Shown here one piece after another: positions 1 through 61,947 of a DNA stretch of 61,947 bases. The stretch covers positions 1-61,947 of the forward strand of contig CALMBW010000011.1 of NCBI GenBank assembly GCA_937863385.1, read 5' to 3'. The notes beneath the pieces are model-generated. The model worked only from the letters and a program-made list of their open reading frames with translations, had not been told where the DNA came from and did not search any database. The number at the start of each line of letters is the position of its first letter. Position 1 is the first letter of the stretch. Origin of the DNA: an uncultured Actinomycetes bacterium (lineage in GTDB: Bacteria; Actinomycetota; CADDZG01; WHSQ01). Both the position numbers and the translations under genes were made by a program.

Positions 1-95
1 AGCGCGTTGTTTGCCACCGAAAGCTCGGTGATCGCACGCTCGATCTCGTCCACGGGCACCCGTGGGGTTAGCTCGGTTGCTGTCGCTGTTGCCAT
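1..95 (-). CDS. N-terminal fragment of an unidentified protein
   Basis: A reading frame starts with ATG at 95 and runs off the left edge of the window after 31 codons. The visible peptide begins MATATATELT and is followed by an acidic, helix-like stretch (residues 14-25). A GGATGGGG-like ribosome binding site lies just upstream of the ATG. Too little is present to assign a family. The small membrane protein at 260-862 is on the same strand about 165 bases upstream. Confidence 0.5.
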   Translation of the reverse strand, partial: MATATATELTPRVPVDEIERAITELSVANNA

Positions 96-259
96 GCCCC
101 CATCCAATCAGGGGCATACGACACTTTTCCCATCTTGCCCAGGAATGATCGAAATCTTCTCAAGGGATCTGAGTGGGGGGCGGCTCGACTGTCCTTCCGT
201 CACCGTTGCCGCATCAAGTGCCCGACTACTCGGGTCGCCGGGGCCCGCGCCAGGCACGT

Positions 260-862
260 TTACCAGCTCTGTTCCCAGACGAACCAGCCGCCGTCTATGT
301 GGTGGTAGGTGTCTTCGCCTCCTAGGTTCGGTGGGCGCCCCGTTGCGGTGTAGGCGAAGCCGCATGTGTCTGACATGCAGTCGTTGACGATGAATCTGAT
401 CCCATCCTCGAACGTTTCAACACGCTTCACTGGAAAGAGGCCCACGCGGTCGGCGCCCTCCACAGAAGCACCCGATCCAGCCTCGCGAACGAGTTGATCC
501 ATGTCGTCTCGACTGAGATTGAACCGAACCAGAAAAGGTACCGACGTTGCCACGAGTCCAGCGGCGACGAGAGCGACGACCGGTGGTGCTACCCATCGCG
601 GCCACGCATCGAGGATCTTGCGAAGGCCACCGAGACCGGAGCAGATCAGGAGGCGGATGAACCAGTAGCAACCGATGGCCAAGCCTGTGAGAGCCATCGA
701 AGCGTAGGTCCCCATCGAGGGGCCTCCAGGAAGGCTGAACCCCCACACCGTCCACAGCGCGAGCGCGATGGTCACTGCGAGCGTTGGCCGGCCGATCGGC
801 TGCACCAGAAGCGCCCTGACGCGCCCCTCTGCGGGGGCCGTGCTCGCAACGGTGTCGTTCAT
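260..862 (-). CDS. Hypothetical protein with three membrane segments
   Basis: A 200-residue protein begins at ATG 862 behind a GAGGGA site. Three hydrophobic segments are visible at about residues 28-48, 53-75 and 90-112. They are followed by a soluble C-terminal half with two cysteines (NDCMSDTC) and a Trp/Tyr/His-rich tail (YHHIDGGWFVWE). Tails of this kind occur in actinobacterial hypothetical membrane proteins of unknown role, and topology puts the C-terminal domain on one face of the membrane. I do not recognise a function. It is transcribed towards the left edge, with a long non-coding stretch behind it. Confidence 0.65.
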   Translation of the reverse strand: MNDTVASTAPAEGRVRALLVQPIGRPTLAVTIALALWTVWGFSLPGGPSMGTYASMALTGLAIGCYWFIRLLICSGLGGLRKILDAWPRWVAPPVVALVAAGLVATSVPFLVRFNLSRDDMDQLVREAGSGASVEGADRVGLFPVKRVETFEDGIRFIVNDCMSDTCGFAYTATGRPPNLGGEDTYHHIDGGWFVWEQSW

Positions 863-1317
863 CTCGGTCCCTCGTCCCTTGCCTGATCTGCCGCCCGCAG
901 GTTAGCCGCAAGCGACTCAGTAGCTGCTTGCGTGATCGTCACGCCATGCGGGCACGACCTACATCACGTCGGGAAGCCCGCATCCCAGGGCACTCGATCG
1001 AGGTAGGGCCCGTCTCCAAAGAGGCCAGCGCTCGAGCAGCGGTTGTTTCCAGGTTATGTACCGCAGAGGTACATATCCTGGAAAGAGACGACGGCAGCTC
1101 GGGTTCGAGGGGCCAAGAGGGTCAGCGACCTGGCTCGGAGCACCACTCGAGAATCCGGGCAAAGTTCACACTTCACCCCGGCCCGGCTCCTGCCGATGCT
1201 TCCAAGAGGAGATCGACTAGGCCACGCGGCCGGGCACTTCGATAGCGCAACTTACGTATCGCAGTGACGTTCGCCTCTCTATCTGATTCTAGTTGGCGGC
1301 TACGAGGAGGCTCAGGT
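863..1317. other. Intergenic region of about 455 bp
   Basis: This is the divergent gap between the membrane protein and the protease. Short frames exist on both strands but none has a credible start or family-like composition. The one clear structure is the 17-base inverted repeat at 1046-1084. The right end carries the GAGGAGG site (1304-1310) of the protease. Confidence 0.6.
1046..1084. repeat. Near-perfect 17-bp inverted repeat, 5-base loop
   Basis: The left arm 1046-1062 (TTTCCAGGTTATGTACC) and right arm 1068-1084 are complementary with a single mismatch around the loop GCAGA. No T-run follows, so a classical terminator is unlikely. It lies between two divergent genes. It could be a dimeric-protein binding site, an RNA hairpin or a small repeat unit. 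Confidence 0.75.
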
Positions 1318-2694
1318 TTGAAGCGCAGTCTGGCGGCAGTTGTCGCGGTGGTTACGGGCATGACCTGGCTGCCCGGGATGTCTCCCACGGCATCGGGAGC
1401 AGCGCCTGCGAGCGGGACCGTCAGGCGCTCGATCACGCAGAGCCCGGCCAGCGTTCGCTCCTACTGGACCCCCGAGCGGATGCGTACGGCGAAGCCCCTG
1501 GCCCTCAAGCTGTCCCAGCGCGATCCACGGCTGACTCGTCAAGAGCCCGACGCGCCCGCGACGAAGGAAACCGTGATCGCACCGAGCGCCCCGGCGACAG
1601 GGAGCGCGTCGATCACACTCACCCGTGACACCAAGAGCCAACAACAGAGTTTGGGATTCGTCAGCGAGGAGATCGTCAACGTCACCGACTTCCCTTACGT
1701 GACCCACGGCAAGCTCTTCTTCAGCTCCGATGGATCGAGGTACGTGTGTTCGGCAACCGTCGTGAACAGCCAGGCCCGCAACGTGATCGTCACGGCAGGT
1801 CACTGTCTTTACGACAACGATGCCGGCGTCTTCTCGAGCAACGTCATGTTCGTGCCGGGGTACCGGGACGGCGACCGGCCGTTCGGCTCGTGGGTCGCCG
1901 AAGAGCTCTTCGTCAGACCGGAGTGGCAGAACGGCAATTTCAACTACGACTTCGCGGCTGCCGTCTTGGGCCCCCAGAGCGATGGCGACGAGGTCCAAGA
2001 TGTCACCGGAGCGCGCGGCATCGTCTTTAACCGAGCGGCTCCGTTCAACTTCGATGCTCTCGGTTATCCGGCCGCAGACCCGTTCGATGGAGAGCGGTTG
2101 ATCCACTGCGTGTCTGATCCGGCCATCCGGGATGGAAGTGGATCTCTGGCGCCACACGGGATCGGTTGTGACATGACCGAAGGGTCCTCCGGTGGTGGGT
2201 GGGTCGTTGAAGACCAGTACGTGAACTCCGTTACGAGCTACGGCTACACCAAGCTGCCGAACATGCTGTTCGGCCCCTACCTGGGCACGGCAGCTGAGGA
2301 TCTCTTCGAGTCTGCTGCGGGCGAGTCCACGGACCCCGATCCCACGCCGACCCCAACACCGACGGCTTCTCCGACGCCGGACCCACTCGAGCCCATCCTG
2401 CACGAGATGGATCTTGGGCTTCGCGTGACCAAGCACCTCGTTGCCAAGGGCACGATGACCACGATCGGTGGGTTCGAAGCGTGCGCCCGAAATGCCCCCG
2501 TGGAGATCTACCGGATGATCGACAGCAGTACAGGTCGCTACGTCAAAGAGGGCGTCACCGGTGACAACGGGACCTATTCGATACGCCTGCCCGATCGTAA
2601 GGGGAGGTACTTCGCCTATTCTTCGGAGGGGTTCGTCGACGATGTGAACCTATGTGGGGAGGATTTCTCCGTGATCGTCAGGCATCGCCACTAA
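1318..2694 (+). CDS. Secreted trypsin-like serine protease with C-terminal domain
   Basis: The predicted product is an exported chymotrypsin-fold (S1/V8-like) endopeptidase of 458 residues. I choose TTG at 1318 because GAGGAGG sits 7 bases upstream and the peptide then opens with a signal sequence (MKRSLAAVVAVV...). The GTG at 1264 lacks such a site. The catalytic triad is visible as His162 in TAGHC, Asp211 in NYDFAAAVL and Ser291 in GSSGGGW. A Pro/Thr/Ser-rich linker (DPTPTPTPT) of about 25 residues separates it from a C-terminal beta-sandwich-like domain of roughly 95 residues resembling carboxypeptidase regulatory-like domains. The cysteine pairs around the active site suit an extracellular protein. 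Substrate is unknown. Confidence 0.88.
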   Translation: MKRSLAAVVAVVTGMTWLPGMSPTASGAAPASGTVRRSITQSPASVRSYWTPERMRTAKPLALKLSQRDPRLTRQEPDAPATKETVIAPSAPATGSASITLTRDTKSQQQSLGFVSEEIVNVTDFPYVTHGKLFFSSDGSRYVCSATVVNSQARNVIVTAGHCLYDNDAGVFSSNVMFVPGYRDGDRPFGSWVAEELFVRPEWQNGNFNYDFAAAVLGPQSDGDEVQDVTGARGIVFNRAAPFNFDALGYPAADPFDGERLIHCVSDPAIRDGSGSLAPHGIGCDMTEGSSGGGWVVEDQYVNSVTSYGYTKLPNMLFGPYLGTAAEDLFESAAGESTDPDPTPTPTPTASPTPDPLEPILHEMDLGLRVTKHLVAKGTMTTIGGFEACARNAPVEIYRMIDSSTGRYVKEGVTGDNGTYSIRLPDRKGRYFAYSSEGFVDDVNLCGEDFSVIVRHRH

Positions 2695-2773
2695 AAGCCG
2701 GGAACACCCTGGGTTGTTCCGGCGTCCAAGGACGTGCATGCTTGAGATGCTGGCCCGATCCTTGGAGGTAGTG

Positions 2774-5260
2774 ATGCGGCGTTTCGTTCCGATCCTCGCG
2801 GTGCTGTGCCTCGTGCTGAGTGGGGTCGCCTATGCCCAACAAGAGCCCAAGCCCGAAGAGCCCCAGGGCGATGCGGACCTGAGTCTGATCCTTGAGGGAC
2901 CGGGATCGCTGGTGACCGGCGAGGCGGCGACCTACCAGCTGACCCTCATCAATGATGGGCCGGACGACGCGACCGAGACCAGCGCCTCGCTTTCCTTGCC
3001 GCAGGGACTTCGTAGTGGCGATGTCACGTCCACCGACCCCGAAGCCCAGTGCTCGTGGAACGGCTACGGCTACGCCTATCCGGCCGAGGGCGATGCGGCC
3101 AGCTACGACGGTGGCTACGCCACCTGCTACTTCGGGACCCTTACTGCCGGCGAGCAGCGCAGTGTCACCGTCACGGTCACGAGAACGCGGGCATACGAGC
3201 TCTACATCAGTGCCTGGAGTGGCTCTTACGTGCCCGATAGCAACTACGAAGACAACTACGCCGAGATCGTTCTGGAGAAAGACGCCTCGGCCCCCACGGA
3301 TCTAGCGGTCTCTCTACAGGGACCGAAACACCCCGCCATGGGCGAAGGGTTCGACCTCAACCTGCAAGTAAGCAACCTGGGGCCGAGCACGGCCCGATCT
3401 GTCGATGCCTCTTTGTATCTTCCTCAAGGAACCGAGTTCGTTGCAGCCCCTGCCGGCTGCCTCTACACGGCGGAGCAGCTTCCGCCGCCGCGCGCCGATG
3501 AACCGGTGGAGCCGGCACCCGATGGTGGAGGATCTGGCGGCTCTACAGGTGGGTCAACAGAACCCGATGCCGGCGCCCCCGACGTCTCGCCGCCATACTT
3601 CTGGGCCCCCGAGATGGTCACATGCTCGTTGGACCAACTCGATGTTGATGAGTCTGCTGTTTTTCCGATCACTCTCAAGCGTACGAGTGGCTGGGAGCTG
3701 TGGGCTAGCGCCTACGTTGGTTCCTACAACCTCGATGAGTTGTGGGACAACGACTATGCATCTTGGTCGGCTCCATCGGATCCCTCGGTGACCTCTGATC
3801 TCGAGATGCGCGCCCAAGGACCCGCGACCACACCGCTGGTCGGTGAGACGTTCGAGATGACCTATGAGGTCACCAACAATGGGCCTGCGGGGGCAGGCGA
3901 TGTTGCGATCTACGACTACGTCCCCTACGGCTTGACGTTCGTGTCTTCCGAAGACTGTGTCTTCGAGGACCATGGCATCAAGGAGCCGCAGCCGGAAGCA
4001 GACGCACCACCAGCGATGGGCGGGGCCGAGGCCGCACCGGTGTACTACGGGGGTGGGTCGATGCGCTGCGACATCGGATTCCTGGAAGCAGGCGCCTCGA
4101 GCAGTTCCACGGTCACGTTCGAGCGCACCTCCGCCTACGAGCTCTACGACTACGCCAGCGTCTGGACGTCGAACTACGACCCGGTCTACGACAACAACTA
4201 CACCGACACCCGCTTCGAGGCCGACCGTACGAACTCAGCCGATGTGATGGTTTCGATCAGCCAGCCCGAGGATGTCGAGCCCGGCGAAAGCTTCTCGTTC
4301 ACCATCGATGTGACCAACCTCGGTACCAAGCCTGCGACCGATGTCCAGGTGTATGACTACATCGCGGACGGGATCGAGCTAGAGGCTGTTTCGGACGATG
4401 AGTCATGCTCGTACCAAGGTGGTGAGGAGACGGCCCCAGGGGCAACGCCCGACCAAAGTTCACCGACCTATTCGTCGCCCCGCGAGCTGGTCTGTCTGTT
4501 CGGCGAGTTGCAGCCCTCAGAAACGCGTTCGGTGACGGTGGATGCCGTTCGCACCACTTCGTGGACCGTCTGGAACAGCGTCTGGGTGTGGAGCAGCTCG
4601 TTCGACCCCGACTACAACAACGATCAGGCGTACTTCGTGCTTGAAGGTGACGATCCATATTGGGATTGCAGCGCGGAGGAAACCTCGGGTTCTGGGGACA
4701 CGGTTACGACCGATGTCTGTCCCGTGGCAACTGGCGGTGGCCCGGACACGGTGGGCGTCGAGGCGGGTAGCTCGCCCGATGATCGTGACGTCGACACCGG
4801 GACCGGTGCCGATGACGTTTCCATCGACATCCGAACCGGCAGCGAAACCCGCCGGACCTTCACGGTTCGCAGCGGCCGGGGCCGCGACTCGATCAACGTG
4901 ACCGTTGCGCCTGGTGCGGGTGACGCGAAGGTCGTGATCTATGGCGGCAAGGGGGCCGACCGCGTCGACCTGGACATAGCGCCTCAAGCTCGCAACGTCG
5001 TCGTGATCCTCCGACTCGGTGATGGGCGCGACACGCTGAGAACGGTCCGCTATCAGTTCGGTGTTTCCTCGGCCGTCATCCGGGCGTGGGGTGGCGCGGG
5101 ACCCGACGTGCTTTTCGGTGGTCAAGGGCCGGACGCTCTATACGGACGTGCGGGTGATGACGTGCTTGATGCAGGAGCCGGCGACGATCTGTTGCATGGA
5201 GACGCAGGCAAGGACATCTGCGTGGGAGGCCCCGGCGCGGACCGCTCCGACAGCTGCTGA
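2774..5260 (+). CDS. Secreted DUF11-repeat protein with RTX-like C-terminus
   Basis: A large exported surface or matrix protein of 828 residues. ATG 2774 follows GGAGG by 5 bases and starts a clean signal peptide ending in VAYA-QQ. Four tandem DUF11-type Ig-like units follow, each with the features LxxxxxGP...GE...Y...N.GP and a Tyr/Asp/Asn-rich end (SNYDPVYDNNYTD). Acidic Gly/Pro-rich inserts carry extra cysteines. The last 150 residues hold hemolysin-type nonapeptides (GGQGPDALYG, GRAGDDVLDAG, GAGDDLLHGD), known to bind calcium in RTX proteins. No enzyme domain is seen. The gene follows the protease by 79 bases. An adhesin or coat role is inferred only. Confidence 0.85.
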   Translation: MRRFVPILAVLCLVLSGVAYAQQEPKPEEPQGDADLSLILEGPGSLVTGEAATYQLTLINDGPDDATETSASLSLPQGLRSGDVTSTDPEAQCSWNGYGYAYPAEGDAASYDGGYATCYFGTLTAGEQRSVTVTVTRTRAYELYISAWSGSYVPDSNYEDNYAEIVLEKDASAPTDLAVSLQGPKHPAMGEGFDLNLQVSNLGPSTARSVDASLYLPQGTEFVAAPAGCLYTAEQLPPPRADEPVEPAPDGGGSGGSTGGSTEPDAGAPDVSPPYFWAPEMVTCSLDQLDVDESAVFPITLKRTSGWELWASAYVGSYNLDELWDNDYASWSAPSDPSVTSDLEMRAQGPATTPLVGETFEMTYEVTNNGPAGAGDVAIYDYVPYGLTFVSSEDCVFEDHGIKEPQPEADAPPAMGGAEAAPVYYGGGSMRCDIGFLEAGASSSSTVTFERTSAYELYDYASVWTSNYDPVYDNNYTDTRFEADRTNSADVMVSISQPEDVEPGESFSFTIDVTNLGTKPATDVQVYDYIADGIELEAVSDDESCSYQGGEETAPGATPDQSSPTYSSPRELVCLFGELQPSETRSVTVDAVRTTSWTVWNSVWVWSSSFDPDYNNDQAYFVLEGDDPYWDCSAEETSGSGDTVTTDVCPVATGGGPDTVGVEAGSSPDDRDVDTGTGADDVSIDIRTGSETRRTFTVRSGRGRDSINVTVAPGAGDAKVVIYGGKGADRVDLDIAPQARNVVVILRLGDGRDTLRTVRYQFGVSSAVIRAWGGAGPDVLFGGQGPDALYGRAGDDVLDAGAGDDLLHGDAGKDICVGGPGADRSDSC

Positions 5261-5261
5261 G

Positions 5262-5936
5262 CTAGATCGCAGCGCGAAAGGCGCGCTCCAAAGCAGCTTC
5301 GCGCGCCCCGGCGATGAGATCGTCGAGGTCCTTGTGCTGACCTGTACGCAATAGCGTGATCGGGTCGGGGTCACCATCGACGATCGAATCGAAGAAGGCC
5401 TTGCGGTCGGCGTATGTGGGCAGAGTGGCTTTGGCCCATGGACGCAGGGCTTCCAAGATCGTGGCGAGCTCGGCGTAGGCCGCTCCGAACATGTTGGCTG
5501 CTTCACGTTTCATGCGTTGAGCTAGCGCGGGGCTGGCTCCAGCCGTCGAGATCGCAACCGCGATGGGTCCCTCGCGCGCGATGGCCGGGAGCATGAGATT
5601 GCAGAGGTGAGGTACATCGGCGACGTTGACGAGCATGCTGTGTCTGGTCGCGTCCGCATGCACCGCTTCGTTCACGGAAGGCGTTGAGGTGGCCGCGATC
5701 ACCAACATGCACCCGTTGAGGTCCGCGGCCCGGTACTCGCGCCTGCTCCAGGAGATGACGCCTGAAGATGCAAGTTCTCCGATCCTGTTGGTAGCTTCGG
5801 GGGCCACCACGTGCACGACGGCACCACTGGTCAGAAGCCCCTCGACCTTCTCGGTTCCGACCGGTCCTGCCCCCACCACCAGGCAGCCAAGTCCCCTCAG
5901 ATCGATGCAGGCGACGTAGAGATCGTTGTCGGTCAC
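5262..5936 (-). CDS. sirC: Precorrin-2 dehydrogenase (siroheme synthase)
   Basis: The product is predicted to oxidise precorrin-2 to sirohydrochlorin with NAD+, the second step of siroheme synthesis, and belongs to the Met8p/CysG N-terminal family (224 residues). The Rossmann motif VVGAGPVGTEK is near residue 20. The family's catalytic aspartate is in NVADVPHLCN, and a helical C-terminal region follows. GTG 5936 is chosen because GAGGAGG precedes it and it overlaps the stop of the upstream Cys-rich gene (GTGA). It is the last gene of the sulfite-reductase operon. Whether it also inserts iron, as Met8p does, cannot be told; no separate ferrochelatase gene is in the window. Confidence 0.9.
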   Translation of the reverse strand: MTDNDLYVACIDLRGLGCLVVGAGPVGTEKVEGLLTSGAVVHVVAPEATNRIGELASSGVISWSRREYRAADLNGCMLVIAATSTPSVNEAVHADATRHSMLVNVADVPHLCNLMLPAIAREGPIAVAISTAGASPALAQRMKREAANMFGAAYAELATILEALRPWAKATLPTYADRKAFFDSIVDGDPDPITLLRTGQHKDLDDLIAGAREAALERAFRAAI

Positions 5937-6079
5937 GACTCCTCCTCGCCCAGGCCGGCGAAACGAACCTCGAAGCGACGGTCGCACGAGGCGCAGTAGT
6001 AGACGCGGCCCTCACCGATAGGCTCGATCGATTGCTCCGCGCAGTAGGGGCAGTAGAAGGGGACCGCTCGCATGCTCAT
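5933..6079 (-). CDS. Small Cys-rich (zinc-ribbon-like) protein of the sulfite reductase operon
   Basis: This 48-residue protein contains two CxxC pairs (CPYC at 10-13, CASC at 29-32), the layout of a rubredoxin-like or zinc-ribbon knuckle. It starts at ATG 6079, overlapping the cysH stop by four bases (ATGA), and its own stop overlaps the sirC start (GTGA). It is therefore a real translationally coupled gene although short. Similar small Cys-rich proteins occur next to sulfite reductase genes in other actinobacteria, to my knowledge without an assigned role. Metal binding is inferred. It could be a metal donor, an electron carrier or an assembly factor. Confidence 0.8.
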   Translation of the reverse strand: MSMRAVPFYCPYCAEQSIEPIGEGRVYYCASCDRRFEVRFAGLGEEES

Positions 6080-6810
6080 TGCTCGGCCTCGGTCTGATGG
6101 GCCTTGCCGAAGGTGTGGATCCCGCACTCGGTCTTGCTGAATCCGTCCCACCGCCCCGCCCGCTCGTCTTCGGAGAGGTCCACCTTTCTGGTGCATGGGA
6201 CACAGCCGATCGATCGGTACCCCTGCTCGAGCAGCGGGTGTGTCGGTATCTGGTGCATCTTGATGTAGCCCATCACGTCCTCGCGCGTCCACGACGCCAG
6301 GGGGTGGATCTTCAACACTTCGTTTCCGGACGGCAACATCTGCGCCTCGACGACCGGGGTGCTCGCTCGAAGAGGGGACTGGTCACGCCGCAATCCCGAG
6401 ATCCAACCGTCGTATTCCTCCAGCGCCTTCTGCAAGGGTTCGACCTTGTTGATGAAGCAGCAGCGATCGGGGTCGCGTTCGTAGAGGGCAGGGCCATGGA
6501 TCTCGGCCTGTCGTTCAGGTGTCTCGTGTTCGCCTCGAAGCTCTACGAGTTTCAGATCCCATGCCTCTACCAGCCGGTCCCGGAACCCGATCGTTTCGGG
6601 GAAGTGAAATCCCGTGTTGAGGAACAAGACCGGCAGGTCGGGCCGGATGTCTCGCAACTGATGCAGGATGACGAGCCCCGAAGCTTGGAACGAGGTTGCT
6701 ATGGCGAGCCGGTCGATCGTATGGGCGGCCCACTCGAGAACCTCGTGCGGCGGTGCAGTAGCGAGGGTTTCGTAGTCGACATCGGGTGAGGCGAACCGGG
6801 GATCGATCAC
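6076..6810 (-). CDS. cysH: Adenylylsulfate (APS) reductase, CysH family
   Basis: The enzyme reduces APS to sulfite with thioredoxin in assimilatory sulfate reduction. This 244-residue protein has the PP-loop-like N-terminal region (AIATSFQASG, near residue 40). It also has the cysteine pairs that bind a [4Fe-4S] cluster in APS-type enzymes (RCCFINKVEPL near 117 and SIGCVPC near 205) and the catalytic C-terminal ECGIH. The cluster cysteines separate it from PAPS-specific CysH. It starts at GTG 6810, which overlaps the stop of the sulfite reductase (GTGA). Product sulfite would pass directly to that enzyme. Confidence 0.94.
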   Translation of the reverse strand: MIDPRFASPDVDYETLATAPPHEVLEWAAHTIDRLAIATSFQASGLVILHQLRDIRPDLPVLFLNTGFHFPETIGFRDRLVEAWDLKLVELRGEHETPERQAEIHGPALYERDPDRCCFINKVEPLQKALEEYDGWISGLRRDQSPLRASTPVVEAQMLPSGNEVLKIHPLASWTREDVMGYIKMHQIPTHPLLEQGYRSIGCVPCTRKVDLSEDERAGRWDGFSKTECGIHTFGKAHQTEAEQ

Positions 6811-8588
6811 GACGATCGCGGTTCCGCAACTGCCGTTGGGGCGGGAGGCAACCCGGTGAAGACCGGCTTGGCGCCGAAGGACGTGAGCTGCTTATCGTCG
6901 AGCCGGGCGATGAAGGATGCGAAGGTGTCGTCGGCCTGACGCTGCTTGCGGTAGGTCCTGATGAGGGTTTCAACGTAGGGACCGAGCTCGTTGCCCAGGA
7001 CCTTGACGCCGCGAACCTTGCGCCCCATCGAGCGGTCGCGACCGAGATGTCCGCCCAGGTGCACCAGGAATGCTTCCACTTTGCGCTTCTCTTCGACCTG
7101 ATCGCCGTTGTGGTCGGTCACCCAGATCTTCTCGGCGACCTGGCAGCCCATCAGTCCGATGTCGGCGGTCTGGTAGCGGGCGCAGGAGTTCGGACAGCCG
7201 TTCACGTTGATACGAACGTCCTCATCGAACCCTGGCAGCTTCTCTTCGAGGTACCGATAGAGCTCGGCGGCGCGTCCTTTGGTCTCTACGATCGCGAGTT
7301 TGCAGAACTCGATGCCGGTGCACGCCATCGTTCCGCGGCGCCAAGCGGAGGCGTTGGGGGGAAGGCCCAGAGTGTCGAGTTCCTCGACCAACTCCTGGGT
7401 TCTGTCCGGTGCAACGTCCAGGATGACCATCTTCTGTTGGGTGGTTGCGCGGATCCGGCCCCGCCCGAACCTTTCGGCGAGGCGAGCTATCGAGCGCAGT
7501 TGATGGCCCGAGATGCGGCCGGCTCGTGGCGCGAATCCCACGTAACCGTTGCCGTCCTTCTGTGGCCAGACTCCGATGTGCTCGCGGCCCGCGATGGCGG
7601 ATGCCTTGGGCTCGGGCAGGTCTTCGAGCGTGAAGCCGAGGTACTCCTCGAGCTTCGCTCGGAACCGCTCCGGTCCCCAGTCAGCCATCAGGAACTTCAA
7701 CCGGGCGCGGTTGCGCGCTCGCCGATAGCCGTAGTCGCGGAAGATGGCTGTCATCCCCAACACGACGTCGACGACCTGATCGGGTGAGCACCAGGCACTC
7801 ACTCGCTGAGCGAACATCGGGTTGGTGGACAAGCCTCCACCGACCCAAACGTCGAAGCCGGGTTTGCCGGAGACCGAACGCGCACCGACGAGTCCCACAT
7901 CGTTGATCTCGTGCTGCGCGCACTGATGGGCACATCCAGAGATCGAGATCTTGAATTTCCTCGGAAGGTTGGAGAACTCGGGGTTGCCGACGAGCTTGGC
8001 GTTGGCATCTTCGAGCACGAGCGATGCGTCCACGATCTCGGAAGCATCGATCCCCGCGAGAGGGCATCCCAGGATGTTGCGAGGCGTGTCGCCGCAGGCT
8101 TCGGTGGTCGAGAGTCCGACCGCTTCGAGTTGTTCCCAGATCTCCGGGACGTCTTCGATGCGGATCCAGTGGAACTGCACGTTCTGTCGGTCGGTGATGT
8201 CGGCGATATCGCGTCCGTAGCGCTCGGAGATCCTCCCAAGCACGTCTAGTTGCTCGGTGCTCAGCTGTCCGCCTGGGATCCGCACCCGCAGCATGAAGTA
8301 GCCGTCGGCCTCAGGTCGCTGCGTGTACAGACCGTGCCATCGGAATCGGTTTTTCAGGTCGGAGGGCCAGATCGTCTTGAAGCCCTGCTTGGCGTAGATG
8401 TTCTCGATGCGGGTTCGAACGTTCAGGCCATCGTCTTCGCGCTTGGCCACTTCGGCGGGGTTGAGGGGTTCGGTGTAGCCCAAGGCCCACTGCCCTTCGC
8501 TGCGGCCGGACTTGGTTTGCTTGGGCTCCTTGTCGTAGCAGCCGCACGTCGTGCACATAGGTGGGACCCCGTCTGTAGATGAAGGCAC
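6807..8588 (-). CDS. sirA: Ferredoxin-dependent siroheme sulfite (nitrite) reductase
   Basis: A siroheme [4Fe-4S] reductase of about 593 residues that reduces sulfite to sulfide with six electrons from ferredoxin. The cluster and siroheme ligands are visible as Cys423 and Cys429 (ACTGIEFC) and Cys465 and Cys469 (NGCPNSC). The two ferrodoxin-like repeats and the segment FRWHGLYTQR match the family. Context (cysH, sirC, cobA) favours sulfite over nitrite. The start is uncertain: GTG 8588 is the longest option, while ATG 8555 (MCTTCGCYDKEP) fits better if the promoter box at 8607-8612 is used. The N-terminal CTTCGC cluster is an unusual addition for this family. Confidence 0.93.
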   Translation of the reverse strand: MPSSTDGVPPMCTTCGCYDKEPKQTKSGRSEGQWALGYTEPLNPAEVAKREDDGLNVRTRIENIYAKQGFKTIWPSDLKNRFRWHGLYTQRPEADGYFMLRVRIPGGQLSTEQLDVLGRISERYGRDIADITDRQNVQFHWIRIEDVPEIWEQLEAVGLSTTEACGDTPRNILGCPLAGIDASEIVDASLVLEDANAKLVGNPEFSNLPRKFKISISGCAHQCAQHEINDVGLVGARSVSGKPGFDVWVGGGLSTNPMFAQRVSAWCSPDQVVDVVLGMTAIFRDYGYRRARNRARLKFLMADWGPERFRAKLEEYLGFTLEDLPEPKASAIAGREHIGVWPQKDGNGYVGFAPRAGRISGHQLRSIARLAERFGRGRIRATTQQKMVILDVAPDRTQELVEELDTLGLPPNASAWRRGTMACTGIEFCKLAIVETKGRAAELYRYLEEKLPGFDEDVRINVNGCPNSCARYQTADIGLMGCQVAEKIWVTDHNGDQVEEKRKVEAFLVHLGGHLGRDRSMGRKVRGVKVLGNELGPYVETLIRTYRKQRQADDTFASFIARLDDKQLTSFGAKPVFTGLPPAPTAVAEPRSS

Positions 8589-8622
8589 TATTACTAACGG
8601 AGAAATAATGTAAAGTCAAACC
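8589..8622. promoter_or_regulatory. Divergent sirA/cobA promoter region
   Basis: Only 34 AT-rich bases separate the two genes. On the + strand TAAAGT (8611-8616) lies exactly six bases before the cobA ATG with no ribosome binding site, so cobA is probably leaderless. On the - strand TACATT (complement of 8607-8612) is a plausible -10 for the sulfite reductase. The two boxes overlap, so RNA polymerase could serve only one direction at a time. Confidence 0.55.
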
Positions 8623-9420
8623 ATGGAAGAGAGCAGTAAGGGGAGCGTTTGCCTCGTCGGAGCCGGGCCTGGGGACCCCGGGCTGATCACGGTGAAGGGG
8701 ATGTCTCGTCTTGCCGAGGCCGACGTCGTCGTTTACGACCGTCTGGTCCATCCGGAGCTGCTCGAAGTCGCCAAGCCCGGTGCCGAGCTGATCTTCATCG
8801 GCAAGGCCTATGGCCGCCACGTCCTCGACCAAGCGGAGCTCAATAACCTGCTGGTCTATCTCGCGGTGAGCGGGAAGGATGTGGTTCGTCTGAAGGGAGG
8901 CGACCCCTTCGTTTTCGGCCGGGGTAGCGAGGAGGCTGAGGTGCTCGCCGGACGAGGCATCCCGGTCGAGATCGTGCCGGGGGTCACCTCGGCCGTAGCT
9001 GCGCCGGCTTACGCGGGCATCCCCGTGACCGACCGGCGCTTCACCTCCAGCGTTACTTTCGTGACCGGCCACAAGCACCCGAGCGACCCCGCGAGCACCG
9101 TGGACTGGGCGAGTCTCGCGGCCGTCAACGGGACACTCGTCATCTTCATGGGGTTGAGCAACATCGATGCCATCGCCGCCGTTCTGATCGAGGGCGGACG
9201 GCCCGCAACCACGCCGGCCGCGGTGATCGAGTGGGGAACCTACGAGCGCCAGCGCACCGTGACGTGCTCGCTCGAGGATGTGGGGGCCGAGATCGCTGCC
9301 TCCGGAGTCGCCTCTCCAGCCATCGTCGTGATCGGCGAAGTGGTCCAGGTCCGTGAGCGCCTGCTGCCATTCCTGCGTTCTGTTAACGATTCCCGCCAGA
9401 CGTGTGGCGGGAATCGTTAA
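8623..9420 (+). CDS. cobA: Uroporphyrinogen-III C-methyltransferase
   Basis: The product adds two methyl groups from S-adenosylmethionine to uroporphyrinogen III, giving precorrin-2 for siroheme. The 265-residue protein shows the SUMT hallmarks VGAGPGDPGLITVKG near residue 12, VVRLKGGDPFVFGRG near 88, and PGVTSAVAAPAYAGIP near 119. It is a stand-alone methyltransferase without a CysG-type dehydrogenase, which fits the separate sirC across the divergent promoter. The start is ATG 8623, probably leaderless. Its last 15 codons lie inside a long inverted repeat (9375-9428), which appears to have supplied the C-terminus. Confidence 0.95.
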   Translation: MEESSKGSVCLVGAGPGDPGLITVKGMSRLAEADVVVYDRLVHPELLEVAKPGAELIFIGKAYGRHVLDQAELNNLLVYLAVSGKDVVRLKGGDPFVFGRGSEEAEVLAGRGIPVEIVPGVTSAVAAPAYAGIPVTDRRFTSSVTFVTGHKHPSDPASTVDWASLAAVNGTLVIFMGLSNIDAIAAVLIEGGRPATTPAAVIEWGTYERQRTVTCSLEDVGAEIAASGVASPAIVVIGEVVQVRERLLPFLRSVNDSRQTCGGNR

Positions 9421-9428
9421 CAGAACGC
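9375..9428. repeat. Perfect 24-bp inverted repeat (REP/RAYT-like palindrome)
   Basis: Arms at 9375-9398 and 9405-9428 are exact reverse complements around the six-base loop GACGTG. The cobA stop codon is inside the right arm. The following bases (TGTCCCC) extend the right arm so that its complement reads GGGGACAGCGTTCTGTTAAC. A GGGGACAG start is, to my memory, typical of REP palindromes handled by RAYT transposases. No T-run follows, so it is not an obvious terminator, though it could stop or stabilise transcripts. Confidence 0.75.
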
Positions 9429-9459
9429 TGTCCCCTCTGAGGTCTGGGAGCATTGGGGG

Positions 9460-10239
9460 ATGGGATCCATCGATCAGAACACCTCGATGCTCGATGTCAC
9501 GGGGCAGAAGGTGCGTGTGTACGAAGCCGGCGAGGGACTACCGGTTGTCGTTCTGCATGGCTGGGGCGGCCGGATCGAGTCCATGGCTCCCGTGCTGACC
9601 TGTTTGGAGAGAGATCATCGAGTCATCTCGATGGACCTTCCTGGGTTCGGGGAGTCACCCGTCCCGGCGGACGTGTGGGGCACGCCTGAGTACGCCGGGT
9701 TCGTAAGGGCGACGCTCGCCCATATCGGGATCGAGCGAGCCGACTTCGTGGGCCATTCCTACGGCGCGAAGACCTCGCTGTACCTGGCGGCTACGACCTC
9801 TGTGGTCGACCGGCTCGTTCTTCAGGGGTCCTCGGGTCTGCGCACACCACCGTCGATGTCGGCACGCCTCAAGAGGATGCTGTCGAGGGCGGCTAGAGCC
9901 GTCGGAAAGCTCGGCCCTCCCGGCCGCTCCATCCGGCAAGCTATCTATGACCGCATCGCGTCCCAGGACTACAAAGACGCCGGCGCCTTGCGGCCGATAC
10001 TCGTGAAGGTGGTCAACGAAGATCTCTCGGATCTATGTCCGAAAGTGGCTTCTTCGACCCTGCTCGTGTGGGGGCGGGGAGATACGGCGTCACCGATCAA
10101 ACATGCCGAACGCTTCGAGAAACTGATCCCCGACGCCGGTCTCGTGGTTTTCGAGGGGGCCGGTCACTTCGCCTATCTCGACGATCCGCAACGTTTCTGT
10201 ACGATCGTGTCGCATTTCCTGAAACGAGAGAGTGCTTGA
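9460..10239 (+). CDS. Alpha/beta hydrolase
   Basis: A 259-residue soluble alpha/beta-fold hydrolase. The oxyanion motif HGWGG is near residue 33, the nucleophile elbow GHSYG near 101 gives the catalytic serine, the acid is likely the Asp in WGRGDTASP, and the catalytic His is in EGAGHFAYLDDP. The substrate cannot be read from sequence. Its stop codon overlaps the TTG start of the following Mur-ligase gene (TTGA), so the two are translationally coupled and it may act on a wall-related or activated acyl substrate. Start ATG 9460 lies a few bases downstream of GGGAG. Confidence 0.85.
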   Translation: MGSIDQNTSMLDVTGQKVRVYEAGEGLPVVVLHGWGGRIESMAPVLTCLERDHRVISMDLPGFGESPVPADVWGTPEYAGFVRATLAHIGIERADFVGHSYGAKTSLYLAATTSVVDRLVLQGSSGLRTPPSMSARLKRMLSRAARAVGKLGPPGRSIRQAIYDRIASQDYKDAGALRPILVKVVNEDLSDLCPKVASSTLLVWGRGDTASPIKHAERFEKLIPDAGLVVFEGAGHFAYLDDPQRFCTIVSHFLKRESA

Positions 10240-11774
10240 ACCGGGCAGATCCGTTCTCAGGGTATTCACTCCTGCTCCGCATCCTCATCTATGGGGTGCT
10301 GCCTGCCTTCGGAGCCTGGCAGTTCGTGCGCCTGCGCCGCGCTCTGCATGTCTACCAACTCGAGAGTTACAAACCCCATTGGTTCGCTCGTTGGTGTCAG
10401 GAGGACTTCAAGCGCAGCCTTTTTCTGTCGGGGTATACGGATGCCAAGAAACCGCTGGTGATGACGGGCCGGGCCTGGCGCATGCTCATCGCTGCGACGG
10501 CGCTGTCGATCTTCGGTGTGCTGATCCCAGCGGGGTTCGTGCATATCGGTTTGGGCGGATGGCCGCTCGACGTCATCGCCTTCGGCGGGTTGATGGTTCT
10601 CGCTTTCATCTACTCGTGGCGGCTGTTGCTCGCCGGCGATGTGGTGATGCGACCGGTGCAGTCGGCGATCAACGGTCGTTTCTTGAAGCGTGCCCGCGAA
10701 CGACTCGACGACGTATCCCCGCTGGTCATCGGCGTCACCGGTTCCTTCGGAAAGACGTCGACCAAGCAGGCGATCGCCGGAGTCATCGGCCCTCCCACAG
10801 AGGTGCTTCGCACACCCGGCTCCTTCAACACCACGCTCGGCGTCTCTCGCACCATCAACGAAGAGATGACCAACGCCCATCGGTACTTCGTGGTCGAGAT
10901 GGGGGCTCGTCAGTCGGGTGACATCGCAGAGCTCTGTGAGTTCGTACGGCCCAGGATCGGCGTTCTGACCGCTATCGGCGCAGCGCATCTCGAAACGTTC
11001 GGCTCGATCGAAGGAGTAGCGCGTGCCAAGCGTGAGATCATCGACGGGCTTCCCCCCGATGGGATAGCGGTCCTCAACGTTGACGACGCTGAGGTCCGCA
11101 AGGTTGCGGACTCGCTTAGTGATCGCGCGGTGATCCGTTACGGCATCGAGCCCGACGGCGCCCCGCGGATCACCGTGAAGGACTCGTGGCTCCTGGAGAG
11201 AGGAACCGCGATCACCATCGTCGACAAACTCACGAACGACGAGATCCACGTCAAGACCAAGCTTCTCGGTCGTCACGCGATCGGCCACGTTCTCGCGGCA
11301 GTGTCCGTCGCTATCGCGGCAGGTCGTGATCTGGCCTCTCTGGGAGAAGCGATCTCTAAGTTGGAGCCCGTCGAGCATCGCCTGCAGATCATCGAGGGAG
11401 CGGGAGGTGTCACCGTGATCGACGACGCGTACAACTCCAATCCTCAAGGGGCGGCAGCCGCGCTCGAGGTGCTCGATCAGATGCCCGGCCGCCGAAAGGT
11501 CGTCGTTACCCCCGGCATGGTCGAGCTCGGGACCGAACAAGCGGCGGCCAATGAAGCGTTCGGAAAGCACGCCGCCAGCGTTGCCGATGTCCTTATCGTT
11601 GTTGCCAAGTTGAATCGGGATGCGATCGTGGCCGGTGCTACCGCCGCGGGCGCTGACGAGAAGGTAGTCGTGGTCGATTCGCTTGACGAGGCGACCCAGC
11701 ACCTAAAGACACTGCTCGGCCCGGGTGACGTCGTGCTGTTCGAGAACGACCTCCCCGACCAATACGAGGGCTGA
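10236..11774 (+). CDS. Membrane-anchored MurF-like Mur ligase
   Basis: This 512-residue protein joins a membrane domain to an ATP-dependent Mur ligase. Hydrophobic segments lie at about 10-32, 80-102 and 108-133. The P-loop GVTGSFGKTSTK is at 166-177, followed by NTTLGVSRTI, the conserved AIGAAHLETFGSIEGVARAK region and the C-terminal DDAYNSNPQGAAAAL motif characteristic of MurF. MurF adds D-Ala-D-Ala to the muramoyl tripeptide, which fits ddl being next. Ordinary MurF is cytosolic without membrane helices, so a dedicated or paralogous role is possible. TTG 10236 is chosen because it overlaps the hydrolase stop; longer starts would lie inside the hydrolase. Confidence 0.83.
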   Translation: MNRADPFSGYSLLLRILIYGVLPAFGAWQFVRLRRALHVYQLESYKPHWFARWCQEDFKRSLFLSGYTDAKKPLVMTGRAWRMLIAATALSIFGVLIPAGFVHIGLGGWPLDVIAFGGLMVLAFIYSWRLLLAGDVVMRPVQSAINGRFLKRARERLDDVSPLVIGVTGSFGKTSTKQAIAGVIGPPTEVLRTPGSFNTTLGVSRTINEEMTNAHRYFVVEMGARQSGDIAELCEFVRPRIGVLTAIGAAHLETFGSIEGVARAKREIIDGLPPDGIAVLNVDDAEVRKVADSLSDRAVIRYGIEPDGAPRITVKDSWLLERGTAITIVDKLTNDEIHVKTKLLGRHAIGHVLAAVSVAIAAGRDLASLGEAISKLEPVEHRLQIIEGAGGVTVIDDAYNSNPQGAAAALEVLDQMPGRRKVVVTPGMVELGTEQAAANEAFGKHAASVADVLIVVAKLNRDAIVAGATAAGADEKVVVVDSLDEATQHLKTLLGPGDVVLFENDLPDQYEG

Positions 11775-11791
11775 AGCCCGAGGCCGGCCGC

Positions 11792-11797
11792 TACACT
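11792..11797 (+). promoter_or_regulatory. -10 box of ddl (leaderless)
   Basis: TACACT lies six bases before the ddl ATG at 11804, and no Shine-Dalgarno sequence is present between the murF-like stop and this ATG. The layout predicts transcription starting at or very near the A of the start codon. Confidence 0.5.
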
Positions 11798-11803
11798 CCA
11801 CGC

Positions 11804-13006
11804 ATGGCAAGCCTCAAAGTTGGCGTGATCTTCGGCGGTCGCTCGGTCGAGCACGACGTTTCGGTCGTGACCGCCCATCAAGCGATGGCCGCTCTGGCGC
11901 CCGATCACGAGGTGATCCCGGTTTACGTCACGCGTGAGGGCAAGTGGCTCACCGGCCCGGGCCTCAACGATCTGGCCGTCTATCGCGATAAGCGCTGGGG
12001 CAGCGCGGGAACTCCTTGCTTCATCTCGCCCGAGACCGGCACCGGGGGTCTGACCGTAGAGCCGGCCGCGCAAGGTGGACTGCTCAAACGAACCAGGGAC
12101 GTCCGGTACCTGCCACTCGACGTTGTCATCCCCGCCATCCATGGGACCTTCGGCGAGGACGGGACGTTGCAAGGCTTGTTAGAGCTCGCGGATATCCCGT
12201 ACGCCGGTTGCAATTCTCTAGCTTCGGCGGTGGGGATGGACAAGCCTGCGATGAAAGCGTGCTTCAGAGATGCCGGGATAGCAGTGTTAGACCACATCGT
12301 CTTGCACAGAGACGAGATCTTGAGCGACCTCGGTTCAACGGTAGAGAAGGTTGAAGATGCGATCGGTTACCCAGCGTTCGCCAAACCGTCCCGGCTCGGT
12401 TCCAGCGTGGGCATCGGGAAAGCCAAGGACCGGGCCACGCTGCAAGAGGTGCTGCAAGTGGCGGCTACCTACGACCGGCGCATCCTGGTCGAACCGTCGG
12501 CCGAGGGCTGCATCGAGATCAATTGCTCGGTCTTAGGTGGTTATGGGTTCCAGGCGCGAGCATCGGTGTGCGAGCAACCCGTTGCTTGGGAGGAGTTCCT
12601 TTCCTTCGAGGACAAGTACATGCGCGGTGGAAAGGACGGCGGGACCAAAGACGCGCAGGGCATGGAGGCGCTCGACCGGCGCATCCCGGCCCCCATCTCG
12701 GACGAGCTCACGACCAAGGTTCAAGAGCTGGCGGTCCGGGCGTTCGAGAGCATCGATGGTGCCGGAGTGGCGCGGGTCGATTGTTTCGTGAAGCAGGAAT
12801 CGGGCGAGGTCTGGGTCAACGAGATCAACACGGTGCCCGGCTCGTTCGCCTTCTACCTGTGGGAACACTCGGGTATCGACTTCGGCGGCCTCATGCAGTC
12901 CTTGATTGACATAGCCTTGGCCGGACATCGTCAGAAGCAAGACCTGATGTTCACTTACGAGTCTGGGATGTTGGACAAGGACCGAGGGGGATCCAAGCGT
13001 GGCTGA
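11804..13006 (+). CDS. ddl: D-alanine--D-alanine ligase
   Basis: An ATP-grasp enzyme that joins two D-alanines for the peptidoglycan stem peptide (400 residues). Visible features are [15 protein letters not shown] at the N-terminus, [15 protein letters not shown] near 107, [27 protein letters not shown] in the ATP-binding domain, and the metal-ligand segment [10 protein letters not shown] near the end. It is slightly longer than the usual 310-370 residues because of an insert around residues 60-90. A start-proximal -10 box suggests its own leaderless promoter. Its 3' end overlaps the start of the SigR-like gene by eight bases. Confidence 0.95.
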
Positions 13007-13619
13007 TGCCGCGAAGGCAGATCTGACGCAGGAAGAGAAAGAGCGATTCCAGACAGACGCGTTGCCGCTTCTGGACTCGCTCTATTCGGGTGCCCTGCGG
13101 ATGACCCGTAACCCTTCCGACGCCGAGGATCTCGTTCAGGAGACGATGTTGCGCGCCTACCGTGCCTTCGATCGCTTCGAGGCAGGAACCAACCTGAAGG
13201 CATGGCTGTTCCGCATCCTGACGAACGCCTACATCAATACCTACCGCAAGAAGCAGCGCGAGCCTCTGAAGGTCTCCCAGGATGAGGTCGAGGACTTCGA
13301 CCTCTATCGCGAGCTCAAGAATCACGACCCAGAGATGAGCGTCACGCCCGAGACGATCGTGCTGGACAATCTCGTCGATTCCGACATCATCGAAGCGATC
13401 GATGACCTGCCCGAGCAGTTCCGTCTTGCGGTCGTCCTTAGCGACGTGGAAGGCTTCTCGTACGCCGAGATGGCCGAGATCATGGACGTCCCGATGGGGA
13501 CGGTCATGTCCCGATTGCATCGGGGAAGAAAAGCGCTCCAGAAGAGGTTGTGGGAGGTAGCGCGAGACAGGGGGATCGTCAAGGGTCCTCATCCAGACCA
13601 AGCAGACGCAAAGAGCTAG
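12999..13619 (+). CDS. sigR: SigR/SigH-like ECF RNA polymerase sigma factor
   Basis: A 206-residue ECF sigma factor with region 2 ([20 protein letters not shown]...[12 protein letters not shown]) and region 4 ([42 protein letters not shown]). It matches the actinobacterial SigR/SigH group, which directs the thiol-oxidative stress response. The next gene encodes the matching zinc anti-sigma factor. It starts at GTG 12999 behind GGGGGA, inside the last codons of ddl. The coupling to cell-wall genes is unusual. Target promoters would be GGAAT-N18-GTT by family knowledge. Confidence 0.93.
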
Positions 13620-13664
13620 GGGGAAACTCATGGCTCATCACAGGCCGGGGGGAAGTACGCAGCG

Positions 13665-13898
13665 ATGAAGGAAGGTTGCCGGCGGACGCTCGAAAGGGCA
13701 TATCTCATCCTCGATGGCGAGGAGATCACGTCCGCAGAGCGCGTCACCATCCAAGAGCATCTCGAAGCCTGTGAGCCTTGTTTCGAGCGCTATGGCCTTG
13801 AGGTCGAGGTGAAACGTGTGATCGCCAGATTGCGCGGCTGCACGACCTGTCCCGACGAGCTCAAGGCAAAGATCACAACGCTGCTAGACCAGGCCTAG
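13665..13898 (+). CDS. rsrA: RsrA-like zinc anti-sigma factor
   Basis: A 77-residue anti-sigma factor. The zinc motif Hx3Cx2C is present (HLEACEPC, around residues 33-40), with further cysteines at residue 5 and in GCTTC, as in the redox-sensing RsrA/RshA family. In those proteins, oxidation forms a disulfide, releases zinc and frees SigR. It lies 45 bases after the SigR-like gene in the same direction. Start ATG 13665 has only a distant G-rich stretch upstream. Confidence 0.92.
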   Translation: MKEGCRRTLERAYLILDGEEITSAERVTIQEHLEACEPCFERYGLEVEVKRVIARLRGCTTCPDELKAKITTLLDQA

Positions 13899-13905
13899 GC
13901 CAACC

Positions 13906-13925
13906 AACGACCCATCGCGGTCGTT
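13906..13925. terminator. Hairpin between convergent genes
   Basis: AACGACC (13906-13912) pairs with GGTCGTT (13919-13925) around a six-base loop. It fills the 29-base gap between the rsrA stop and the end of the oppositely oriented carboxyltransferase, so it could act in both directions. There is no long T-run. Confidence 0.45.
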
Positions 13926-13927
13926 CG

Positions 13928-15541
13928 TTAGACCGGTAGTACCCCATGTTTGCGCCACGGGCGCTCGACCGTCTTCGTCGAAGCATTCCCCAGAGCCCGG
14001 CATAGCACCGAACGGGTGTCGGCGGGATCGATGAGATCGTCGATGAATGACCAACCGGCCGCGATGTAAGGCGATATCTGCTCCCGGATCATTCCCACCA
14101 TGTTGTTGCGCATCTCGGCCTGCTGATCCTCCGGCAGTGCTTCGATCTGCTTGCGGAAGATGATGTTCACGGCCCCCTCGGGTCCCATCACCGATATCTC
14201 TGCGGTCGGCCACGCCACGATCATGTCGGGTTCATAGGCTCGCCCATTCATCACGTAGTAACCGGCTCCGTATCCTTTGCGCATGACCACTGTCAGTTTG
14301 GGGACGGTTGCCTCGGCAACCGCGAACAGCATCTTGGCTCCGTGCCGGATGATCCCCTGTTTCTCAACCGCGGACCCCACCAAGAATCCCGGGCAATCCA
14401 TCAGGAACACCAGTGGGATATGGAAGGCATCACATAGCCAGACGAAACGCGCGGCCTTGTCGGCCCCGTTCACGTCCAGTGCGCCACCGAGGAACTTCGG
14501 TTGGTTCGCAACGATGCCGACAGGCCGCCCGCCGAATCGAGCGAATCCTGTGACCACGTTGCGTGCCCAGTCGGGTTTCATAGGGAAAAAGCTTCCTTCG
14601 TCGGTGATCTCCGCGATCACCTTGTGCACGTCGTAGGCCTGACGAGGATTCGCCGGGACGATCTCGTAAAGTTCTTCGCTGCGCCTGTCGATCGGGTCGT
14701 CGACCTCGATGACGGGAGGCTTCTCTAGGTTCGAGGACGGGAAGTAGCTGAGGTAACTGCGGACCGCTTCGATGCACTCGTGATCGTCGGCTACCTCACG
14801 ATCGGCAACACCCGACAGCTTGTTGTGGACCTTGCTTCCTCCCATGTCTTCGGCGGATACGTCTTCACCTACAGCCGCTTTCACAAGGTGCGGGCCCGCC
14901 AGTGCCATGTTCGAAGTGCCTTTGACCATGGGCACGAAGTCGGCCAGCCCCGGGATATAGGCGGTGCCCGCGGCACCCGGCCCCATCATGGCGGCTACCT
15001 GAGGGATCACGCCGCTCATGATCACCTGTTCGCGGAATAGGTCACCCGTTCGGGCGAACATCGATCCGGTTGCCTCTTGGATGCGGGCACCGGCGGAGTC
15101 GATCAGCCACACCAGTGGGATGCGTTCCCGCAGCGCAAGTTCGCGCAGGCGAGTGGCCTTCAGCTCGGTGACCATCCCCATCGATCCGGCCATGACCGTG
15201 AAGTCGTATGCGATGACTGCAACCCGGCGTCCGTCCACGAGCCCGATGCCAGACACCACACCATCCGCGGGAGTAACCTTTCCTTGCATCTGCGGCGATT
15301 GGGATTGGTGATGTGCCAGCAGCCCGAACTCGGTGAACGAGTCCTCGTCGAAGAGAAGGTCGATGCGCTCGCGTGCCGTGAGTTTGTTGGCTGCGTGCTG
15401 GCGTTCGACCCGTTCGGGGCCGCCCATCTGCCGGTACTGGTCCTTCTTGGTGTTGAGAGCTTCGACGGCTTCGCGCATCGTGGGGCCCTCGTACGAGTAA
15501 GTGATGGGCTGCGCGGGGGACTGGCTGGCGTCCTCGGCCAT
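13928..15541 (-). CDS. Acyl-CoA carboxylase carboxyltransferase subunit
   Basis: The beta (carboxyltransferase) subunit of a biotin-dependent acyl-CoA carboxylase, 537 residues, similar in length to propionyl- or methylcrotonyl-CoA carboxylase beta chains. The crotonase-like halves show RIPLVWLIDSAGARIQEA (acyl-CoA side, near 140), GPGAAGTAYIPGL, and GFLVGSAVEKQGIIRHGAKML plus RKGYGAGYYVMNGRAYEPD (carboxybiotin side). The segment FLMDCPGFLVGSAVE resembles methylcrotonyl/geranyl-type subunits, so leucine or odd-chain catabolism is possible. ATG 15541 follows GGAGG. No biotin carboxylase is nearby; a small biotin carrier is at 18078. Confidence 0.9.
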   Translation of the reverse strand: MAEDASQSPAQPITYSYEGPTMREAVEALNTKKDQYRQMGGPERVERQHAANKLTARERIDLLFDEDSFTEFGLLAHHQSQSPQMQGKVTPADGVVSGIGLVDGRRVAVIAYDFTVMAGSMGMVTELKATRLRELALRERIPLVWLIDSAGARIQEATGSMFARTGDLFREQVIMSGVIPQVAAMMGPGAAGTAYIPGLADFVPMVKGTSNMALAGPHLVKAAVGEDVSAEDMGGSKVHNKLSGVADREVADDHECIEAVRSYLSYFPSSNLEKPPVIEVDDPIDRRSEELYEIVPANPRQAYDVHKVIAEITDEGSFFPMKPDWARNVVTGFARFGGRPVGIVANQPKFLGGALDVNGADKAARFVWLCDAFHIPLVFLMDCPGFLVGSAVEKQGIIRHGAKMLFAVAEATVPKLTVVMRKGYGAGYYVMNGRAYEPDMIVAWPTAEISVMGPEGAVNIIFRKQIEALPEDQQAEMRNNMVGMIREQISPYIAAGWSFIDDLIDPADTRSVLCRALGNASTKTVERPWRKHGVLPV

Positions 15542-15647
15542 GGGATACCTCCGTTCGGGGGCCCTTCGCCGGCGCCGTGCACCGATGTCTACCGGGGCCT
15601 CGCTGTCACAAGGCTACAGGCCGGTCACCTCGTGCTCGAACGAAGCT

Positions 15648-16430
15648 TCAGCGACCCTTCCATTCGGGGGGCCGCTTCTGCATGAACGCGGTCACGCCCT
15701 CGACGGTGTCCTCGGAAGAGAGACACACGGTAAGCATCCCCGACAGGTAGGCAAGGGCATCCGAGAAGTCCTCGTCTTCCGCGCGATAGAAAGATCTCTT
15801 GCCGAGAGATGAGATCAAGGGGCTCTTGGAGGCCAGGTTCGATGCAAGCTCGTCAACGGCCTTGTCCAGCTTGCCCGCTGGCACACATGTGTTCACGAAC
15901 CCCCAACGAACACCTTCGTCGGCCGAGATCCGCTTGCCGGTCAGCATCAATTCCAACGCCAACTTGCGGGGGAGGTCTCGCTGGATGACCGCAGTGATCA
16001 TGAATGGCCACAGACCGAGATCGATCTCAGGGGTGCCCATCTGAGCGGTGTCGCTCGCGACCACCAGATCGCAAGCGAGCATCAGCCCGAAGCCGCCTGC
16101 GAGGGCGTGACCGTTGACGCGGGCGATGATAGGCATCCGAGCCCGCCGCATCTTCTCGAAGAGATCACCGATCTCGGATCGCTGCAGGTGCTGCGCGACT
16201 GCACCACCGTCGGTCATGCCTCCGAGGTCGCCTCCGGCACAGAAGGCTCGGTCTCCAGCTCCTGTCAGTACGACCACACGAACCTGATCGTCATGCTCGG
16301 CTCGGTCCAAGCACTGAGCGATGCCGGTAACCACAGCCGGATTGATCGCGTTCCGCTTCTCGGGTCTGTTGATCGTGATGTCGGCTCGATGACCTAGAAC
16401 CGAGAAAGTGACGTCGGTTATCTCGCTCAT
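15648..16430 (-). CDS. Enoyl-CoA hydratase/isomerase family protein
   Basis: A 260-residue crotonase-fold protein expected to act on an acyl-CoA. The oxyanion-hole segments AFCAGGDLGGM and VNGHALAGGFGLMLACDLVVA are present. In the region where the two catalytic glutamates of classical hydratases lie, the sequence reads MGTPEIDLGLWPF, so the exact reaction (hydratase, isomerase or hydrolase) is open. TAAAGT on its strand (complement of 16438-16443) lies seven bases before the ATG with no ribosome binding site, suggesting a leaderless mRNA. The carboxyltransferase lies 106 bases downstream on the same strand. Confidence 0.87.
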   Translation of the reverse strand: MSEITDVTFSVLGHRADITINRPEKRNAINPAVVTGIAQCLDRAEHDDQVRVVVLTGAGDRAFCAGGDLGGMTDGGAVAQHLQRSEIGDLFEKMRRARMPIIARVNGHALAGGFGLMLACDLVVASDTAQMGTPEIDLGLWPFMITAVIQRDLPRKLALELMLTGKRISADEGVRWGFVNTCVPAGKLDKAVDELASNLASKSPLISSLGKRSFYRAEDEDFSDALAYLSGMLTVCLSSEDTVEGVTAFMQKRPPEWKGR

Positions 16431-16475
16431 ACGCCGGACTTTACTGCGGAAGCTCTTTTCACCCGGGTACTTGGC

Positions 16476-17099
16476 TCAGGCATCGGTGCCGAAGAGCCGG
16501 TCTCCGAAGTCGCCTAGTCCCGGCATGATGTAGGCGTTGGAGTTCAACTCGCGATCGATCGACGCCGTGAAGACCGGGACGTCGGGGTGAGCTTGTTCAA
16601 GTGCCTCGACCCCCTCCGGCGCGGAAACGACAGATACCATCCGAACCTCTTTGGCGCCCGACTTCTTGACCGCGGTCAGAGCCGCGTTGGCAGAGCCGCC
16701 GGTTGCCAGCATCGGATCGAGAACGAAGGTCACTGCATCGGCCATCTGGGGCAGCTTGGCGTAATAGGCGGATGGTTTGAATGTCGCCTCGTCGCGTTCC
16801 AACCCGAGGTAGCCAACGCGTACCTCGGGGAAGAGCTCAACGACCGCTTCGAGCATCCCCAAACCTGCCCTAAGGATCGGGACGATCACGATGGGTCCCG
16901 CAAGTATCCGCCCCGTTGCTTCTTCGATCGGCGTCTTGACCGTCTTCTCGACGGTGGGCAGGTCCTTGGTCGCAGCGAGCATCAGTACGGTCGTGAGCCG
17001 TTCTGTCAGATTTCTGAAGAGCGCCGGAGGCGTGGCCTCATCGCGTAGCGCGAGCAAGAGGTGTCCTGCGAGCGGATGATCGACGACGGTGGCGCTCAT
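16476..17099 (-). CDS. upp: Uracil phosphoribosyltransferase
   Basis: The enzyme salvages uracil to UMP using PRPP. This 207-residue protein is the usual length and has IVIVPILRAGLGM near residue 72, the PRPP loop FVLDPMLATGGSA near 125, and the C-terminal uracil-binding YIMPGLGDFGDR segment. TAACCT on its strand (complement of 17106-17111) is six bases before ATG 17099, predicting a leaderless transcript. It diverges from the BKACE gene. Confidence 0.95.
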   Translation of the reverse strand: MSATVVDHPLAGHLLLALRDEATPPALFRNLTERLTTVLMLAATKDLPTVEKTVKTPIEEATGRILAGPIVIVPILRAGLGMLEAVVELFPEVRVGYLGLERDEATFKPSAYYAKLPQMADAVTFVLDPMLATGGSANAALTAVKKSGAKEVRMVSVVSAPEGVEALEQAHPDVPVFTASIDRELNSNAYIMPGLGDFGDRLFGTDA

Positions 17100-17172
17100 G
17101 CGGGCAGGTTATCGCCAGCGAGGATCGGCTGCAGGCGGAAAGCGGGCGAGGTTGGCTGCTAGCCTTTGCGCC
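17100..17172. promoter_or_regulatory. Divergent upp/BKACE promoter region
   Basis: This 73-base gap holds two start-proximal -10 boxes facing away from each other: TAACCT for upp (complement of 17106-17111, six bases from its ATG) and TAGCCT at 17160-17165 for the + strand gene (seven bases from ATG 17173). Neither gene has a Shine-Dalgarno sequence here. Confidence 0.5.
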
Positions 17173-18069
17173 ATGGATGCATGTGTGATCACCTGCGCGA
17201 TCAGTGGAGTTGCGGCGAACCGGGATCAGTGTCCTGCGATCCCCTACACCCCGGAGGACTACGCGGCCGAGGCCAAGCGTGCCGCCGAAGCCGGTGCCTC
17301 GGTCGTGCACATCCACGCGCGCTACCCCGATGGCCGTCCGAGCTTCAGGATCGAAGAGTACAAAGCGATCACCGACGCGATCCTTGCCGAGGCGCCGGAC
17401 CTGATCATCAACTACTCGACCGGTGCGATCGGCGTTTCCAATGAGGAACGCATCCATCAGATCGAGGCGCTGCGCCCCGAGCTTGGTGCTTTGAACATGG
17501 GTTCGATGAACTACGCCAAGTATTCGAAGCGCCGCAAGCAGATCGTCTTCGATCTCGTATTTGCGAATCCGTTCGGTGACATCATCTACTTCCTAGAGAA
17601 GATGAACGCGTCCGGCGTGAAGCCCGAGTGCGAATGCTTCGACACGGGTCACGTCGCCAGCTTGGAACCTCTGATCGACATGGGCCTTTTGGAACCGCCG
17701 GTTCAGATCTCTCTGATCCTCGGTGTGCTCGGCGGCGCGCCTGCCGACCCCAGGACCCTGGCTCACCTGGCGACTCTCGTGCCGGGATCGAGTCCTTGGG
17801 AGGTCATCGCGATCTCTCGCAAGCAGTGGGAACTCGTAGCCGCTGCCGCTTCTCTCGGCGGCAATGTGCGCGTGGGTCTTGAGGACAATTTCTATCTGCC
17901 GAACGGCGAGATGGCCAAGAGCAATGGTGATCTGATCGAGGCAGCAGCACGAGCGGTAGAACTATCGGGCCGGTCCGTAGCGACGCCTTCACAGGCTCGC
18001 GCTGCGATCGGTTTGCAAGACCCCCCCGACCGAAGCGCCCTGGGATCTTGGGCGCCACCCGAGGCATAG
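17173..18069 (+). CDS. BKACE-family beta-keto acid cleavage enzyme
   Basis: A 298-residue zinc-dependent beta-keto acid cleavage enzyme (DUF849). The founding member Kce converts 3-keto-5-aminohexanoate and acetyl-CoA in lysine fermentation, and other members use other beta-keto acids. The start of the TIM barrel (VITCAISGVAANRDQCPAIPYTP), the zinc-binding VHIHAR near 52-57, NYSTGAIG, ECECFDTGHV and the late SLGGNVRVGLEDN motif are all visible. ATG 17173 is preferred over the upstream ATG 17089 because that one overlaps upp and its promoter. It heads a three-gene set with a biotin carrier and an enoyl-CoA hydratase. Confidence 0.9.
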   Translation: MDACVITCAISGVAANRDQCPAIPYTPEDYAAEAKRAAEAGASVVHIHARYPDGRPSFRIEEYKAITDAILAEAPDLIINYSTGAIGVSNEERIHQIEALRPELGALNMGSMNYAKYSKRRKQIVFDLVFANPFGDIIYFLEKMNASGVKPECECFDTGHVASLEPLIDMGLLEPPVQISLILGVLGGAPADPRTLAHLATLVPGSSPWEVIAISRKQWELVAAAASLGGNVRVGLEDNFYLPNGEMAKSNGDLIEAAARAVELSGRSVATPSQARAAIGLQDPPDRSALGSWAPPEA

Positions 18070-18077
18070 GAGGACGC

Positions 18078-18293
18078 GTGGCCGAAGAGGTTCTTGCCGA
18101 GATGGTTGCGAACGTTTGGAAGGTGCTCGTGGCCGAAGGCGATGAGGTCGCCGAAGGCGACACTCTCGTGATCCTCGAGTCCATGAAGATGGAGATCCCG
18201 GTCGAGGCGACCGCATCGGGCAAGGTCACCGACGTTGGAGTCACCGAAGGTGGTGTCGTCCAAGAGGGCGATGTCATCGCAGTGATCGAGTAG
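18078..18293 (+). CDS. Small biotin carboxyl carrier protein
   Basis: A 71-residue stand-alone biotinyl/lipoyl domain. The biotinylation site is the lysine in ESMKMEIP near residue 36, with the mirror-image half VTEGGVVQEGDVIAVIE after it. GTG 18078 follows AGGAGG, and the gene lies eight bases after the BKACE stop. Such mini-carriers are typical of actinobacteria and work with separate biotin carboxylase and carboxyltransferase subunits. The carboxyltransferase at 13928-15541 is a likely partner. Confidence 0.92.
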   Translation: MAEEVLAEMVANVWKVLVAEGDEVAEGDTLVILESMKMEIPVEATASGKVTDVGVTEGGVVQEGDVIAVIE

Positions 18294-18295
18294 CC

Positions 18296-19069
18296 ATGGG
18301 TGTGGTCGAGGTCCAGTTAGACGGACCGGTTGCAACGCTGCGCCTGAACCGGCCGGAGGCGCGCAATGCCCTGTCGATCGAGCTTTGTCGTGGATTCACC
18401 GAATCACTTGAGTCCATCGACGAGGACCGGACCGCTCGGGTTGTGATCGTGAAAGGCGAGGGCAAGGTCTTCTGCTCCGGCGCCGATCTCTCGGCCGTCT
18501 CGGGGCCGGGCGGGCTCGAGTTCCTCCCGGAGTTCGAACGGATGCTGGAGTCGTTGTCTCGTTTCCGTCTCCCTACCATCGCGCGTATCCACGGAGCAGC
18601 ACTAGGCGGCGGTCTCCAACTCGCAACCTGCTGTGACTTCCGGGTCGCTTCCACCGATGCCCGGTTGGGTATCCCATCCTCTCGCCTCGGCATCGTCATC
18701 AACTTCGAGAACGTGCAGCGATTGGTGCTGCAAGTGGGGATGCCCATGGCGAAGCAGGTGTTGATGACCGGGCAGTTGTTCAGCGGGGAGCAAGCGGAGC
18801 GCGCTGGACTCGTGAACCGCGTAACGGCCCCCGAGACCCTCGACGAGGAGATCGAAGAACTGAGCCGGTCGATCGCCGCCGCCGCTCCATTGTCGGTGCA
18901 GGGGGCCAAGCGGGCGATCGCAGCCGTGACGGATCAGTTCTTGGGGATAGACAACGACCCGAGTGACGAGATCGCCGGATTGGTCGCGCAGGCGTACCAC
19001 TCGAAAGATCTCCAGGAAGGCTTGAAAGCTCTGGCGGAGAAACGGTCGCCCGACTTCACCGGCGAATGA
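18296..19069 (+). CDS. Enoyl-CoA hydratase/isomerase family protein
   Basis: A 257-residue crotonase-fold protein beginning two bases after the biotin-carrier stop. It has FCSGADLSAV and IHGAALGGGLQLATCCDFRVAS, the two oxyanion segments. The second catalytic-glutamate region reads LGIPSSRLGIV, lacking the canonical glutamate, so it may not be a classical hydratase. It ends exactly where the convergent DUF2203 gene ends. Together with the BKACE enzyme it suggests a catabolic route through CoA esters. Confidence 0.88.
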   Translation: MGVVEVQLDGPVATLRLNRPEARNALSIELCRGFTESLESIDEDRTARVVIVKGEGKVFCSGADLSAVSGPGGLEFLPEFERMLESLSRFRLPTIARIHGAALGGGLQLATCCDFRVASTDARLGIPSSRLGIVINFENVQRLVLQVGMPMAKQVLMTGQLFSGEQAERAGLVNRVTAPETLDEEIEELSRSIAAAAPLSVQGAKRAIAAVTDQFLGIDNDPSDEIAGLVAQAYHSKDLQEGLKALAEKRSPDFTGE

Positions 19070-19438
19070 CTACAACGGCCGGCGGCCCGCGTAACCTTCG
19101 TCGCGGCGGTGCCAGAAGGCCACCCGGGGTTCACCGAGCTTCCAACACATGTAGGCAGGGCCACCATCGATCACGGCAGGGAAATCGACGAGTCCCTCGT
19201 CGATATCTTTGATCTCGACCTGCCACTCGGCGAATCGATCGAAGAGTTCCTGGACACGCGCTAGAAGGCGGTTCCACTCGTCGCGCTTCGAAGCACCACC
19301 GTTGCTCAACGCGCCGTCCTCGATCTTCTTCTGGACCTCGATCGCCTTCGGGTACTTGTCGCGCAGCTCGATGAGGGCGGGAGCGACATGCGCCAGCAGC
19401 TCGTTGGCTTCGGGGATGGAGTAGTTCTTGTCCATCAC
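19070..19438 (-). CDS. DUF2203 family protein
   Basis: A 122-residue protein of the DUF2203 family, whose function is unknown. The predicted N-terminal half is helical (PEANELLAHVAPALIELRDKYP...), and the family's conserved C-terminal block appears as DEGLVDFPAVIDGGPAYMCWKLGEPRVAFWH. The start is GTG 19438 or the adjacent ATG 19435; the first overlaps the end of the phosphoesterase gene. The pair is translationally coupled. Confidence 0.85.
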   Translation of the reverse strand: MMDKNYSIPEANELLAHVAPALIELRDKYPKAIEVQKKIEDGALSNGGASKRDEWNRLLARVQELFDRFAEWQVEIKDIDEGLVDFPAVIDGGPAYMCWKLGEPRVAFWHRRDEGYAGRRPL

Positions 19439-20127
19439 CGCATCGGGGTCTCGAACTTCTCGAGACCCCAGGACCTCAAAGGCTCATCGCAATGTTTCAG
19501 CTGTGCGAGGACCGCACGCCGGTCGAATGGCACCCGCCGGTGGGTCAAGGTGATGTCGGCGCCGGTTCGATCCACCAGCAGATAGCTGGCCGTAGCGTCG
19601 TCGAAGGGCATGCCCACGGCCCCCGTGTTCGCAACGATCGTTCCACCCGGCAACCGCCGGGTGAAGGCGCGGTGAACGTGGGCATAGATGACGACCTGTG
19701 CCTGGTCCTCATAGACGGAGAAGTCTCCAGCCGGAGCATCGGGCAGGGGAGCGACGAAGCAAGAGTCCGGAGTCCCGTGGACCAGAAGGACCGACCCGGC
19801 GGGTGTGTACCCCATCGGGAGCTTGTTCAGCCAGTTCGCGTCGTTCGGGGAGACGTTGTGAACGGCAGCGATCTCTTCGAAACGCTTCCGTTCGGCCGCA
19901 TCCTGGATCGTCTGAGGGTCTCCGGTGATCCAGATATCCGTGTTGCCTTTGACCGTGGGCCAGCCGGCTTCTCGAACGCGAGCGATGCACTCGGACGCCC
20001 AGGGGCCACCCCAACCGATGTCGCCCCCGCACCAGATGACATCGGGCGCCTGCTTGGCGATGTCTGTCGTCACGGCATCCAGCGCCATGAGGTTCCCGTG
20101 GATATCCGACAAGATCGCGATACGCAA
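19435..20127 (-). CDS. Calcineurin-like metallophosphoesterase (YfcE/MJ0936-like)
   Basis: A 230-residue two-metal phosphoesterase. The metal ligands are in DIHGN (residues 8-12), GGDIGW, GNTD, VHGTPD and AHVHRAF, in canonical order. Members of this group hydrolyse phosphodiesters in vitro, and physiological substrates are mostly unknown. It starts at TTG 20127, behind GGAG. Its end overlaps the DUF2203 gene. It diverges from the PdtaS-like kinase, 60 bases away. Confidence 0.88.
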   Translation of the reverse strand: MRIAILSDIHGNLMALDAVTTDIAKQAPDVIWCGGDIGWGGPWASECIARVREAGWPTVKGNTDIWITGDPQTIQDAAERKRFEEIAAVHNVSPNDANWLNKLPMGYTPAGSVLLVHGTPDSCFVAPLPDAPAGDFSVYEDQAQVVIYAHVHRAFTRRLPGGTIVANTGAVGMPFDDATASYLLVDRTGADITLTHRRVPFDRRAVLAQLKHCDEPLRSWGLEKFETPMR

Positions 20128-20187
20128 GCCTGCTCCGTTCCCTAGTCCTTGGGCCGACGCAAACGATAGCCCTTACCATCCGTAGCT

Positions 20188-21606
20188 ATGGCTACTCTCG
20201 CCGATCGGATCCGGCGCATCTCCGAGATGACCATCGAGGAAGCAGAGCACCTACGGACGCTCTGTTCTTCATGGCAGGTCCTCGCCGACCTCTCGTTCTC
20301 GGATCTGCTTCTCTACGTGCCGATGCGACGTGCCGATCGGTTCGAGGTCGCCGCGCAGATCAGGCCGTTCACTTCGCAGACGCTTTACCCCCAAGACATG
20401 GTGGGTACACGTGTCACCCAACCGGAGCAACCGATCGTCGAACGTTCGTACCGAGAGGGCCAGATCTGGTCGCAGCCGGAGCCGGTCCTGGTCGACGGTG
20501 TTCCCATCAGGATGGACGCTGTCCCTGTTAGGTACAAGGGCAAGGTGCTCGCCGTCATCACGAAGGAAGGCAGCCCCGCCACCTCGCGTCGCCCCGGTCG
20601 TCTCGAACAGGTGTACCTCGAGGCGGCAGAGTACGTAAGTCACATGATCAGCGAAGGGTCTTTTCCCGGCCCCCGCATGCCTGGTGACTGGCCCCGGATC
20701 GGAGATGGCCTGTTCGTTCTGGACGAGACCGGCCGGGTCAGATGGGCGTCGCCCAACGCCCTGTCGTCTCTGCGTCGTCTCGGCATCAAGCAGAACATAT
20801 TGGGGCGCTATCTAGGGGAACTGGGACTAGGGGACACCCCGGTTGAAGAGGCTTTCGCTCGCTCGATCACCCTCGACGGAGAGCTCGAACGGGGTGACAC
20901 CTACATCGTCCTGCGCGTGGTGCCTTTCATCGATTCAGGGTCGGTCATGGGCGGCATCGTTATCTCGCGCGATGTCAGTGAGGTACGTCAGAAGGAACGT
21001 TTGATCTCGGTGAAGGACGCCACGATCCGCGAGATCCATCACCGCGTCAAGAACAACCTGCAAACGATCGCAAGCTTGCTGAGGCTACAAGCCCGCCGCC
21101 TCAATTCCGAAGAGGCCCGTTCCGCCCTGCAAGAATCCGTACTCCGTATCTCTTCGATAGCTCTCGTCCACGAGACATTGTCGGAGAACCCCTCGGACGT
21201 GGCCGAGTTCGGTGAGGTCGTTCGTCGGATCTCGCGCATGGTCGGCGAGGGACTCATCTCGCCCGATGCCGATATCCAGGTGAGCGTGACCGGGGCGTGC
21301 GGAGCGATCAGTGCCGACCTCGCTACACCTTTGGCGGTGACCGTCACCGAGCTGGCTCAGAACGCTATCGAGCATGCCTTCGTTGGGCGTGATTCGGGCC
21401 GCATCGCGATCACCTTGACCAAGATCTCAGACCACCTTGTCGTTCGGGTCCAAGACGACGGCGTCGGGATCGAGGAGTCTGCCCTGCAGAGTTCCCGGCT
21501 GGGGCTCCAGATCGTCCGCAGTCTCATCGCCGAGCTGGGTGGCACCTTCGAAGTCACCAACAACAAGGGGACCAGGGCCGAGGTAAGGGTGCCGATCAAG
21601 CGCTAG
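20188..21606 (+). CDS. pdtaS: PdtaS-like sensor histidine kinase
   Basis: A soluble 472-residue kinase with an N-terminal GAF-like domain (about 20-155), a PAS domain (about 165-265) and an HWE/HisKA_2 transmitter. The phospho-acceptor is His284 in EIHHRVKNNLQTIASLLRLQ. The ATPase domain shows ELAQNAIEHAF and QDDGVGIEE...RLGLQIVRSL. In actinobacteria PdtaS phosphorylates PdtaR, an ANTAR-domain RNA-binding regulator. No pdtaR is in the window. There is no membrane segment, so the ligand should be cytosolic. TACCAT eight bases before ATG 20188 suggests a leaderless start. Confidence 0.92.
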   Translation: MATLADRIRRISEMTIEEAEHLRTLCSSWQVLADLSFSDLLLYVPMRRADRFEVAAQIRPFTSQTLYPQDMVGTRVTQPEQPIVERSYREGQIWSQPEPVLVDGVPIRMDAVPVRYKGKVLAVITKEGSPATSRRPGRLEQVYLEAAEYVSHMISEGSFPGPRMPGDWPRIGDGLFVLDETGRVRWASPNALSSLRRLGIKQNILGRYLGELGLGDTPVEEAFARSITLDGELERGDTYIVLRVVPFIDSGSVMGGIVISRDVSEVRQKERLISVKDATIREIHHRVKNNLQTIASLLRLQARRLNSEEARSALQESVLRISSIALVHETLSENPSDVAEFGEVVRRISRMVGEGLISPDADIQVSVTGACGAISADLATPLAVTVTELAQNAIEHAFVGRDSGRIAITLTKISDHLVVRVQDDGVGIEESALQSSRLGLQIVRSLIAELGGTFEVTNNKGTRAEVRVPIKR

Positions 21607-21704
21607 GCCGGACCGACAGACTCATTCCGGCGAGCGCCCCGCCCCAACGAGGATTCTTTCGCCGCGATCTGGAACGGTTTGGGGCCACTGGGCGTCTAGC
21701 CCTT

Positions 21705-22301
21705 GTGAACATGGGTAGCGTGGCAACAGATGCCGGCCTCTGTACAGGGAGAGAGAGCCGCTTGGAGATGTCGCGCGACCGCGAGCTGGAGCGAGAAAGA
21801 GACCGGATCCTCACCTCGCTCTTCATAGACCACTACGATCCTTTGCGCCGTCTCGCGTACGTCGTGATGGGCGATGGTCCTATAGCTGAGGAGATCGTCA
21901 TGGAGGCTTTCGCAAAGGCGATGGCCAAGTGGCATCTCGTCTCCAAGGCTGACTACCCCGCCGCCTACATGCGTCAGATCGTGGTGAACCTCTGTCGCTC
22001 GAAGATCAGGCGCAACATCTTGGAGCGCAAGGTGGGCGAGATGTTCAAACGCCGTGAGGAAGACATCACCGACCGTACCGCCGAGGACTACGGCATGGAT
22101 ATCGACATCTGGAAGGCCGTTCAGTCACTGCCCGAGCGTCAGCGGATAGTCGTGGTGCTGAGATATCTAGAGGATCTGTCCGAGCCGGAGATCGCCGAGG
22201 TCATCGATCTGCCTGTTGGAACCGTCAAGTCGCAGCTCTCTCGTGCGCGGCGCAAGCTCGCCGACAAGTTGGGCGCTCCGGTCGTGGGGGAGGCGTCGTG
22301 A
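21705..22301 (+). CDS. ECF sigma factor (SigE-like subfamily)
   Basis: A sigma-70 family ECF factor of up to 198 residues. Region 2 is DHYDPLRRLAYVVMGDGPIAEEIVMEAFAKA; region 4 is LPERQRIVVVLRYLEDLSEPEIAEVIDLPVGTVKSQLSRARRKL. This matches the group called SigE family in Streptomyces and relatives. The start is unclear: GTG 21705, ATG 21711 (eight bases after TAGCCC, possibly leaderless) or TTG 21762 behind GGGAGAG are all possible; the conserved part begins near 21768. It overlaps the next gene by four bases, and that gene probably controls it. Confidence 0.88.
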   Translation: MNMGSVATDAGLCTGRESRLEMSRDRELERERDRILTSLFIDHYDPLRRLAYVVMGDGPIAEEIVMEAFAKAMAKWHLVSKADYPAAYMRQIVVNLCRSKIRRNILERKVGEMFKRREEDITDRTAEDYGMDIDIWKAVQSLPERQRIVVVLRYLEDLSEPEIAEVIDLPVGTVKSQLSRARRKLADKLGAPVVGEAS

Positions 22302-23377
22302 CCGACGACAGGCTCGGTAAGGCACTGAAGTCGGTGGGCGATCGCTACATCCGCGAGAACCCAGCCGAGTTGGAAAAGGTCCGGGCGCGGGTCGGGCGCG
22401 AGAGAGTGCGACGCCGGATCTGGATCGGGGTCGGTGCGGCGACAGTGACCTCGGTGGCTGTCGCAGCGATCGTCTACGTCGCCAACATCGAGCGAACCGT
22501 CACCAACGAACACCCGCCAGCCGCATGGACCCAGGGCCTGACTGTGGACGTCGAGATCGAGATCGGCACACCGGCGACGGAGATAGTCGCGGCCGGGTCG
22601 AGTGCGTGGCTGGCGACGGACTCACCGGCGAAGGTGATCAGGGTGGATGCGGATGGTTCGATCGCCTGGGAGACGCCCTTGGAGGGTCCACTCAGCGACA
22701 TCTTGCGCGGTCCTTCGGGGATCTGGGTTTCCTCGGCGGAGCGATCGACGCTCGTGCGCCTCGACCCCGAGACGGGTGACCCGACGGAGGTGGGACTCGG
22801 CTCGTTCACCGCTCCCTCGAGGATGCACATCGCGCAAGAGAACGCCCGGGTCGTGACGGCCCAAGGAGTGGTCAAGGTCCCCGTGGGGGCCGGCGCGCCG
22901 TCCTTGCTCTACCCGGGGGCGGTGGTCGATGTTGCGATGGGCAACAATGCTTTCTGGCTGTTGACCGCCGAGGGCGTGATCGAAGCGATCGACCCCGACA
23001 CCGGTGTCCCCACCCTGTTGGAGACGACTACGGTCCCTGCTGCCGATGCAGAGATCACCTTCCTACGAGAGGCGATCTGGTACGCGGCCCGAGGCGGCGT
23101 GTCCCTGCGCCGGATCGACGAATCCACGGGATCCACCACCCGAGTCATGCAGTTGCCCGGTGGATACGTCGATGTGGATGCAGATGCGAATGGTCTCTGG
23201 GTGATCACCGAGTCTGGTGAGGGCGGCGCATTAACCGAGTTGGATCCTGCCGATGGTTCGGTGATGGATGTAAGCATCGAGTTCGACAGTGCGCCTCTTG
23301 ACCTTTCGACCGACGACGAGGGCGTTTGGGTGAGCTTGGCCGACGGCAGCATCGTGCGGGTCACGAGGGACCGCTAG
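22298..23377 (+). CDS. Single-pass membrane protein with propeller-like domain, putative anti-sigma
   Basis: A 359-residue protein that begins at GTG 22298, overlapping the sigma stop (GTGA). A basic cytoplasmic N-terminal segment of 40 residues is followed by one membrane helix (41-62). About 290 outside residues consist of repeated units with LWVS/IWVSSAE/GVWVSLADG motifs, as in beta-propellers. The order sigma then membrane protein is typical of sigma/anti-sigma pairs, so the short N-terminal part may bind the sigma factor while the outer domain senses a signal. No zinc anti-sigma motif is present. The role is inferred from context only. Confidence 0.75.
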   Translation: MTDDRLGKALKSVGDRYIRENPAELEKVRARVGRERVRRRIWIGVGAATVTSVAVAAIVYVANIERTVTNEHPPAAWTQGLTVDVEIEIGTPATEIVAAGSSAWLATDSPAKVIRVDADGSIAWETPLEGPLSDILRGPSGIWVSSAERSTLVRLDPETGDPTEVGLGSFTAPSRMHIAQENARVVTAQGVVKVPVGAGAPSLLYPGAVVDVAMGNNAFWLLTAEGVIEAIDPDTGVPTLLETTTVPAADAEITFLREAIWYAARGGVSLRRIDESTGSTTRVMQLPGGYVDVDADANGLWVITESGEGGALTELDPADGSVMDVSIEFDSAPLDLSTDDEGVWVSLADGSIVRVTRDR

Positions 23378-23446
23378 CCCGACGCCAGACCGAAGGGCAC
23401 CTCCAAGCGGGTCCGTTCGGCTCTCGTCGGCGCGCCGGGGCTCTCC

Positions 23447-23452
23447 TATCTT
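23447..23452 (+). promoter_or_regulatory. -10 box of PFOR gene (leaderless)
   Basis: TATCTT lies six bases before ATG 23459 and there is no ribosome binding site. A second in-frame ATG at 23465 is the alternative start. Confidence 0.45.
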
Positions 23453-23458
23453 CGGGTC

Positions 23459-26400
23459 ATGGCGATGGCAATAACGGCTCATGAGACATCTGCCCTTGAC
23501 GGCAATGAAGCAGTTGCTTCGGTTGCGTACGGCCTTTCTCAGGTGATAGCGATCTACCCCATCACGCCGGCTTCTCCCATGGGAGAAGCCGCAGACGCGT
23601 GGGCGAGTGAAGGCAAGAGGAACATCTGGGGAGAGACGCCCAAGATCGTTGAGATGCAGAGCGAGGCCGGGGCGGCCGGTGCCATCCACGGAGCTGCGCT
23701 GGGTGGCGTAGCAGCTACGACTTTCACCGCGTCCCAGGGGTTGCTGCTGATGATCCCGAACATGTACAAGCTTGCCGGGGAGCTAACGCCTGCCGTGATC
23801 CATGTGGCGGCTCGCACGGTTGCCACTCACGCGCTATCCATCTTCGGTGATCACAGTGATGTGATGGCCGTACGGGGAACCGGTTGGGCGATGCTGTCCT
23901 CCGCGTCGGTGCAAGAAGCGCAGGACATGGCACTCATCGCTCACGCAGCGACCTTCAGAACCCGTGTTCCGTTCCTCCACTTCTTCGATGGATTTCGAAC
24001 GAGCCACGAAGTGAACAAGATCGAGACGCTCGATCGTGAGGATCTCGAGGCTTTGATGGACCAAGGGGCGGTGGACGAGCATCGGCGCCGGGGCTTGACC
24101 CCCGACCACCCATCGCTGCGTGGTTCGGCGCAGAACCCTGATGTCTTTTTCCAGGCCCGTGAAGCAGCGAACCTTTACCACCTATCCGTTCCGTCCAAGG
24201 TGCAGGAGTGCATGGACGAACTCGGTTCGCGCACGGGGCGCCGATACTCCGTCGTCGAGTATGTGGGTGCATCCGATGCTGAACGAGTGATCGTCATGAT
24301 GGGTTCCGGCATCGGAGCAGCCGAGGAAGCCATCGAGCGCTTGTGTGCGGCCGGGCAGCGGGTTGGACTCGTGAAGGTCAGATTGTTCCGGCCCTTCCCG
24401 ATCTTGCAACTTGCCGACGTGATACCTGAGACTGTTCGAACGATCGCTGTGCTTGATCGCACGAAAGAACCTGGTTCTGTCGGTGAGCCTCTGTTCCAGG
24501 ATGTCGTGACGGCGCTTGCCGGCTCCCGCATGCCGCGGATCATCGGTGGACGATACGGACTCTCGTCTAAGGAATTCACTCCCGCGATGGCTGTCGCCGT
24601 TCTAGATGAGGCGGCTAAAGAAGCTCCGCGAACGAGTTTCACCGTTGGGATCAACGATGACGTGACCTTCACGAGCCTGGAGGTCGATCGGAGCTTCTCG
24701 ACGGATGACGCTCCTACCCGAGCCGTCTTCTTCGGCCTCGGCTCCGACGGCACCGTCGGAGCGAACAAGGCGACGGTCAAGATCATCAACGGAGCAACCG
24801 ATCTTCATGCGCAGGGATACTTCGTCTACGACTCAAAGAAGTCGGGGTCGATGACGGTGTCGCACCTGCGGTTCTCCGACGCTCCGATCCGCTCGACCTA
24901 TCTGATCGAACGTGCCAACTTCGTGGCGTGTCATCAGTTCGGGCTCTTGCGTCAAGTGGATGTCCTCAAGGTAGCCGAGCCGGGGGCGACGGTCCTCCTC
25001 AACGCCCCCTTCGCGCCGGATCGCCTGTGGCGCCATCTTCCTGAGCGTGTCCGGTCTCACATCGTTGAGAAGAACCTCAGCGTGTACGTGGTCGACGCCT
25101 TCAAGGTGGCTCAGGAACTCGGGCTAGGGGGACGGATCAATACCGTCATGCAGCCTTGCTTCTTCGCTCTAGCCGGGATCCTCCCGATGAAAGAAGCCAA
25201 CGAAGCCATGAAGAGGGCAGCGCGGAAGTCTTATGGCCGCCAAGGCAGCGAGGTTGTAGCCCGCAACCTCGCTGCGATCGATCGGGCCATCGCTGTGATG
25301 CGACCACTCATCGTTCCGTCGGAGCCCACGGGGGAAGTGGCTCCGATGGCCTTGACGGACGTAAGCACCGACCTCGTGTCGCGAGCTACCAGAGCGATGC
25401 TTGCCGGTGAAGGCGATCTGCTGCCGGTCAGTGCGCTCCCGGTAGACGGATCGTTCCCAACCGGCACCTCTCGGTTCGAAAAGCGTGCCATCGCCGCCGA
25501 GATCCCGATCTGGGAGCCAGAGCTCTGCATCGACTGTGGGCACTGCACCCTCGTTTGCCCCCACGCGGCTCTAAGGATGAAGGTTTACCAACCGGGAGCT
25601 CTGGACCGGGCTCCGGTGGGCTTCCGATCGAAGGATTTCCATGCGAAGGGCCTCGAGGGTATGTCGATGAGCATCCAGGTGTCACCACTCGATTGCACCG
25701 GCTGCAAGTTGTGTGTGGACGTATGTCCGGTTCACGACAAGTCCGATCCGACCCGTCGTGCGATCAACATGGACCCTATCGCCGGCCATTCGGTGCCCGA
25801 GTCGGAGGCGTTCGACTTCTTCCTGCAGATCCCCCAGCTCGATCCCACTGCGATGGCTCCCGATACGGTCAAAGGATCGCAGGTGCGCCTCCCCTTGTTC
25901 GAGTTCCCGGGAGCTTGTGCGGGTTGTGGAGAGACGCCGTACCTGAAGTTGCTAAGTCAACTGTTCGGTGACCGGCTGGTTGTGGCTAACGCGACCGGAT
26001 GCTCTTCGATCTATGGCGGGAATCTGCCCACCACTCCTTGGGCAACAGATGCATGTGGCAGGGGCCCCGCTTGGGCCAACTCGCTGTTCGAGGACAACGC
26101 GGAATTCGGTTTGGGCATCCGCATGGCTCTCGACGGCCAGGCGGAAGCTGCTCGAAGTCTCTTGCTTGACCTGGAGGGTGAGGTTGACGCAAGACTGTTG
26201 AAGGAGTTGCTCACGGCCGATCAGAGCGATGACGAAGGGATCGAGCTGCAGCGCATCAGGGTGGAGGAGCTCAAAGATGCCCTCGGCGATTCGACAGCTC
26301 CCAAAGCCCGGCGAATGATCGAGATGTCGGACTATCTGACCGACAAGACCCTGTGGATCGTGGGTGGTGATGGATGGGCCTACGACATCGGATTCGGCGG

Positions 26401-26977
26401 CCTCGACCACGTGCTGTCTACAGGGCAGAACGTCAACATCCTCGTGTTGGATACCGAGGTCTACTCCAACACAGGCGGTCAAGCTTCGAAGTCCACGCCC
26501 CGGGGAGCAAAGGCGCGGTTCGCGGCGGGCGGAAAGCGAACGCGCAAGAAGGATCTCGGAGCTATCGCCATCAGCTACGGCGATGTCTACGTGGCGCAGA
26601 TCGCGATCGGAGCCGACCACAACCAAACGATCAAAGCGCTGCTGGAAGCCGAGCGCTATGACGGACCGAGCCTGGTGATCGCCTACTCGACCTGCATCGA
26701 GCACGGGATCGACATGTCCAGTTCCATGAGCCACCAGAAAGCGGCCGTTGCCTCAGGCTACTGGCCGCTCTACAGGTATCGCCCTACGGGCGACGAGCGG
26801 GGGATGCATCTCGACAACAAGGCTCCGTCGATCCCCCTCAGTGACTTCACATCGACCGAACGCCGCTTCGACATCGCTTCCAAGGGCTCCGTTGAAGAGA
26901 TCGGATCGGTGCACACAGCGGCCCAGAGGGACGTCGACGAGCGGCGTAGTTTCTACGAGCATCTCGCTAAAGACTGA
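23459..26977 (+). CDS. nifJ: Pyruvate:ferredoxin (flavodoxin) oxidoreductase, single-chain
   Basis: A full-length homodimer-type PFOR (1172 residues) that oxidises pyruvate to acetyl-CoA and CO2 with reduction of ferredoxin. It shows the N-terminal YPITPASPMGE domain and the gamma-like domain with FVYDSKKSGSMTVSHLRF (about 455-475). It has two [4Fe-4S] ferredoxin motifs (CIDCGHC near 690, CTGCKLC near 746) and the thiamine-diphosphate domain with GACAGCGETPY (near 820), TGCSSIYGGNLPTTP and GGDGWAYDIGFGG (near 968). The proximal-cluster cysteine is in YSTCIEHG. All catalytic features are intact. The enzyme is oxygen-sensitive in most bacteria, so its presence beside aerobic-type genes is notable. 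Confidence 0.96.
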   Translation: MAMAITAHETSALDGNEAVASVAYGLSQVIAIYPITPASPMGEAADAWASEGKRNIWGETPKIVEMQSEAGAAGAIHGAALGGVAATTFTASQGLLLMIPNMYKLAGELTPAVIHVAARTVATHALSIFGDHSDVMAVRGTGWAMLSSASVQEAQDMALIAHAATFRTRVPFLHFFDGFRTSHEVNKIETLDREDLEALMDQGAVDEHRRRGLTPDHPSLRGSAQNPDVFFQAREAANLYHLSVPSKVQECMDELGSRTGRRYSVVEYVGASDAERVIVMMGSGIGAAEEAIERLCAAGQRVGLVKVRLFRPFPILQLADVIPETVRTIAVLDRTKEPGSVGEPLFQDVVTALAGSRMPRIIGGRYGLSSKEFTPAMAVAVLDEAAKEAPRTSFTVGINDDVTFTSLEVDRSFSTDDAPTRAVFFGLGSDGTVGANKATVKIINGATDLHAQGYFVYDSKKSGSMTVSHLRFSDAPIRSTYLIERANFVACHQFGLLRQVDVLKVAEPGATVLLNAPFAPDRLWRHLPERVRSHIVEKNLSVYVVDAFKVAQELGLGGRINTVMQPCFFALAGILPMKEANEAMKRAARKSYGRQGSEVVARNLAAIDRAIAVMRPLIVPSEPTGEVAPMALTDVSTDLVSRATRAMLAGEGDLLPVSALPVDGSFPTGTSRFEKRAIAAEIPIWEPELCIDCGHCTLVCPHAALRMKVYQPGALDRAPVGFRSKDFHAKGLEGMSMSIQVSPLDCTGCKLCVDVCPVHDKSDPTRRAINMDPIAGHSVPESEAFDFFLQIPQLDPTAMAPDTVKGSQVRLPLFEFPGACAGCGETPYLKLLSQLFGDRLVVANATGCSSIYGGNLPTTPWATDACGRGPAWANSLFEDNAEFGLGIRMALDGQAEAARSLLLDLEGEVDARLLKELLTADQSDDEGIELQRIRVEELKDALGDSTAPKARRMIEMSDYLTDKTLWIVGGDGWAYDIGFGGLDHVLSTGQNVNILVLDTEVYSNTGGQASKSTPRGAKARFAAGGKRTRKKDLGAIAISYGDVYVAQIAIGADHNQTIKALLEAERYDGPSLVIAYSTCIEHGIDMSSSMSHQKAAVASGYWPLYRYRPTGDERGMHLDNKAPSIPLSDFTSTERRFDIASKGSVEEIGSVHTAAQRDVDERRSFYEHLAKD

Positions 26978-27083
26978 CACTCGGCAGAGAGGCACGGAAC
27001 CATCCGTTTGCCTCACGCGTCTCTGAGTTGAACCCTCAGAAAGGACGCTCGAGATCATCACTCTTCGCATCTCCCGTCTCGGC

Positions 27084-28625
27084 TTGATCGCCGTCGTCTT
27101 GACGGCGCTTCTGGCTGCTGCCTTCCCGGTGGGGCATGGGCCCTCAGCGAAAGAGAAAGCGACCAAGCTTCAAGAGGTGAGTGCTCGCTTGAGGAGATCG
27201 GAGCATCGGCTTCCGTATGGCTTTGCGGATGTGTCCAAACGCACCGGTGTCCCGACGGAGAACACCCCTACGTGGGGTTCCGCATGGATCGACCTTGCTG
27301 CAGACGGATATCCCGACCTTCTCCTGAACCGCCACAAGCGCGAGGCCTGGTGGCTGCAAGGGGATAGGGACGGGTTCACCACTTCGAAGTCGACCTTCGA
27401 CGAGCTGCTGTTGTCGCTCCCGAAAGGCCGTTCCTACTACGACCGCCATTCGTGTGCTTGGGGTGAATCCAACGGCGACGGTCGTCCCGATCTCTACTGC
27501 GTTGCCGGGGCGCAGAAGGGCATAGGCGAGGGGCCCAACCGCTTGCTGGGCTCCGCAGGCGCAGGATTCAGAGATATCTCGCGGGCCGCCGGGGTCCAAG
27601 ATCTTTTCGGCAGAGGGCGAACCGTGAACTGGCTCGACTACGACAGTGATGGGGATCTAGATCTGTACGTGGGCAACGAGGTAAGGGCGGGCTACCCGAA
27701 CGTTCTCTTCCGCAACGATGGTGCGAGCTTCACCTCGGTTGCTTCTCGGCTATCGATGTCGATAGCGACGATGGATTCGGCATGGGGGGATTTTGACCTC
27801 GATGGTGACCCGGATCTGTTGGTAGCCGGAAACGGAGAACGAGGATCGGCATTCATGCGTAACGACGAAGGGACATTCATCGAGACCTATCTCGAGGGCG
27901 TTACGGGCAAGCAGTGGGATGCTGCTAGGTGGGCAGACTTCGATGCCGACGGCGCCATCGATCTGGTGTTGGTGCGAGAAGATCTCGCGGCAATCTGGCG
28001 CAACAACGGAACGAACTTGTACCTACACGGTTCATTTCCCTTGGAGGCCGGGAACTCAGCGGCCCTTTTCGACATCGACAACGATGGAGATCTCGATCTC
28101 TACGTCGTCCAAGGAGCACCGCGCAACGGATCTCTTTCCGATGCCAACCTTCCCGATCTGCTCTTCGTGAATCGAGGTGGATCGTTCGCACGGGCAAGCT
28201 CAAACGCGGTTCCGGGCCCCCAGGTTGGCAGCGGAGAATCGGTGTCGGTCAGCGACTTCGACAGGGATGGCCGTCTGGACCTGTTGATCACCAATGGCTA
28301 TCTCGAGAAGCCCGGCCCGACCACACTGCTTCGTAACATCTCGAGGACCGGGAACTGGGCCGCCATCCAGATCCATGGGGATCCTAAGAACCCGCTCGGT
28401 TTTGGAGCGGTCGTTAGGGTCCGCACGTCTCAGGGCACGGCGTGGCAGTTCGTGACCGACCAGATGTCGTTCCACTCGCAGTCCGAGGTTGGCTATCTGC
28501 ACCTCGGGCTAGGTCTGGCCTCTGCGGGAAGGGTGAGGGTCAAATGGCCCGATGGGAGCAAGGACTGTTTCTCGATCGAGGCAGCGGAGACGATCGAGTT
28601 GCACAAGGGGTCCTGGGGATGCTGA
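27084..28625 (+). CDS. Secreted FG-GAP/VCBS repeat protein with UnbV domain
   Basis: An exported protein of at least 513 residues. Integrin-like FG-GAP repeats with calcium loops recur (DYDSDGDLDLYV, DFDLDGDPDLLV, DFDADGAIDLVLV, DIDNDGDLDLYV, DFDRDGRLDLLI), predicting a seven-bladed propeller. The C-terminal 90 residues match the ASPIC/UnbV domain (NPLGFGAVVRV...VGYLHLGLG...VKWPDGS). TTG 27084 is the first standard start codon, but it cuts off the basic end of the signal peptide; the open frame continues upstream and a good AAAGGA site (27040-27045) lies eight bases before an ATC at 27054. The role is unknown, and surface carbohydrate or protein binding is common for such proteins. Confidence 0.86.
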   Translation: MIAVVLTALLAAAFPVGHGPSAKEKATKLQEVSARLRRSEHRLPYGFADVSKRTGVPTENTPTWGSAWIDLAADGYPDLLLNRHKREAWWLQGDRDGFTTSKSTFDELLLSLPKGRSYYDRHSCAWGESNGDGRPDLYCVAGAQKGIGEGPNRLLGSAGAGFRDISRAAGVQDLFGRGRTVNWLDYDSDGDLDLYVGNEVRAGYPNVLFRNDGASFTSVASRLSMSIATMDSAWGDFDLDGDPDLLVAGNGERGSAFMRNDEGTFIETYLEGVTGKQWDAARWADFDADGAIDLVLVREDLAAIWRNNGTNLYLHGSFPLEAGNSAALFDIDNDGDLDLYVVQGAPRNGSLSDANLPDLLFVNRGGSFARASSNAVPGPQVGSGESVSVSDFDRDGRLDLLITNGYLEKPGPTTLLRNISRTGNWAAIQIHGDPKNPLGFGAVVRVRTSQGTAWQFVTDQMSFHSQSEVGYLHLGLGLASAGRVRVKWPDGSKDCFSIEAAETIELHKGSWGC

Positions 28626-28641
28626 ACACCAAGCGAGGCCG

Positions 28642-29415
28642 TTAGGACTCGGTTTCGAGAGCTTCCCGAAGTTGGATCAGGGTTCGATTCAGCAGCCTGG
28701 AAACGTGCATCTGAGAGATTTCCAGTCGCTCGGCGATCTCTGACTGTGTCAGTCCCTTGTAGAAGCGCAGATAGAGGATCCGTCTCTCGCGTTCGGGCAA
28801 CTTCTCCATCTCGGGTGCAAGCGACGCCCGGTACTCCAGGTTCTCCAGAGACTCATCTTCGGAACCAAGCTGATCGGCGAAGGATGTGGTGGCACCATCT
28901 TCGGTGTCGATCGGGGCGTCAAGCGACGCGAAGTTGTACGCCTGCGCGATCTCAAGCCCTTCCAGCACTTGTTCCTCGGTCAAGCCGGTCTGCTTCGCTA
29001 GTTCTGCAGGAGTAGGCGACCGGCCTAGCTCTTGGCCCAATGAACTGACGACCTTGGTGAGCTCGAGATGCAGCTCTTGAAGCCGGCGGGGGACTCGAAC
29101 GGCCCAGCCCTTGTCCCGGAAGTGTCGTTTGAGCTCGCCAACGATCGTGGGCGTGGCGTAGGTCGAGAACTCAACCTCGCGCTCTAGGTCGAATCTATCG
29201 ATCGCTTTCAGCAAGCCGATGGTCCCGACCTGGACCAGATCCTCCAAGGGCTCCCCACGGTTGCGGAAGCGGCGAGCGAGGAATTCGACCAGGCCCAAGA
29301 ATTGGGCGACCAACTGCTCTCGCGCGGCGAGCTGTTCCTCCTCGGTGGTCGCCGCCTTGTACTTCTGGAATATCTCGCGTATCTCTGCGCGTTCCAGGTC
29401 CGTGCGTTCTGTCAT
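28642..29415 (-). CDS. sigF: SigB/SigF-type RNA polymerase sigma factor
   Basis: A 257-residue group 3 sigma factor of the general stress/sporulation type. Region 2 (LVEFLARRFRNRGEPLEDLVQVGTIGLLKAIDRFD), region 3 (VRVPRRLQELHLELTKVVSSLGQELGRSPT) and region 4 (LPERERRILYLRFYKGLTQSEIAERLEISQMHVSRL) are all present. ATG 29415 overlaps the stop of the RsbW-like gene by four bases (ATGA), the classical anti-sigma/sigma arrangement. It is third in line after ku, so stress regulation and DNA end joining may share a transcript. Confidence 0.94.
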   Translation of the reverse strand: MTERTDLERAEIREIFQKYKAATTEEEQLAAREQLVAQFLGLVEFLARRFRNRGEPLEDLVQVGTIGLLKAIDRFDLEREVEFSTYATPTIVGELKRHFRDKGWAVRVPRRLQELHLELTKVVSSLGQELGRSPTPAELAKQTGLTEEQVLEGLEIAQAYNFASLDAPIDTEDGATTSFADQLGSEDESLENLEYRASLAPEMEKLPERERRILYLRFYKGLTQSEIAERLEISQMHVSRLLNRTLIQLREALETES

Positions 29416-29783
29416 TCGGACTTCATCTTCGAGAGCGTGAAGCCGGGAACCCCGTTGGCCTGGTCTAGTCGCGCTTCGTCCACGACGGTGGACAAGATCA
29501 TCTGGGAGAACTCTGTGAGTTCGGTGCGAACCTTCTGACCGGGGGCGAGGGTTGCCGTCCCCGTGATGCTCAGCCCGGACCCCTCAACACCGAATGTGAT
29601 GTTCAGATCGCCATCGCGTCCTTGGGTGCCGGTCAGATATGCACAGAGTTCGTCGACCGCGATCTTGAGGTCTTCGATCTCGTCGATCGTGAATCCGAGG
29701 CGCGATGCCAGTCCTGCGGCGATCAACCTGACTACCTGAAGGTATTCAGGAGACGCGGGGATGCTGATGGAGACCTTGTCCAA
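29412..29783 (-). CDS. RsbW-like anti-sigma factor with altered N-box
   Basis: A 123-residue GHKL-ATPase-fold protein, the size and position of an RsbW/UsfX anti-sigma factor. The N-terminal beta strand (KVSISIPASPEYLQVVRLI) and the helix IEDLKIAVDELCAYL fit. The N-box is atypical: the magnesium-binding Asn expected four residues after Glu45 is Tyr49, and the later GxG-type ATP-lid motifs are not recognisable. It may bind sigma without kinase activity. The start is TTG 29783 with a distant AGAGGGG. Its end overlaps the sigma gene, and ku lies 41 bases upstream. Confidence 0.83.
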   Translation of the reverse strand: MDKVSISIPASPEYLQVVRLIAAGLASRLGFTIDEIEDLKIAVDELCAYLTGTQGRDGDLNITFGVEGSGLSITGTATLAPGQKVRTELTEFSQMILSTVVDEARLDQANGVPGFTLSKMKSE

Positions 29784-29824
29784 CTAGTGGTTTCCCCTCT
29801 TTCCGGAGATCGAATGATGCGAGG

Positions 29825-30655
29825 CTAGCTTGAAGCGGCTTTCCTGGAGGCCTTCTTGGCCGTGCTGCTCTTGGTGTCTCTGTTCTTCTTGGCCTGCGCT
29901 ACCGAAGCCTTTAATGCTTCCATCAGGTCTACCACCTTCGTGGGCTCCTCTTCGGGAGCGGCGGCAACCGTGATCTCTTGTCCTTCGACCTTCTTCTCTA
30001 CCAATCTCTCGAGTGCTTCGCGGTAGTTGTCGGTGAAGGCTTCGGGGTCGAAGTCGGCCGAAAGCTGCTGAACGAGTTGGCGCGCCATCTTGACCTCGGC
30101 GTCGCGTACCTCGACCCTCTTTTCCATCTCTTCGAACTCCGGGGCCCTGATCTCGTCGGGCCAATGCATGGTCTCTAGTACGAAGACGCTGTCCTTGAGG
30201 CGAACGGTCGCCAGGTGTTCTTTCTCTCGGAGGGCAACCTTGGCGATCCCGACCTGACCTTCCGCTTCAAGGGCCTCGGCCAACAGCTTGTAAGCCTTGA
30301 GCCCGGAGGGGTCGGGCGCAACGTAGTAGGTCTTGTTGAAGTAGATGGGATCGATCTGTTCCAGGGGCACGAAGCTGACCACGTCGATGGCGTGGATGGA
30401 ATCGATCTCGAGCGCTTCCATCTCTTCGTCGGTGAACTGAACGTACTGGTCCTTTGAGAATTCGTACCCTTTGACGATCTCGTCCCAGGTGACCTCTTTT
30501 CCGCACTTGGCACAGACCCTCTTGTACTGGATCCGGCCCCCGTCTTCCCCATGGAGCATGTTGAACTTGATCGACTTCTCGGACACGGCGGAAAAGAGCC
30601 GTACCGGGATGGTGATCAAGCCGAAGGTGATGGCGCCCTTCCATATCGCTCTCAT
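29825..30655 (-). CDS. ku: Ku, DNA double-strand-break end-binding protein
   Basis: The bacterial Ku homodimer rings broken DNA ends and recruits LigD for non-homologous end joining. This 276-residue protein starts with the hallmark MRAIWKGAITFGLITIPVRLFSA. It contains the CxxC pair VCAKCGKEV and the beta-barrel core (VSFVPLEQIDPIYFNKTYYVAPD). It ends in a lysine-rich tail (AQAKKNRDTKSSTAKKASRK), which in other Ku proteins contacts DNA. No ligD gene is in the window. TAGCAT nine bases upstream of ATG 30655 may be its -10 box. It leads towards the anti-sigma/sigma pair and diverges from bldD. Confidence 0.96.
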   Translation of the reverse strand: MRAIWKGAITFGLITIPVRLFSAVSEKSIKFNMLHGEDGGRIQYKRVCAKCGKEVTWDEIVKGYEFSKDQYVQFTDEEMEALEIDSIHAIDVVSFVPLEQIDPIYFNKTYYVAPDPSGLKAYKLLAEALEAEGQVGIAKVALREKEHLATVRLKDSVFVLETMHWPDEIRAPEFEEMEKRVEVRDAEVKMARQLVQQLSADFDPEAFTDNYREALERLVEKKVEGQEITVAAAPEEEPTKVVDLMEALKASVAQAKKNRDTKSSTAKKASRKAASS

Positions 30656-30732
30656 CAGGCCTGAATGCTACCCAAGAAAGATGGCTACAAGATAGTGATT
30701 TGAATACTCTCTGTAGTGGGTAGGAAGGTGAA

Positions 30733-30747
30733 GTCACTCTCCGTGTC
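30733..30747. promoter_or_regulatory. Possible BldD box
   Basis: The 15-mer GTCACTCTCCGTGTC matches the published BldD operator pattern (NTNACNC-W-GNGTNAN) at all conserved positions except the central G and the final A. It lies in the 151-base gap between ku and bldD, where autoregulation of bldD would be expected. Confidence 0.4.
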
Positions 30748-30806
30748 GAAGACTTGGGAACGGACGGGAACGTTGGGGCTAACAGCTTAGGAAGGGATCA
30801 CAGACA

Positions 30807-31292
30807 GTGAGCAACGGTGACTACTCTCGGGCGTTGGGCGAGCGGCTGCGCAAGATCCGGATCCAGAAGAACATGTCTCTCCAGGACGTCCAGCAAGCCT
30901 CGGACGGCCGCTGGAAGGCGGCGGTGGTCGGTGCCTACGAACGAGGTGACCGCAACGTAACCGTCGCGAAGCTCGCGGAGTTGGCAGAGTTCTACGGCGT
31001 TCCGGTGTCTGAGATCATCCCCGAGGACGACGGGCCCACCGCCCCCGGAGAGATCGGGCGGCGCAAGCGGCTGGTGCTCGACCTCGAGAGCCTCGACAAC
31101 GTTCCGCTGGAGGACCGTGACCCGATCTCACGCTTCGCTTCTGCCATCCAGGTTCAGCGGGGTGACTTCAACGGCCGGGTGTTGACGATCCGAGAGGACG
31201 ATCTGATCGCGCTGTCGCTGCTCTACCAAACCTCCGCTGACGAATTGGCGCGCCGGCTCGAAACTTGGGGCTGTCTGGTAGCCAAAGGATGA
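30807..31292 (+). CDS. bldD: BldD-like developmental regulator
   Basis: A 161-residue regulator with an XRE-type helix-turn-helix (residues 8-70) carrying the BldD-specific GRWKAAVVGAYERGDRNVTVAKLAELAEFYGVPV. The C-terminal domain carries the cyclic-di-GMP signature RxD-x8-RxxD: RGD at 118-120 and REDD at 129-132. In Streptomyces, tetrameric c-di-GMP clamps two BldD molecules on DNA and represses sporulation genes. GTG 30807 is preceded by GGAAGGGA. The conserved signature argues that c-di-GMP sensing is kept in this organism. Confidence 0.95.
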   Translation: MSNGDYSRALGERLRKIRIQKNMSLQDVQQASDGRWKAAVVGAYERGDRNVTVAKLAELAEFYGVPVSEIIPEDDGPTAPGEIGRRKRLVLDLESLDNVPLEDRDPISRFASAIQVQRGDFNGRVLTIREDDLIALSLLYQTSADELARRLETWGCLVAKG

Positions 31293-31302
31293 GCTCTCGG
31301 CG

Positions 31303-31686
31303 CTAGGCCAGAAAGACGCTCGCAGCTATCACGACGAGACTGGCCCAATAGCTGCAGATGAACACGTAGTCGACCGCGCCCGGCCGCGAGGGGATGAACA
31401 CCCCTAACGTCCAGATCGGCATGGCGATCAGTCCGAATAGCAGTGCATAGATCAGAGCGGGCCAACGTGCCCACTCGGCCCCCGAAGCCCAAAGGGCACC
31501 GATCGCGATGAGTACCACCGCCAGCACGGCGCCTCCGATGGCGTCGGGCAGAGGCCCACCCTTACTGAGGCGGTAGACGCGGTAGCCGAACGCCAGGGCC
31601 GCGCTGCATGCCAGAGCGATCGTAAGGACTTGTCCCCAGGCCGAGCTGTTCGCAGGGGACGCGAGTACCAATGTGGTCAGGTTCAT
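31303..31686 (-). CDS. Hypothetical four-helix membrane protein
   Basis: A 127-residue hydrophobic protein with four predicted helices at about 18-38, 48-67, 74-95 and 105-126. Loops are short and no motif is recognised. Its stop lies 11 bases from the convergent bldD stop, and its start is close to the divergent DUF3105 gene. I can assign no function. Confidence 0.7.
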   Translation of the reverse strand: MNLTTLVLASPANSSAWGQVLTIALACSAALAFGYRVYRLSKGGPLPDAIGGAVLAVVLIAIGALWASGAEWARWPALIYALLFGLIAMPIWTLGVFIPSRPGAVDYVFICSYWASLVVIAASVFLA

Positions 31687-31713
31687 CGAGCGTTCACGAT
31701 AGCCTCACCAGAC

Positions 31714-32478
31714 ATGGGCAAGGGATCCAGACGAAAAGACAATCTGACTGGCGCTCAGAAGCAGGAGATGCGCGCGAAGCGTCTCGAGGCGCGCCGGGCA
31801 GCCAAGGCCGAAGCGGAAGCTCGGCGGCGCAAGCAGGAGCGACGCGAGCGCTTCGTCCGCTTGGTCATCATGGGCTTCGTCGTCGTCTCCCTGGTGTGGT
31901 TCATCTTCTTGCGCAATCAACAGCCCACAGAGTTCGATGGCAATCCCATCACTCAGTTCTCGACCGCTGGCGTGAATAACCACACCGGCGGTACGGTCAA
32001 TTACGAGACCTTGCCGCCGGTTTCGGGCGAGCATGCTCCGGGTGCTGCACCGTGCGGCGTGTACAACCAGCAGATCCCCGATGAGACCCAGGTGCACATG
32101 CTCGAGCATGGTGCTGTCGGCATCCAGTACCTGCCCACGCTGCCCGTCGAGCAGATCAAAGAGATCGAGGCGATCGTCGAAGACTCCGAACGCAACGTCT
32201 ACTCGGCCCCCTATCCCGGCATGGAATCTCAAGTGGCGGTGACGTCGTGGAGTCGCAAGATGGAACTCGAAGAGATCGACGCGCCGGCCGTCCAGAAGTA
32301 CGTGGATGCCTTCGCGGGTAAGGGACCTGAGCCGGGCCAGGAGTGTCCGAAGGAGGTCGATTCACCCTTCGAGCCCCAAGCCTCTCCGAGCCCTGCTCCA
32401 GTCGCGACGATCAGTCCGGAACCCGAAGATGGTGCCGGCTCTGGTGGAGGCAAGAAGGGCAAAAGCAACGACGGCTAG
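31714..32478 (+). CDS. DUF3105 membrane-anchored protein
   Basis: A 254-residue protein. A very basic cytoplasmic N-terminus (KGSRRKDN...RRAAKAEAEARRRKQERRERF) precedes one membrane helix at about 54-71. The extracellular DUF3105 domain (HTGGTVNYETLPPVSGEHAP, CGVYNQQIPDETQVHMLEHGAV) is followed by a Pro/Ser-rich tail. ATG 31714 is preferred to 31630 because TAGCCT (31700-31705) lies eight bases upstream and the longer version is not membrane-protein-like. The histidines in GEHAP and MLEHGAV are conserved in the family and could bind metal. The function is unknown. The dehydrogenase gene follows eight bases later. Confidence 0.85.
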   Translation: MGKGSRRKDNLTGAQKQEMRAKRLEARRAAKAEAEARRRKQERRERFVRLVIMGFVVVSLVWFIFLRNQQPTEFDGNPITQFSTAGVNNHTGGTVNYETLPPVSGEHAPGAAPCGVYNQQIPDETQVHMLEHGAVGIQYLPTLPVEQIKEIEAIVEDSERNVYSAPYPGMESQVAVTSWSRKMELEEIDAPAVQKYVDAFAGKGPEPGQECPKEVDSPFEPQASPSPAPVATISPEPEDGAGSGGGKKGKSNDG

Positions 32479-32485
32479 GGCTTTT

Positions 32486-33688
32486 GTGAGAGTCGCTGCT
32501 GCGATCTGGTTGATCCAGGCTTGGGCGCAACCATCGCTCGCCCAGAGCACGACCACAGTGGCGAGTGATCTTGCCTTCCCCGTGGGGTTGGCGTTCTTGC
32601 CGAATGGCGACCTGGTGTTCTCGGAGAAGCAAGGGACCGTGCGCATCATCGAGGATGGGGTCCTTCGCGCCCAGCCCCTAGCCGTCATCCCAACCGTGTC
32701 GGCCAGTGAGACTGGTTTGCTCGATGTTGCAGTGCCGCACGACGTGCAAGGTGACCCTGCCGTCTACGCGTTCGCAACAGAGCCGAATGGCCTAACCAAT
32801 ACGGTGTGGCGCGTTCCGCTGGATGGGTCGGGCCCGATGCGTATCATCGAGGATCTGCCTGCGGGGACCTATCACAATGGGGGAGGGCTGGCCTTCGGAG
32901 CCGATGGCGATCTTTACGTTACGAACGGCGAACAACACGAGACCGACCGGGCCCAAGATCCCGAAGCGTTGGGCGGGAAGGTCTATAGGTACGAAGCCGA
33001 TGGTTCGGTTCCGGCCGACAACCCGTTCGGTGAAGTGCCTACTTACGCGTTGGGATTGAGGAATCCTTTCGGGATCGCGATCGACCCATTGTCGGGCGAT
33101 ATCTGGGTGACCGAGAACGGACCAAGTGGAGACGACGAGGTGAACCGGATCGTCGCGCAAGGCAACTATGGCTGGCCCGAGGTAGTTGGGTCGGGGTGTG
33201 ATGAAGAGTGCATCGATCCCGTGCTGTCGTACGGATCTACGATCGTACCTACAGGTATCGCGTTTCCCGCTTCCGACGCGCCCCGACGACTCGAAGACGT
33301 CTTCTTCTTCGCCGCTTACGGCGAAGCGACGGTGCATCAGGTAACCCTCAACGACGCTCGAACCGAGGCCGTGGCAGACGACATCTTGCTTCGATCCAAG
33401 GAACCGGTGATCGGTCTCGAGTGGGGGCCGGGCGGCCTCTATCTTTCCACCCCTAGCTCGATCAAGAAGATCGCATTCAGGAAGAACTCAAGCGATCAGC
33501 CTGAGAGCCGCATAGATCCGCGGCCTTCGCTCTCTCCCCCTATTGGAGACGACGAGGCAGAGCGTGAGGCTGCCGGCCGACCTTGGGGTTTACTGATCCT
33601 TGGGATCTTGATAGGTGGCCTGATCGCCATGCGTGTCCGTTTGAACGAGCAGACGCGCAAGGATCTAGCCGGTGACGATCCGTCTTGA
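32486..33688 (+). CDS. Membrane-anchored glucose/sorbosone dehydrogenase-like protein
   Basis: A 400-residue six-bladed propeller of the soluble quinoprotein glucose dehydrogenase (GSDH) family. Visible family segments are LAFPVGLAFLPNGDLVFSEKQG, TYHNGGGLAFGADGDLYVTNG (with the His of the active site), LGLRNPFGIAIDPLSGDIWVTENG and NYGWPEV. GTG 32486 gives a signal peptide (MRVAAAIWLIQAWAQPSLAQS) and follows the DUF3105 stop by seven bases. A C-terminal helix (LLILGILIGGLIAMRV) with a basic tail anchors it to the membrane, unlike the secreted prototypes. PQQ and sugar use is inferred from the family. Confidence 0.88.
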   Translation: MRVAAAIWLIQAWAQPSLAQSTTTVASDLAFPVGLAFLPNGDLVFSEKQGTVRIIEDGVLRAQPLAVIPTVSASETGLLDVAVPHDVQGDPAVYAFATEPNGLTNTVWRVPLDGSGPMRIIEDLPAGTYHNGGGLAFGADGDLYVTNGEQHETDRAQDPEALGGKVYRYEADGSVPADNPFGEVPTYALGLRNPFGIAIDPLSGDIWVTENGPSGDDEVNRIVAQGNYGWPEVVGSGCDEECIDPVLSYGSTIVPTGIAFPASDAPRRLEDVFFFAAYGEATVHQVTLNDARTEAVADDILLRSKEPVIGLEWGPGGLYLSTPSSIKKIAFRKNSSDQPESRIDPRPSLSPPIGDDEAEREAAGRPWGLLILGILIGGLIAMRVRLNEQTRKDLAGDDPS

Positions 33689-33742
33689 ACGCGGTAGGAC
33701 TGCGGTGGCGGTGTGGGCTCTACTGATCGAAGAGGTTGATCG

Positions 33743-35578
33743 ATGGAACCGATAGCGAGCGTCATCCTGATCTCGCTGGTCGTGTCGGGGGTGATGGTTT
33801 CCATCGCCTACCGGATAGCCAAACGAAGGGCGCAGCGGCAGGTCACCGGAACCCTCCGGGCGGCCTCTGCGGTCGTGGCATCGGCAGTAGCGGCCGCCGA
33901 CTCCGTTGATGCCCTGAAGGAACTCGCTCAAGATCTTGCCTCGCTCTTCGAGGCGGACGCATGCGCGGTCGTCCTTCCCGATGGTTCGGGGACCCTTAGA
34001 GCCGATCCGGTGTTCGGCTTCCCGGACGAGATGGGACGCACGATCCGTACCGATGAAGGACTGGTGGGGGCCTGCTTCACGACGGGCCAGCCGCAGGTGG
34101 TTCCCGACGTGGACAAGGACCCCCGCTACGTTCGCTGGCTTGCCGATGTCCGGTCTTTGATAGCCGTCCCACTTCGCTACAAGGAGCGGATCTTAGGGGT
34201 GTTGAATCTCGAATCGAGCAAGCGACGATACGCGGAGGATGACCTTGCCATCCTCGTTCCCTTGGCAGACCAGGTCGCGGCTGCTCTCGAGAACCTCGAA
34301 CTTCGGGTCGCGGCCGAGGAGCGCGCCGCTGAAGAGAGAGCCCTAAGGAACGACCTACAAGCGATCTCGGCGGTCGTTCTTGCCGGTGTGGCTTCTGCTA
34401 GCGATCTTGATGCCGCCCTTCACTCCATGATCAAAGAGATCAGCGCGCGACTGGGTTGGGAGTCGTTGGCCGTCGTGCTTTATGGCGAGGACGGATTGTT
34501 GTACACGAGGGCCTACTTCGGATATCCGGTGCACTCCACGGTCATCGCTTTCACCCCAGGTGTCGGCATCATCGGAAGCGTTGCGGTAACGGGCGAGGGT
34601 CGCCTGATCGCGGATGTGGCCGAGGATCCCGATTATCTGGACATCGTTGCGAACACGCGGGCGGAGATGTGTGTACCTCTCTTTTCGGGAACGAAGGTCA
34701 TCGGGGTCCTGAACGCCGAAAGTCCGCGTCCGAACGCGTTCGACGAGGGCGATTTCAAGATGCTCAATACCTTAGGCAGACAGATGGCTGTGGTGATCGA
34801 GCGAGCACGCCTCGCCGATATCGAGAAAGAGGCGCTTCGTCTGCTCAAGGAAGCGGATCAGCTCAAGGATGATTTCATCGCGACCGTCTCGCATGAGCTC
34901 CGTACGCCGCTGACCTCGATCAAGGGTTATGCGCAGACCCTATTGGCCCGTGAGGACCAACTGGGTTCGCAGGATCGGTCGGACTTTCTCAAGATCATGG
35001 TTCGGCATTGTGACCGGCTGGCAAGGATCGTGGACACCCTCTTGCTGGTCTCGAGGATGGAAGCAGGAGAAGTGGGGAGCAAGCCGACCTACTCGAGCGT
35101 TGCGGATCTGGTCCAAGAAGCCATCGAGGCGGCGGGCGGAGACGACAGGATTCAGACGGAGATCCATCCCCGTCTGGGTCTGATCACCGACCAGTTCAAG
35201 GTCCACCACATCCTCCGGAACCTTATCGAGAATGCCTGCAAGTACTCGCCGTCATCGGTGCCCGTCTCGGTGCAAGCGGTCCAGGACGAGGATGTGGTTC
35301 TGATCGAGGTGCTAGACGGCGGAGAAGGGATCCCGGAAGGCTACGAAGACCGCGTCTTCCAGCGTTTCTACCGGCTTTCGGAACCCGGTCAAGCATCCAC
35401 ACCCGGAACCGGTCTCGGCCTGTATATAGCGAAGCGATTCGCGATCGACCTGGGAGGGGATCTGTGGGTGGGGCAACCGAGGCAAGGTCACTCCGGTGCG
35501 CGCTTCGTGTTGCGTTTGCCTGCTCTGCCTGCCGAATTCGCACCCAGCACCGTGCGCATAGCGGGATCAGAGCAGTAG
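33743..35578 (+). CDS. Sensor histidine kinase with two GAF domains
   Basis: A 611-residue kinase. There is one N-terminal membrane helix (about 5-25) with almost nothing outside. Two GAF domains follow (about 55-195 and 215-375; VRSLIAVPLRYKERILGVLNLES and AEMCVPLFSGTKVIGVLNAES). The HisKA domain has phospho-acceptor His384 in SHELRTPLTSIKGYA, and the ATPase domain shows NLIENACKYSP, DGGEGIP and GTGLGLYIAK. The GAF ligands are unknown. No response regulator is adjacent, so it is an orphan in this window. Confidence 0.93.
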   Translation: MEPIASVILISLVVSGVMVSIAYRIAKRRAQRQVTGTLRAASAVVASAVAAADSVDALKELAQDLASLFEADACAVVLPDGSGTLRADPVFGFPDEMGRTIRTDEGLVGACFTTGQPQVVPDVDKDPRYVRWLADVRSLIAVPLRYKERILGVLNLESSKRRYAEDDLAILVPLADQVAAALENLELRVAAEERAAEERALRNDLQAISAVVLAGVASASDLDAALHSMIKEISARLGWESLAVVLYGEDGLLYTRAYFGYPVHSTVIAFTPGVGIIGSVAVTGEGRLIADVAEDPDYLDIVANTRAEMCVPLFSGTKVIGVLNAESPRPNAFDEGDFKMLNTLGRQMAVVIERARLADIEKEALRLLKEADQLKDDFIATVSHELRTPLTSIKGYAQTLLAREDQLGSQDRSDFLKIMVRHCDRLARIVDTLLLVSRMEAGEVGSKPTYSSVADLVQEAIEAAGGDDRIQTEIHPRLGLITDQFKVHHILRNLIENACKYSPSSVPVSVQAVQDEDVVLIEVLDGGEGIPEGYEDRVFQRFYRLSEPGQASTPGTGLGLYIAKRFAIDLGGDLWVGQPRQGHSGARFVLRLPALPAEFAPSTVRIAGSEQ

Positions 35579-35587
35579 CTACGGCCT

Positions 35588-35593
35588 TAGACT
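35588..35593 (+). promoter_or_regulatory. -10 box of the L,D-transpeptidase gene (leaderless)
   Basis: TAGACT lies seven bases before ATG 35601 in the short gap after the histidine kinase stop; no ribosome binding site is visible. Confidence 0.45.
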
Positions 35594-35600
35594 GTCGGCC

Positions 35601-36884
35601 ATGAGACGGACGCTCGCAAACCTTGTCGCATCGGCAGTTCTGGCAGGTTCCCTTGCATCCATGGTCCCGGCGGCTTCAGCGGCCTCCTTGCCGCCCAGCG
35701 AATGGGTGATCGGACCGCGGGCTCGGGTCGTGATGCTCACCTTCGATGGGCAGATGCGTGCGAAGCACTTGAACGACATCCTTGCGGTGCTCGAACAGAA
35801 ATCAGTGAAAGCAACGTTCTTCATGTCGGGTCGATGGATCCGCTACCACCGGGATAAGGCACGTGCGATAGTCGAGGCCGGACACGTTCTGGGTAACCGT
35901 GGCTACGGCACCGAGTCGTTCACATCTCTTAGCGAGACCGAATTGCGTGCCTCTATCGCCCGGGCCCAGGAGATCATCGCATCGGTGGGTGGGTCTCCGG
36001 CCCCCTACCTGCGGGCTCCGAAGGGTGCTCGCTCACTCGATGTTCTGCGGACCGCAGGTTCGATGGGGTATCGCTCGGTGCGCTGGACCTATCGACCGGG
36101 CGGCGGGGCCGCTTCAGCGGTTCGAGACAAGCTCTTGCGTCACGCTCAGGCGGGTGCGATCTACTCGTTGGAACCGTGGCGGTCGAGCCACCGAGCTGCG
36201 CTCGCTAAGACGATCAAGGGTTTTCGAGAGAGAGGGTTCGGGTTCCGCACGGTTGAAGCGCTGCAGAACGCGCACCCCGTGCGCTGGGATGTCACCTTGA
36301 AGCCGGGTTCGACCGGTTCGGAAGTGAAGTATCTCCAACGCAAGCTGAACGCGATCAGCTACCCGGCGGGCAAGCAAAACGGCGAGTTCGGTTACGCGAC
36401 CCAACAAGCTGTCTACGCGTTCGAGAAATACAACGGACTGGCACGTGACAGTGTGGTGACGGTTGCGCAGATGCTCGATATCGCAAAGGCCCAGCGGCCA
36501 GTGGCCCCTAAGGTGGGGAGGCGCAACTTCGTCTACGTGGATATTTCCAAGCAGATCTTGCTCGAGGTCCGTAAGTCGAAAGTGGCCCACACACTGCCGG
36601 TCTCAAGCGGGAACGAGGAGTACTACGAGATGGATGGGCAGCGCTACAAGGCACACACCCCGCGTGGGAACTTCAAAGTTGAACGCAAGATCTATGGCAA
36701 GCGGGTGTCGCGGCTCGGTACCTTGTATGACCCGGTCTATTTCATCGGTGGGTATGCGGTACACGGAAGTCCGTCGGTTCCGACCTATCCGGCCAGTCAC
36801 GGTTGTGTTCGCATCCCGATGTATCTGTCCAGGAAGTTCTATAACCGGACACCGATCGGCATGCCCTTCTTCGTTGTTGACTGA
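35601..36884 (+). CDS. Fusion: degenerate NodB deacetylase, peptidoglycan-binding domain, L,D-transpeptidase
   Basis: A secreted 427-residue cell-wall protein with a signal peptide (1-28). Residues 40-225 have the polysaccharide-deacetylase fold, but its zinc site is missing: TFDDG is TFDGQ (47-51), and the HxxxH pair is Arg100/Thr104. The RxP segment (138-140) remains. Residues 232-290 form a peptidoglycan-binding repeat (LKPGSTGSEVKYLQRKLN...QQAVYAFEKYNGL). The C-terminal YkuD domain is intact, with His400 and Cys402 in SHGCVR. The active part should form 3-3 crosslinks or attach proteins to peptidoglycan, while the first domain probably only binds glycan. Confidence 0.9.
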   Translation: MRRTLANLVASAVLAGSLASMVPAASAASLPPSEWVIGPRARVVMLTFDGQMRAKHLNDILAVLEQKSVKATFFMSGRWIRYHRDKARAIVEAGHVLGNRGYGTESFTSLSETELRASIARAQEIIASVGGSPAPYLRAPKGARSLDVLRTAGSMGYRSVRWTYRPGGGAASAVRDKLLRHAQAGAIYSLEPWRSSHRAALAKTIKGFRERGFGFRTVEALQNAHPVRWDVTLKPGSTGSEVKYLQRKLNAISYPAGKQNGEFGYATQQAVYAFEKYNGLARDSVVTVAQMLDIAKAQRPVAPKVGRRNFVYVDISKQILLEVRKSKVAHTLPVSSGNEEYYEMDGQRYKAHTPRGNFKVERKIYGKRVSRLGTLYDPVYFIGGYAVHGSPSVPTYPASHGCVRIPMYLSRKFYNRTPIGMPFFVVD

Positions 36885-36886
36885 GG

Positions 36887-37042
36887 TCAGTTCTTGATGA
36901 CTCGCCGTCCCCACAGGATCTGATCGTTCCACCAGCTGCCCGGTGCGATCCGATCGGTGAGTAGGACGACGTCTTTTCCTGCAGGACGTACCAGATGAAG
37001 CCAGAACAGTCGAGACCACCGGCCCCCTAGGCATCGGAAGGC
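36887..37042 (-). pseudogene. Possible C-terminal remnant of an unknown gene
   Basis: This gap between two + strand genes contains a 51-codon open frame on the - strand without any usual start codon. Its last part reads GKDVVLLTDRIAPGSWWND followed by QILWGRRVIKN and a TGA stop, which looks more protein-like than random. It may be the tail of a decayed gene. I do not recognise the family. Confidence 0.25.
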
Positions 37043-37145
37043 CTATGGGCAAACCTCAGAGTTACTAGGAGAAGGAATCACTCGATACATCGAGAAACGG
37101 ACACCAAAGGTGCCCGCCAGAAGTCTTAGCCCCGAAAGGAAGAGG

Positions 37146-38588
37146 ATGTCGAGAACCTTGAAGGTGCTGACGGCGGTTGCGTTGGTGGGCGCGGCCCTGC
37201 CTCTTGCGGGAACGGCTAGGTCACAGGGAGTCAGGTGTCCCGATCCCACTCCCAAGCCTTTGAGTTTCTCCAAGCCTTCGTTCATCGACAAGCGCCGCGC
37301 TGGTGGCGAGCCGGTCAGCGTCGTGGCTCAAGATGGCTCGATCGTCGTATCTGCTCACGCAGGTACCACTCACCTTTACAAAGACCCCCAAGCACTGCCC
37401 GGCTCAGGCGATTTCCTCACGGGTTACTCCAACCAAACCCTTAACTGGCGCAGCGCCGACGGGGGAAAGACCTGGCGCTATGTGGGAACCGCAGGGCTAG
37501 AAGAAGGACCCCACTCTCCGACATCTTCGGGCTTCTCGGATCCGGATCTCACCATCGACAGGGCCGGCAACATCTACAACATCGAGATCAACCTCGCCAA
37601 TGTGTCGGTCTTCAAGAGTCCCGACGATGGTCAGTCATGGCCTCAAGCCAACCCCGTAGCGGCTTCGGGCGACCGGCCTTGGGTGACGGGTCAGCTCGAG
37701 AATGAGGTCTTTCTCTACGTGAACCTTCCCAAACAGCTGTGGCGCTCGACCGATGGTGGGCTTACCTACTCGCTCGTGAGCACCAACTTCCCGGCCGACG
37801 GCAAGCTCGTGTCCGATCCTTCGAACCCCGAGAGCGGTCTACTGGGCCCGATGGATGAAGGCGGTGTCGCCATCAGCAAGGACGACGGCGAGACGTGGGA
37901 GGCGTATCCCGCGGCCCTGGGACCTTCTTCTCAGTTCTTCGGAGCCATCGCAGCAGATCGCTCCGGGTGGATATATGCAGCCAACGCAGGTGGGTACAAC
38001 GGCGACGACGACACGACGCCGGACGGCTCGGTCACGTTCAACTACTTCAACCGCAAGACCAAACAGTGGCGAGCTACACCGATCGAGGTTCCGATCGTGC
38101 CTGGTGACGCCATGTGGCCGTGGATCGTCGCCGGTGATGATGGCCGTGCCGCTATCACCTGGTACCAGAACACGCCCCAGAACCCGGATCGTTTCTACAT
38201 CTACGTTGCGTACACGATGAACGCACACGGAACGGAGGTGCGCTGCTCCGACGGGTCGCGGCGATTCATCGAGCCCAGGTTCGAAGTGGTCAACGCGTCG
38301 GGTCGCCCGATCCACGAGGGCAAGATCTGCCTGAATGGGACCGCGTGCAATGCATCCACGAACTTCGAGGGCGGGGACCGGCGTCTCGGCGACTTCTTCA
38401 CCATCAACTTCGACCACAAGGGAAACATTTTCGTGGTTTCCGGTGACACGACTTTGCCGAACCCCTTGGGGGGACCGAACCCCGTTGGACATCCGATCTT
38501 CATCAAGCAGACATCGGGCGACAAGATGCTCAAGCACCCGGACCAGATCCGTGAGAGCCGTTGCCTCTACCCGCTGCCTAGCTGCTAG
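37146..38588 (+). CDS. Secreted BNR-repeat (sialidase-like) protein
   Basis: An exported 480-residue propeller protein. ATG 37146 follows AAAGGAAGAGG and starts a signal peptide (MSRTLKVLTAVALVGAALPLAG). Asp-box/BNR-type motifs recur (SADGGKTWRYVG, SPDDGQSWPQ, STDGGLTYSLV, SKDDGETWEAY), as in sialidases and related exo-glycosidases. I do not see the complete sialidase active-site set (arginine triad), so substrate binding or another hydrolase activity is equally possible. C-terminal cysteines (CSDGSRR, CLNGTAC) suggest disulfides. Confidence 0.8.
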   Translation: MSRTLKVLTAVALVGAALPLAGTARSQGVRCPDPTPKPLSFSKPSFIDKRRAGGEPVSVVAQDGSIVVSAHAGTTHLYKDPQALPGSGDFLTGYSNQTLNWRSADGGKTWRYVGTAGLEEGPHSPTSSGFSDPDLTIDRAGNIYNIEINLANVSVFKSPDDGQSWPQANPVAASGDRPWVTGQLENEVFLYVNLPKQLWRSTDGGLTYSLVSTNFPADGKLVSDPSNPESGLLGPMDEGGVAISKDDGETWEAYPAALGPSSQFFGAIAADRSGWIYAANAGGYNGDDDTTPDGSVTFNYFNRKTKQWRATPIEVPIVPGDAMWPWIVAGDDGRAAITWYQNTPQNPDRFYIYVAYTMNAHGTEVRCSDGSRRFIEPRFEVVNASGRPIHEGKICLNGTACNASTNFEGGDRRLGDFFTINFDHKGNIFVVSGDTTLPNPLGGPNPVGHPIFIKQTSGDKMLKHPDQIRESRCLYPLPSC

Positions 38589-38628
38589 GTCCTCTCTGCT
38601 ACCTTCTCCGTGAGTTGATATTCCCTTC

Positions 38629-38653
38629 CCGGCCCCCGCATCGCGGGGGCCGG
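38629..38653. terminator. GC-rich hairpin terminator candidate
   Basis: CCGGCCCCCGC (38629-38639) pairs perfectly with GCGGGGGCCGG (38643-38653) across the loop ATC, 40 bases after the BNR-protein stop. It is followed only by TT, so it would be a strong hairpin without a T-run. Confidence 0.6.
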
Positions 38654-38679
38654 TTCATGCTCGGTGAAAGGAGAAGCAG

Positions 38680-39081
38680 GTGTTCAAGGAGTTCCGCACC
38701 TTCGTGTTGAGGGGCAATGTCGTCGATCTCGCCGTCGGGTTGGTGGTCGGAGCTGCTTTCGGGGCGGTGGTGACGTCGCTGGTGGCAGATGTGATCACCC
38801 CCATCATCACGATCCCGGGAGACATCCCGAACTTCGAGAAGCTGACATGGACCATCTCCGGGTCTGTGATCAGGTACGGCAGCTTCCTGAACACGGTCAT
38901 CGCCTTGCTGACGATAGCGGCGGCGGTCTTCTTCTTCGTTGTCAAGCCCGTCAACGCCATGATGGAGCGCTTCAAGACCGAGCCCGAGGTGCAGCAGCCC
39001 ACCAAACAGTGCCCGGAGTGTCTGAGCAACATCCCTGAGGGGGCCAAACGTTGCGCGTTCTGCACCTCGTCTCAGGTCTAG
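38680..39081 (+). CDS. mscL: Large-conductance mechanosensitive channel
   Basis: A pentameric osmotic release valve of 133 residues. The first helix carries the family signature (FRTFVLRGNVVDLAVGLVVGAAFGAVV), followed by a short periplasmic loop and the second helix (FLNTVIALLTIAAAVFFFVVKP). The C-terminal 25 residues form a zinc-ribbon-like CPEC...CAFC element, absent from E. coli MscL but found in several actinobacterial versions. GTG 38680 follows AAAGGAGAAG. Confidence 0.95.
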   Translation: MFKEFRTFVLRGNVVDLAVGLVVGAAFGAVVTSLVADVITPIITIPGDIPNFEKLTWTISGSVIRYGSFLNTVIALLTIAAAVFFFVVKPVNAMMERFKTEPEVQQPTKQCPECLSNIPEGAKRCAFCTSSQV

Positions 39082-39088
39082 CTCCGGG

Positions 39089-39139
39089 TAACCTCCATCT
39101 ATGACCGCCCGCCGACGAACCGGAGACAACCATGCCTGA
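39089..39139 (+). promoter_or_regulatory. glpX promoter and possible 12-codon leader peptide
   Basis: TAACCT (39089-39094) lies exactly six bases before an ATG at 39101, the leaderless layout seen across this window. That ATG opens a 12-codon frame ([12 protein letters not shown]) that stops at 39137-39139, overlapping the glpX ATG at 39132, which has its own GGAG site (39122-39125). Leader translation could thus feed ribosomes to glpX or regulate it. Confidence 0.4.
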
Positions 39140-40130
39140 GGCCGTGAAGATGAGGGACCCAGATCGCAACCTCGCTCTCGATCTCGTTCGAGTCACCGAG
39201 GCCGCGGCTCTTGCGGCAGCCAAGTGGATGGGCAGGGGCGACAAGATGGCCGCCGACGGAGCAGCCGTCGACGCCATGCGCCTGTTGATGAACACCCTGA
39301 CGATGGACGGGGTCGTTGTCATCGGTGAAGGTGAGAAGGACAACGCTCCCATGCTCTACAACGGGGAAGAGATCGGTACCGGTGATCCACCGCGTGTCGA
39401 TATCGCGGTAGATCCCATCGATGGGACGACCTTGACGAGTAAGGGGATGAACGGAGCACTTGCCGTTATCGCGCTCGCCGAGCGCGGCACGATGTTCGAC
39501 CCAGGTCCCTGTGTCTATATGGAGAAGATCGCGACCAGTGCCGAAGGTAAGGATGTCATCGACATCGACGCGGGCGTGACCGAGAACCTCAAGCGCCTGG
39601 CAAAAGCCAGAGGGGACCGGGTTGAGGATCTAACCGTGACGATCCTGGAGCGCGAGCGTCACGAATCGATCGTGAAAGAGATCCGCGAGGCCGGCGCTCG
39701 GATCAGGTTCATCACCGATGGAGACGTGGCTGGTGCCATCGCCGCTGCCCGTGAATCGAGCTCGGTGGACATGCTGATCGGTATCGGCGGGACCCCCGAG
39801 GGCGTGATCGCCGCTTGCGCGATCAAGTGCATGGGCGGGGTCCTCCAGGGCAAGCTGTGGCCTCGCAACGACGAAGAGACCGCCGCCGCTCGCGAAGCGG
39901 GGTACGACCTGGGCAAGGTCCTCACCGTCGACGATCTCGTTTCGGGTGAAGACGTCTTCTTCGCGGCGACCGGCATCACCGACGGAGACCTGATCCATGG
40001 GGTCCGTTATCGCGGCGAGAGCGCCATCACCCAAAGCATCGTCATGCGTTCTCGCTCGGGCACGGTCCGAGTCATCGACGCCTGGCATCACCGCGACAAG
40101 CTGGCAAGCCTCTCCGACATCGACTACTAG
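39132..40130 (+). CDS. glpX: Fructose-1,6-bisphosphatase, class II
   Basis: The enzyme removes the 1-phosphate of fructose-1,6-bisphosphate in gluconeogenesis. The 332-residue sequence has the GlpX hallmarks [36 protein letters not shown], the metal-binding DPIDGTT (near residue 97), [21 protein letters not shown] and [13 protein letters not shown]. Actinobacteria normally use this class as their main FBPase. It is convergent with the ATP-grasp operon, 12 bases away. Confidence 0.96.
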
Positions 40131-40142
40131 TTGAGCTAACTG

Positions 40143-41375
40143 CTAATCCTGGTCTTTGACCCAGGCGGCTAGCAGACCGCGGTAGTGGGCTATGAACCGT
40201 TCCTGTTCGTGGGCGGGGAAAGTCGATCGACATGTATCTACCAGTAGCTTGTCGAACTCTGGGCTGTCGATGTAGCCGACCATCGCCTCGTCGATCTCGG
40301 GGATGTACTTGGCGCAGAACTCGGTGTAGCGGTCGGTTTCGAAGTACGAGTCCGCAAGGCGGCGGTAGCCGGCCAGCTTCTCCTCGTAAGGGATGGCCGG
40401 ATCGTCGCCGATGCGGAAATAGGCATGCATGTCTTGGTCCACGCGCATGGGGCGATCGGTGACACAGCAGAAAAGGCTCCATTTAACGAGAGTCTTGATC
40501 GCCCATGGGAAGTAGTAGTGCAGCGAAGTCAGCGCCAGGTCGGGAGCTGCGTTCGCATAGTCGATCGGATACACCTCGCCATCCTTGACGAGGGTTTCGC
40601 AGGAGTTGAACTCCCACCGGAAGAAGGCGTTGATGAGCTTACCGATGGTGACTACCTCGAGCCCCGTCTCTGGCTCGAGGAATCCATGGCTGACTTGATA
40701 ACGGTCGTACATGGGCCGGTCGGCATCGAAGCGCATCACCATCGTTTCGGCCCCGATAGACAAGCTGCGAGCGAAAACGTCGAAGTTCTCGACACTCGCT
40801 TGGAGGTGCATCAAACGCTCGCCCGACTCGTCGTAGCGGGCCGCAAGGTCATCACCATCGGTGACGCGGGTAACGCCCACCCAGGCTCCACCGTCGAAGG
40901 GCTTCATGAACAGTGGGTAGCCGACCTTGGCGGCGACCTCTTGGAGGTCGAACGGAACGTTGTACTTACGGGAGGTGTCGGGGAATCGTGGATCGTCGGG
41001 TGGGATCTTGTGCGGCACCATCCAGGTCTCGGGCACCTTGAGGCCCAGGCGCATCATGGCGCAGTAAGCCGAGTGCTTGGTCATCGCTTGGAAGGTGAAC
41101 GGGTTGTTCAGCAGATAGACGTCGTCCATCAGGGCGACCTTCTTCAGCCATTCGCGCGACAGCGTGTACCAGTGAGCCAGTCGATCGATGACGAGCGAAT
41201 AGCGCGGCACGTCTCGCAGATTGAAGGGGTGGTAGGTGACGCGTTCGGTCGAGAAGGTGTGATCGGTCCCTTCGAACGCGATCGGCTGACCCACTTTCCG
41301 GATCAGTCCCTCGAACGCCGACGGCCAGTCTTCCTCCGTCCCCAGTACCAAGCCGATCAGATGGTTCGTCGCCAT
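40143..41375 (-). CDS. RimK-like ATP-grasp ligase
   Basis: A 410-residue ATP-grasp enzyme expected to join a carboxylate to an amine or similar nucleophile through an acyl phosphate. The lysine-containing GYPLFMKPFDGGAWVGVTRV strand (near residue 150) and the late metal-binding GEVYPIDYANAAPD (Asp/Asn ligands) support the fold. The substrate is unknown. The C-terminal 110 residues are Tyr/Phe-rich and helical, without a known domain. ATG 41375 follows AAGGGGG, 10 bases after the preceding esterase. It is the last gene of a five-gene operon with an ABC exporter and two esterases, suggesting it makes or modifies the molecule handled by the others. Confidence 0.85.
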   Translation of the reverse strand: MATNHLIGLVLGTEEDWPSAFEGLIRKVGQPIAFEGTDHTFSTERVTYHPFNLRDVPRYSLVIDRLAHWYTLSREWLKKVALMDDVYLLNNPFTFQAMTKHSAYCAMMRLGLKVPETWMVPHKIPPDDPRFPDTSRKYNVPFDLQEVAAKVGYPLFMKPFDGGAWVGVTRVTDGDDLAARYDESGERLMHLQASVENFDVFARSLSIGAETMVMRFDADRPMYDRYQVSHGFLEPETGLEVVTIGKLINAFFRWEFNSCETLVKDGEVYPIDYANAAPDLALTSLHYYFPWAIKTLVKWSLFCCVTDRPMRVDQDMHAYFRIGDDPAIPYEEKLAGYRRLADSYFETDRYTEFCAKYIPEIDEAMVGYIDSPEFDKLLVDTCRSTFPAHEQERFIAHYRGLLAAWVKDQD

Positions 41376-41385
41376 GGTGTCCCCC

Positions 41386-42126
41386 TTATACGAAGCGCGG
41401 TAGGTGATGAGCTATCTGAGAGCGCCACGAAGGCCAGTCGTGCGGAACATCGTGTCCCCAAAGGTCGAGCTCGTGGCGTATCCCCTTGGAGGCGAGTAAC
41501 GCAGCGAACGCTTTCGTCGAGTCCAAGGCACCCGTGGTGTCTTCCCACATGCCTTGGCCGGCTACCAGTAACAAGCTGGCGCGTCCGCGGAGCCAGTCGA
41601 GATGGTCGCCCTCCATGTGTTGCACGTATGCCATCGGATTGTTGAAGTAGACGGCATCGCCGGGGTCACCCCACCCGAGATGGCCGACGTCATAGACACC
41701 TGAAAGACAGATCGCCGCGGGGAAAAGATCGGCCCGCCGCAGGCAGAAGTTCGCTGCGTGGTAAGCGCCGAAGCTCGATCCGGTGGTCATGATGTCGGTG
41801 GGCCCCCCGCAGTCGTCGAAGATGAATGGGACGACCCGGTCCAGGACCCAGTTCTCGTACGCCTCGTGACGACGGGCACGTTCCTCGATCGGAAGGCTCT
41901 TGTTGACCCAGCTTCCTGCGTCGAAGCTCTCTACGCAGTAGACCTTGACGCGTCCTTCGTCGATCAGATGGGAGATGGCTCCGATCATGCCGTTGCTCTC
42001 GTAGTCCCAAGGTGATCCTTGTTCGGAAGGAAAGACGAGAAGGGGGCGGCCCCAGTGTCCGTATGCGATCACCGTGCCGTCACCGCCGATCGAAGGTGCA
42101 TGGATCGAGACCGCATCTCTTCTCAT
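41386..42126 (-). CDS. Esterase-fold alpha/beta hydrolase (enterochelin-esterase/esterase-D type)
   Basis: A 246-residue hydrolase of the PF00756 esterase type. The nucleophile elbow is GSSFGAYHA (Ser near residue 112), and the catalytic His is likely in WGHDVPHDWPSWRSQ near the end. It lacks a signal peptide and is thus cytosolic. ATG 42126 is chosen because it overlaps the stop of the neighbouring esterase by four bases (ATGA). It shares the end motif HxW..WR with the other esterase of the operon, so the two may act on related esters. Confidence 0.86.
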   Translation of the reverse strand: MRRDAVSIHAPSIGGDGTVIAYGHWGRPLLVFPSEQGSPWDYESNGMIGAISHLIDEGRVKVYCVESFDAGSWVNKSLPIEERARRHEAYENWVLDRVVPFIFDDCGGPTDIMTTGSSFGAYHAANFCLRRADLFPAAICLSGVYDVGHLGWGDPGDAVYFNNPMAYVQHMEGDHLDWLRGRASLLLVAGQGMWEDTTGALDSTKAFAALLASKGIRHELDLWGHDVPHDWPSWRSQIAHHLPRFV

Positions 42127-43202
42127 CGCCACATCCTGTTCAGAAGATCCACCAGATGGGGTTCGAAGGTATCGCGCCACCCGACCCAGTTATGCCCATC
42201 CCGGTTGGCGAACAATCGCACGTCATAGCCTTGTCTGAGCAAGGCCTCCGATACTGCCCTGTTGTTGGCGAGGTTCTCTTCGATCGTGCCGCACGTGAGC
42301 GTTACCGGCACGGGATGAGCCCAATGCTCGGCGGTTAGCACCTCGCCCACGAAGCGGCTGATCCGCCTGAATCTGACGAAACCCGACTCCTGCTTGTCGA
42401 AGCGCATCCTGAAATACGAACCGGATTGAAGGAACAGCGCCCCGAATGCAGCCGGACTACGACGGTGCGCATGCAACATGGCCAAAGCGCCGAGACTCGC
42501 GCCCATCCCGATGCGGTTGTTGCGTCCCGAGGGAGTAGGGAGACGGTCGAGCAGGGCCGGGATCATCTCCTGAGCCAGCGAGCGGGCATACGACGCAGAT
42601 GCGGAATAGATCTGGTCGCGATCCTTCGGTTCGATCAGCACCGCGCGAAACGGTGGGAGGCGGTCGTGAGCAACGCAGACGTCGAAGAGGTGAGTGAGCC
42701 CCGACAGCTTTGCGTACTCGGGTCCGTCGTGGACGACGAGCAGAGGCAGAGGCTGCGATCCATCATCGCCATGCGGCCGCCAGATCTGTGTGTAGAGACG
42801 GTCTTTGATCGCCCGGCATCGCAACGAGGTCTCCTCGATGGGTCCCCTCGGTGCGTCCTCTTCCAGCCAACGGGGAGGCGTGTACCCCGGCATCTGCACC
42901 ACCGACTTCGCGCCGAAGGCACCGTCGGACGTGACGGGGTTGTTCGGGTCGCGCAGCATCTCGAAACTGCCGTCTGCATGCTGAAGCTCGATCAGGTACT
43001 CGATGCGATCCGCGTTCGGAGGCCGCATCTCTAGTTGCCAGATCCCCTCGGCTTCCACGTAGACGAAGTCCGGACCGTTGCGCGGACGCTCGATCTCTTG
43101 GTAGAGACGAACCGCCAGCAACTCATGATCGGGATCGGGAAAGGTGAATACGATCCGGTCCTCTTCGATGCGGGGGCCGGACACGTCGTGGCTCACGCTC
43201 AC
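42123..43202 (-). CDS. Esterase with N-terminal Ig/CBM48-like domain
   Basis: A 359-residue cytosolic protein. The first 110 residues resemble the Ig-like N-terminal domain of Fes-type enterochelin esterases (FTFPDPDHELLAVRLYQE, MLRDPNNP). The C-terminal alpha/beta domain has the elbow GMGASLGALAML and the His in NRDGHNWVGWRDTF. GTG 43202 is chosen because it overlaps the permease stop (GTGA). Fes enzymes cleave siderophore trilactones, but there are no siderophore synthesis genes in view, so the substrate here is open. Confidence 0.86.
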   Translation of the reverse strand: MSVSHDVSGPRIEEDRIVFTFPDPDHELLAVRLYQEIERPRNGPDFVYVEAEGIWQLEMRPPNADRIEYLIELQHADGSFEMLRDPNNPVTSDGAFGAKSVVQMPGYTPPRWLEEDAPRGPIEETSLRCRAIKDRLYTQIWRPHGDDGSQPLPLLVVHDGPEYAKLSGLTHLFDVCVAHDRLPPFRAVLIEPKDRDQIYSASASYARSLAQEMIPALLDRLPTPSGRNNRIGMGASLGALAMLHAHRRSPAAFGALFLQSGSYFRMRFDKQESGFVRFRRISRFVGEVLTAEHWAHPVPVTLTCGTIEENLANNRAVSEALLRQGYDVRLFANRDGHNWVGWRDTFEPHLVDLLNRMWR

Positions 43203-43966
43203 TTCCTCTTGGGCTCCCAAGCGAATGTCTTGAATGCGATGAGGATCCCTGCCACCCCCCAGACTGCAACTATCGCAAGGTTGTTCCACTCGAACCCGTT
43301 GCCCTCGGTGAATGGTGAGAACGAGATGAGCGTCGCCTCGGCGAAGTGATAGACGGGAAAGACCTTCGCGACGGTGGTAAGCCATTCGGGTGCATCTGCC
43401 GTTGGGATGAACACGTTCGAGATGAAAAGCAGCGGCAAGATCGACGCATTGACCACCGGAGGGCCGGCCTCGACGTTCGGCAATACTCCCGAGATGGCGA
43501 TCCCCAAAGCACAGAACGCGAAGGCGCCTGTGAGAACTGTCACGATGAACGCCGGCAAGGTTTCACTGGGGATCGCGACGCCGAAGAAGAGTTTCCCCAC
43601 GGTCACCGTGATGGCGACCAACAAGAATGTGATGAACATCGAGTGCATGATCCGCCCAAGCATGTAGTCGCGGGTTCTCAGCGGTGTGCCTCGTTTGCGC
43701 TTGAGAACTCCCTCTTCGCGGGCGAACAGCAACGTCATGGCGTTGTTCGTGTAGGTGGCCGTGATGATGGCGAAGACTCCGATGGCCGGGACGTAGAAGG
43801 TCTCGCCTGTGATGGTCTCGCCGCTCGGCCCCGGGATGTCGCCCGAACCGAAGATGGTGGGGAACAAGAACAAGAACATCAACGGGAACATGAACGTGAA
43901 GAAGGCAGCAGCCGGATTGCGCCAGAAGGCGCGGTTCTCGAATCGGAACTCGCGCAGCGCCTTCAT
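43199..43966 (-). CDS. ABC-2 type transporter permease
   Basis: A 255-residue permease with six predicted membrane helices: AAFFTFMFPLMFLFLFPTIF, AIGVFAIITATYT, MFITFLLVAITVTVGKLFF, FIVTVLTGAFAFCALGIAI, ILPLLFISNVFIPT, and IVAVWGVAGILIAFKTF. The ABC-2 signature region LLFAREEGVLKRKRGTPL is typical of DrrB-like drug or lipid exporters. ATG 43966 overlaps the ATPase stop (ATGA). It pairs with the ATPase to form an exporter. Confidence 0.92.
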   Translation of the reverse strand: MKALREFRFENRAFWRNPAAAFFTFMFPLMFLFLFPTIFGSGDIPGPSGETITGETFYVPAIGVFAIITATYTNNAMTLLFAREEGVLKRKRGTPLRTRDYMLGRIMHSMFITFLLVAITVTVGKLFFGVAIPSETLPAFIVTVLTGAFAFCALGIAISGVLPNVEAGPPVVNASILPLLFISNVFIPTADAPEWLTTVAKVFPVYHFAEATLISFSPFTEGNGFEWNNLAIVAVWGVAGILIAFKTFAWEPKRK

Positions 43967-44874
43967 TGATCCTTGCCTTTCTCGGACGCCCGAACGAGTT
44001 GCAGGTAAACGTCTTCGAGCGTGGGCCGGGCCACCGACAGCCCTGCCAGGTCGACGGAGTTCTGTATCGCCCAACCCGTCAGCTCGTTGAGGATCGCGAC
44101 CGGCTCCGATGTCGAGATCTCGCAGAAGCCGGTCTCGGTGGTCCGGTACGAGATCGCCGGAGGTAGCTCGGCCGAAGGTTTGACGAAGCGGATCGTCGTG
44201 ATCGTGTCCGCGGTCTGAAGCAGCCCGTCGGGCGGGCCTTCGGCGATGATCTTGCCCGCCGCGATGATCGCGACTCGGTCGGCAAGAGCCTGAGCCTCAT
44301 CCATGTAGTGCGTGGTCAGCAAGACGGTCTTGCCGAGGGACTTGAGGTTTCGAATCATCTCCCAGGCACCCCGGCGAGCCGATGGGTCGAAGCCCGTAGT
44401 GGGCTCGTCCAAAAAGAGGAGGTCGGGGTCACCGGCGAGGCCGACCGCCACGTCCAGCCGTCTCTGCTGGCCGCCCGATAGCTTGACTATCCGCTCGTCA
44501 CGCTTGTCGGTGAGTCCGACGATCTCGATCACTTCATCGACGCCCAGCGGGTTGGGGTAATAGCCGCGGTATAGGTCGACGGCTTCCGCCACCGTCAGAT
44601 AGCGCTCGACGCCGGTTTCTTGCAGCACGATCCCGATCCGCTGCTTGTATGTGGGTTCCCCTTTGCCGGGGTCGTGGTCGAGGACACTCACGGTGCCCGA
44701 GCTCCGGTGCCGGTGGCCTTCGAGGATCTCGACGGTGGTGGTCTTGCCCGCCCCGTTGGGGCCTAGCAGTGCGAAGACGTCACCTTCGTCCACGACCAGG
44801 TCTACGCCGCGGACCGCTTCGTGGCTCCCGTAGGACTTGTGAAGGCCGGAAACCTCGATCGCTTTGGCTGCCAT
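43963..44874 (-). CDS. ABC transporter ATP-binding protein (DrrA-like)
   Basis: A 303-residue ATPase. Walker A is GPNGAGKTTT near residue 39, the Q-loop is in IGIVLQETGVE, the signature is LSGGQQRRLDVAVGLAGDPDLLFLDEPTTGFD, and the H-loop is LLTTHYMDEAQAL. A C-terminal extension of about 85 residues is as in DrrA-type exporters. TATGCT on its strand (complement of 44884-44889) lies eight bases before ATG 44874. It is the first gene of the operon that continues through the permease, two esterases and the ATP-grasp ligase. Confidence 0.95.
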   Translation of the reverse strand: MAAKAIEVSGLHKSYGSHEAVRGVDLVVDEGDVFALLGPNGAGKTTTVEILEGHRHRSSGTVSVLDHDPGKGEPTYKQRIGIVLQETGVERYLTVAEAVDLYRGYYPNPLGVDEVIEIVGLTDKRDERIVKLSGGQQRRLDVAVGLAGDPDLLFLDEPTTGFDPSARRGAWEMIRNLKSLGKTVLLTTHYMDEAQALADRVAIIAAGKIIAEGPPDGLLQTADTITTIRFVKPSAELPPAISYRTTETGFCEISTSEPVAILNELTGWAIQNSVDLAGLSVARPTLEDVYLQLVRASEKGKDQ

Positions 44875-44898
44875 GGCTTGCGAGCATAAGCTCTAGGG
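44875..44898. promoter_or_regulatory. 24-bp divergent promoter with overlapping -10 boxes
   Basis: Between the ABC operon and the acyl-CoA dehydrogenase the 24 bases contain AGCATAAGCT (44884-44892 plus flank). Read rightwards it gives TAAGCT six bases before ATG 44899; read leftwards it gives TATGCT eight bases before ATG 44874. The two -10 boxes share three bases, as in known bidirectional bacterial promoters. Confidence 0.55.
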
Positions 44899-46560
44899 AT
44901 GGATCTCTTTCTTCAAGACCCCCCTTGCTTGCCGAGCGCATGGGAGGGAGACCGCGCACTCAAAGATGCGCTCAGGTTCTATCTAGGTGACCACTTCGCT
45001 GCAGCCGAAGTGATCCTCGATGAGCTGGGGCGTTGGGCAACGGGTCCGGAGACTTTACGTATGGTCATGAGGGCCGAGAACGAGCCCGCGACCCTCATGC
45101 AGTACGACGCCTGGGGGCACCGGGTCGACGAGGTCGCCGTGTCCGATGCCTACACCGAGCTCGGCAAGTTCGGTGTCGAGCACGGGGTAGTAGCGCTGGC
45201 ATATGAGCCGGAACCTTTCGGTGACCTTGCCCGCGTTGTCTGGGCTGCAGCGATCTACCTATGGGGACCCTCGTCGGCGCTGTACTCATGCCCGATCGCG
45301 ATGACCGACGCGGCCGCTCGGACCTTGTTCGAACACGGCGACGCCACCGATACCGAGATCGCCCAACGTCTGATCAGCCGCGACCCGGGCTTCGCGTGGA
45401 CCAGCGGGCAGTGGATGACCGAAACGGCAGGGGGATCTGACGTCGCGCGCACCTCGACGGTCGCGCGCCTCCAAGGCGATGAGTGGCGGCTTTACGGAAC
45501 CAAGTGGTTCACCTCGGCAACGACGTCTGAGATGGCCCTGACGCTGGCGAGACCCGAAGGGGCACCGGATGGGTCGCGGGGGCTGGGCTTGTTCCGGGTC
45601 CACCGGATGCTCGATGACGGAACCCCGAATGCGATCTTGGTGCGCCGTCTCAAAGACAAGTTAGGAACAAGGTCGATGCCGACGGCCGAACTCGAACTAG
45701 AGGGTGCCCTCGCCCACCCTGTAGGAGATCCTCTCGATGGCAGAGGTGTCGCAAAGATCTCCACCATGCTCAACATCACCCGGCTCCATAACGCGTTGGC
45801 TTCTGCCGGTGCTTTGGCTCGGGGCCACGCTTGGGCATCGTCTTTCGCCGAGTCGCGTGAGGTGTTCGGGCGCAAGCTCGCCGCTCAACCAGCACACCGA
45901 GTGACCCTAGCCGAGCTGGCTGTGGACAAGGCTGCGGCCTTGGCTCTGTCGTTGCGCTGTGCCCATCTGATGGGACGTATGGAACACGGTTCGGCTACCG
46001 CCGAAGAGGTCGCGCTCTTCCGAGGGTTGACCCCGGTCACAAAGCTTTCAACCGCTCGTTGGGCGGTGGCGGGAGCTGCCGAAGCGATGGAGGCACTCGG
46101 TGGCGTGGGCTATTGCGAGGACTCGGGTATGCCTGCGCTGGTCCGCAACGCCCATGTCCTGCCGATCTGGGAAGGCACCACCAACGTCTTGTCGCTCGAC
46201 CTGCTCCGAGCTGCGCAACGCTCGGATTCGTTCACGGCATTGCTTACCGACTGCGAAAGAGCTGCCGCGGTGGCTGCGGGTACGGCCGGCATGGAACAAC
46301 CCGTGGCGGCGGTCCGGGCCTCGGTCGACGAGCTCAAGAAGCGGTTCGAGGATGCCGCCTCGGATCTCGATCGACTACAAGCGACGGCGAGGTCCATCGC
46401 TATGGGCGCGGCAACTACCTACGCGTGCGCGCTGTTGTGCGAACAATCCACCGCGCTGGGCACCGAAGGTGCACCCACCGCTGCCGCCGCAAGACGACTA
46501 GCCGAGCGCGGCCTCACCGGACCTGCCCCCTTCGCAAGCGACATCCCCAACGACCTCTAG
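44899..46560 (+). CDS. Acyl-CoA dehydrogenase
   Basis: A 553-residue FAD-dependent acyl-CoA dehydrogenase, longer than the 380-residue core, of the AidB/ACAD11-like long form. FAD and substrate motifs include QWMTETAGGSDVARTSTVA, YGTKWFTSA, and the family C-terminal AMEALGGVGYCEDSGMPALVRNAHVLPIWEGTTNVLSLDLLR. The base is likely the Glu in IWEGTTN, as in this subgroup. A further helical region of about 120 residues follows. It ends in CTAG, which also provides the stop of the convergent acyltransferase gene. Confidence 0.92.
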   Translation: MDLFLQDPPCLPSAWEGDRALKDALRFYLGDHFAAAEVILDELGRWATGPETLRMVMRAENEPATLMQYDAWGHRVDEVAVSDAYTELGKFGVEHGVVALAYEPEPFGDLARVVWAAAIYLWGPSSALYSCPIAMTDAAARTLFEHGDATDTEIAQRLISRDPGFAWTSGQWMTETAGGSDVARTSTVARLQGDEWRLYGTKWFTSATTSEMALTLARPEGAPDGSRGLGLFRVHRMLDDGTPNAILVRRLKDKLGTRSMPTAELELEGALAHPVGDPLDGRGVAKISTMLNITRLHNALASAGALARGHAWASSFAESREVFGRKLAAQPAHRVTLAELAVDKAAALALSLRCAHLMGRMEHGSATAEEVALFRGLTPVTKLSTARWAVAGAAEAMEALGGVGYCEDSGMPALVRNAHVLPIWEGTTNVLSLDLLRAAQRSDSFTALLTDCERAAAVAAGTAGMEQPVAAVRASVDELKKRFEDAASDLDRLQATARSIAMGAATTYACALLCEQSTALGTEGAPTAAAARRLAERGLTGPAPFASDIPNDL

Positions 46561-47363
46561 TTCGGGGGTTCGAAGGTTCGGGGGTCTTCGAGGTAGGCGC
46601 GGGCACTGGTAGCAAGGCGGGCTGCGTGGTAGCCGTCGATGTAGCGGTGGTCCATGGTCGCACTCAGGGTCAGGATAGGGCGAACGACGATCTGTCCGTC
46701 TCTCACCACGGCTTTCTCGGTGACTTCCGATACGAGCACGAGGAACGGGATGCGGTAATAGCTTGCCAGGGGCGCGTACGCGTGTTGGATCCCAAACATC
46801 CCCACCGAGGTGATCATGGCCGAGCCGAACGCCTGGCGGGGGAGTCCCTGCTTCTTGAGGTCCATGTCCCGGTCCGACGTGAGCCAGGCTGAGAACCGGA
46901 TGGACCACTTCAACAGGCGGCGAGGCGTGCTCGAGATCATCTTCTTGGTCTTGCCAAGCTCGGTGTCGTCGCCGGTCTTGATGCGTTGCGCCCGGTCGCG
47001 CAGCTCGCGCGCGATCTCGACTGCGGACTTCCTATCGGCGTTCTCGACCTTGACCCCCGAAAGCTCCGAGCCTTGTCCCGCGGAAACGATGAAGAAGATG
47101 TCGACGGTGTCACGCTGGATGAAGTGGCCCCGGTACATCCGGACGTTCAGATCGGGGTGGTCTCCGAGTGCTTTGGCGATCGCCTTTCCGGCCATCGTCG
47201 TGACGGTGATGGGTACCTGGGCCTTGTCTCTGGCCTCACCGATGAACCCAAGAAGCTCGGTTGCGTCGATCTCCAGGTCGCCGTAGATCTGTGGATCGTT
47301 GGGGCTGCCCCACGCCGCCGCAGCGATCTTGCGCCAGCCCTGGATCTTCTTCTTAGATCCCAC
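46557..47363 (-). CDS. 2-oxoacid dehydrogenase-type acyltransferase, catalytic domain only
   Basis: A 268-residue protein with the E2 catalytic fold (chloramphenicol-acetyltransferase-like) and no lipoyl or E1/E3-binding domain. The active-site segment HRYIDGYHAARLA keeps the catalytic His and Asp. AFGSAMITSVGMFGIQHAYAPL matches the core. Free-standing versions occur in actinobacteria; their acyl substrate is unknown. Start GTG 47363 follows GGGGGTGA. Convergent overlap of four bases with the dehydrogenase means both stops share CTAG. Confidence 0.85.
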   Translation of the reverse strand: MGSKKKIQGWRKIAAAAWGSPNDPQIYGDLEIDATELLGFIGEARDKAQVPITVTTMAGKAIAKALGDHPDLNVRMYRGHFIQRDTVDIFFIVSAGQGSELSGVKVENADRKSAVEIARELRDRAQRIKTGDDTELGKTKKMISSTPRRLLKWSIRFSAWLTSDRDMDLKKQGLPRQAFGSAMITSVGMFGIQHAYAPLASYYRIPFLVLVSEVTEKAVVRDGQIVVRPILTLSATMDHRYIDGYHAARLATSARAYLEDPRTFEPPN

Positions 47364-47397
47364 TGCTCACCCCCTTGCGCGGCGCAGAGTCTACGCC

Positions 47398-47787
47398 TCA
47401 GCGTTCGTTGCGACCCGCTGGGTGGAAGTGAAGATCGAGTGCCATCCACATCGTCTTGGAGTGCGGATAGAAGAGCACTGGAAGCAGACCGTTGGTGATC
47501 AGAGCCACGAGCATTACCGGCCCCCACAGGATGTCGGGCCAGGTAGATAGCAGCGTTCCGACGAAAAAGGCGAAGAACCAGACCTCGCAGGCAGCGATGT
47601 TCATAATCATCGCCCCGGTCCAGTAACCCTCCTCGCGATAGAAGTTGTAGCCGCAGACATCGCAGCGTTCTTTGAGCTTGAAGTAGGACTCGAAGGCTTT
47701 TCCTTGTCCGCATCTGGGGCAGCGACGTCGGAACCCCCGCATCGCCATCGTGAACATCCCCTTGCTGTAGCTCTTGCGTTGCGACAC
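47398..47787 (-). CDS. DUF983 family zinc-ribbon membrane protein
   Basis: A 129-residue protein of the DUF983 family. Two cysteine pairs (CPRCGQGKAF near residue 23 and CDVCGYNF near 42) should form a zinc ribbon, and two membrane helices follow (about 57-78 and 85-107). The family has been linked to membrane assembly in other bacteria, but its role is unclear. The start is GTG 47787. It diverges from the ECF sigma gene by 47 bases. Confidence 0.88.
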   Translation of the reverse strand: MSQRKSYSKGMFTMAMRGFRRRCPRCGQGKAFESYFKLKERCDVCGYNFYREEGYWTGAMIMNIAACEVWFFAFFVGTLLSTWPDILWGPVMLVALITNGLLPVLFYPHSKTMWMALDLHFHPAGRNER

Positions 47788-47834
47788 GTTCTATCTGTCC
47801 TCACATCTCGGGTGCCGTTCGGGTTGTAGCTTGC

Positions 47835-48302
47835 GTGACGGTAATGACTATGACGCTGCCACCATTTTGGACCTTGGTCGAACAACACGGCGCAGAGCTG
47901 ATGCGTCACGCGCGCCGTCTCGCCGGTGACGACGCGGAAGACGTGCTGCAAGAGGCATTCATGCGCGCCCTGCGCTCATATGACCGCCTGGAACGAAGCG
48001 ATCACCTTCGAGCGTGGCTCTACCGGATCACTACTACCACTGCCTTCGATCATTCGGCCCGCCACCGTGGCGAGGTGCTCATGGGAAGCGTTCCCGAGGC
48101 GCTGAGCCAGGATGGCCTCTACGACGACGCCTTCGAGAGCTTGCTCGCCGGGCTGTCCGACACCGCGCGAGAGGCGATGACGCTTCGTTTCGTCGAGGAC
48201 CTCCCTTATTCCGACATGGCGACGCGCTTGGGATGCAGCGAGCAAGCCGCCCGGCAACGTGTCTCGACCGCCGTACGCGAGCTCAGAAGGAGGCTTTCAT
48301 GA
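47835..48302 (+). CDS. ECF sigma factor coupled to the methyltransferase
   Basis: A compact sigma-70 ECF factor (about 155 residues). Region 2 is ARRLAGDDAEDVLQEAFMRALRSYDRLERSDHLRAWLYRI, and region 4 is LSDTAREAMTLRFVEDLPYSDMATRLGCSEQAARQRVSTAVRELRRR. The start could be GTG 47835, ATG 47844 or ATG 47850. Its stop overlaps the ATG of the alkylguanine methyltransferase gene by four bases (ATGA). No anti-sigma factor is present, so control may be transcriptional or by an unusual partner. Confidence 0.88.
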   Translation: MTVMTMTLPPFWTLVEQHGAELMRHARRLAGDDAEDVLQEAFMRALRSYDRLERSDHLRAWLYRITTTTAFDHSARHRGEVLMGSVPEALSQDGLYDDAFESLLAGLSDTAREAMTLRFVEDLPYSDMATRLGCSEQAARQRVSTAVRELRRRLS

Positions 48303-48883
48303 GTCTCGACCCGAAGTTCCTGGAGCGGTTCGCCAACGCAGCGGTGTCCGAGGGCCTCGTCGATGCAAGCTTTGCCGAGATCGCAAGCCCGATCGGCCGT
48401 TTGGTTGTGGTTCAGAGCGCGGCGGGGGTATGCCGCATCGCGTTCGCCGAAGAACCAACCGATGTGGTCCTTGATCAGGTCGCAAGGGTCGTGGGACCGC
48501 GGATCATCTCTTCGCGGACCGAAACCGCTGCGGTCACCGATGAGCTTCAGGCTTACCTCGCGGGAGAGAGCGCCACGTTCGACGTGCCGGTGGACTTGTC
48601 GCTGATCCGGTCGGGTTTCCAGCGGGCGGTGCTCGATGAGCTGATCCGCTCGGTTGGTCCTGGCGAGATCTTGACCTATGGACAGTTGGCTGCTCGGGCC
48701 GGTAACCCCAGGGCGGTGCGTGCGACCGGCACGGCCTTGGGGCGCAACCCGGTTCCGATCATCGTTCCGTGTCATCGGATCTTGCCCAGCTCGGGTGGGG
48801 TCGGGAACTACGGTGGCGGGTTGGACCGCAAGCGTTGGCTGCTCGCGTTGGAGGGTGCCCCTCTCACCGCGCGCGGCCGGTAG
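48299..48883 (+). CDS. ogt: Methylated-DNA--protein-cysteine S-methyltransferase
   Basis: A 194-residue suicide repair protein that transfers alkyl groups from O6-alkylguanine to its own cysteine. The helix-turn-helix part (LTYGQLAARAGNPRAVRATGTALGRNPVPIIVPCHRILPSSG) contains the acceptor Cys in PCHRI and the DNA-flipping Arg in RAVRATG. The N-terminal half is longer than in minimal versions and begins with about 20 extra helical residues. ATG 48299 overlaps the sigma stop, so the pair is translationally coupled, suggesting an alkylation-responsive regulon. Confidence 0.94.
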   Translation: MSLDPKFLERFANAAVSEGLVDASFAEIASPIGRLVVVQSAAGVCRIAFAEEPTDVVLDQVARVVGPRIISSRTETAAVTDELQAYLAGESATFDVPVDLSLIRSGFQRAVLDELIRSVGPGEILTYGQLAARAGNPRAVRATGTALGRNPVPIIVPCHRILPSSGGVGNYGGGLDRKRWLLALEGAPLTARGR

Positions 48884-49007
48884 GCCTCAGGTTCTCGCTA
48901 GCTTCGAGTGGCTATCGAGTTCGAAATAGCACGCTCCGGCGCGACCCGCTCCCTCTGCTCTCGTTCATTACCAATGACAGACGGGGTGATGGACAGGAGG
49001 ATCGATC

Positions 49008-51149
49008 ATGAGTGGGACGCGGGCACTGCAACGTTGGGCGATATCTCTAGCTTGGGTCGTGGTGGCGTCTACGACGATGCTCGTCCTCGCTCCGGTGGCA
49101 ACCGCCAACCACGGCTCGCGCACTCTGGAAGCAACGCCTGAGAACACCCGGATCGAGGTCGGGGACACCTACCTACTGACGGTGGTGCTTAGCTCGCTCG
49201 CAGATGTCTCGTCCGGCACCATCAACGTCGATCTCGAGAACCTCGACGGCGCCAACGATGTCGACGCCACCAGCTACAACACGCCGGATCTGACCTGTTC
49301 GATCCCTGCAGGAGCGGACAACTGCAGCGTGTCCTATCAAGGGACGACGGCAGGAGTGGACCTGTGGGCGGCGTGGATCGACCACGACGGTCTTGACTCC
49401 ACCGAAGAGGTGGATGACAAGGAGGGCCGAGACGAGGCCAAGGACCCGGGTGACGGGGGACCGGGTCCGTGCTCGACACGCAAGACCGAGCCTGATTGCA
49501 CCGATGTCGTCAGGGTCAGCTGGGTTTCCGGTGGTGGAGCTGCGCTGGATTGTGACGACCGAGGAGCGCCCGACAGTGAGCGCGAGGTGCTTCCGTCGGG
49601 TGGGGGCGCCGCGAGCAACGAGACTTACGACTGTCTCGTGACCGACGAGCTCGGCAACCCGACCAACGACGCCGATCCCGTGACTTCCGGCGTGCAACCG
49701 ATCGCTATCTCGGTCGAGATCGAGAACGGGGTGAACGACCCCGACAGTCAGGACGGCGCCTCCTACGACACCCCCGACTACACATGCACCGCAGGTGAAC
49801 CCGAAGGGACGGACACGGGAACGTGCACGATCAACGTCACACAGAATGAGAACGAGAACGGGTCCACCGCTCCATGCTTCTGGGTCGGTGATGCTGCGGC
49901 GGGGGCCTCTTTCTGCTCGAATGAACCGACCGGCGAGAATCAGGCGGCCGATGGTTCGGACCAGGGAAATGACCTGGCCGATCGCGCGGAGATCACCTGG
50001 ACCGAGCGTGCTGCAGCAGGATTGGATGTGGAAACCGAAGAGGACGCACAGCCGGTGGGTGGCGAGACCTCGGCTACCGCAAACGTCTATGACCAGTTCG
50101 GCGAACCCTTCGTCGGCGACACGATCGTTTACTTCGAGCACCTGAAAGGCTCGCCCAGTGACCAAGATGGCAACACCCCTGCCTCGCCTGACCTCCAGTG
50201 CACGACCTCGGACTCGTCGCAATGCATCCTTACCTACTCGCAGCCAGGCATCCCTGGCCAGGACCTGCTCTGCGGTTGGGTCGGCCAAGAACCGCTGATC
50301 GTCGGAAGCAATAACTCAGGGACCTGTGGTGGGGAGAGCCTCGCCGACGCAGACGACGCCCCCGGAGAGTCCGATCCTCCAGAGCCCGGCGAAGACTCCA
50401 TCGATGTCTTCCGGCGGGCATGGCAGAAGCCGACCACCGCCATCGAACTCGAATGCTCGCCAGAAACCGCCACGCACGCTGCCGGCACCGGAGCTTTGGT
50501 GCGTTGTCTGGTAACCGACGCCACCGGTACCCCGGTTAGCGATGCGGAGGTCGATATCGAGCTCACAGGTGCGAACGATCCCGATGACGGCTATCTCGCC
50601 GCAACACCAGAGCTGTCATGCATCACCGGCGTACAAGGCATTTGTGAGGTGCTCCATGGAACGGGCGGGTACGGCAGGACCTCCGAGGCAGGAGATACCA
50701 CCTACCGGGCGTGGATCGATCTCGACAACCGCAATCAGTCCACCGAAGCAGATGAAACCGAAGGTCTGGATGAGTCAACCGTCCCCGGCATGAGCGCCGA
50801 ACCAGATATCACCGACGTTTTCTCCAAGACGTGGACCGATTCGGCCGGCAAGTGCACAGTGGTCGGGTCTAACGGGGACGATCGTCTGGTTGGGACCTCT
50901 GGCCGAGACGTGATCTGCGGTTTCGGTGGCGACGACAACATTAGTGGATCCGGCGGAAATGACCTCATCCTGGCGGGGAAGGGAGCAGATCAGATCGCCG
51001 GCGGTGATGGGAAGGATTCGATCGAAGCAGGCGGCGGCAACGACGTCGTCTTCGGAGGCGGAGGCCACGACCGTATCGACGGTGGAGATGGGCGGGACAA
51101 GTGCCGCGGAGGGCCGGGGGATGACAAGGTGAGCCGCTGCGAGAGATGA
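49008..51149 (+). CDS. Secreted Ig-like protein with RTX calcium repeats
   Basis: An exported acidic 713-residue protein. ATG 49008 follows AGGAGG, and the signal peptide ends at about residue 33 (VATANH). Four Ig-like invasin/Big-type units follow, with repeated themes (GDTYLLTVVL, YDTPDYTC, CLVTDATGTPVSDAEVDIEL). Paired cysteines and inserts are rich in Asp/Glu/Gly. The last 90 residues contain RTX nonapeptides (GFGGDDNISGSGGNDLILAG and similar) ending in CRGGPGDDKVSRCER. The C-terminal block resembles that of the protein at 2774-5260, so both may share folding or surface retention. The function is unknown. Confidence 0.82.
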   Translation: MSGTRALQRWAISLAWVVVASTTMLVLAPVATANHGSRTLEATPENTRIEVGDTYLLTVVLSSLADVSSGTINVDLENLDGANDVDATSYNTPDLTCSIPAGADNCSVSYQGTTAGVDLWAAWIDHDGLDSTEEVDDKEGRDEAKDPGDGGPGPCSTRKTEPDCTDVVRVSWVSGGGAALDCDDRGAPDSEREVLPSGGGAASNETYDCLVTDELGNPTNDADPVTSGVQPIAISVEIENGVNDPDSQDGASYDTPDYTCTAGEPEGTDTGTCTINVTQNENENGSTAPCFWVGDAAAGASFCSNEPTGENQAADGSDQGNDLADRAEITWTERAAAGLDVETEEDAQPVGGETSATANVYDQFGEPFVGDTIVYFEHLKGSPSDQDGNTPASPDLQCTTSDSSQCILTYSQPGIPGQDLLCGWVGQEPLIVGSNNSGTCGGESLADADDAPGESDPPEPGEDSIDVFRRAWQKPTTAIELECSPETATHAAGTGALVRCLVTDATGTPVSDAEVDIELTGANDPDDGYLAATPELSCITGVQGICEVLHGTGGYGRTSEAGDTTYRAWIDLDNRNQSTEADETEGLDESTVPGMSAEPDITDVFSKTWTDSAGKCTVVGSNGDDRLVGTSGRDVICGFGGDDNISGSGGNDLILAGKGADQIAGGDGKDSIEAGGGNDVVFGGGGHDRIDGGDGRDKCRGGPGDDKVSRCER

Positions 51150-51187
51150 CGAGAGAGCACTAGAAGGGCTATGGGTTGCAGCCCGGC

Positions 51188-51193
51188 TACCCT
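51188..51193 (+). promoter_or_regulatory. -10 box of the M14 peptidase gene (leaderless)
   Basis: TACCCT lies six bases before ATG 51200, with no ribosome binding site. This supports 51200 over the earlier ATG at 51176. Confidence 0.5.
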
Positions 51194-51199
51194 GGACCG

Positions 51200-53110
51200 A
51201 TGAGTAGGCGATACCTCTCTCTTGTTCTAGCCCTGTTAGCCGGGGTGGCCCTCGTCTATCCAGGTCCGTCTATCCAGGCCTCGCCGGTTTGTGCCGAGCC
51301 TCCGCGCGAGATCTGTGGGGGACGGATATTCGGTGAAGCCGAGAACTCGGTTTCCTTCGTGCAGCATGACAACAACGAATATGCGGACGGGTTGCTGGCA
51401 CTGGCCGAGGAGTTCCCACGCTTCGTGAAGGTCCGGACCTTCAGCGAGATACTCGGCAAAGAGACGCTATCTGCTGGGGGCCGCGACATCTGGATGATCG
51501 AGATCACCGACTTCCAAGCGCCCGAGAAGGACAAGGAACAGGTCTTCGTTTCACTGTCGGTGCATGGGTCCGAGCGCGCCGGACTTGAAGGTGGTGTTCG
51601 CTACGCCGAGGACCTTGCGCGCTGGGCGACAGAAGAACCCGAACGGGAGCTGCGCAACGGGACCGAGGATGACAGCACAGGCGTGAGCGTCGCAGAGGCG
51701 CTGCGCGGCGTTCACCTGTACATGAGCAACCTGAACCCCGACGGTTGGGCGGCCGGCGACGCGGCGAACGGCGGAAGGTTCGTTCGCAGCAACGCCAACG
51801 GCTACGACCTGAACCGTCAGTTCCCCACGAAGGGGTGGACGAATGCGTCTTACGAACCACTCAGCCAGCCCGAGACGAACGCATGGGTGAAACTCGTCAA
51901 GGCAGAAGAACCGACCACGGCGTCAGACCTTCACGGCGAGCTCAACTCGGCGAACAACGCGTACACCGACATCATGTACCCGGCAGGTCAATGGAACCCC
52001 AAGGAACAAGCTCAGGTTGAACGTCTGGCGCGCCACATGGCCTCGAACGTCGCCCGCTACTTCGAGCAGGGCGGGATCGATGCCGGTGACGTGACCGGAG
52101 TCGCAGGGACAAAGCCTGCGGAGTACGCGACCGCGTACGATGTTGTTGGCTACGATGACTCAGGCTTCATGGGCGATTTCTTCAGCGAACAGGTAGGCGC
52201 CGTTGAGGTCGACGTGGAGCATTTCCTCAGCCATGTGGTCCCGAACTCGACCTGGGTGCCATCGCACGAAGCGGCTCACATAGCGGCGGTCCGTGGCGAG
52301 ATCGAGACGTTGATCGTGGAGGCTCTGGTGACTCGCGATGTGAAGGTGTCACTGGATCTGGGCACGGTTGGGTACCTGTTCGACCCCAAGCGGGTTCGCT
52401 CGAGTGATGGATACGGGGGGCCGAAGCCTCCCAAGGGCATCGATCCAGAGCCCTACAACGTGTCGCGCATGACCTATCTGAAGGACCTCTCCCGATTCGC
52501 CAAGCAGCCGTTGCGCAAGATCGAAAGCGGCGAACTAGACGCTGCCCATCTTCGGGGACTCGACACCTTCGTGATCGCTGGGCGCACCTTCCCGCGTGAT
52601 CCCGATGGCAGGAAGCCACGCAAGACGCGTGTCGTTACGGCATTGAAGGATTTCGTTCGAGGTGGAGGCAATCTAGTGCTGACAGACGGCGGCTTGAAGA
52701 TGCTGCCGCGGCTCGGGATCGTGGGTAAGGATGAGATCGTGAGGACCGTCCACAACGCTGGACACATCAACGTGGAAGACTTCGAGGACCCCTATCTGAA
52801 GGGTGTTCACACCACGGCATCTCAGACCTACTACGCGGTGCCACTCGGTTACACGGTCAACGAGGACGCTGCTCCTCACTTCAGCGTCACGAGAGCCGCG
52901 TGGGAGCAAGCGGGGGGTAAGAGTGTCGGCTACGTCACCGACGAAGATCGGATCGGCCTGGGCCGTATCGAGGTGGGTGACGGGACGATAGGGATCTTCG
53001 GGGCGTTGTTGCCCGACCCTACCGAGGCTTACGACCATTGGTTCGGCCTCGCCGACTACGCGGTCACCGTCGCGGGGGGCCAGATCCTCAACAACATGAT
53101 CGCCAACTAG
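51200..53110 (+). CDS. Secreted M14-family zinc carboxypeptidase
   Basis: A 636-residue exported metallopeptidase. The signal peptide is MSRRYLSLVLALLAGVALVYPG. The zinc ligands are His and Glu in SVHGSERAG (near residue 122) and the later His in ASDLHGELNS (near 244); NPDGW and the substrate-binding RSNANGYDLNRQFP segment support M14. The catalytic glutamate is probably in VEVDVEHF. A C-terminal region of about 260 residues contains a glutamine-amidotransferase-like stretch (VTALKDFVRGGGNLVLTDGGLKML), seen in several large bacterial M14 proteins. It probably digests extracellular peptides. Confidence 0.9.
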   Translation: MSRRYLSLVLALLAGVALVYPGPSIQASPVCAEPPREICGGRIFGEAENSVSFVQHDNNEYADGLLALAEEFPRFVKVRTFSEILGKETLSAGGRDIWMIEITDFQAPEKDKEQVFVSLSVHGSERAGLEGGVRYAEDLARWATEEPERELRNGTEDDSTGVSVAEALRGVHLYMSNLNPDGWAAGDAANGGRFVRSNANGYDLNRQFPTKGWTNASYEPLSQPETNAWVKLVKAEEPTTASDLHGELNSANNAYTDIMYPAGQWNPKEQAQVERLARHMASNVARYFEQGGIDAGDVTGVAGTKPAEYATAYDVVGYDDSGFMGDFFSEQVGAVEVDVEHFLSHVVPNSTWVPSHEAAHIAAVRGEIETLIVEALVTRDVKVSLDLGTVGYLFDPKRVRSSDGYGGPKPPKGIDPEPYNVSRMTYLKDLSRFAKQPLRKIESGELDAAHLRGLDTFVIAGRTFPRDPDGRKPRKTRVVTALKDFVRGGGNLVLTDGGLKMLPRLGIVGKDEIVRTVHNAGHINVEDFEDPYLKGVHTTASQTYYAVPLGYTVNEDAAPHFSVTRAAWEQAGGKSVGYVTDEDRIGLGRIEVGDGTIGIFGALLPDPTEAYDHWFGLADYAVTVAGGQILNNMIAN

Positions 53111-53127
53111 GTCTTCTCACAACAAGA

Positions 53128-53155
53128 GAAAGGGCGCCGGACCTGGCGCCCTTTC
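53128..53155. terminator. Bidirectional hairpin terminator
   Basis: GAAAGGGCGCC (53128-53138) pairs perfectly with GGCGCCCTTTC (53145-53155) around a six-base loop. It lies between the convergent stops at 53110 and 53173. The A-rich and T-rich ends of the stem give a short T-run in both directions. Confidence 0.7.
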
Positions 53156-53172
53156 CACGCGATCCCGAGCAG

Positions 53173-55455
53173 CTATATGGCCGGCGGGTCGTAATCGGCT
53201 GCCGGGACGTCAGGTTCCTGGCAGCTCGGGACGCCCTTGTTTACCGGGTGGTTATCGGTGTTGTAGGGGCCACCGCCACACACATCGATGTTCCAACCAC
53301 TCAGCAAGAACACCGCCTCTTGCCAGCCGGCCGCAGGTTCGCTGCGTGGGTGACCGTGAGGATCGCTTCCTTCGGAGGGAGCGAGGTTTCCGTTAGGGGG
53401 GGTGGCGTTGCCGCTGTCCCAGTAGATCAGCGACGATCCCTTGTATGGGTAGGAGGTGAGCTCATAGAAGGGGTCGAGCGCCCAGTGGCGGCCGGGCCCT
53501 AGACCCTGCATGACGTTGGCGCCGATGGTGCGAGCTTCGACCTCGGCGGCGACGTTGGCGACCTGGTGGTCACTGTACGCAACCTGCAGCATGACTTCGT
53601 GCTTGGGGGTGTTCTCGTAAGGGTCGTCGGTCATGTGGGCCGCGTACCCGTTGCTTTCGCCACGATCCCACAGCATCTGGATCAGAGCGAAGCCGATCTG
53701 ACGTTCGATCGGGTCCTGGTACGCCGCGTAGTAGATCTCTGCGTAGGAACCTTCCCAGTCGACGCTTCGGTTCAGCAACGTGGAGTAGTTCATCCCCGGA
53801 ACTCCAAGGATCGCACGGTGGATGTCCGGGGAGACAGCCACCAGCGAGCCACCCATGATCCCGCCCTGGCTGTTGCCGTCATAGGAAAGGTGCGTCTGCC
53901 CCGAGGGCGTGGCTGTCTTGATGACATCCTTGCCGTTGTCGCCCCGGAAAGCCTCGTGGGCTGCGAATCCCTGTGGGTGGACCATGGCCCGGCCCAGGTA
54001 CATGAAGTTCAAGAAGCCCTGCTGCGCCCGATCGGCGAGCGACGGGACGTTAGAGATGTCGGTAAGGATCGCGGCAACGGTGGGCAGGTCCGGGGACGAC
54101 ATTCCCCACCAATCCGCCGCGCAACCCCAAAAGGGGCCGTTGCGCCTCGGCGACTTCAAGTCGCCGAGCTGTGAGCGGGTTCCTAGCAGCCCGTGCCCGT
54201 AAAGGACGCCGTGACGTTTCTCGCTCGGCTCGCCATCCTCGGAGATCACCACGTCGCACATGAACGGAACCTGCACGGTCGATTCGACGGGATTCTGGTC
54301 CGGCAGCGTGTCGCTATCGGTGGGGTCTTCGAAGAAGCGGGAACCCGGTGCCGGAACATCGTAGGGAAGCTGGTTCCCCTTGACGTGACCCTCTGTCTGC
54401 TGGATCCGGTCCATGTAGTTCGGCACGGTGATGCGACCCTGCACCCGGCGGATCACCTGACTGTGGTCTCGTCCTCGCGAGTCTTTCCAGCCGTCGTTCC
54501 TGTTCTCCACACTGTCTACGACGAACTGCGGAGAGGCTCCTTGAACCTTGCGGTCCGAGAGATCGGTGTCACCCAGTTGAGCGAACGCGTCGTCACGGAT
54601 GTGCAGCATGCGCTCAGACAGGTTGCGCTCGCTGGCCACGGTGAAGTCCCATGCCAGGTAGAGGTCGTCTTTAGCGATGCCGGCCTTTTCGAGCACGGGG
54701 AAGATGTTGTCGTCGAAGTGCTGCTGGCGAGCGACATCGTTAGATGCGCCGTTCTTGAACGCAGTGAAGGTTTCTCCCGCGGCGATCTCGGTGCCTGCCG
54801 AGTCCTTGAGGTTGCGCAGCGCGACGACGTAGCGGTGTCCTTCGGTGAAGTTGATGGCCGGGCGCATGATCAGCACTTGTTCGCCGGCAGAAACCGCGCT
54901 GGGATGCTGATCGAGCTCGCTCCAGAATGGGTGACGCTGTCCGGTCTCGGTGTCGATGATCACGATCGGTGCGTCCGGGTTCTGGTACAGACCGATGTCG
55001 GCGATGTGGTCGCGGTGATCGAAGTATCCCTGCTCGTTGACACCCGCGGTGCTGTGCGGGCGGTCTGCCGTACCCCAGGTTTGCTGCAGGTCGATGCCCG
55101 GCACATAGGTCATAACCATCGATCCGGGGGAGAAGCCGTCGTTGCGGTTCCACTCGCTGGGATCCGCGGGCTTGCCCTCACCACCTTCGGTCACTTCGGT
55201 GCCGTTGCGGGGCATGGCGTCGATCGAGAAGTTGATGCGCCGCCCCGTGTCGGTTGATCCATCGGCGACGGTAAAGAAGTCGCTAGGGAAAGGCAGCAGA
55301 CAGGCGGCGGGGTCAAGCGGATCACACGTGACCGCCGTCGTTGCGGGAACCAAAGGCTCGACGAGCTTGATCGAGGCTCCCGCCGAGGGGATGCCTAGGG
55401 ATGCTGCGGCAACGGCTGTAAGCGTCGCGGTCAGGTAACGACGAACGCGTGACAT
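53173..55455 (-). CDS. Large secreted alpha/beta hydrolase-like protein
   Basis: An exported 760-residue protein with a signal peptide (1-27). The alpha/beta core is in the second half: LYGHGLLGT (oxyanion strand, near residue 428) and SYDGNSQGGIMGG (nucleophile elbow with Ser, near 555). A possible catalytic His is late in the chain (PGRHWALDPF or DPHGHPRSEP). The N-terminal 400 residues (TCDPLDPAACLLPFPSDFF, RPAINFTEGHRYVVALRNL) are typical of large uncharacterised secreted lipase-like proteins of actinobacteria and myxobacteria. The start ATG 55455 follows AAGGGAGA by 9 bases. The substrate is unknown; lipids or polyesters are plausible. Confidence 0.78.
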   Translation of the reverse strand: MSRVRRYLTATLTAVAAASLGIPSAGASIKLVEPLVPATTAVTCDPLDPAACLLPFPSDFFTVADGSTDTGRRINFSIDAMPRNGTEVTEGGEGKPADPSEWNRNDGFSPGSMVMTYVPGIDLQQTWGTADRPHSTAGVNEQGYFDHRDHIADIGLYQNPDAPIVIIDTETGQRHPFWSELDQHPSAVSAGEQVLIMRPAINFTEGHRYVVALRNLKDSAGTEIAAGETFTAFKNGASNDVARQQHFDDNIFPVLEKAGIAKDDLYLAWDFTVASERNLSERMLHIRDDAFAQLGDTDLSDRKVQGASPQFVVDSVENRNDGWKDSRGRDHSQVIRRVQGRITVPNYMDRIQQTEGHVKGNQLPYDVPAPGSRFFEDPTDSDTLPDQNPVESTVQVPFMCDVVISEDGEPSEKRHGVLYGHGLLGTRSQLGDLKSPRRNGPFWGCAADWWGMSSPDLPTVAAILTDISNVPSLADRAQQGFLNFMYLGRAMVHPQGFAAHEAFRGDNGKDVIKTATPSGQTHLSYDGNSQGGIMGGSLVAVSPDIHRAILGVPGMNYSTLLNRSVDWEGSYAEIYYAAYQDPIERQIGFALIQMLWDRGESNGYAAHMTDDPYENTPKHEVMLQVAYSDHQVANVAAEVEARTIGANVMQGLGPGRHWALDPFYELTSYPYKGSSLIYWDSGNATPPNGNLAPSEGSDPHGHPRSEPAAGWQEAVFLLSGWNIDVCGGGPYNTDNHPVNKGVPSCQEPDVPAADYDPPAI

Positions 55456-55491
55456 CGAGGAGGTCTCCCTTTCGAGGGCCCTTTTGGGGCG

Positions 55492-55524
55492 AAACGTGTA
55501 CGTTTTACCGGGATTTGGACGTTT
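55492..55524. promoter_or_regulatory. Operator-like ACGTTT repeats
   Basis: AAACGT (55492-55497) and ACGTTT (55500-55505) form an inverted repeat with a two-base spacer, and another ACGTTT begins at 55519. The cluster lies 37-69 bases upstream of the secreted hydrolase start, where a regulator could bind. Confidence 0.35.
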
Positions 55525-55554
55525 AGTGCATTTCTCCTGCAGCAGCAGGGAGGC

Positions 55555-56619
55555 CTAAGGCAGCAGTGGGAGATCCTGGCTGAACAACGCCTCCCTGAAG
55601 ACCGGCTGGCCGCTCATCTCACAATCAACGACGACTATCGAGCCTTCAGAGCTCGCCTCGCACTGAACGAACAGGTCCGCCCATTCCCGCTCGGTCCGAA
55701 CCGACCTGCCTTCCTTGAGGGTGTCTTCGAGGCCTGCGGCGATCTCGGGGGCTCTATCTTCGTTGGGTGCAACCACGATGAGCAGGTCGTGGAAGGTGCC
55801 GTCAGCAAAGGATTCGCCGACGGCAAGGATCTCGGCGTCGGATCCCTCCAGCAAGCCAGCGGCGGAAGGCCCGCGGACGAGGATGGCGTTGTATGCGCCC
55901 TTTGCATCGAGCGTCGTCGCGACCTCGAGGTAGGAGGGATCGTCGATCAGTTTGGCGCCGTCTCCGGTTGCTGCCGAGATGGCGGATTCCATCGCCGAGG
56001 TCTCATGGGTCCAGATGCCGCGATCCTCCTGCAGCCACAATCGCCCTCCGATCCCCAGCGGCCGGGCTGCTGTCGCCTCGCCGGAATCCTGCTCGGGATC
56101 GGCGCCCCAACTCAGATAGGTCTCGCCCTCGTACTCGACCTCTTCGAGCAAGTCGCTCCATACGGCGTCGGCGGCCGTAGCTTCCGATACCTGTTGTTCG
56201 TCGAAGTTCCCCAAAGCCAATCGCATGAATCCAGGGCCGGGCCCGGTTTCCACCAGAAGATCGACATCGAGAACGCTGAACCCCAATTCGTCTCTGAACG
56301 CGTCGACGTCTGCGCCCGTGAACCAGTCTCCGGCAACGGCACCGGCCTCTTCATCGCTGGGAGGACTGAAGATCGAACTGAGGTAAGCCTCAGCCTCGGC
56401 GTTGGTTGCATCCGAGGCAGGCCGCTCGGTCTCGTTCAACTCGCTGATGCGAGCGTAGTTGCTGATGAAGATCGTGCTCTGTTCCTCAGGCAGCGTTGGG
56501 AGGAGCGAGATGGCCTCGACCATCACCTTCGGATCCGAACCGTCGCTACCGAACATCGTGCAGCTCGAAAGAGTCAGGACGCCGATCGCGGCCCCACCGA
56601 GCAAGCGTCTCGTCAACAT
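55555..56619 (-). CDS. Lipoprotein of unknown function
   Basis: A 354-residue lipoprotein with lipobox LSSC at Cys20. The mature part is acidic and looks like a mixed alpha/beta extracytoplasmic domain (LLPTLPEEQSTIFISNYARI, DELGFSVLDVDLLVETGPG, SYLEVATTLDAKGAYNAILV). I recognise no family. ATG 56619 is supported by a TATGGT box on its strand (complement of 56626-56631) six bases upstream. It diverges from another lipoprotein gene 94 bases away. Confidence 0.78.
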   Translation of the reverse strand: MLTRRLLGGAAIGVLTLSSCTMFGSDGSDPKVMVEAISLLPTLPEEQSTIFISNYARISELNETERPASDATNAEAEAYLSSIFSPPSDEEAGAVAGDWFTGADVDAFRDELGFSVLDVDLLVETGPGPGFMRLALGNFDEQQVSEATAADAVWSDLLEEVEYEGETYLSWGADPEQDSGEATAARPLGIGGRLWLQEDRGIWTHETSAMESAISAATGDGAKLIDDPSYLEVATTLDAKGAYNAILVRGPSAAGLLEGSDAEILAVGESFADGTFHDLLIVVAPNEDRAPEIAAGLEDTLKEGRSVRTEREWADLFVQCEASSEGSIVVVDCEMSGQPVFREALFSQDLPLLP

Positions 56620-56713
56620 CGGCTCACCATATCTATCCGGTAGCAAGGAGCAGGCCTCGCTGGGCATCCGGCTCTTGTGGGACGGGCAACCTACGCTCAT
56701 CATTGAGAGTCTG

Positions 56714-57619
56714 ATGGGAATGAAACGCACGATCGCAGCATCGATGGCGGCCGGTCTTCTACTGGCCGCATGCGCAGACGACGTATCGCCCAGGGATCCG
56801 GCGGCCGAAAAGCCCAGTCCTGATGTCTCGTCCTCGGCTCCATCACCAGAGCCCACGCACGAGCCCTCACCCACCGGAGACACGAGCTCGGTCGAGCTCT
56901 GGTACGTGATCGAAACCGATACCCCAGAGGGCGCCGGCCTGTTCGCCGTGCATCGAGACGTCCCCTCAACCCAGGCGATCGGAAGAGCTGCTCTGACTGC
57001 TTGGTTACAAGGCCCTACTCGCGAGGAGCGCGCTGCCGGTATCACCTCTCTTGTTCCCGAGGGAGCCGAGCTGCTCGACCTCTCTATCTCTGATGGCACC
57101 GCGATCGTGGATCTCAGCGCGGAGTTCGAGAGCACGGGTTCGGGGACCTTCGGGGAAAGGCTATTGCTGGATCAGCTGGCCTGGACTATCACCCAGTTCC
57201 CGACGGTGGATCGAGCTCTGCTCAAGATACGAGGTGAGTTCAAGGACGGTTACCTGGGGCATGGTTTCGTCATCGACACCGACACTCCCCTCAAACGCAA
57301 GAAGTCGGCGCCCTTGGCTCCCATCCAGGTCAACTCCCCAGGCTTCGGCGACACGTTCTCGAGCGGCGACGTGGTCGAGGGAACGGCGAACGTGTTCGAA
57401 GCAACGGTTTCATTGCGGTTGCTCGATGCAGAGGGCAACGTACTTTTCCAAGGGTTCACCACCGCAACCTGTGGTACCGGATGCCGCGGCGATTACTCAG
57501 CGGCGATCGATTTCGAGATCGATTTTGAACAAGAGGGCACGTTGGAAGTCTTCGAATCGTCCGCCGAGGACGGCTCCGACATCCACAAAGTCTCGATCCC
57601 GGTCACATTGCAACCCTGA
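56714..57619 (+). CDS. GerMN/Gmad2-domain lipoprotein
   Basis: A 301-residue lipoprotein with lipobox LLAAC at Cys20 and a Pro/Ser-rich linker. The GerMN domain (about 58-175; ALTAWLQGPTREERAAGITSLVPEG, LSISDGTAIVDLSAEF, LLDQLAWTITQFPTVDRALLKI) is followed by the Gmad2 immunoglobulin-like domain (about 195-300; VNSPGFGDTFSSGDVVEGTANVFEATVSLRLLD). In spore formers, GerM belongs to the mother cell-forespore channel; in actinobacteria the same domains occur in LpqB-like and other envelope lipoproteins without a spore role. Start ATG 56714 or 56720. Confidence 0.88.
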   Translation: MGMKRTIAASMAAGLLLAACADDVSPRDPAAEKPSPDVSSSAPSPEPTHEPSPTGDTSSVELWYVIETDTPEGAGLFAVHRDVPSTQAIGRAALTAWLQGPTREERAAGITSLVPEGAELLDLSISDGTAIVDLSAEFESTGSGTFGERLLLDQLAWTITQFPTVDRALLKIRGEFKDGYLGHGFVIDTDTPLKRKKSAPLAPIQVNSPGFGDTFSSGDVVEGTANVFEATVSLRLLDAEGNVLFQGFTTATCGTGCRGDYSAAIDFEIDFEQEGTLEVFESSAEDGSDIHKVSIPVTLQP

Positions 57620-57948
57620 CCGCGATCTGCCGACGCTCTCCTCAGTTTCCACCCTCTGGGGAGCCTGTTGCACAAGCCCGGTGGTCCCCCTAGTTGGTGA
57701 GAAGCGACAACAGCCGGCTGCCTCGAAGTCCATCGCCGTCTCCTGATGATCATCCAGGTGGACGTCAGGAAAGGTTGCGACAAGACGCATGGAGCCCCGC
57801 GGCTGTTAAGGAATTGCTGAATCAAGACACTAAGAGTGAGCTGAACGTTCCTAACCTCAGTTCGCTCGGGTTGTCGGAAGTTTTCCAGGTCCTCCTCGGA
57901 TCGATGATGCGAAGACCGCCCTGGGCGGTCGGCGTGTAACGTCGGTAG
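57620..57948. other. Intergenic region of 329 bp
   Basis: No credible gene is seen. A - strand frame (57497-57790) overlaps the lipoprotein and has no family-like features. The right end contains the operator-like palindrome and -10 box of the MFS gene. The middle (57700-57900) is less GC-rich than its surroundings and may hold a longer regulatory region. Confidence 0.5.
57914..57942 (+). promoter_or_regulatory. Palindromic operator and -10 box of the MFS gene
   Basis: GACCGCCC (57914-57921) and GGGCGGTC (57923-57930) form a perfect palindrome around one base. It ends six bases before TAACGT (57937-57942), itself six bases before ATG 57949. The palindrome occupies the spacer between -35 and -10, the place for a TetR- or MarR-type repressor. 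Confidence 0.55.
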
Positions 57949-59214
57949 ATGGGGATGCGAGACGCGCTGGACGTGCTGCAGGAACGTCCGTTCCGCTATC
58001 AGTTCCTCGCTTCTGCCACTTCGGTGCTCGGGGACAACCTCGTCCCGGTCGCCCTCGCGTTCGCGGTTCTCGACATCACGGGATCGGCGAGTGATCTCGG
58101 ACTGGTGCTGGGGGCTCGAACCGGAGCGCTCGTCGTGTTCATGTTGGTCGGCGGCGTGTGGGCGGACCGGGTCCCGCGTCAGCGATTGATGATGGTCTCT
58201 GACCTCGGGCGAGCCGCCACGCAGGGCACACTAGGGCTCCTGTTGATCACGGGCACGGCCGAGTTATGGCACTTCGTCGTCTTGGAGGTCCTCAATGGTG
58301 CAGCGTCGGCGTTCTTCCAACCGGCGGTCATCGGCCTGACACCAAGAACCGTTAGCCCCGCCCGCCTTCAGCAGGCGAACGCATTGCTGTCGTTCAGTTA
58401 CAGCAGTGCGGCGATCGTCGGTCCCGCCCTGGCCGGTGTAATTGTCGCCACCCTCGGATCGGGCTGGGCTCTCGCTATAGATGCCATGACCTTCCTGATC
58501 AGTGCCATGTTCCTGCTGAAGATAAGGCTGCCCCCCTCCGCCCAGAAGGTCGAACGAAAGAGGTTCCTCACCGACCTCATCGGCGGGTGGAACGAGGTGC
58601 GAAGCCGGGCATGGGTATGGATCAGCATCCTCAACTTCATGATCTTCCAACTGCTGGCCTTGCCCACTGTCTTCGTCCTCGGGCCGTTCATCGCCGAGCG
58701 GTCACTTGGCGGGGCCGGTACGTGGGCGGCGATCGTGACCGCTGGAGGAATCGGCTCCCTTGTCGGAGACGTCTTCGCTCTAAACGCCTCACCCAGACGT
58801 CCCCTGCGAGCGTCCTTCCTTCTAGGTCTGCTCGCCATACCGATGCTCGTGACGCTTGGGACGGAGGCCCCACTGTGGATGCTCATAGCGGCTTCGGTTT
58901 CGTGGGGTCTCTGCATGAGTTTCGCCAACACGCTGTGGTTCACCGTGCTGCAAGAGCGGATACCGGACACGGCGTTGTCACGGGTATCGTCGTTCGACTG
59001 GATGGGGTCCACGGTGCTCCGCCCCATCGGCTTCGCAGTCGTAGGTCCGATAGCGGCAGGAATAGGACCGGGAACCACCTTGATCGGAGCAGCCATCGTC
59101 CTCACCGTGGTCGAGTTGGGCACCGCATCTCTACCGCAGATCTCGAAGATCCAACGACTTAGCACCGGCAAAGGCCCCCTTGATCCAAGCGAGCCAGCGG
59201 ACCAATACAGGTAA
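57949..59214 (+). CDS. MFS exporter
   Basis: A 421-residue transporter with about 12 helices, of the MFS group near MdtH/EntS-type drug exporters. The motif WADRVPRQRLMMVSDLGRA between helices 2 and 3 is the MFS signature, and TPRTVSPARLQQANALLSFSYSSAAIVGPALAGVI is the exporter motif C region. The substrate is unknown. No ribosome binding site precedes ATG 57949; it is probably leaderless and controlled at the palindrome just upstream. Confidence 0.9.
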   Translation: MGMRDALDVLQERPFRYQFLASATSVLGDNLVPVALAFAVLDITGSASDLGLVLGARTGALVVFMLVGGVWADRVPRQRLMMVSDLGRAATQGTLGLLLITGTAELWHFVVLEVLNGAASAFFQPAVIGLTPRTVSPARLQQANALLSFSYSSAAIVGPALAGVIVATLGSGWALAIDAMTFLISAMFLLKIRLPPSAQKVERKRFLTDLIGGWNEVRSRAWVWISILNFMIFQLLALPTVFVLGPFIAERSLGGAGTWAAIVTAGGIGSLVGDVFALNASPRRPLRASFLLGLLAIPMLVTLGTEAPLWMLIAASVSWGLCMSFANTLWFTVLQERIPDTALSRVSSFDWMGSTVLRPIGFAVVGPIAAGIGPGTTLIGAAIVLTVVELGTASLPQISKIQRLSTGKGPLDPSEPADQYR

Positions 59215-59331
59215 AGCTTCCGGAGTAGGTCTACCGGACCGAGTACGAGATGCTCAACTTTTGAGATTCTTAGGCAACCCCAGCCGGGCTCTATCGGTCG
59301 TACATCGATAGGACCGGGCAAAGGGGCCAAG

Positions 59332-60543
59332 ATGAAGCTGCTTCGAGCCGTCGTGGTGATGGCATTGCTGCTAGCCGGCTGCGGGGGCGAGTCGCCCCCT
59401 GAAGCTTCGAACGATCTCCTATACCTGCGCACCGCTGCCGGGATCGCCGTCGCAACTGCGGGGGCCGATTCCGCGGCTTTCCAGGCCCTGGACTCGTTGC
59501 CTTCCTCTGACTGGTCAACGTTAGTGCGGGCGCAGGGGCGGGGCAACACGACGCGGGTGCAGGGCGTTGACCCTCGTTCGGGCAAGCTGGTGTGGTCGAA
59601 GGACCTACAGGGTCGTTACACGCTCAAGATCGTTTCGGCCGACGGGAAGATGGCAGCCTTGAGCTCAGCGAGAGAGAGTTACTACTCGGCCGGTCGTACG
59701 GAGACGATGCTGACGATCGTGACCGCCGATGGAAGTTCCCGCGTTCTGGAGCTGAAGGGTAATTACGAACCGGAGGCGTTCTCAACCGACAAGGAGAATC
59801 TCTTTGTGGTCGAATATCTTCCCGCCCGACGGCCCACCCACTACCGGGTTCGCAACCTCGATCTGGTCACCGGTCAGGTAGGAGGCGTCTACACGGTGGA
59901 CGCAGAATTGCAGGAAGCCATGAGAGGCACGGCACGCGTCCAGACGATGAGCGCTGATGGAACCCGGCTGTACACCCTCTACACGCTGAAGGAACATGGC
60001 GAGCGCCATACTTTCATTCACGTTCTCAGCCTCGATGAGGAATGGGCGCACTGCATCGATCTGCCGGATGGGTTCCAGTTCGCCACGCAGTCCGCGACAT
60101 CCATGACGGTGACCGATGACGGGAAGCGCCTCTTCGTCGGAAACGCCGAGAGCGGAGTGATTGCCGACATCGATACCGAAGGATTGAAGGTATTGCGCAC
60201 GGGCCAGGTGAGCTACGGGTTGGGAACGCCGACTCATATGACGACAAGTGACGGACGCCTGCACCTGTCGAGTGGGAGGATGATAACCGTCGTTTCGTTG
60301 AGGACCTTTAAAGAGATCCGCTCGATCTTCATGGGCCAACCCATCACTGGACTACAGCCGGCCTCCGATGGTTACCGTCTCTATGTGGGACAGAGGGACC
60401 GGATCGCCGTGGTCGATGCGGTTACCGGGGACCGTCTCGGCAGTTTCGATCCTCCGGGTTTGGATCGGATCAGGCTGCTGGGTCGCTCTACACAGCAACC
60501 TTCGCAGCCGCGCTCGGGCGACACGATCGAATGTGCCTGTTGA
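59332..60543 (+). CDS. Propeller-type lipoprotein
   Basis: A 403-residue lipoprotein (lipobox LLAGC, Cys17). The mature domain has YncE-like repeats (LYLRTAAGIAVA, RVQTMSADGTRLYTLYTL, MTVTDDGKRLFVGNAESGVIADIDT, ASDGYRLYVGQRDRIAVVDAVTGDRLG), predicting a seven-bladed propeller. ATG 59332 follows AAAGGGG. The mature protein ends in Cys-Ala-Cys. No enzymatic residues are evident; a binding or sensing role is possible. Confidence 0.83.
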   Translation: MKLLRAVVVMALLLAGCGGESPPEASNDLLYLRTAAGIAVATAGADSAAFQALDSLPSSDWSTLVRAQGRGNTTRVQGVDPRSGKLVWSKDLQGRYTLKIVSADGKMAALSSARESYYSAGRTETMLTIVTADGSSRVLELKGNYEPEAFSTDKENLFVVEYLPARRPTHYRVRNLDLVTGQVGGVYTVDAELQEAMRGTARVQTMSADGTRLYTLYTLKEHGERHTFIHVLSLDEEWAHCIDLPDGFQFATQSATSMTVTDDGKRLFVGNAESGVIADIDTEGLKVLRTGQVSYGLGTPTHMTTSDGRLHLSSGRMITVVSLRTFKEIRSIFMGQPITGLQPASDGYRLYVGQRDRIAVVDAVTGDRLGSFDPPGLDRIRLLGRSTQQPSQPRSGDTIECAC

Positions 60544-60724
60544 ACGGGATGCTCCAGCCCGTGCGGGGTCAGGCCGAGGCTACTGCGGCTGCATAGATGA
60601 CTTCGGAGCGCAGAACTCGGCTACGTCTGGTTGTGCGATGGCGGCTCACCCCCGCTGTGAGCTTCGCTTCGGGTCGACGCGGATCCCCGGCTGTCCATCT
60701 TCGTCATGTTGTAGCGCCGTTGGT

Positions 60725-61096
60725 CTAGAGGTTGCGTCCGACCCACAACCCGGCTCCCACCGCGACCAGTCCAACGATGAGCGAGACCGCGATGTTGGTG
60801 ATCGCCAAGCCCACGGAATGTGCCTCGCCGAGCTCCCACGTCTCGAGCATGAGGGTCGAAAAGGTCGTGTACGAGCCGAGGAAGCCAACGGTGACAGCGA
60901 CTCTGAGATCGGGATGAACGACAACGTGATTCGCGAAGACGGCAACCAGAACTCCCACCAGGAAGCTGCCGCTAACGTTGATGACGAACGTTCCCCAAGG
61001 GAACGTCTCATCCACCCGGCTCACTGCGCCTGCCATCGCGTAGCGGGCCATGGCCCCGAGGAATCCTGCTGTTCCCACCCACAATATCGTCGGCAT
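60725..61096 (-). CDS. crcB: Fluoride channel CrcB/Fluc
   Basis: A 123-residue fluoride exporter with four helices. Family motifs are GAMARYAMAG, FVINVSGSFLVG (with the pore Asn) and GFLGSYTTFSTLMLET (with the conserved Phe/Thr/Ser path). Fluc works as an antiparallel dimer and some bacteria have two crcB genes; only one is seen here. ATG 61096 follows AGAGGTG. I could not fit a fluoride riboswitch in the 104 bases upstream. The 181-base gap on its other side (60544-60724) contains nothing I can name. Confidence 0.95.
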   Translation of the reverse strand: MPTILWVGTAGFLGAMARYAMAGAVSRVDETFPWGTFVINVSGSFLVGVLVAVFANHVVVHPDLRVAVTVGFLGSYTTFSTLMLETWELGEAHSVGLAITNIAVSLIVGLVAVGAGLWVGRNL

Positions 61097-61200
61097 GTTT
61101 CACCTCTCTGGCATATTGCCTCGAGCCCTGGGTCTGTTCCCTTGCTCTCGTCGAGCGCGCACAGTCTAGTTATGAGGAGGGGTAAAGCTCAGAGCGATGG

Positions 61201-61599
61201 CTACTCTCCCGAGAGGAACCTTCGGACGAAGCCGAGCGCATCCTGCGTTGAGGGGGCGCCGAGAACCTCACCGGTAGGCCCCGAATGTCCTTCCGGCGCT
61301 CCACACAAGATCACCTTGCATGTGGGATGGGCTGCTTGAAGCTTCTCCGTGTAGTTGCCTGAGGCGATGTCCTTGCAGTGAAGCTTGAAAGCCCCTCCCG
61401 GCGGCGAATCGACGATTGTCACCGCGACGTTCGTGGCCAATGGACACGTTCGATGGAGCTCGAGGAAGCATCGTGAGTGAGCGGGGCCAAGACAGCCCTT
61501 GACGACTATGCCCTCGTTTTTGAGTTCTTGAGCGGCCCGGTGGATCAGGGAAGCGTCCTCGGACACGATCAACACGTGCGCACGCGCTCCTTTGGCCAT
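61201..61599 (-). CDS. Hypothetical protein, possible receiver-like fold
   Basis: A 132-residue protein. It begins with a hydrophobic strand and acidic turn (VLIVSEDASLIHRAA) followed by alternating strands and helices. It has five cysteines (KGCLGP, RCFLELHRTC, LHCKD, CKVILCG). The layout resembles a response-regulator-like domain, but the phospho-acceptor pattern is not convincing. ATG 61599 is chosen because AGAGGG lies five bases upstream. The role is unknown. Confidence 0.65.
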   Translation of the reverse strand: MAKGARAHVLIVSEDASLIHRAAQELKNEGIVVKGCLGPAHSRCFLELHRTCPLATNVAVTIVDSPPGGAFKLHCKDIASGNYTEKLQAAHPTCKVILCGAPEGHSGPTGEVLGAPSTQDALGFVRRFLSGE

Positions 61600-61795
61600 G
61601 GCATCCCTCTCTGGTCCCTTGCCCATGTCTCATCTCTCTCCTTCGGGCCGCTCTGATCCCATCGTCGAAGGCGGGACCCGGGGAAAGAAGTGGGAGACGG
61701 CCCCTTTCAGCCGGTCCAAACGGCCCCACCGAGAACCAGTCGCACACGCGACGGCGCGCCTTGGGAGCTCTTTGACGCTAGGGTTTGTCGCCCGG

Positions 61796-61870
61796 GCCCC
61801 CGTAGCTCAGGGGATAGAGCACTCGCCTCCGGAGCGAGGTGCGCAGGTTCGAATCCTGCCGGGGGCACCA
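61796..61870 (+). tRNA. tRNA-Arg (anticodon CCG)
   Basis: A cloverleaf can be folded completely. The acceptor stem is GCCCCCG/CGGGGGC; the D arm contains GCTCAGGGGATAGAGC. The anticodon stem is CTCGC/GCGAG with loop CTCCGGA (anticodon CCG, reading CGG). The T arm is GCAGG-TTCGAAT-CCTGC. The 3' CCA (61868-61870) is encoded. A TAGGGT box at 61779-61784 may be its -10. Confidence 0.96.
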
Positions 61871-61876
61871 ATGTGA

Positions 61877-61919
61877 TGTCGCGGGGCATGGTGGACGGGT
61901 GTCGCGGAGCATAGTGGAC
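61877..61919. repeat. Tandem 20-bp repeat next to tRNA-Arg
   Basis: Two copies of TGTCGCGGrGCATrGTGGAC occur at 61877-61896 and 61900-61919, differing at two positions and spaced 23 bases start to start. They begin seven bases after the tRNA CCA. Repeated TGTnnn...GTGGAC units resemble the transposase-binding ends of IS21/IS481-type elements, so the window may stop at the edge of an insertion. Confidence 0.5.
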
Positions 61920-61947
61920 ACTCGTCAACCTTGCCCTCGCGGCTGAT

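Follow-up and report, generated by a model that had tools for sequence, protein, structure and literature searches.

A CE4 pseudoenzyme domain fused to an L,D-transpeptidase in one actinobacterial family: a putative wall-binding module

Introduction

L,D-transpeptidases of the YkuD family form 3-3 crosslinks through a cysteine, and to our knowledge the way in which they choose their crosslinking sites is poorly understood. The N-terminal domains of LdtMt2 from Mycobacterium tuberculosis are Ig-like, and we know of neither a NodB domain nor a PG_binding_1 repeat in this enzyme. Like the protein described here, LdtMt2 carries non-catalytic domains before YkuD, and one of them forms a sugar-binding pocket together with YkuD; passages of the same paper (PMC9094749) thus already document L,D-transpeptidases with accessory domains that bind sugar. 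The L,D-transpeptidase 4LPQ of Xylanimonas cellulosilytica has the same two C-terminal domains, PG_binding_1 and YkuD, but its solved part (residues 123-326) is without a NodB domain, unlike the protein described here.

BA0150 (PDB 4M1B) and BA3943 (PDB 7BKF, 6HPA and 6HM9) of Bacillus anthracis likewise have a CE4 barrel with eroded metal and catalytic motifs, and we know of no transpeptidase fused to either. CE4 pseudoenzymes are already described in passages of PMC10967932 and PMC6115787, the former calling 4M1B a pseudoenzyme. The lipoproteins BA0330 and BA0331 are CE4-fold wall proteins that stabilise the wall and in which no deacetylase activity was detected (passages of PMC4505593). They differ from the protein described here in that the zinc triad is still present, along with an Fn3-like domain (passages of PMC4505593 and PMC6115787).

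Here, we analysed a stretch of 61,947 nucleotides (contig CALMBW010000011.1; hereafter the window) from an uncultured Actinomycetes bacterium whose genome is 99.78% complete. In this window, one gene joins a NodB domain that has lost its CE4 active site to a PG_binding_1 repeat and a YkuD domain.

Results

Domain organization of the fusion protein

The fusion gene occupies 35601..36884 on the forward strand (ORF reading and Pfam), exactly as a preliminary description of this DNA had placed it, and encodes 427 amino acids; all other features given below lie on the same strand. A signal peptide-like N-terminus, recognized by eye from the sequences (residues 1-29; 35601..35687), is followed by a strap, PPSEWxxGP (residues 31-39; 35691..35717), in which six of the nine positions are invariant in the alignment of all eight fusion proteins. 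The pseudo-NodB barrel of the CE4 fold then spans residues 40-225 (35718..36275), as judged from Pfam, the predicted structure and structural matches, with a Polysacc_deac_1 match at residues 40-159 (E 4.4e-26). Next comes the PG_binding_1 repeat at residues 238-287 (36312..36461), detected by Pfam with E 1.1e-9 and 38.8 bits against a cut-off of 23. The YkuD domain extends over residues 306-427 (36516..36881; Pfam and structural matches), its Pfam match lying at residues 309-424 (E 1.9e-13). All three matches were over the curated cut-offs and bear out the domain order NodB, PG_binding_1 and YkuD that had been proposed.

The anchor differs between branches. Judged by eye, the signal peptide is replaced in the two fusion proteins of the g8 group (L008 and L009) by the sequence LLGASC, which resembles a lipobox, and a linker rich in Pro and Thr.

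Full-length fusions found in one actinobacterial family

In one actinobacterial family, 7 of 16 genomes, from five genera, carry full-length colinear homologs, at eight loci including the window; the most distant are 39-40% identical. Polysacc_deac_1 and YkuD matched all eight proteins, and PG_binding_1 matched six of them at E<=0.001. Because the arrangement and the active-site losses are common to eight colinear homologs, the arrangement is not due to chance. A frameshift, a sequencing error or a single-genome oddity was also rejected, as eight open homologs exist across the five genera.

No full-length fusion was found when the search was extended to 380 genomes of the phylum outside this family (E<=1e-40, at most four candidates scored per genome), to 394 genomes belonging to the class of genome G044 (E<=1e-62, four candidates scored in the genomes listed; a search run without a positive control, so that its empty outcome carries no weight by itself) or to three further genomes. 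None of the 249 matching plasmid records and none of the 20 matching phage records covered at least 80% of the fusion protein. The search of genome contigs gave three weak matches, one of which, L033, contains two simple YkuD genes. A widespread architecture was rejected within the searched phylum, class, plasmid and phage sets.

In five of the seven fusion-bearing genomes, Polysacc_deac_1 matched nothing but the fusion genes at E<=0.001. The window's genome also has an Agd3-like deacetylase with scarcely any Polysacc_deac_1 match: a 782-residue frame at L048 (G000:C7, around 87693-87932) matched the Agd3 deacetylase (E 1.7e-37) together with CBM87, and it reads HTWTH where zinc histidines are expected. 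The genome with fusion locus L004 holds a second, divergent copy, L036 (G013:C101), with the motif P-D-S-H-G-C-I-R instead of P-A-S-H-G-C-V-R.

The CE4 active site is lost in all fusion proteins

We aligned the eight fusion proteins with 15 stand-alone NodB proteins of the same phylum, taking the roles of the CE4 motifs from passages of PMC4505593. In eroded motif 1 (T47-F-D-G50; 35739..35750), the window protein reads T-F-D-G-Q, and an invariant Gly50 occupies the place of the second, metal-binding Asp of TFDDG. In eroded motif 2 (35898..35912), Arg100 and Thr104 align with both zinc histidines of active CE4 domains. These are the three residues whose loss the preliminary description had reported, and the alignment confirmed each of them. 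The extent of the loss had been understated, as Glu191 aligns with the catalytic His of motif 5 and the Asp/Trp loop of motif 4 is shortened.

The Asp-His-His zinc triad is lost in 8/8 fusion proteins, the L007 row keeping one His. In the same eight, the motif-5 His is replaced by Glu, Asp or Gln and the motif-4 loop is shortened. Among the stand-alone proteins, both zinc histidines are present in 14 of 15, and so is the motif-5 His. The sole exception to both counts is L080 (G021:C25), which belongs to the same class; its second zinc His is displaced, and its motif 5 has Glu. It groups with L087 in the tree and is apparently a separate decay of a CE4 protein. Another stand-alone protein, L091, has lost the motif-1 Asp and kept both histidines.

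The old ligand positions vary freely across the eight fusion proteins: position 49 reads D,D,N,E,N,E,T,T, position 100 reads R,R,R,R,H,R,S,A and position 104 reads T,S,D,R,R,T,G,G, while the adjoining Gly50, Gly98, Asn99 and Gly101 are invariant. The retained aspartate of TFDDG, Asp49, is thus not conserved among the relatives. Motif 3, RAPKG (residues 138-142; 36012..36026), is present in the window protein with the R138-x-P140 segment that had been described as retained. The Pro is kept in all eight; retention of the Arg does not hold across the family, where it is found in six and replaced by Phe in two. The NodB domain of the g8 pair, L008 and L009, is the most diverged and has lost the motif-3 Arg too.

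We then looked among the Asp, Glu, His and Cys positions of residues 30-225 for a conserved trio that could replace the metal ligands, and found none in the eight fusion proteins. The sole invariant ones are Glu34 and His95, and 9 of the 15 stand-alone proteins likewise have His at position 95. Another complete metal site, the case named beforehand as speaking against a dead enzyme, was rejected, since no invariant set of such residues surrounds the groove in the alignment. Judged by its motifs, the pseudo-NodB domain no longer works as a CE4 enzyme. The proposal of a dead deacetylase thus stands at the level of motifs, as an inherited state across eight homologs and not a quirk of a single sequence.

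The predicted NodB barrel resembles CE4 pseudoenzymes

An AlphaFold model of the NodB domain alone was confident (pLDDT 89.6, pTM 0.88). Its best VIA-align match was BA0150 (4m1b; Z 27.9, 1.5 A over 193 residues), followed by Bc1960 (4l1g; Z 26.9, 1.9 A over 195 residues), and many CE4 structures matched with Z 20-28. The top Foldseek matches were entries of the pseudoenzyme BA3943. The model and its comparison with solved structures agree with the earlier claim of a kept NodB fold, and the CE4 barrel is predicted to be intact despite the lost site; likeness of fold alone is no proof of like function.

As in CE4 pseudoenzymes of the BA0150/BA3943 kind, the fold is kept and the residue loss is common to homologs. 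Identity to these two proteins lies at 25-27%, with differences in the detail of what was lost. In the model of the full protein (pTM 0.57), the domains are placed relative to each other with low confidence.

The YkuD domain keeps its catalytic motif

The catalytic motif of the YkuD domain is S399-H-G-C402-V-R404 (36795..36812), and the HGC reported earlier lies at residues 400-402. Ser399, His400, Gly401, Cys402 and Arg404, together with His388, are invariant in 8/8 fusion proteins, so that both the S-H-G-C-x-R motif and His388 are complete throughout. The closest solved L,D-transpeptidase is 4lpq (Z 27.4, 1.8 A over 196 residues, 43% identity). On its motif, we accept this domain as a probable working L,D-transpeptidase.

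A 44-aa frame elsewhere in the genome (L003 1477-1608; G000:C14, about 12924-13055) has only the C-terminal SHGC part of YkuD. It is closest to the family's other PG_binding_1-YkuD proteins (72% over 36 aa to L037) and looks like a remnant of a lost paralog.

Shared descent and unequal constraint

Maximum-likelihood trees were built separately for the NodB part and for the PG_binding_1-YkuD part. The eight fusion proteins fell on one side of a branch in both (support 100/99 for NodB and 100/100 for YkuD), and both trees recovered the sister pairs L004+L005, L006+L007 and L008+L009. Most simply read, these sequences go back to a single fusion in an ancestor of one branch of the family, from which all eight descend. 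Among the eight loci found, no fusion member has an intact metal site.

In the two closest pairs, dN/dS values (NG86; dS near saturation) were 0.34/1.01 and 0.31/1.41 for NodB and 0.06/0.75 and 0.11/0.62 for YkuD, NodB dN being 2.8 to 5.7 times YkuD dN. Mean pairwise identity among the eight proteins is 42.6% for NodB vs 61.8% for YkuD. These comparisons indicate that the NodB domain is under purifying selection and is constrained less than YkuD.

Conserved arginines, groove loops and charge

In eroded motif 5 (36171..36194), the replaced His (Glu191) is followed by Arg194 and Arg198, invariant in 8/8, and by His197, present in 7/8. At the junction of the NodB and PG-binding domains, R228-x-D230 is invariant in the fusion family. 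Conservation of the motif loops was 0.52 vs 0.40 for the rest of the domain, a difference in which the loops were chosen by us and the conservation is largely that of structural Gly and Pro; 1.1% of 10,000 random draws were as high. Stand-alone NodB proteins show the same tilt (0.44 in the motif loops vs 0.30 in the rest).

The net charge of the NodB domain in the eight fusion proteins is +16 (window), +22, +25, +38, +37, +8, +1 and +6, compared with -12 to +11 for the 15 stand-alone proteins. The whole fusion ORF carries +7.7 per 100 residues vs a median of -2.4 for 49 mechanically picked ORFs of the window. Such a charge fits attachment to the wall or to an anionic polymer without proving it. 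The basic charge may be usual for wall proteins in this lineage, because the g8 pair is nearly neutral (+1 and +6) and the family's other YkuD proteins are also basic (+12 to +21). The latter weakens basic charge as proof of wall binding.

Gene neighbourhood

A DUF3105 gene (31630..32478; Pfam) lies upstream of the fusion gene, as it also does in G008, G010 and G013. In G008, its frame ends about 9 bp before the fusion start; in the window the two are separated by a GSDH-like gene and by a GAF histidine kinase. No paper mentioning the domain name DUF3105 was found in the open-access literature searched. The kinase, of the GAF-GAF type (33743..35578; Pfam), ends 22 bp before the fusion gene. 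As a dedicated regulator it was rejected, not being found beside the homologs in a comparison of seven loci, several of them short; L077 gave one weak kinase match (29%), far from the fusion gene. Downstream are a BNR-repeat protein (37110..38588; Pfam), found there also in G006 and G013, and glpX fructose-bisphosphatase (39132..40130; Pfam), found there also in G006, G010 and G013. Most loci other than those named here are too short to judge. The window also holds a gene that is MscL-like by eye (38680-39081), with two CxxC pairs in its C-terminal tail. WhiB genes occur at four places in this genome; among 14 control genomes this family gave a signal in Corynebacterium only, which makes an actinobacterial origin most likely.

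Discussion

We think it somewhat probable that the pseudo-NodB domain is a putative non-catalytic module that binds the wall or positions an exported L,D-transpeptidase on it, and we regard this as the best explanation. By the sequences, an ordinary PG_binding_1-YkuD enzyme gained a CE4 deacetylase domain at its N-terminal end, most simply once. With the metal site and the catalytic His gone and the barrel kept, the pseudo-NodB would no longer deacetylate. After export, the basic barrel and the PG_binding_1 repeat may hold the protein on the wall, where the target would be glycan strands or an anionic wall polymer, reached possibly via a remodelled groove edged by Arg194 and Arg198. Cys402 of YkuD would then accept a donor tetrapeptide stem and link it to an adjacent stem, giving a 3-3 crosslink.

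Selection, groove-loop conservation, charge and the arginines fit such putative binding and also fit a spacer or a docking surface. Against a wall-binding module, NodB changes faster than YkuD, as a mere spacer would, the predicted packing of the domains is unsettled, and loop conservation and basic charge carry the reservations given above.

A spacer or stalk is the next reading, possible though rather less probable. The barrel would bind nothing in particular and would only keep YkuD at a fixed distance from membrane or wall, the role that Ig-like domains or low-complexity linkers have in other L,D-transpeptidases. The faster evolution of NodB favours it, and so does a comparison by eye with 24 other L,D-transpeptidases of the phylum: none shows NodB in the compared stretch before PG_binding_1-YkuD, and these stretches resemble transmembrane or low-complexity linkers, beta-rich domains or another PG-binding repeat. 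However, a spacer would need neither the two arginines invariant in 8/8 nor motif loops more conserved than the remaining domain.

The same arginines, together with the invariant R228-x-D230 at the NodB/PG-binding junction, could instead belong to a regulatory clamp or substrate sensor, in which the pseudo-NodB packs on YkuD and, upon glycan binding, opens or completes the substrate site. We modelled this idea on LdtMt2, where a disaccharide pocket with Arg209 at the IgD2-YkuD interface is reported to modulate the catalytic site (passages of PMC9094749). We consider a clamp unlikely: the PG_binding_1 repeat intervenes between NodB and YkuD, and the relative placement of the domains is predicted without confidence. 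A reader of the glycan state seems equally doubtful to us; the remodelled groove would recognize the state of the sugars (e.g. acetylated) and license 3-3 crosslinking only there.

A changed enzyme, in which the barrel catalyses another reaction without the CE4 metal, is very improbable even though metal-free NodB-fold enzymes exist (3CL6, named Puue allantoinase in the structural match listing, is described as non-metal-dependent in a passage of PMC10967932) and Glu/Asp/Gln191 and His197 sit at the old motif 5, since around the old groove none of the acidic, His or Cys positions stays the same in 8/8, position 191 being Gln in one row and position 197 Asn in another.

The preliminary description knew of no account of this three-part arrangement, and our search agrees: we found no description of a fusion of a CE4 pseudoenzyme and an L,D-transpeptidase in the open-access literature searched. 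The passages of PMC6767563 and PMC4766238 at hand mention both kinds of protein and no fusion, and among the matches listed there was no paper on BA3943. What seems new, within that literature, is a CE4 pseudoenzyme serving as a module of an L,D-transpeptidase, both parts being known separately.

The putative wall-binding module would be a ready-made peptidoglycan-binding fold that was fused to a crosslinking enzyme and lost its chemistry. If the glycan-state reading were true, a wall-modifying enzyme would have been turned into the specificity module of a crosslinking enzyme. The eight natural variants offer a direct test of a dead carbohydrate esterase as a wall-targeting module, and the fusion family suggests a testable function for CE4 pseudoenzymes of unknown role.
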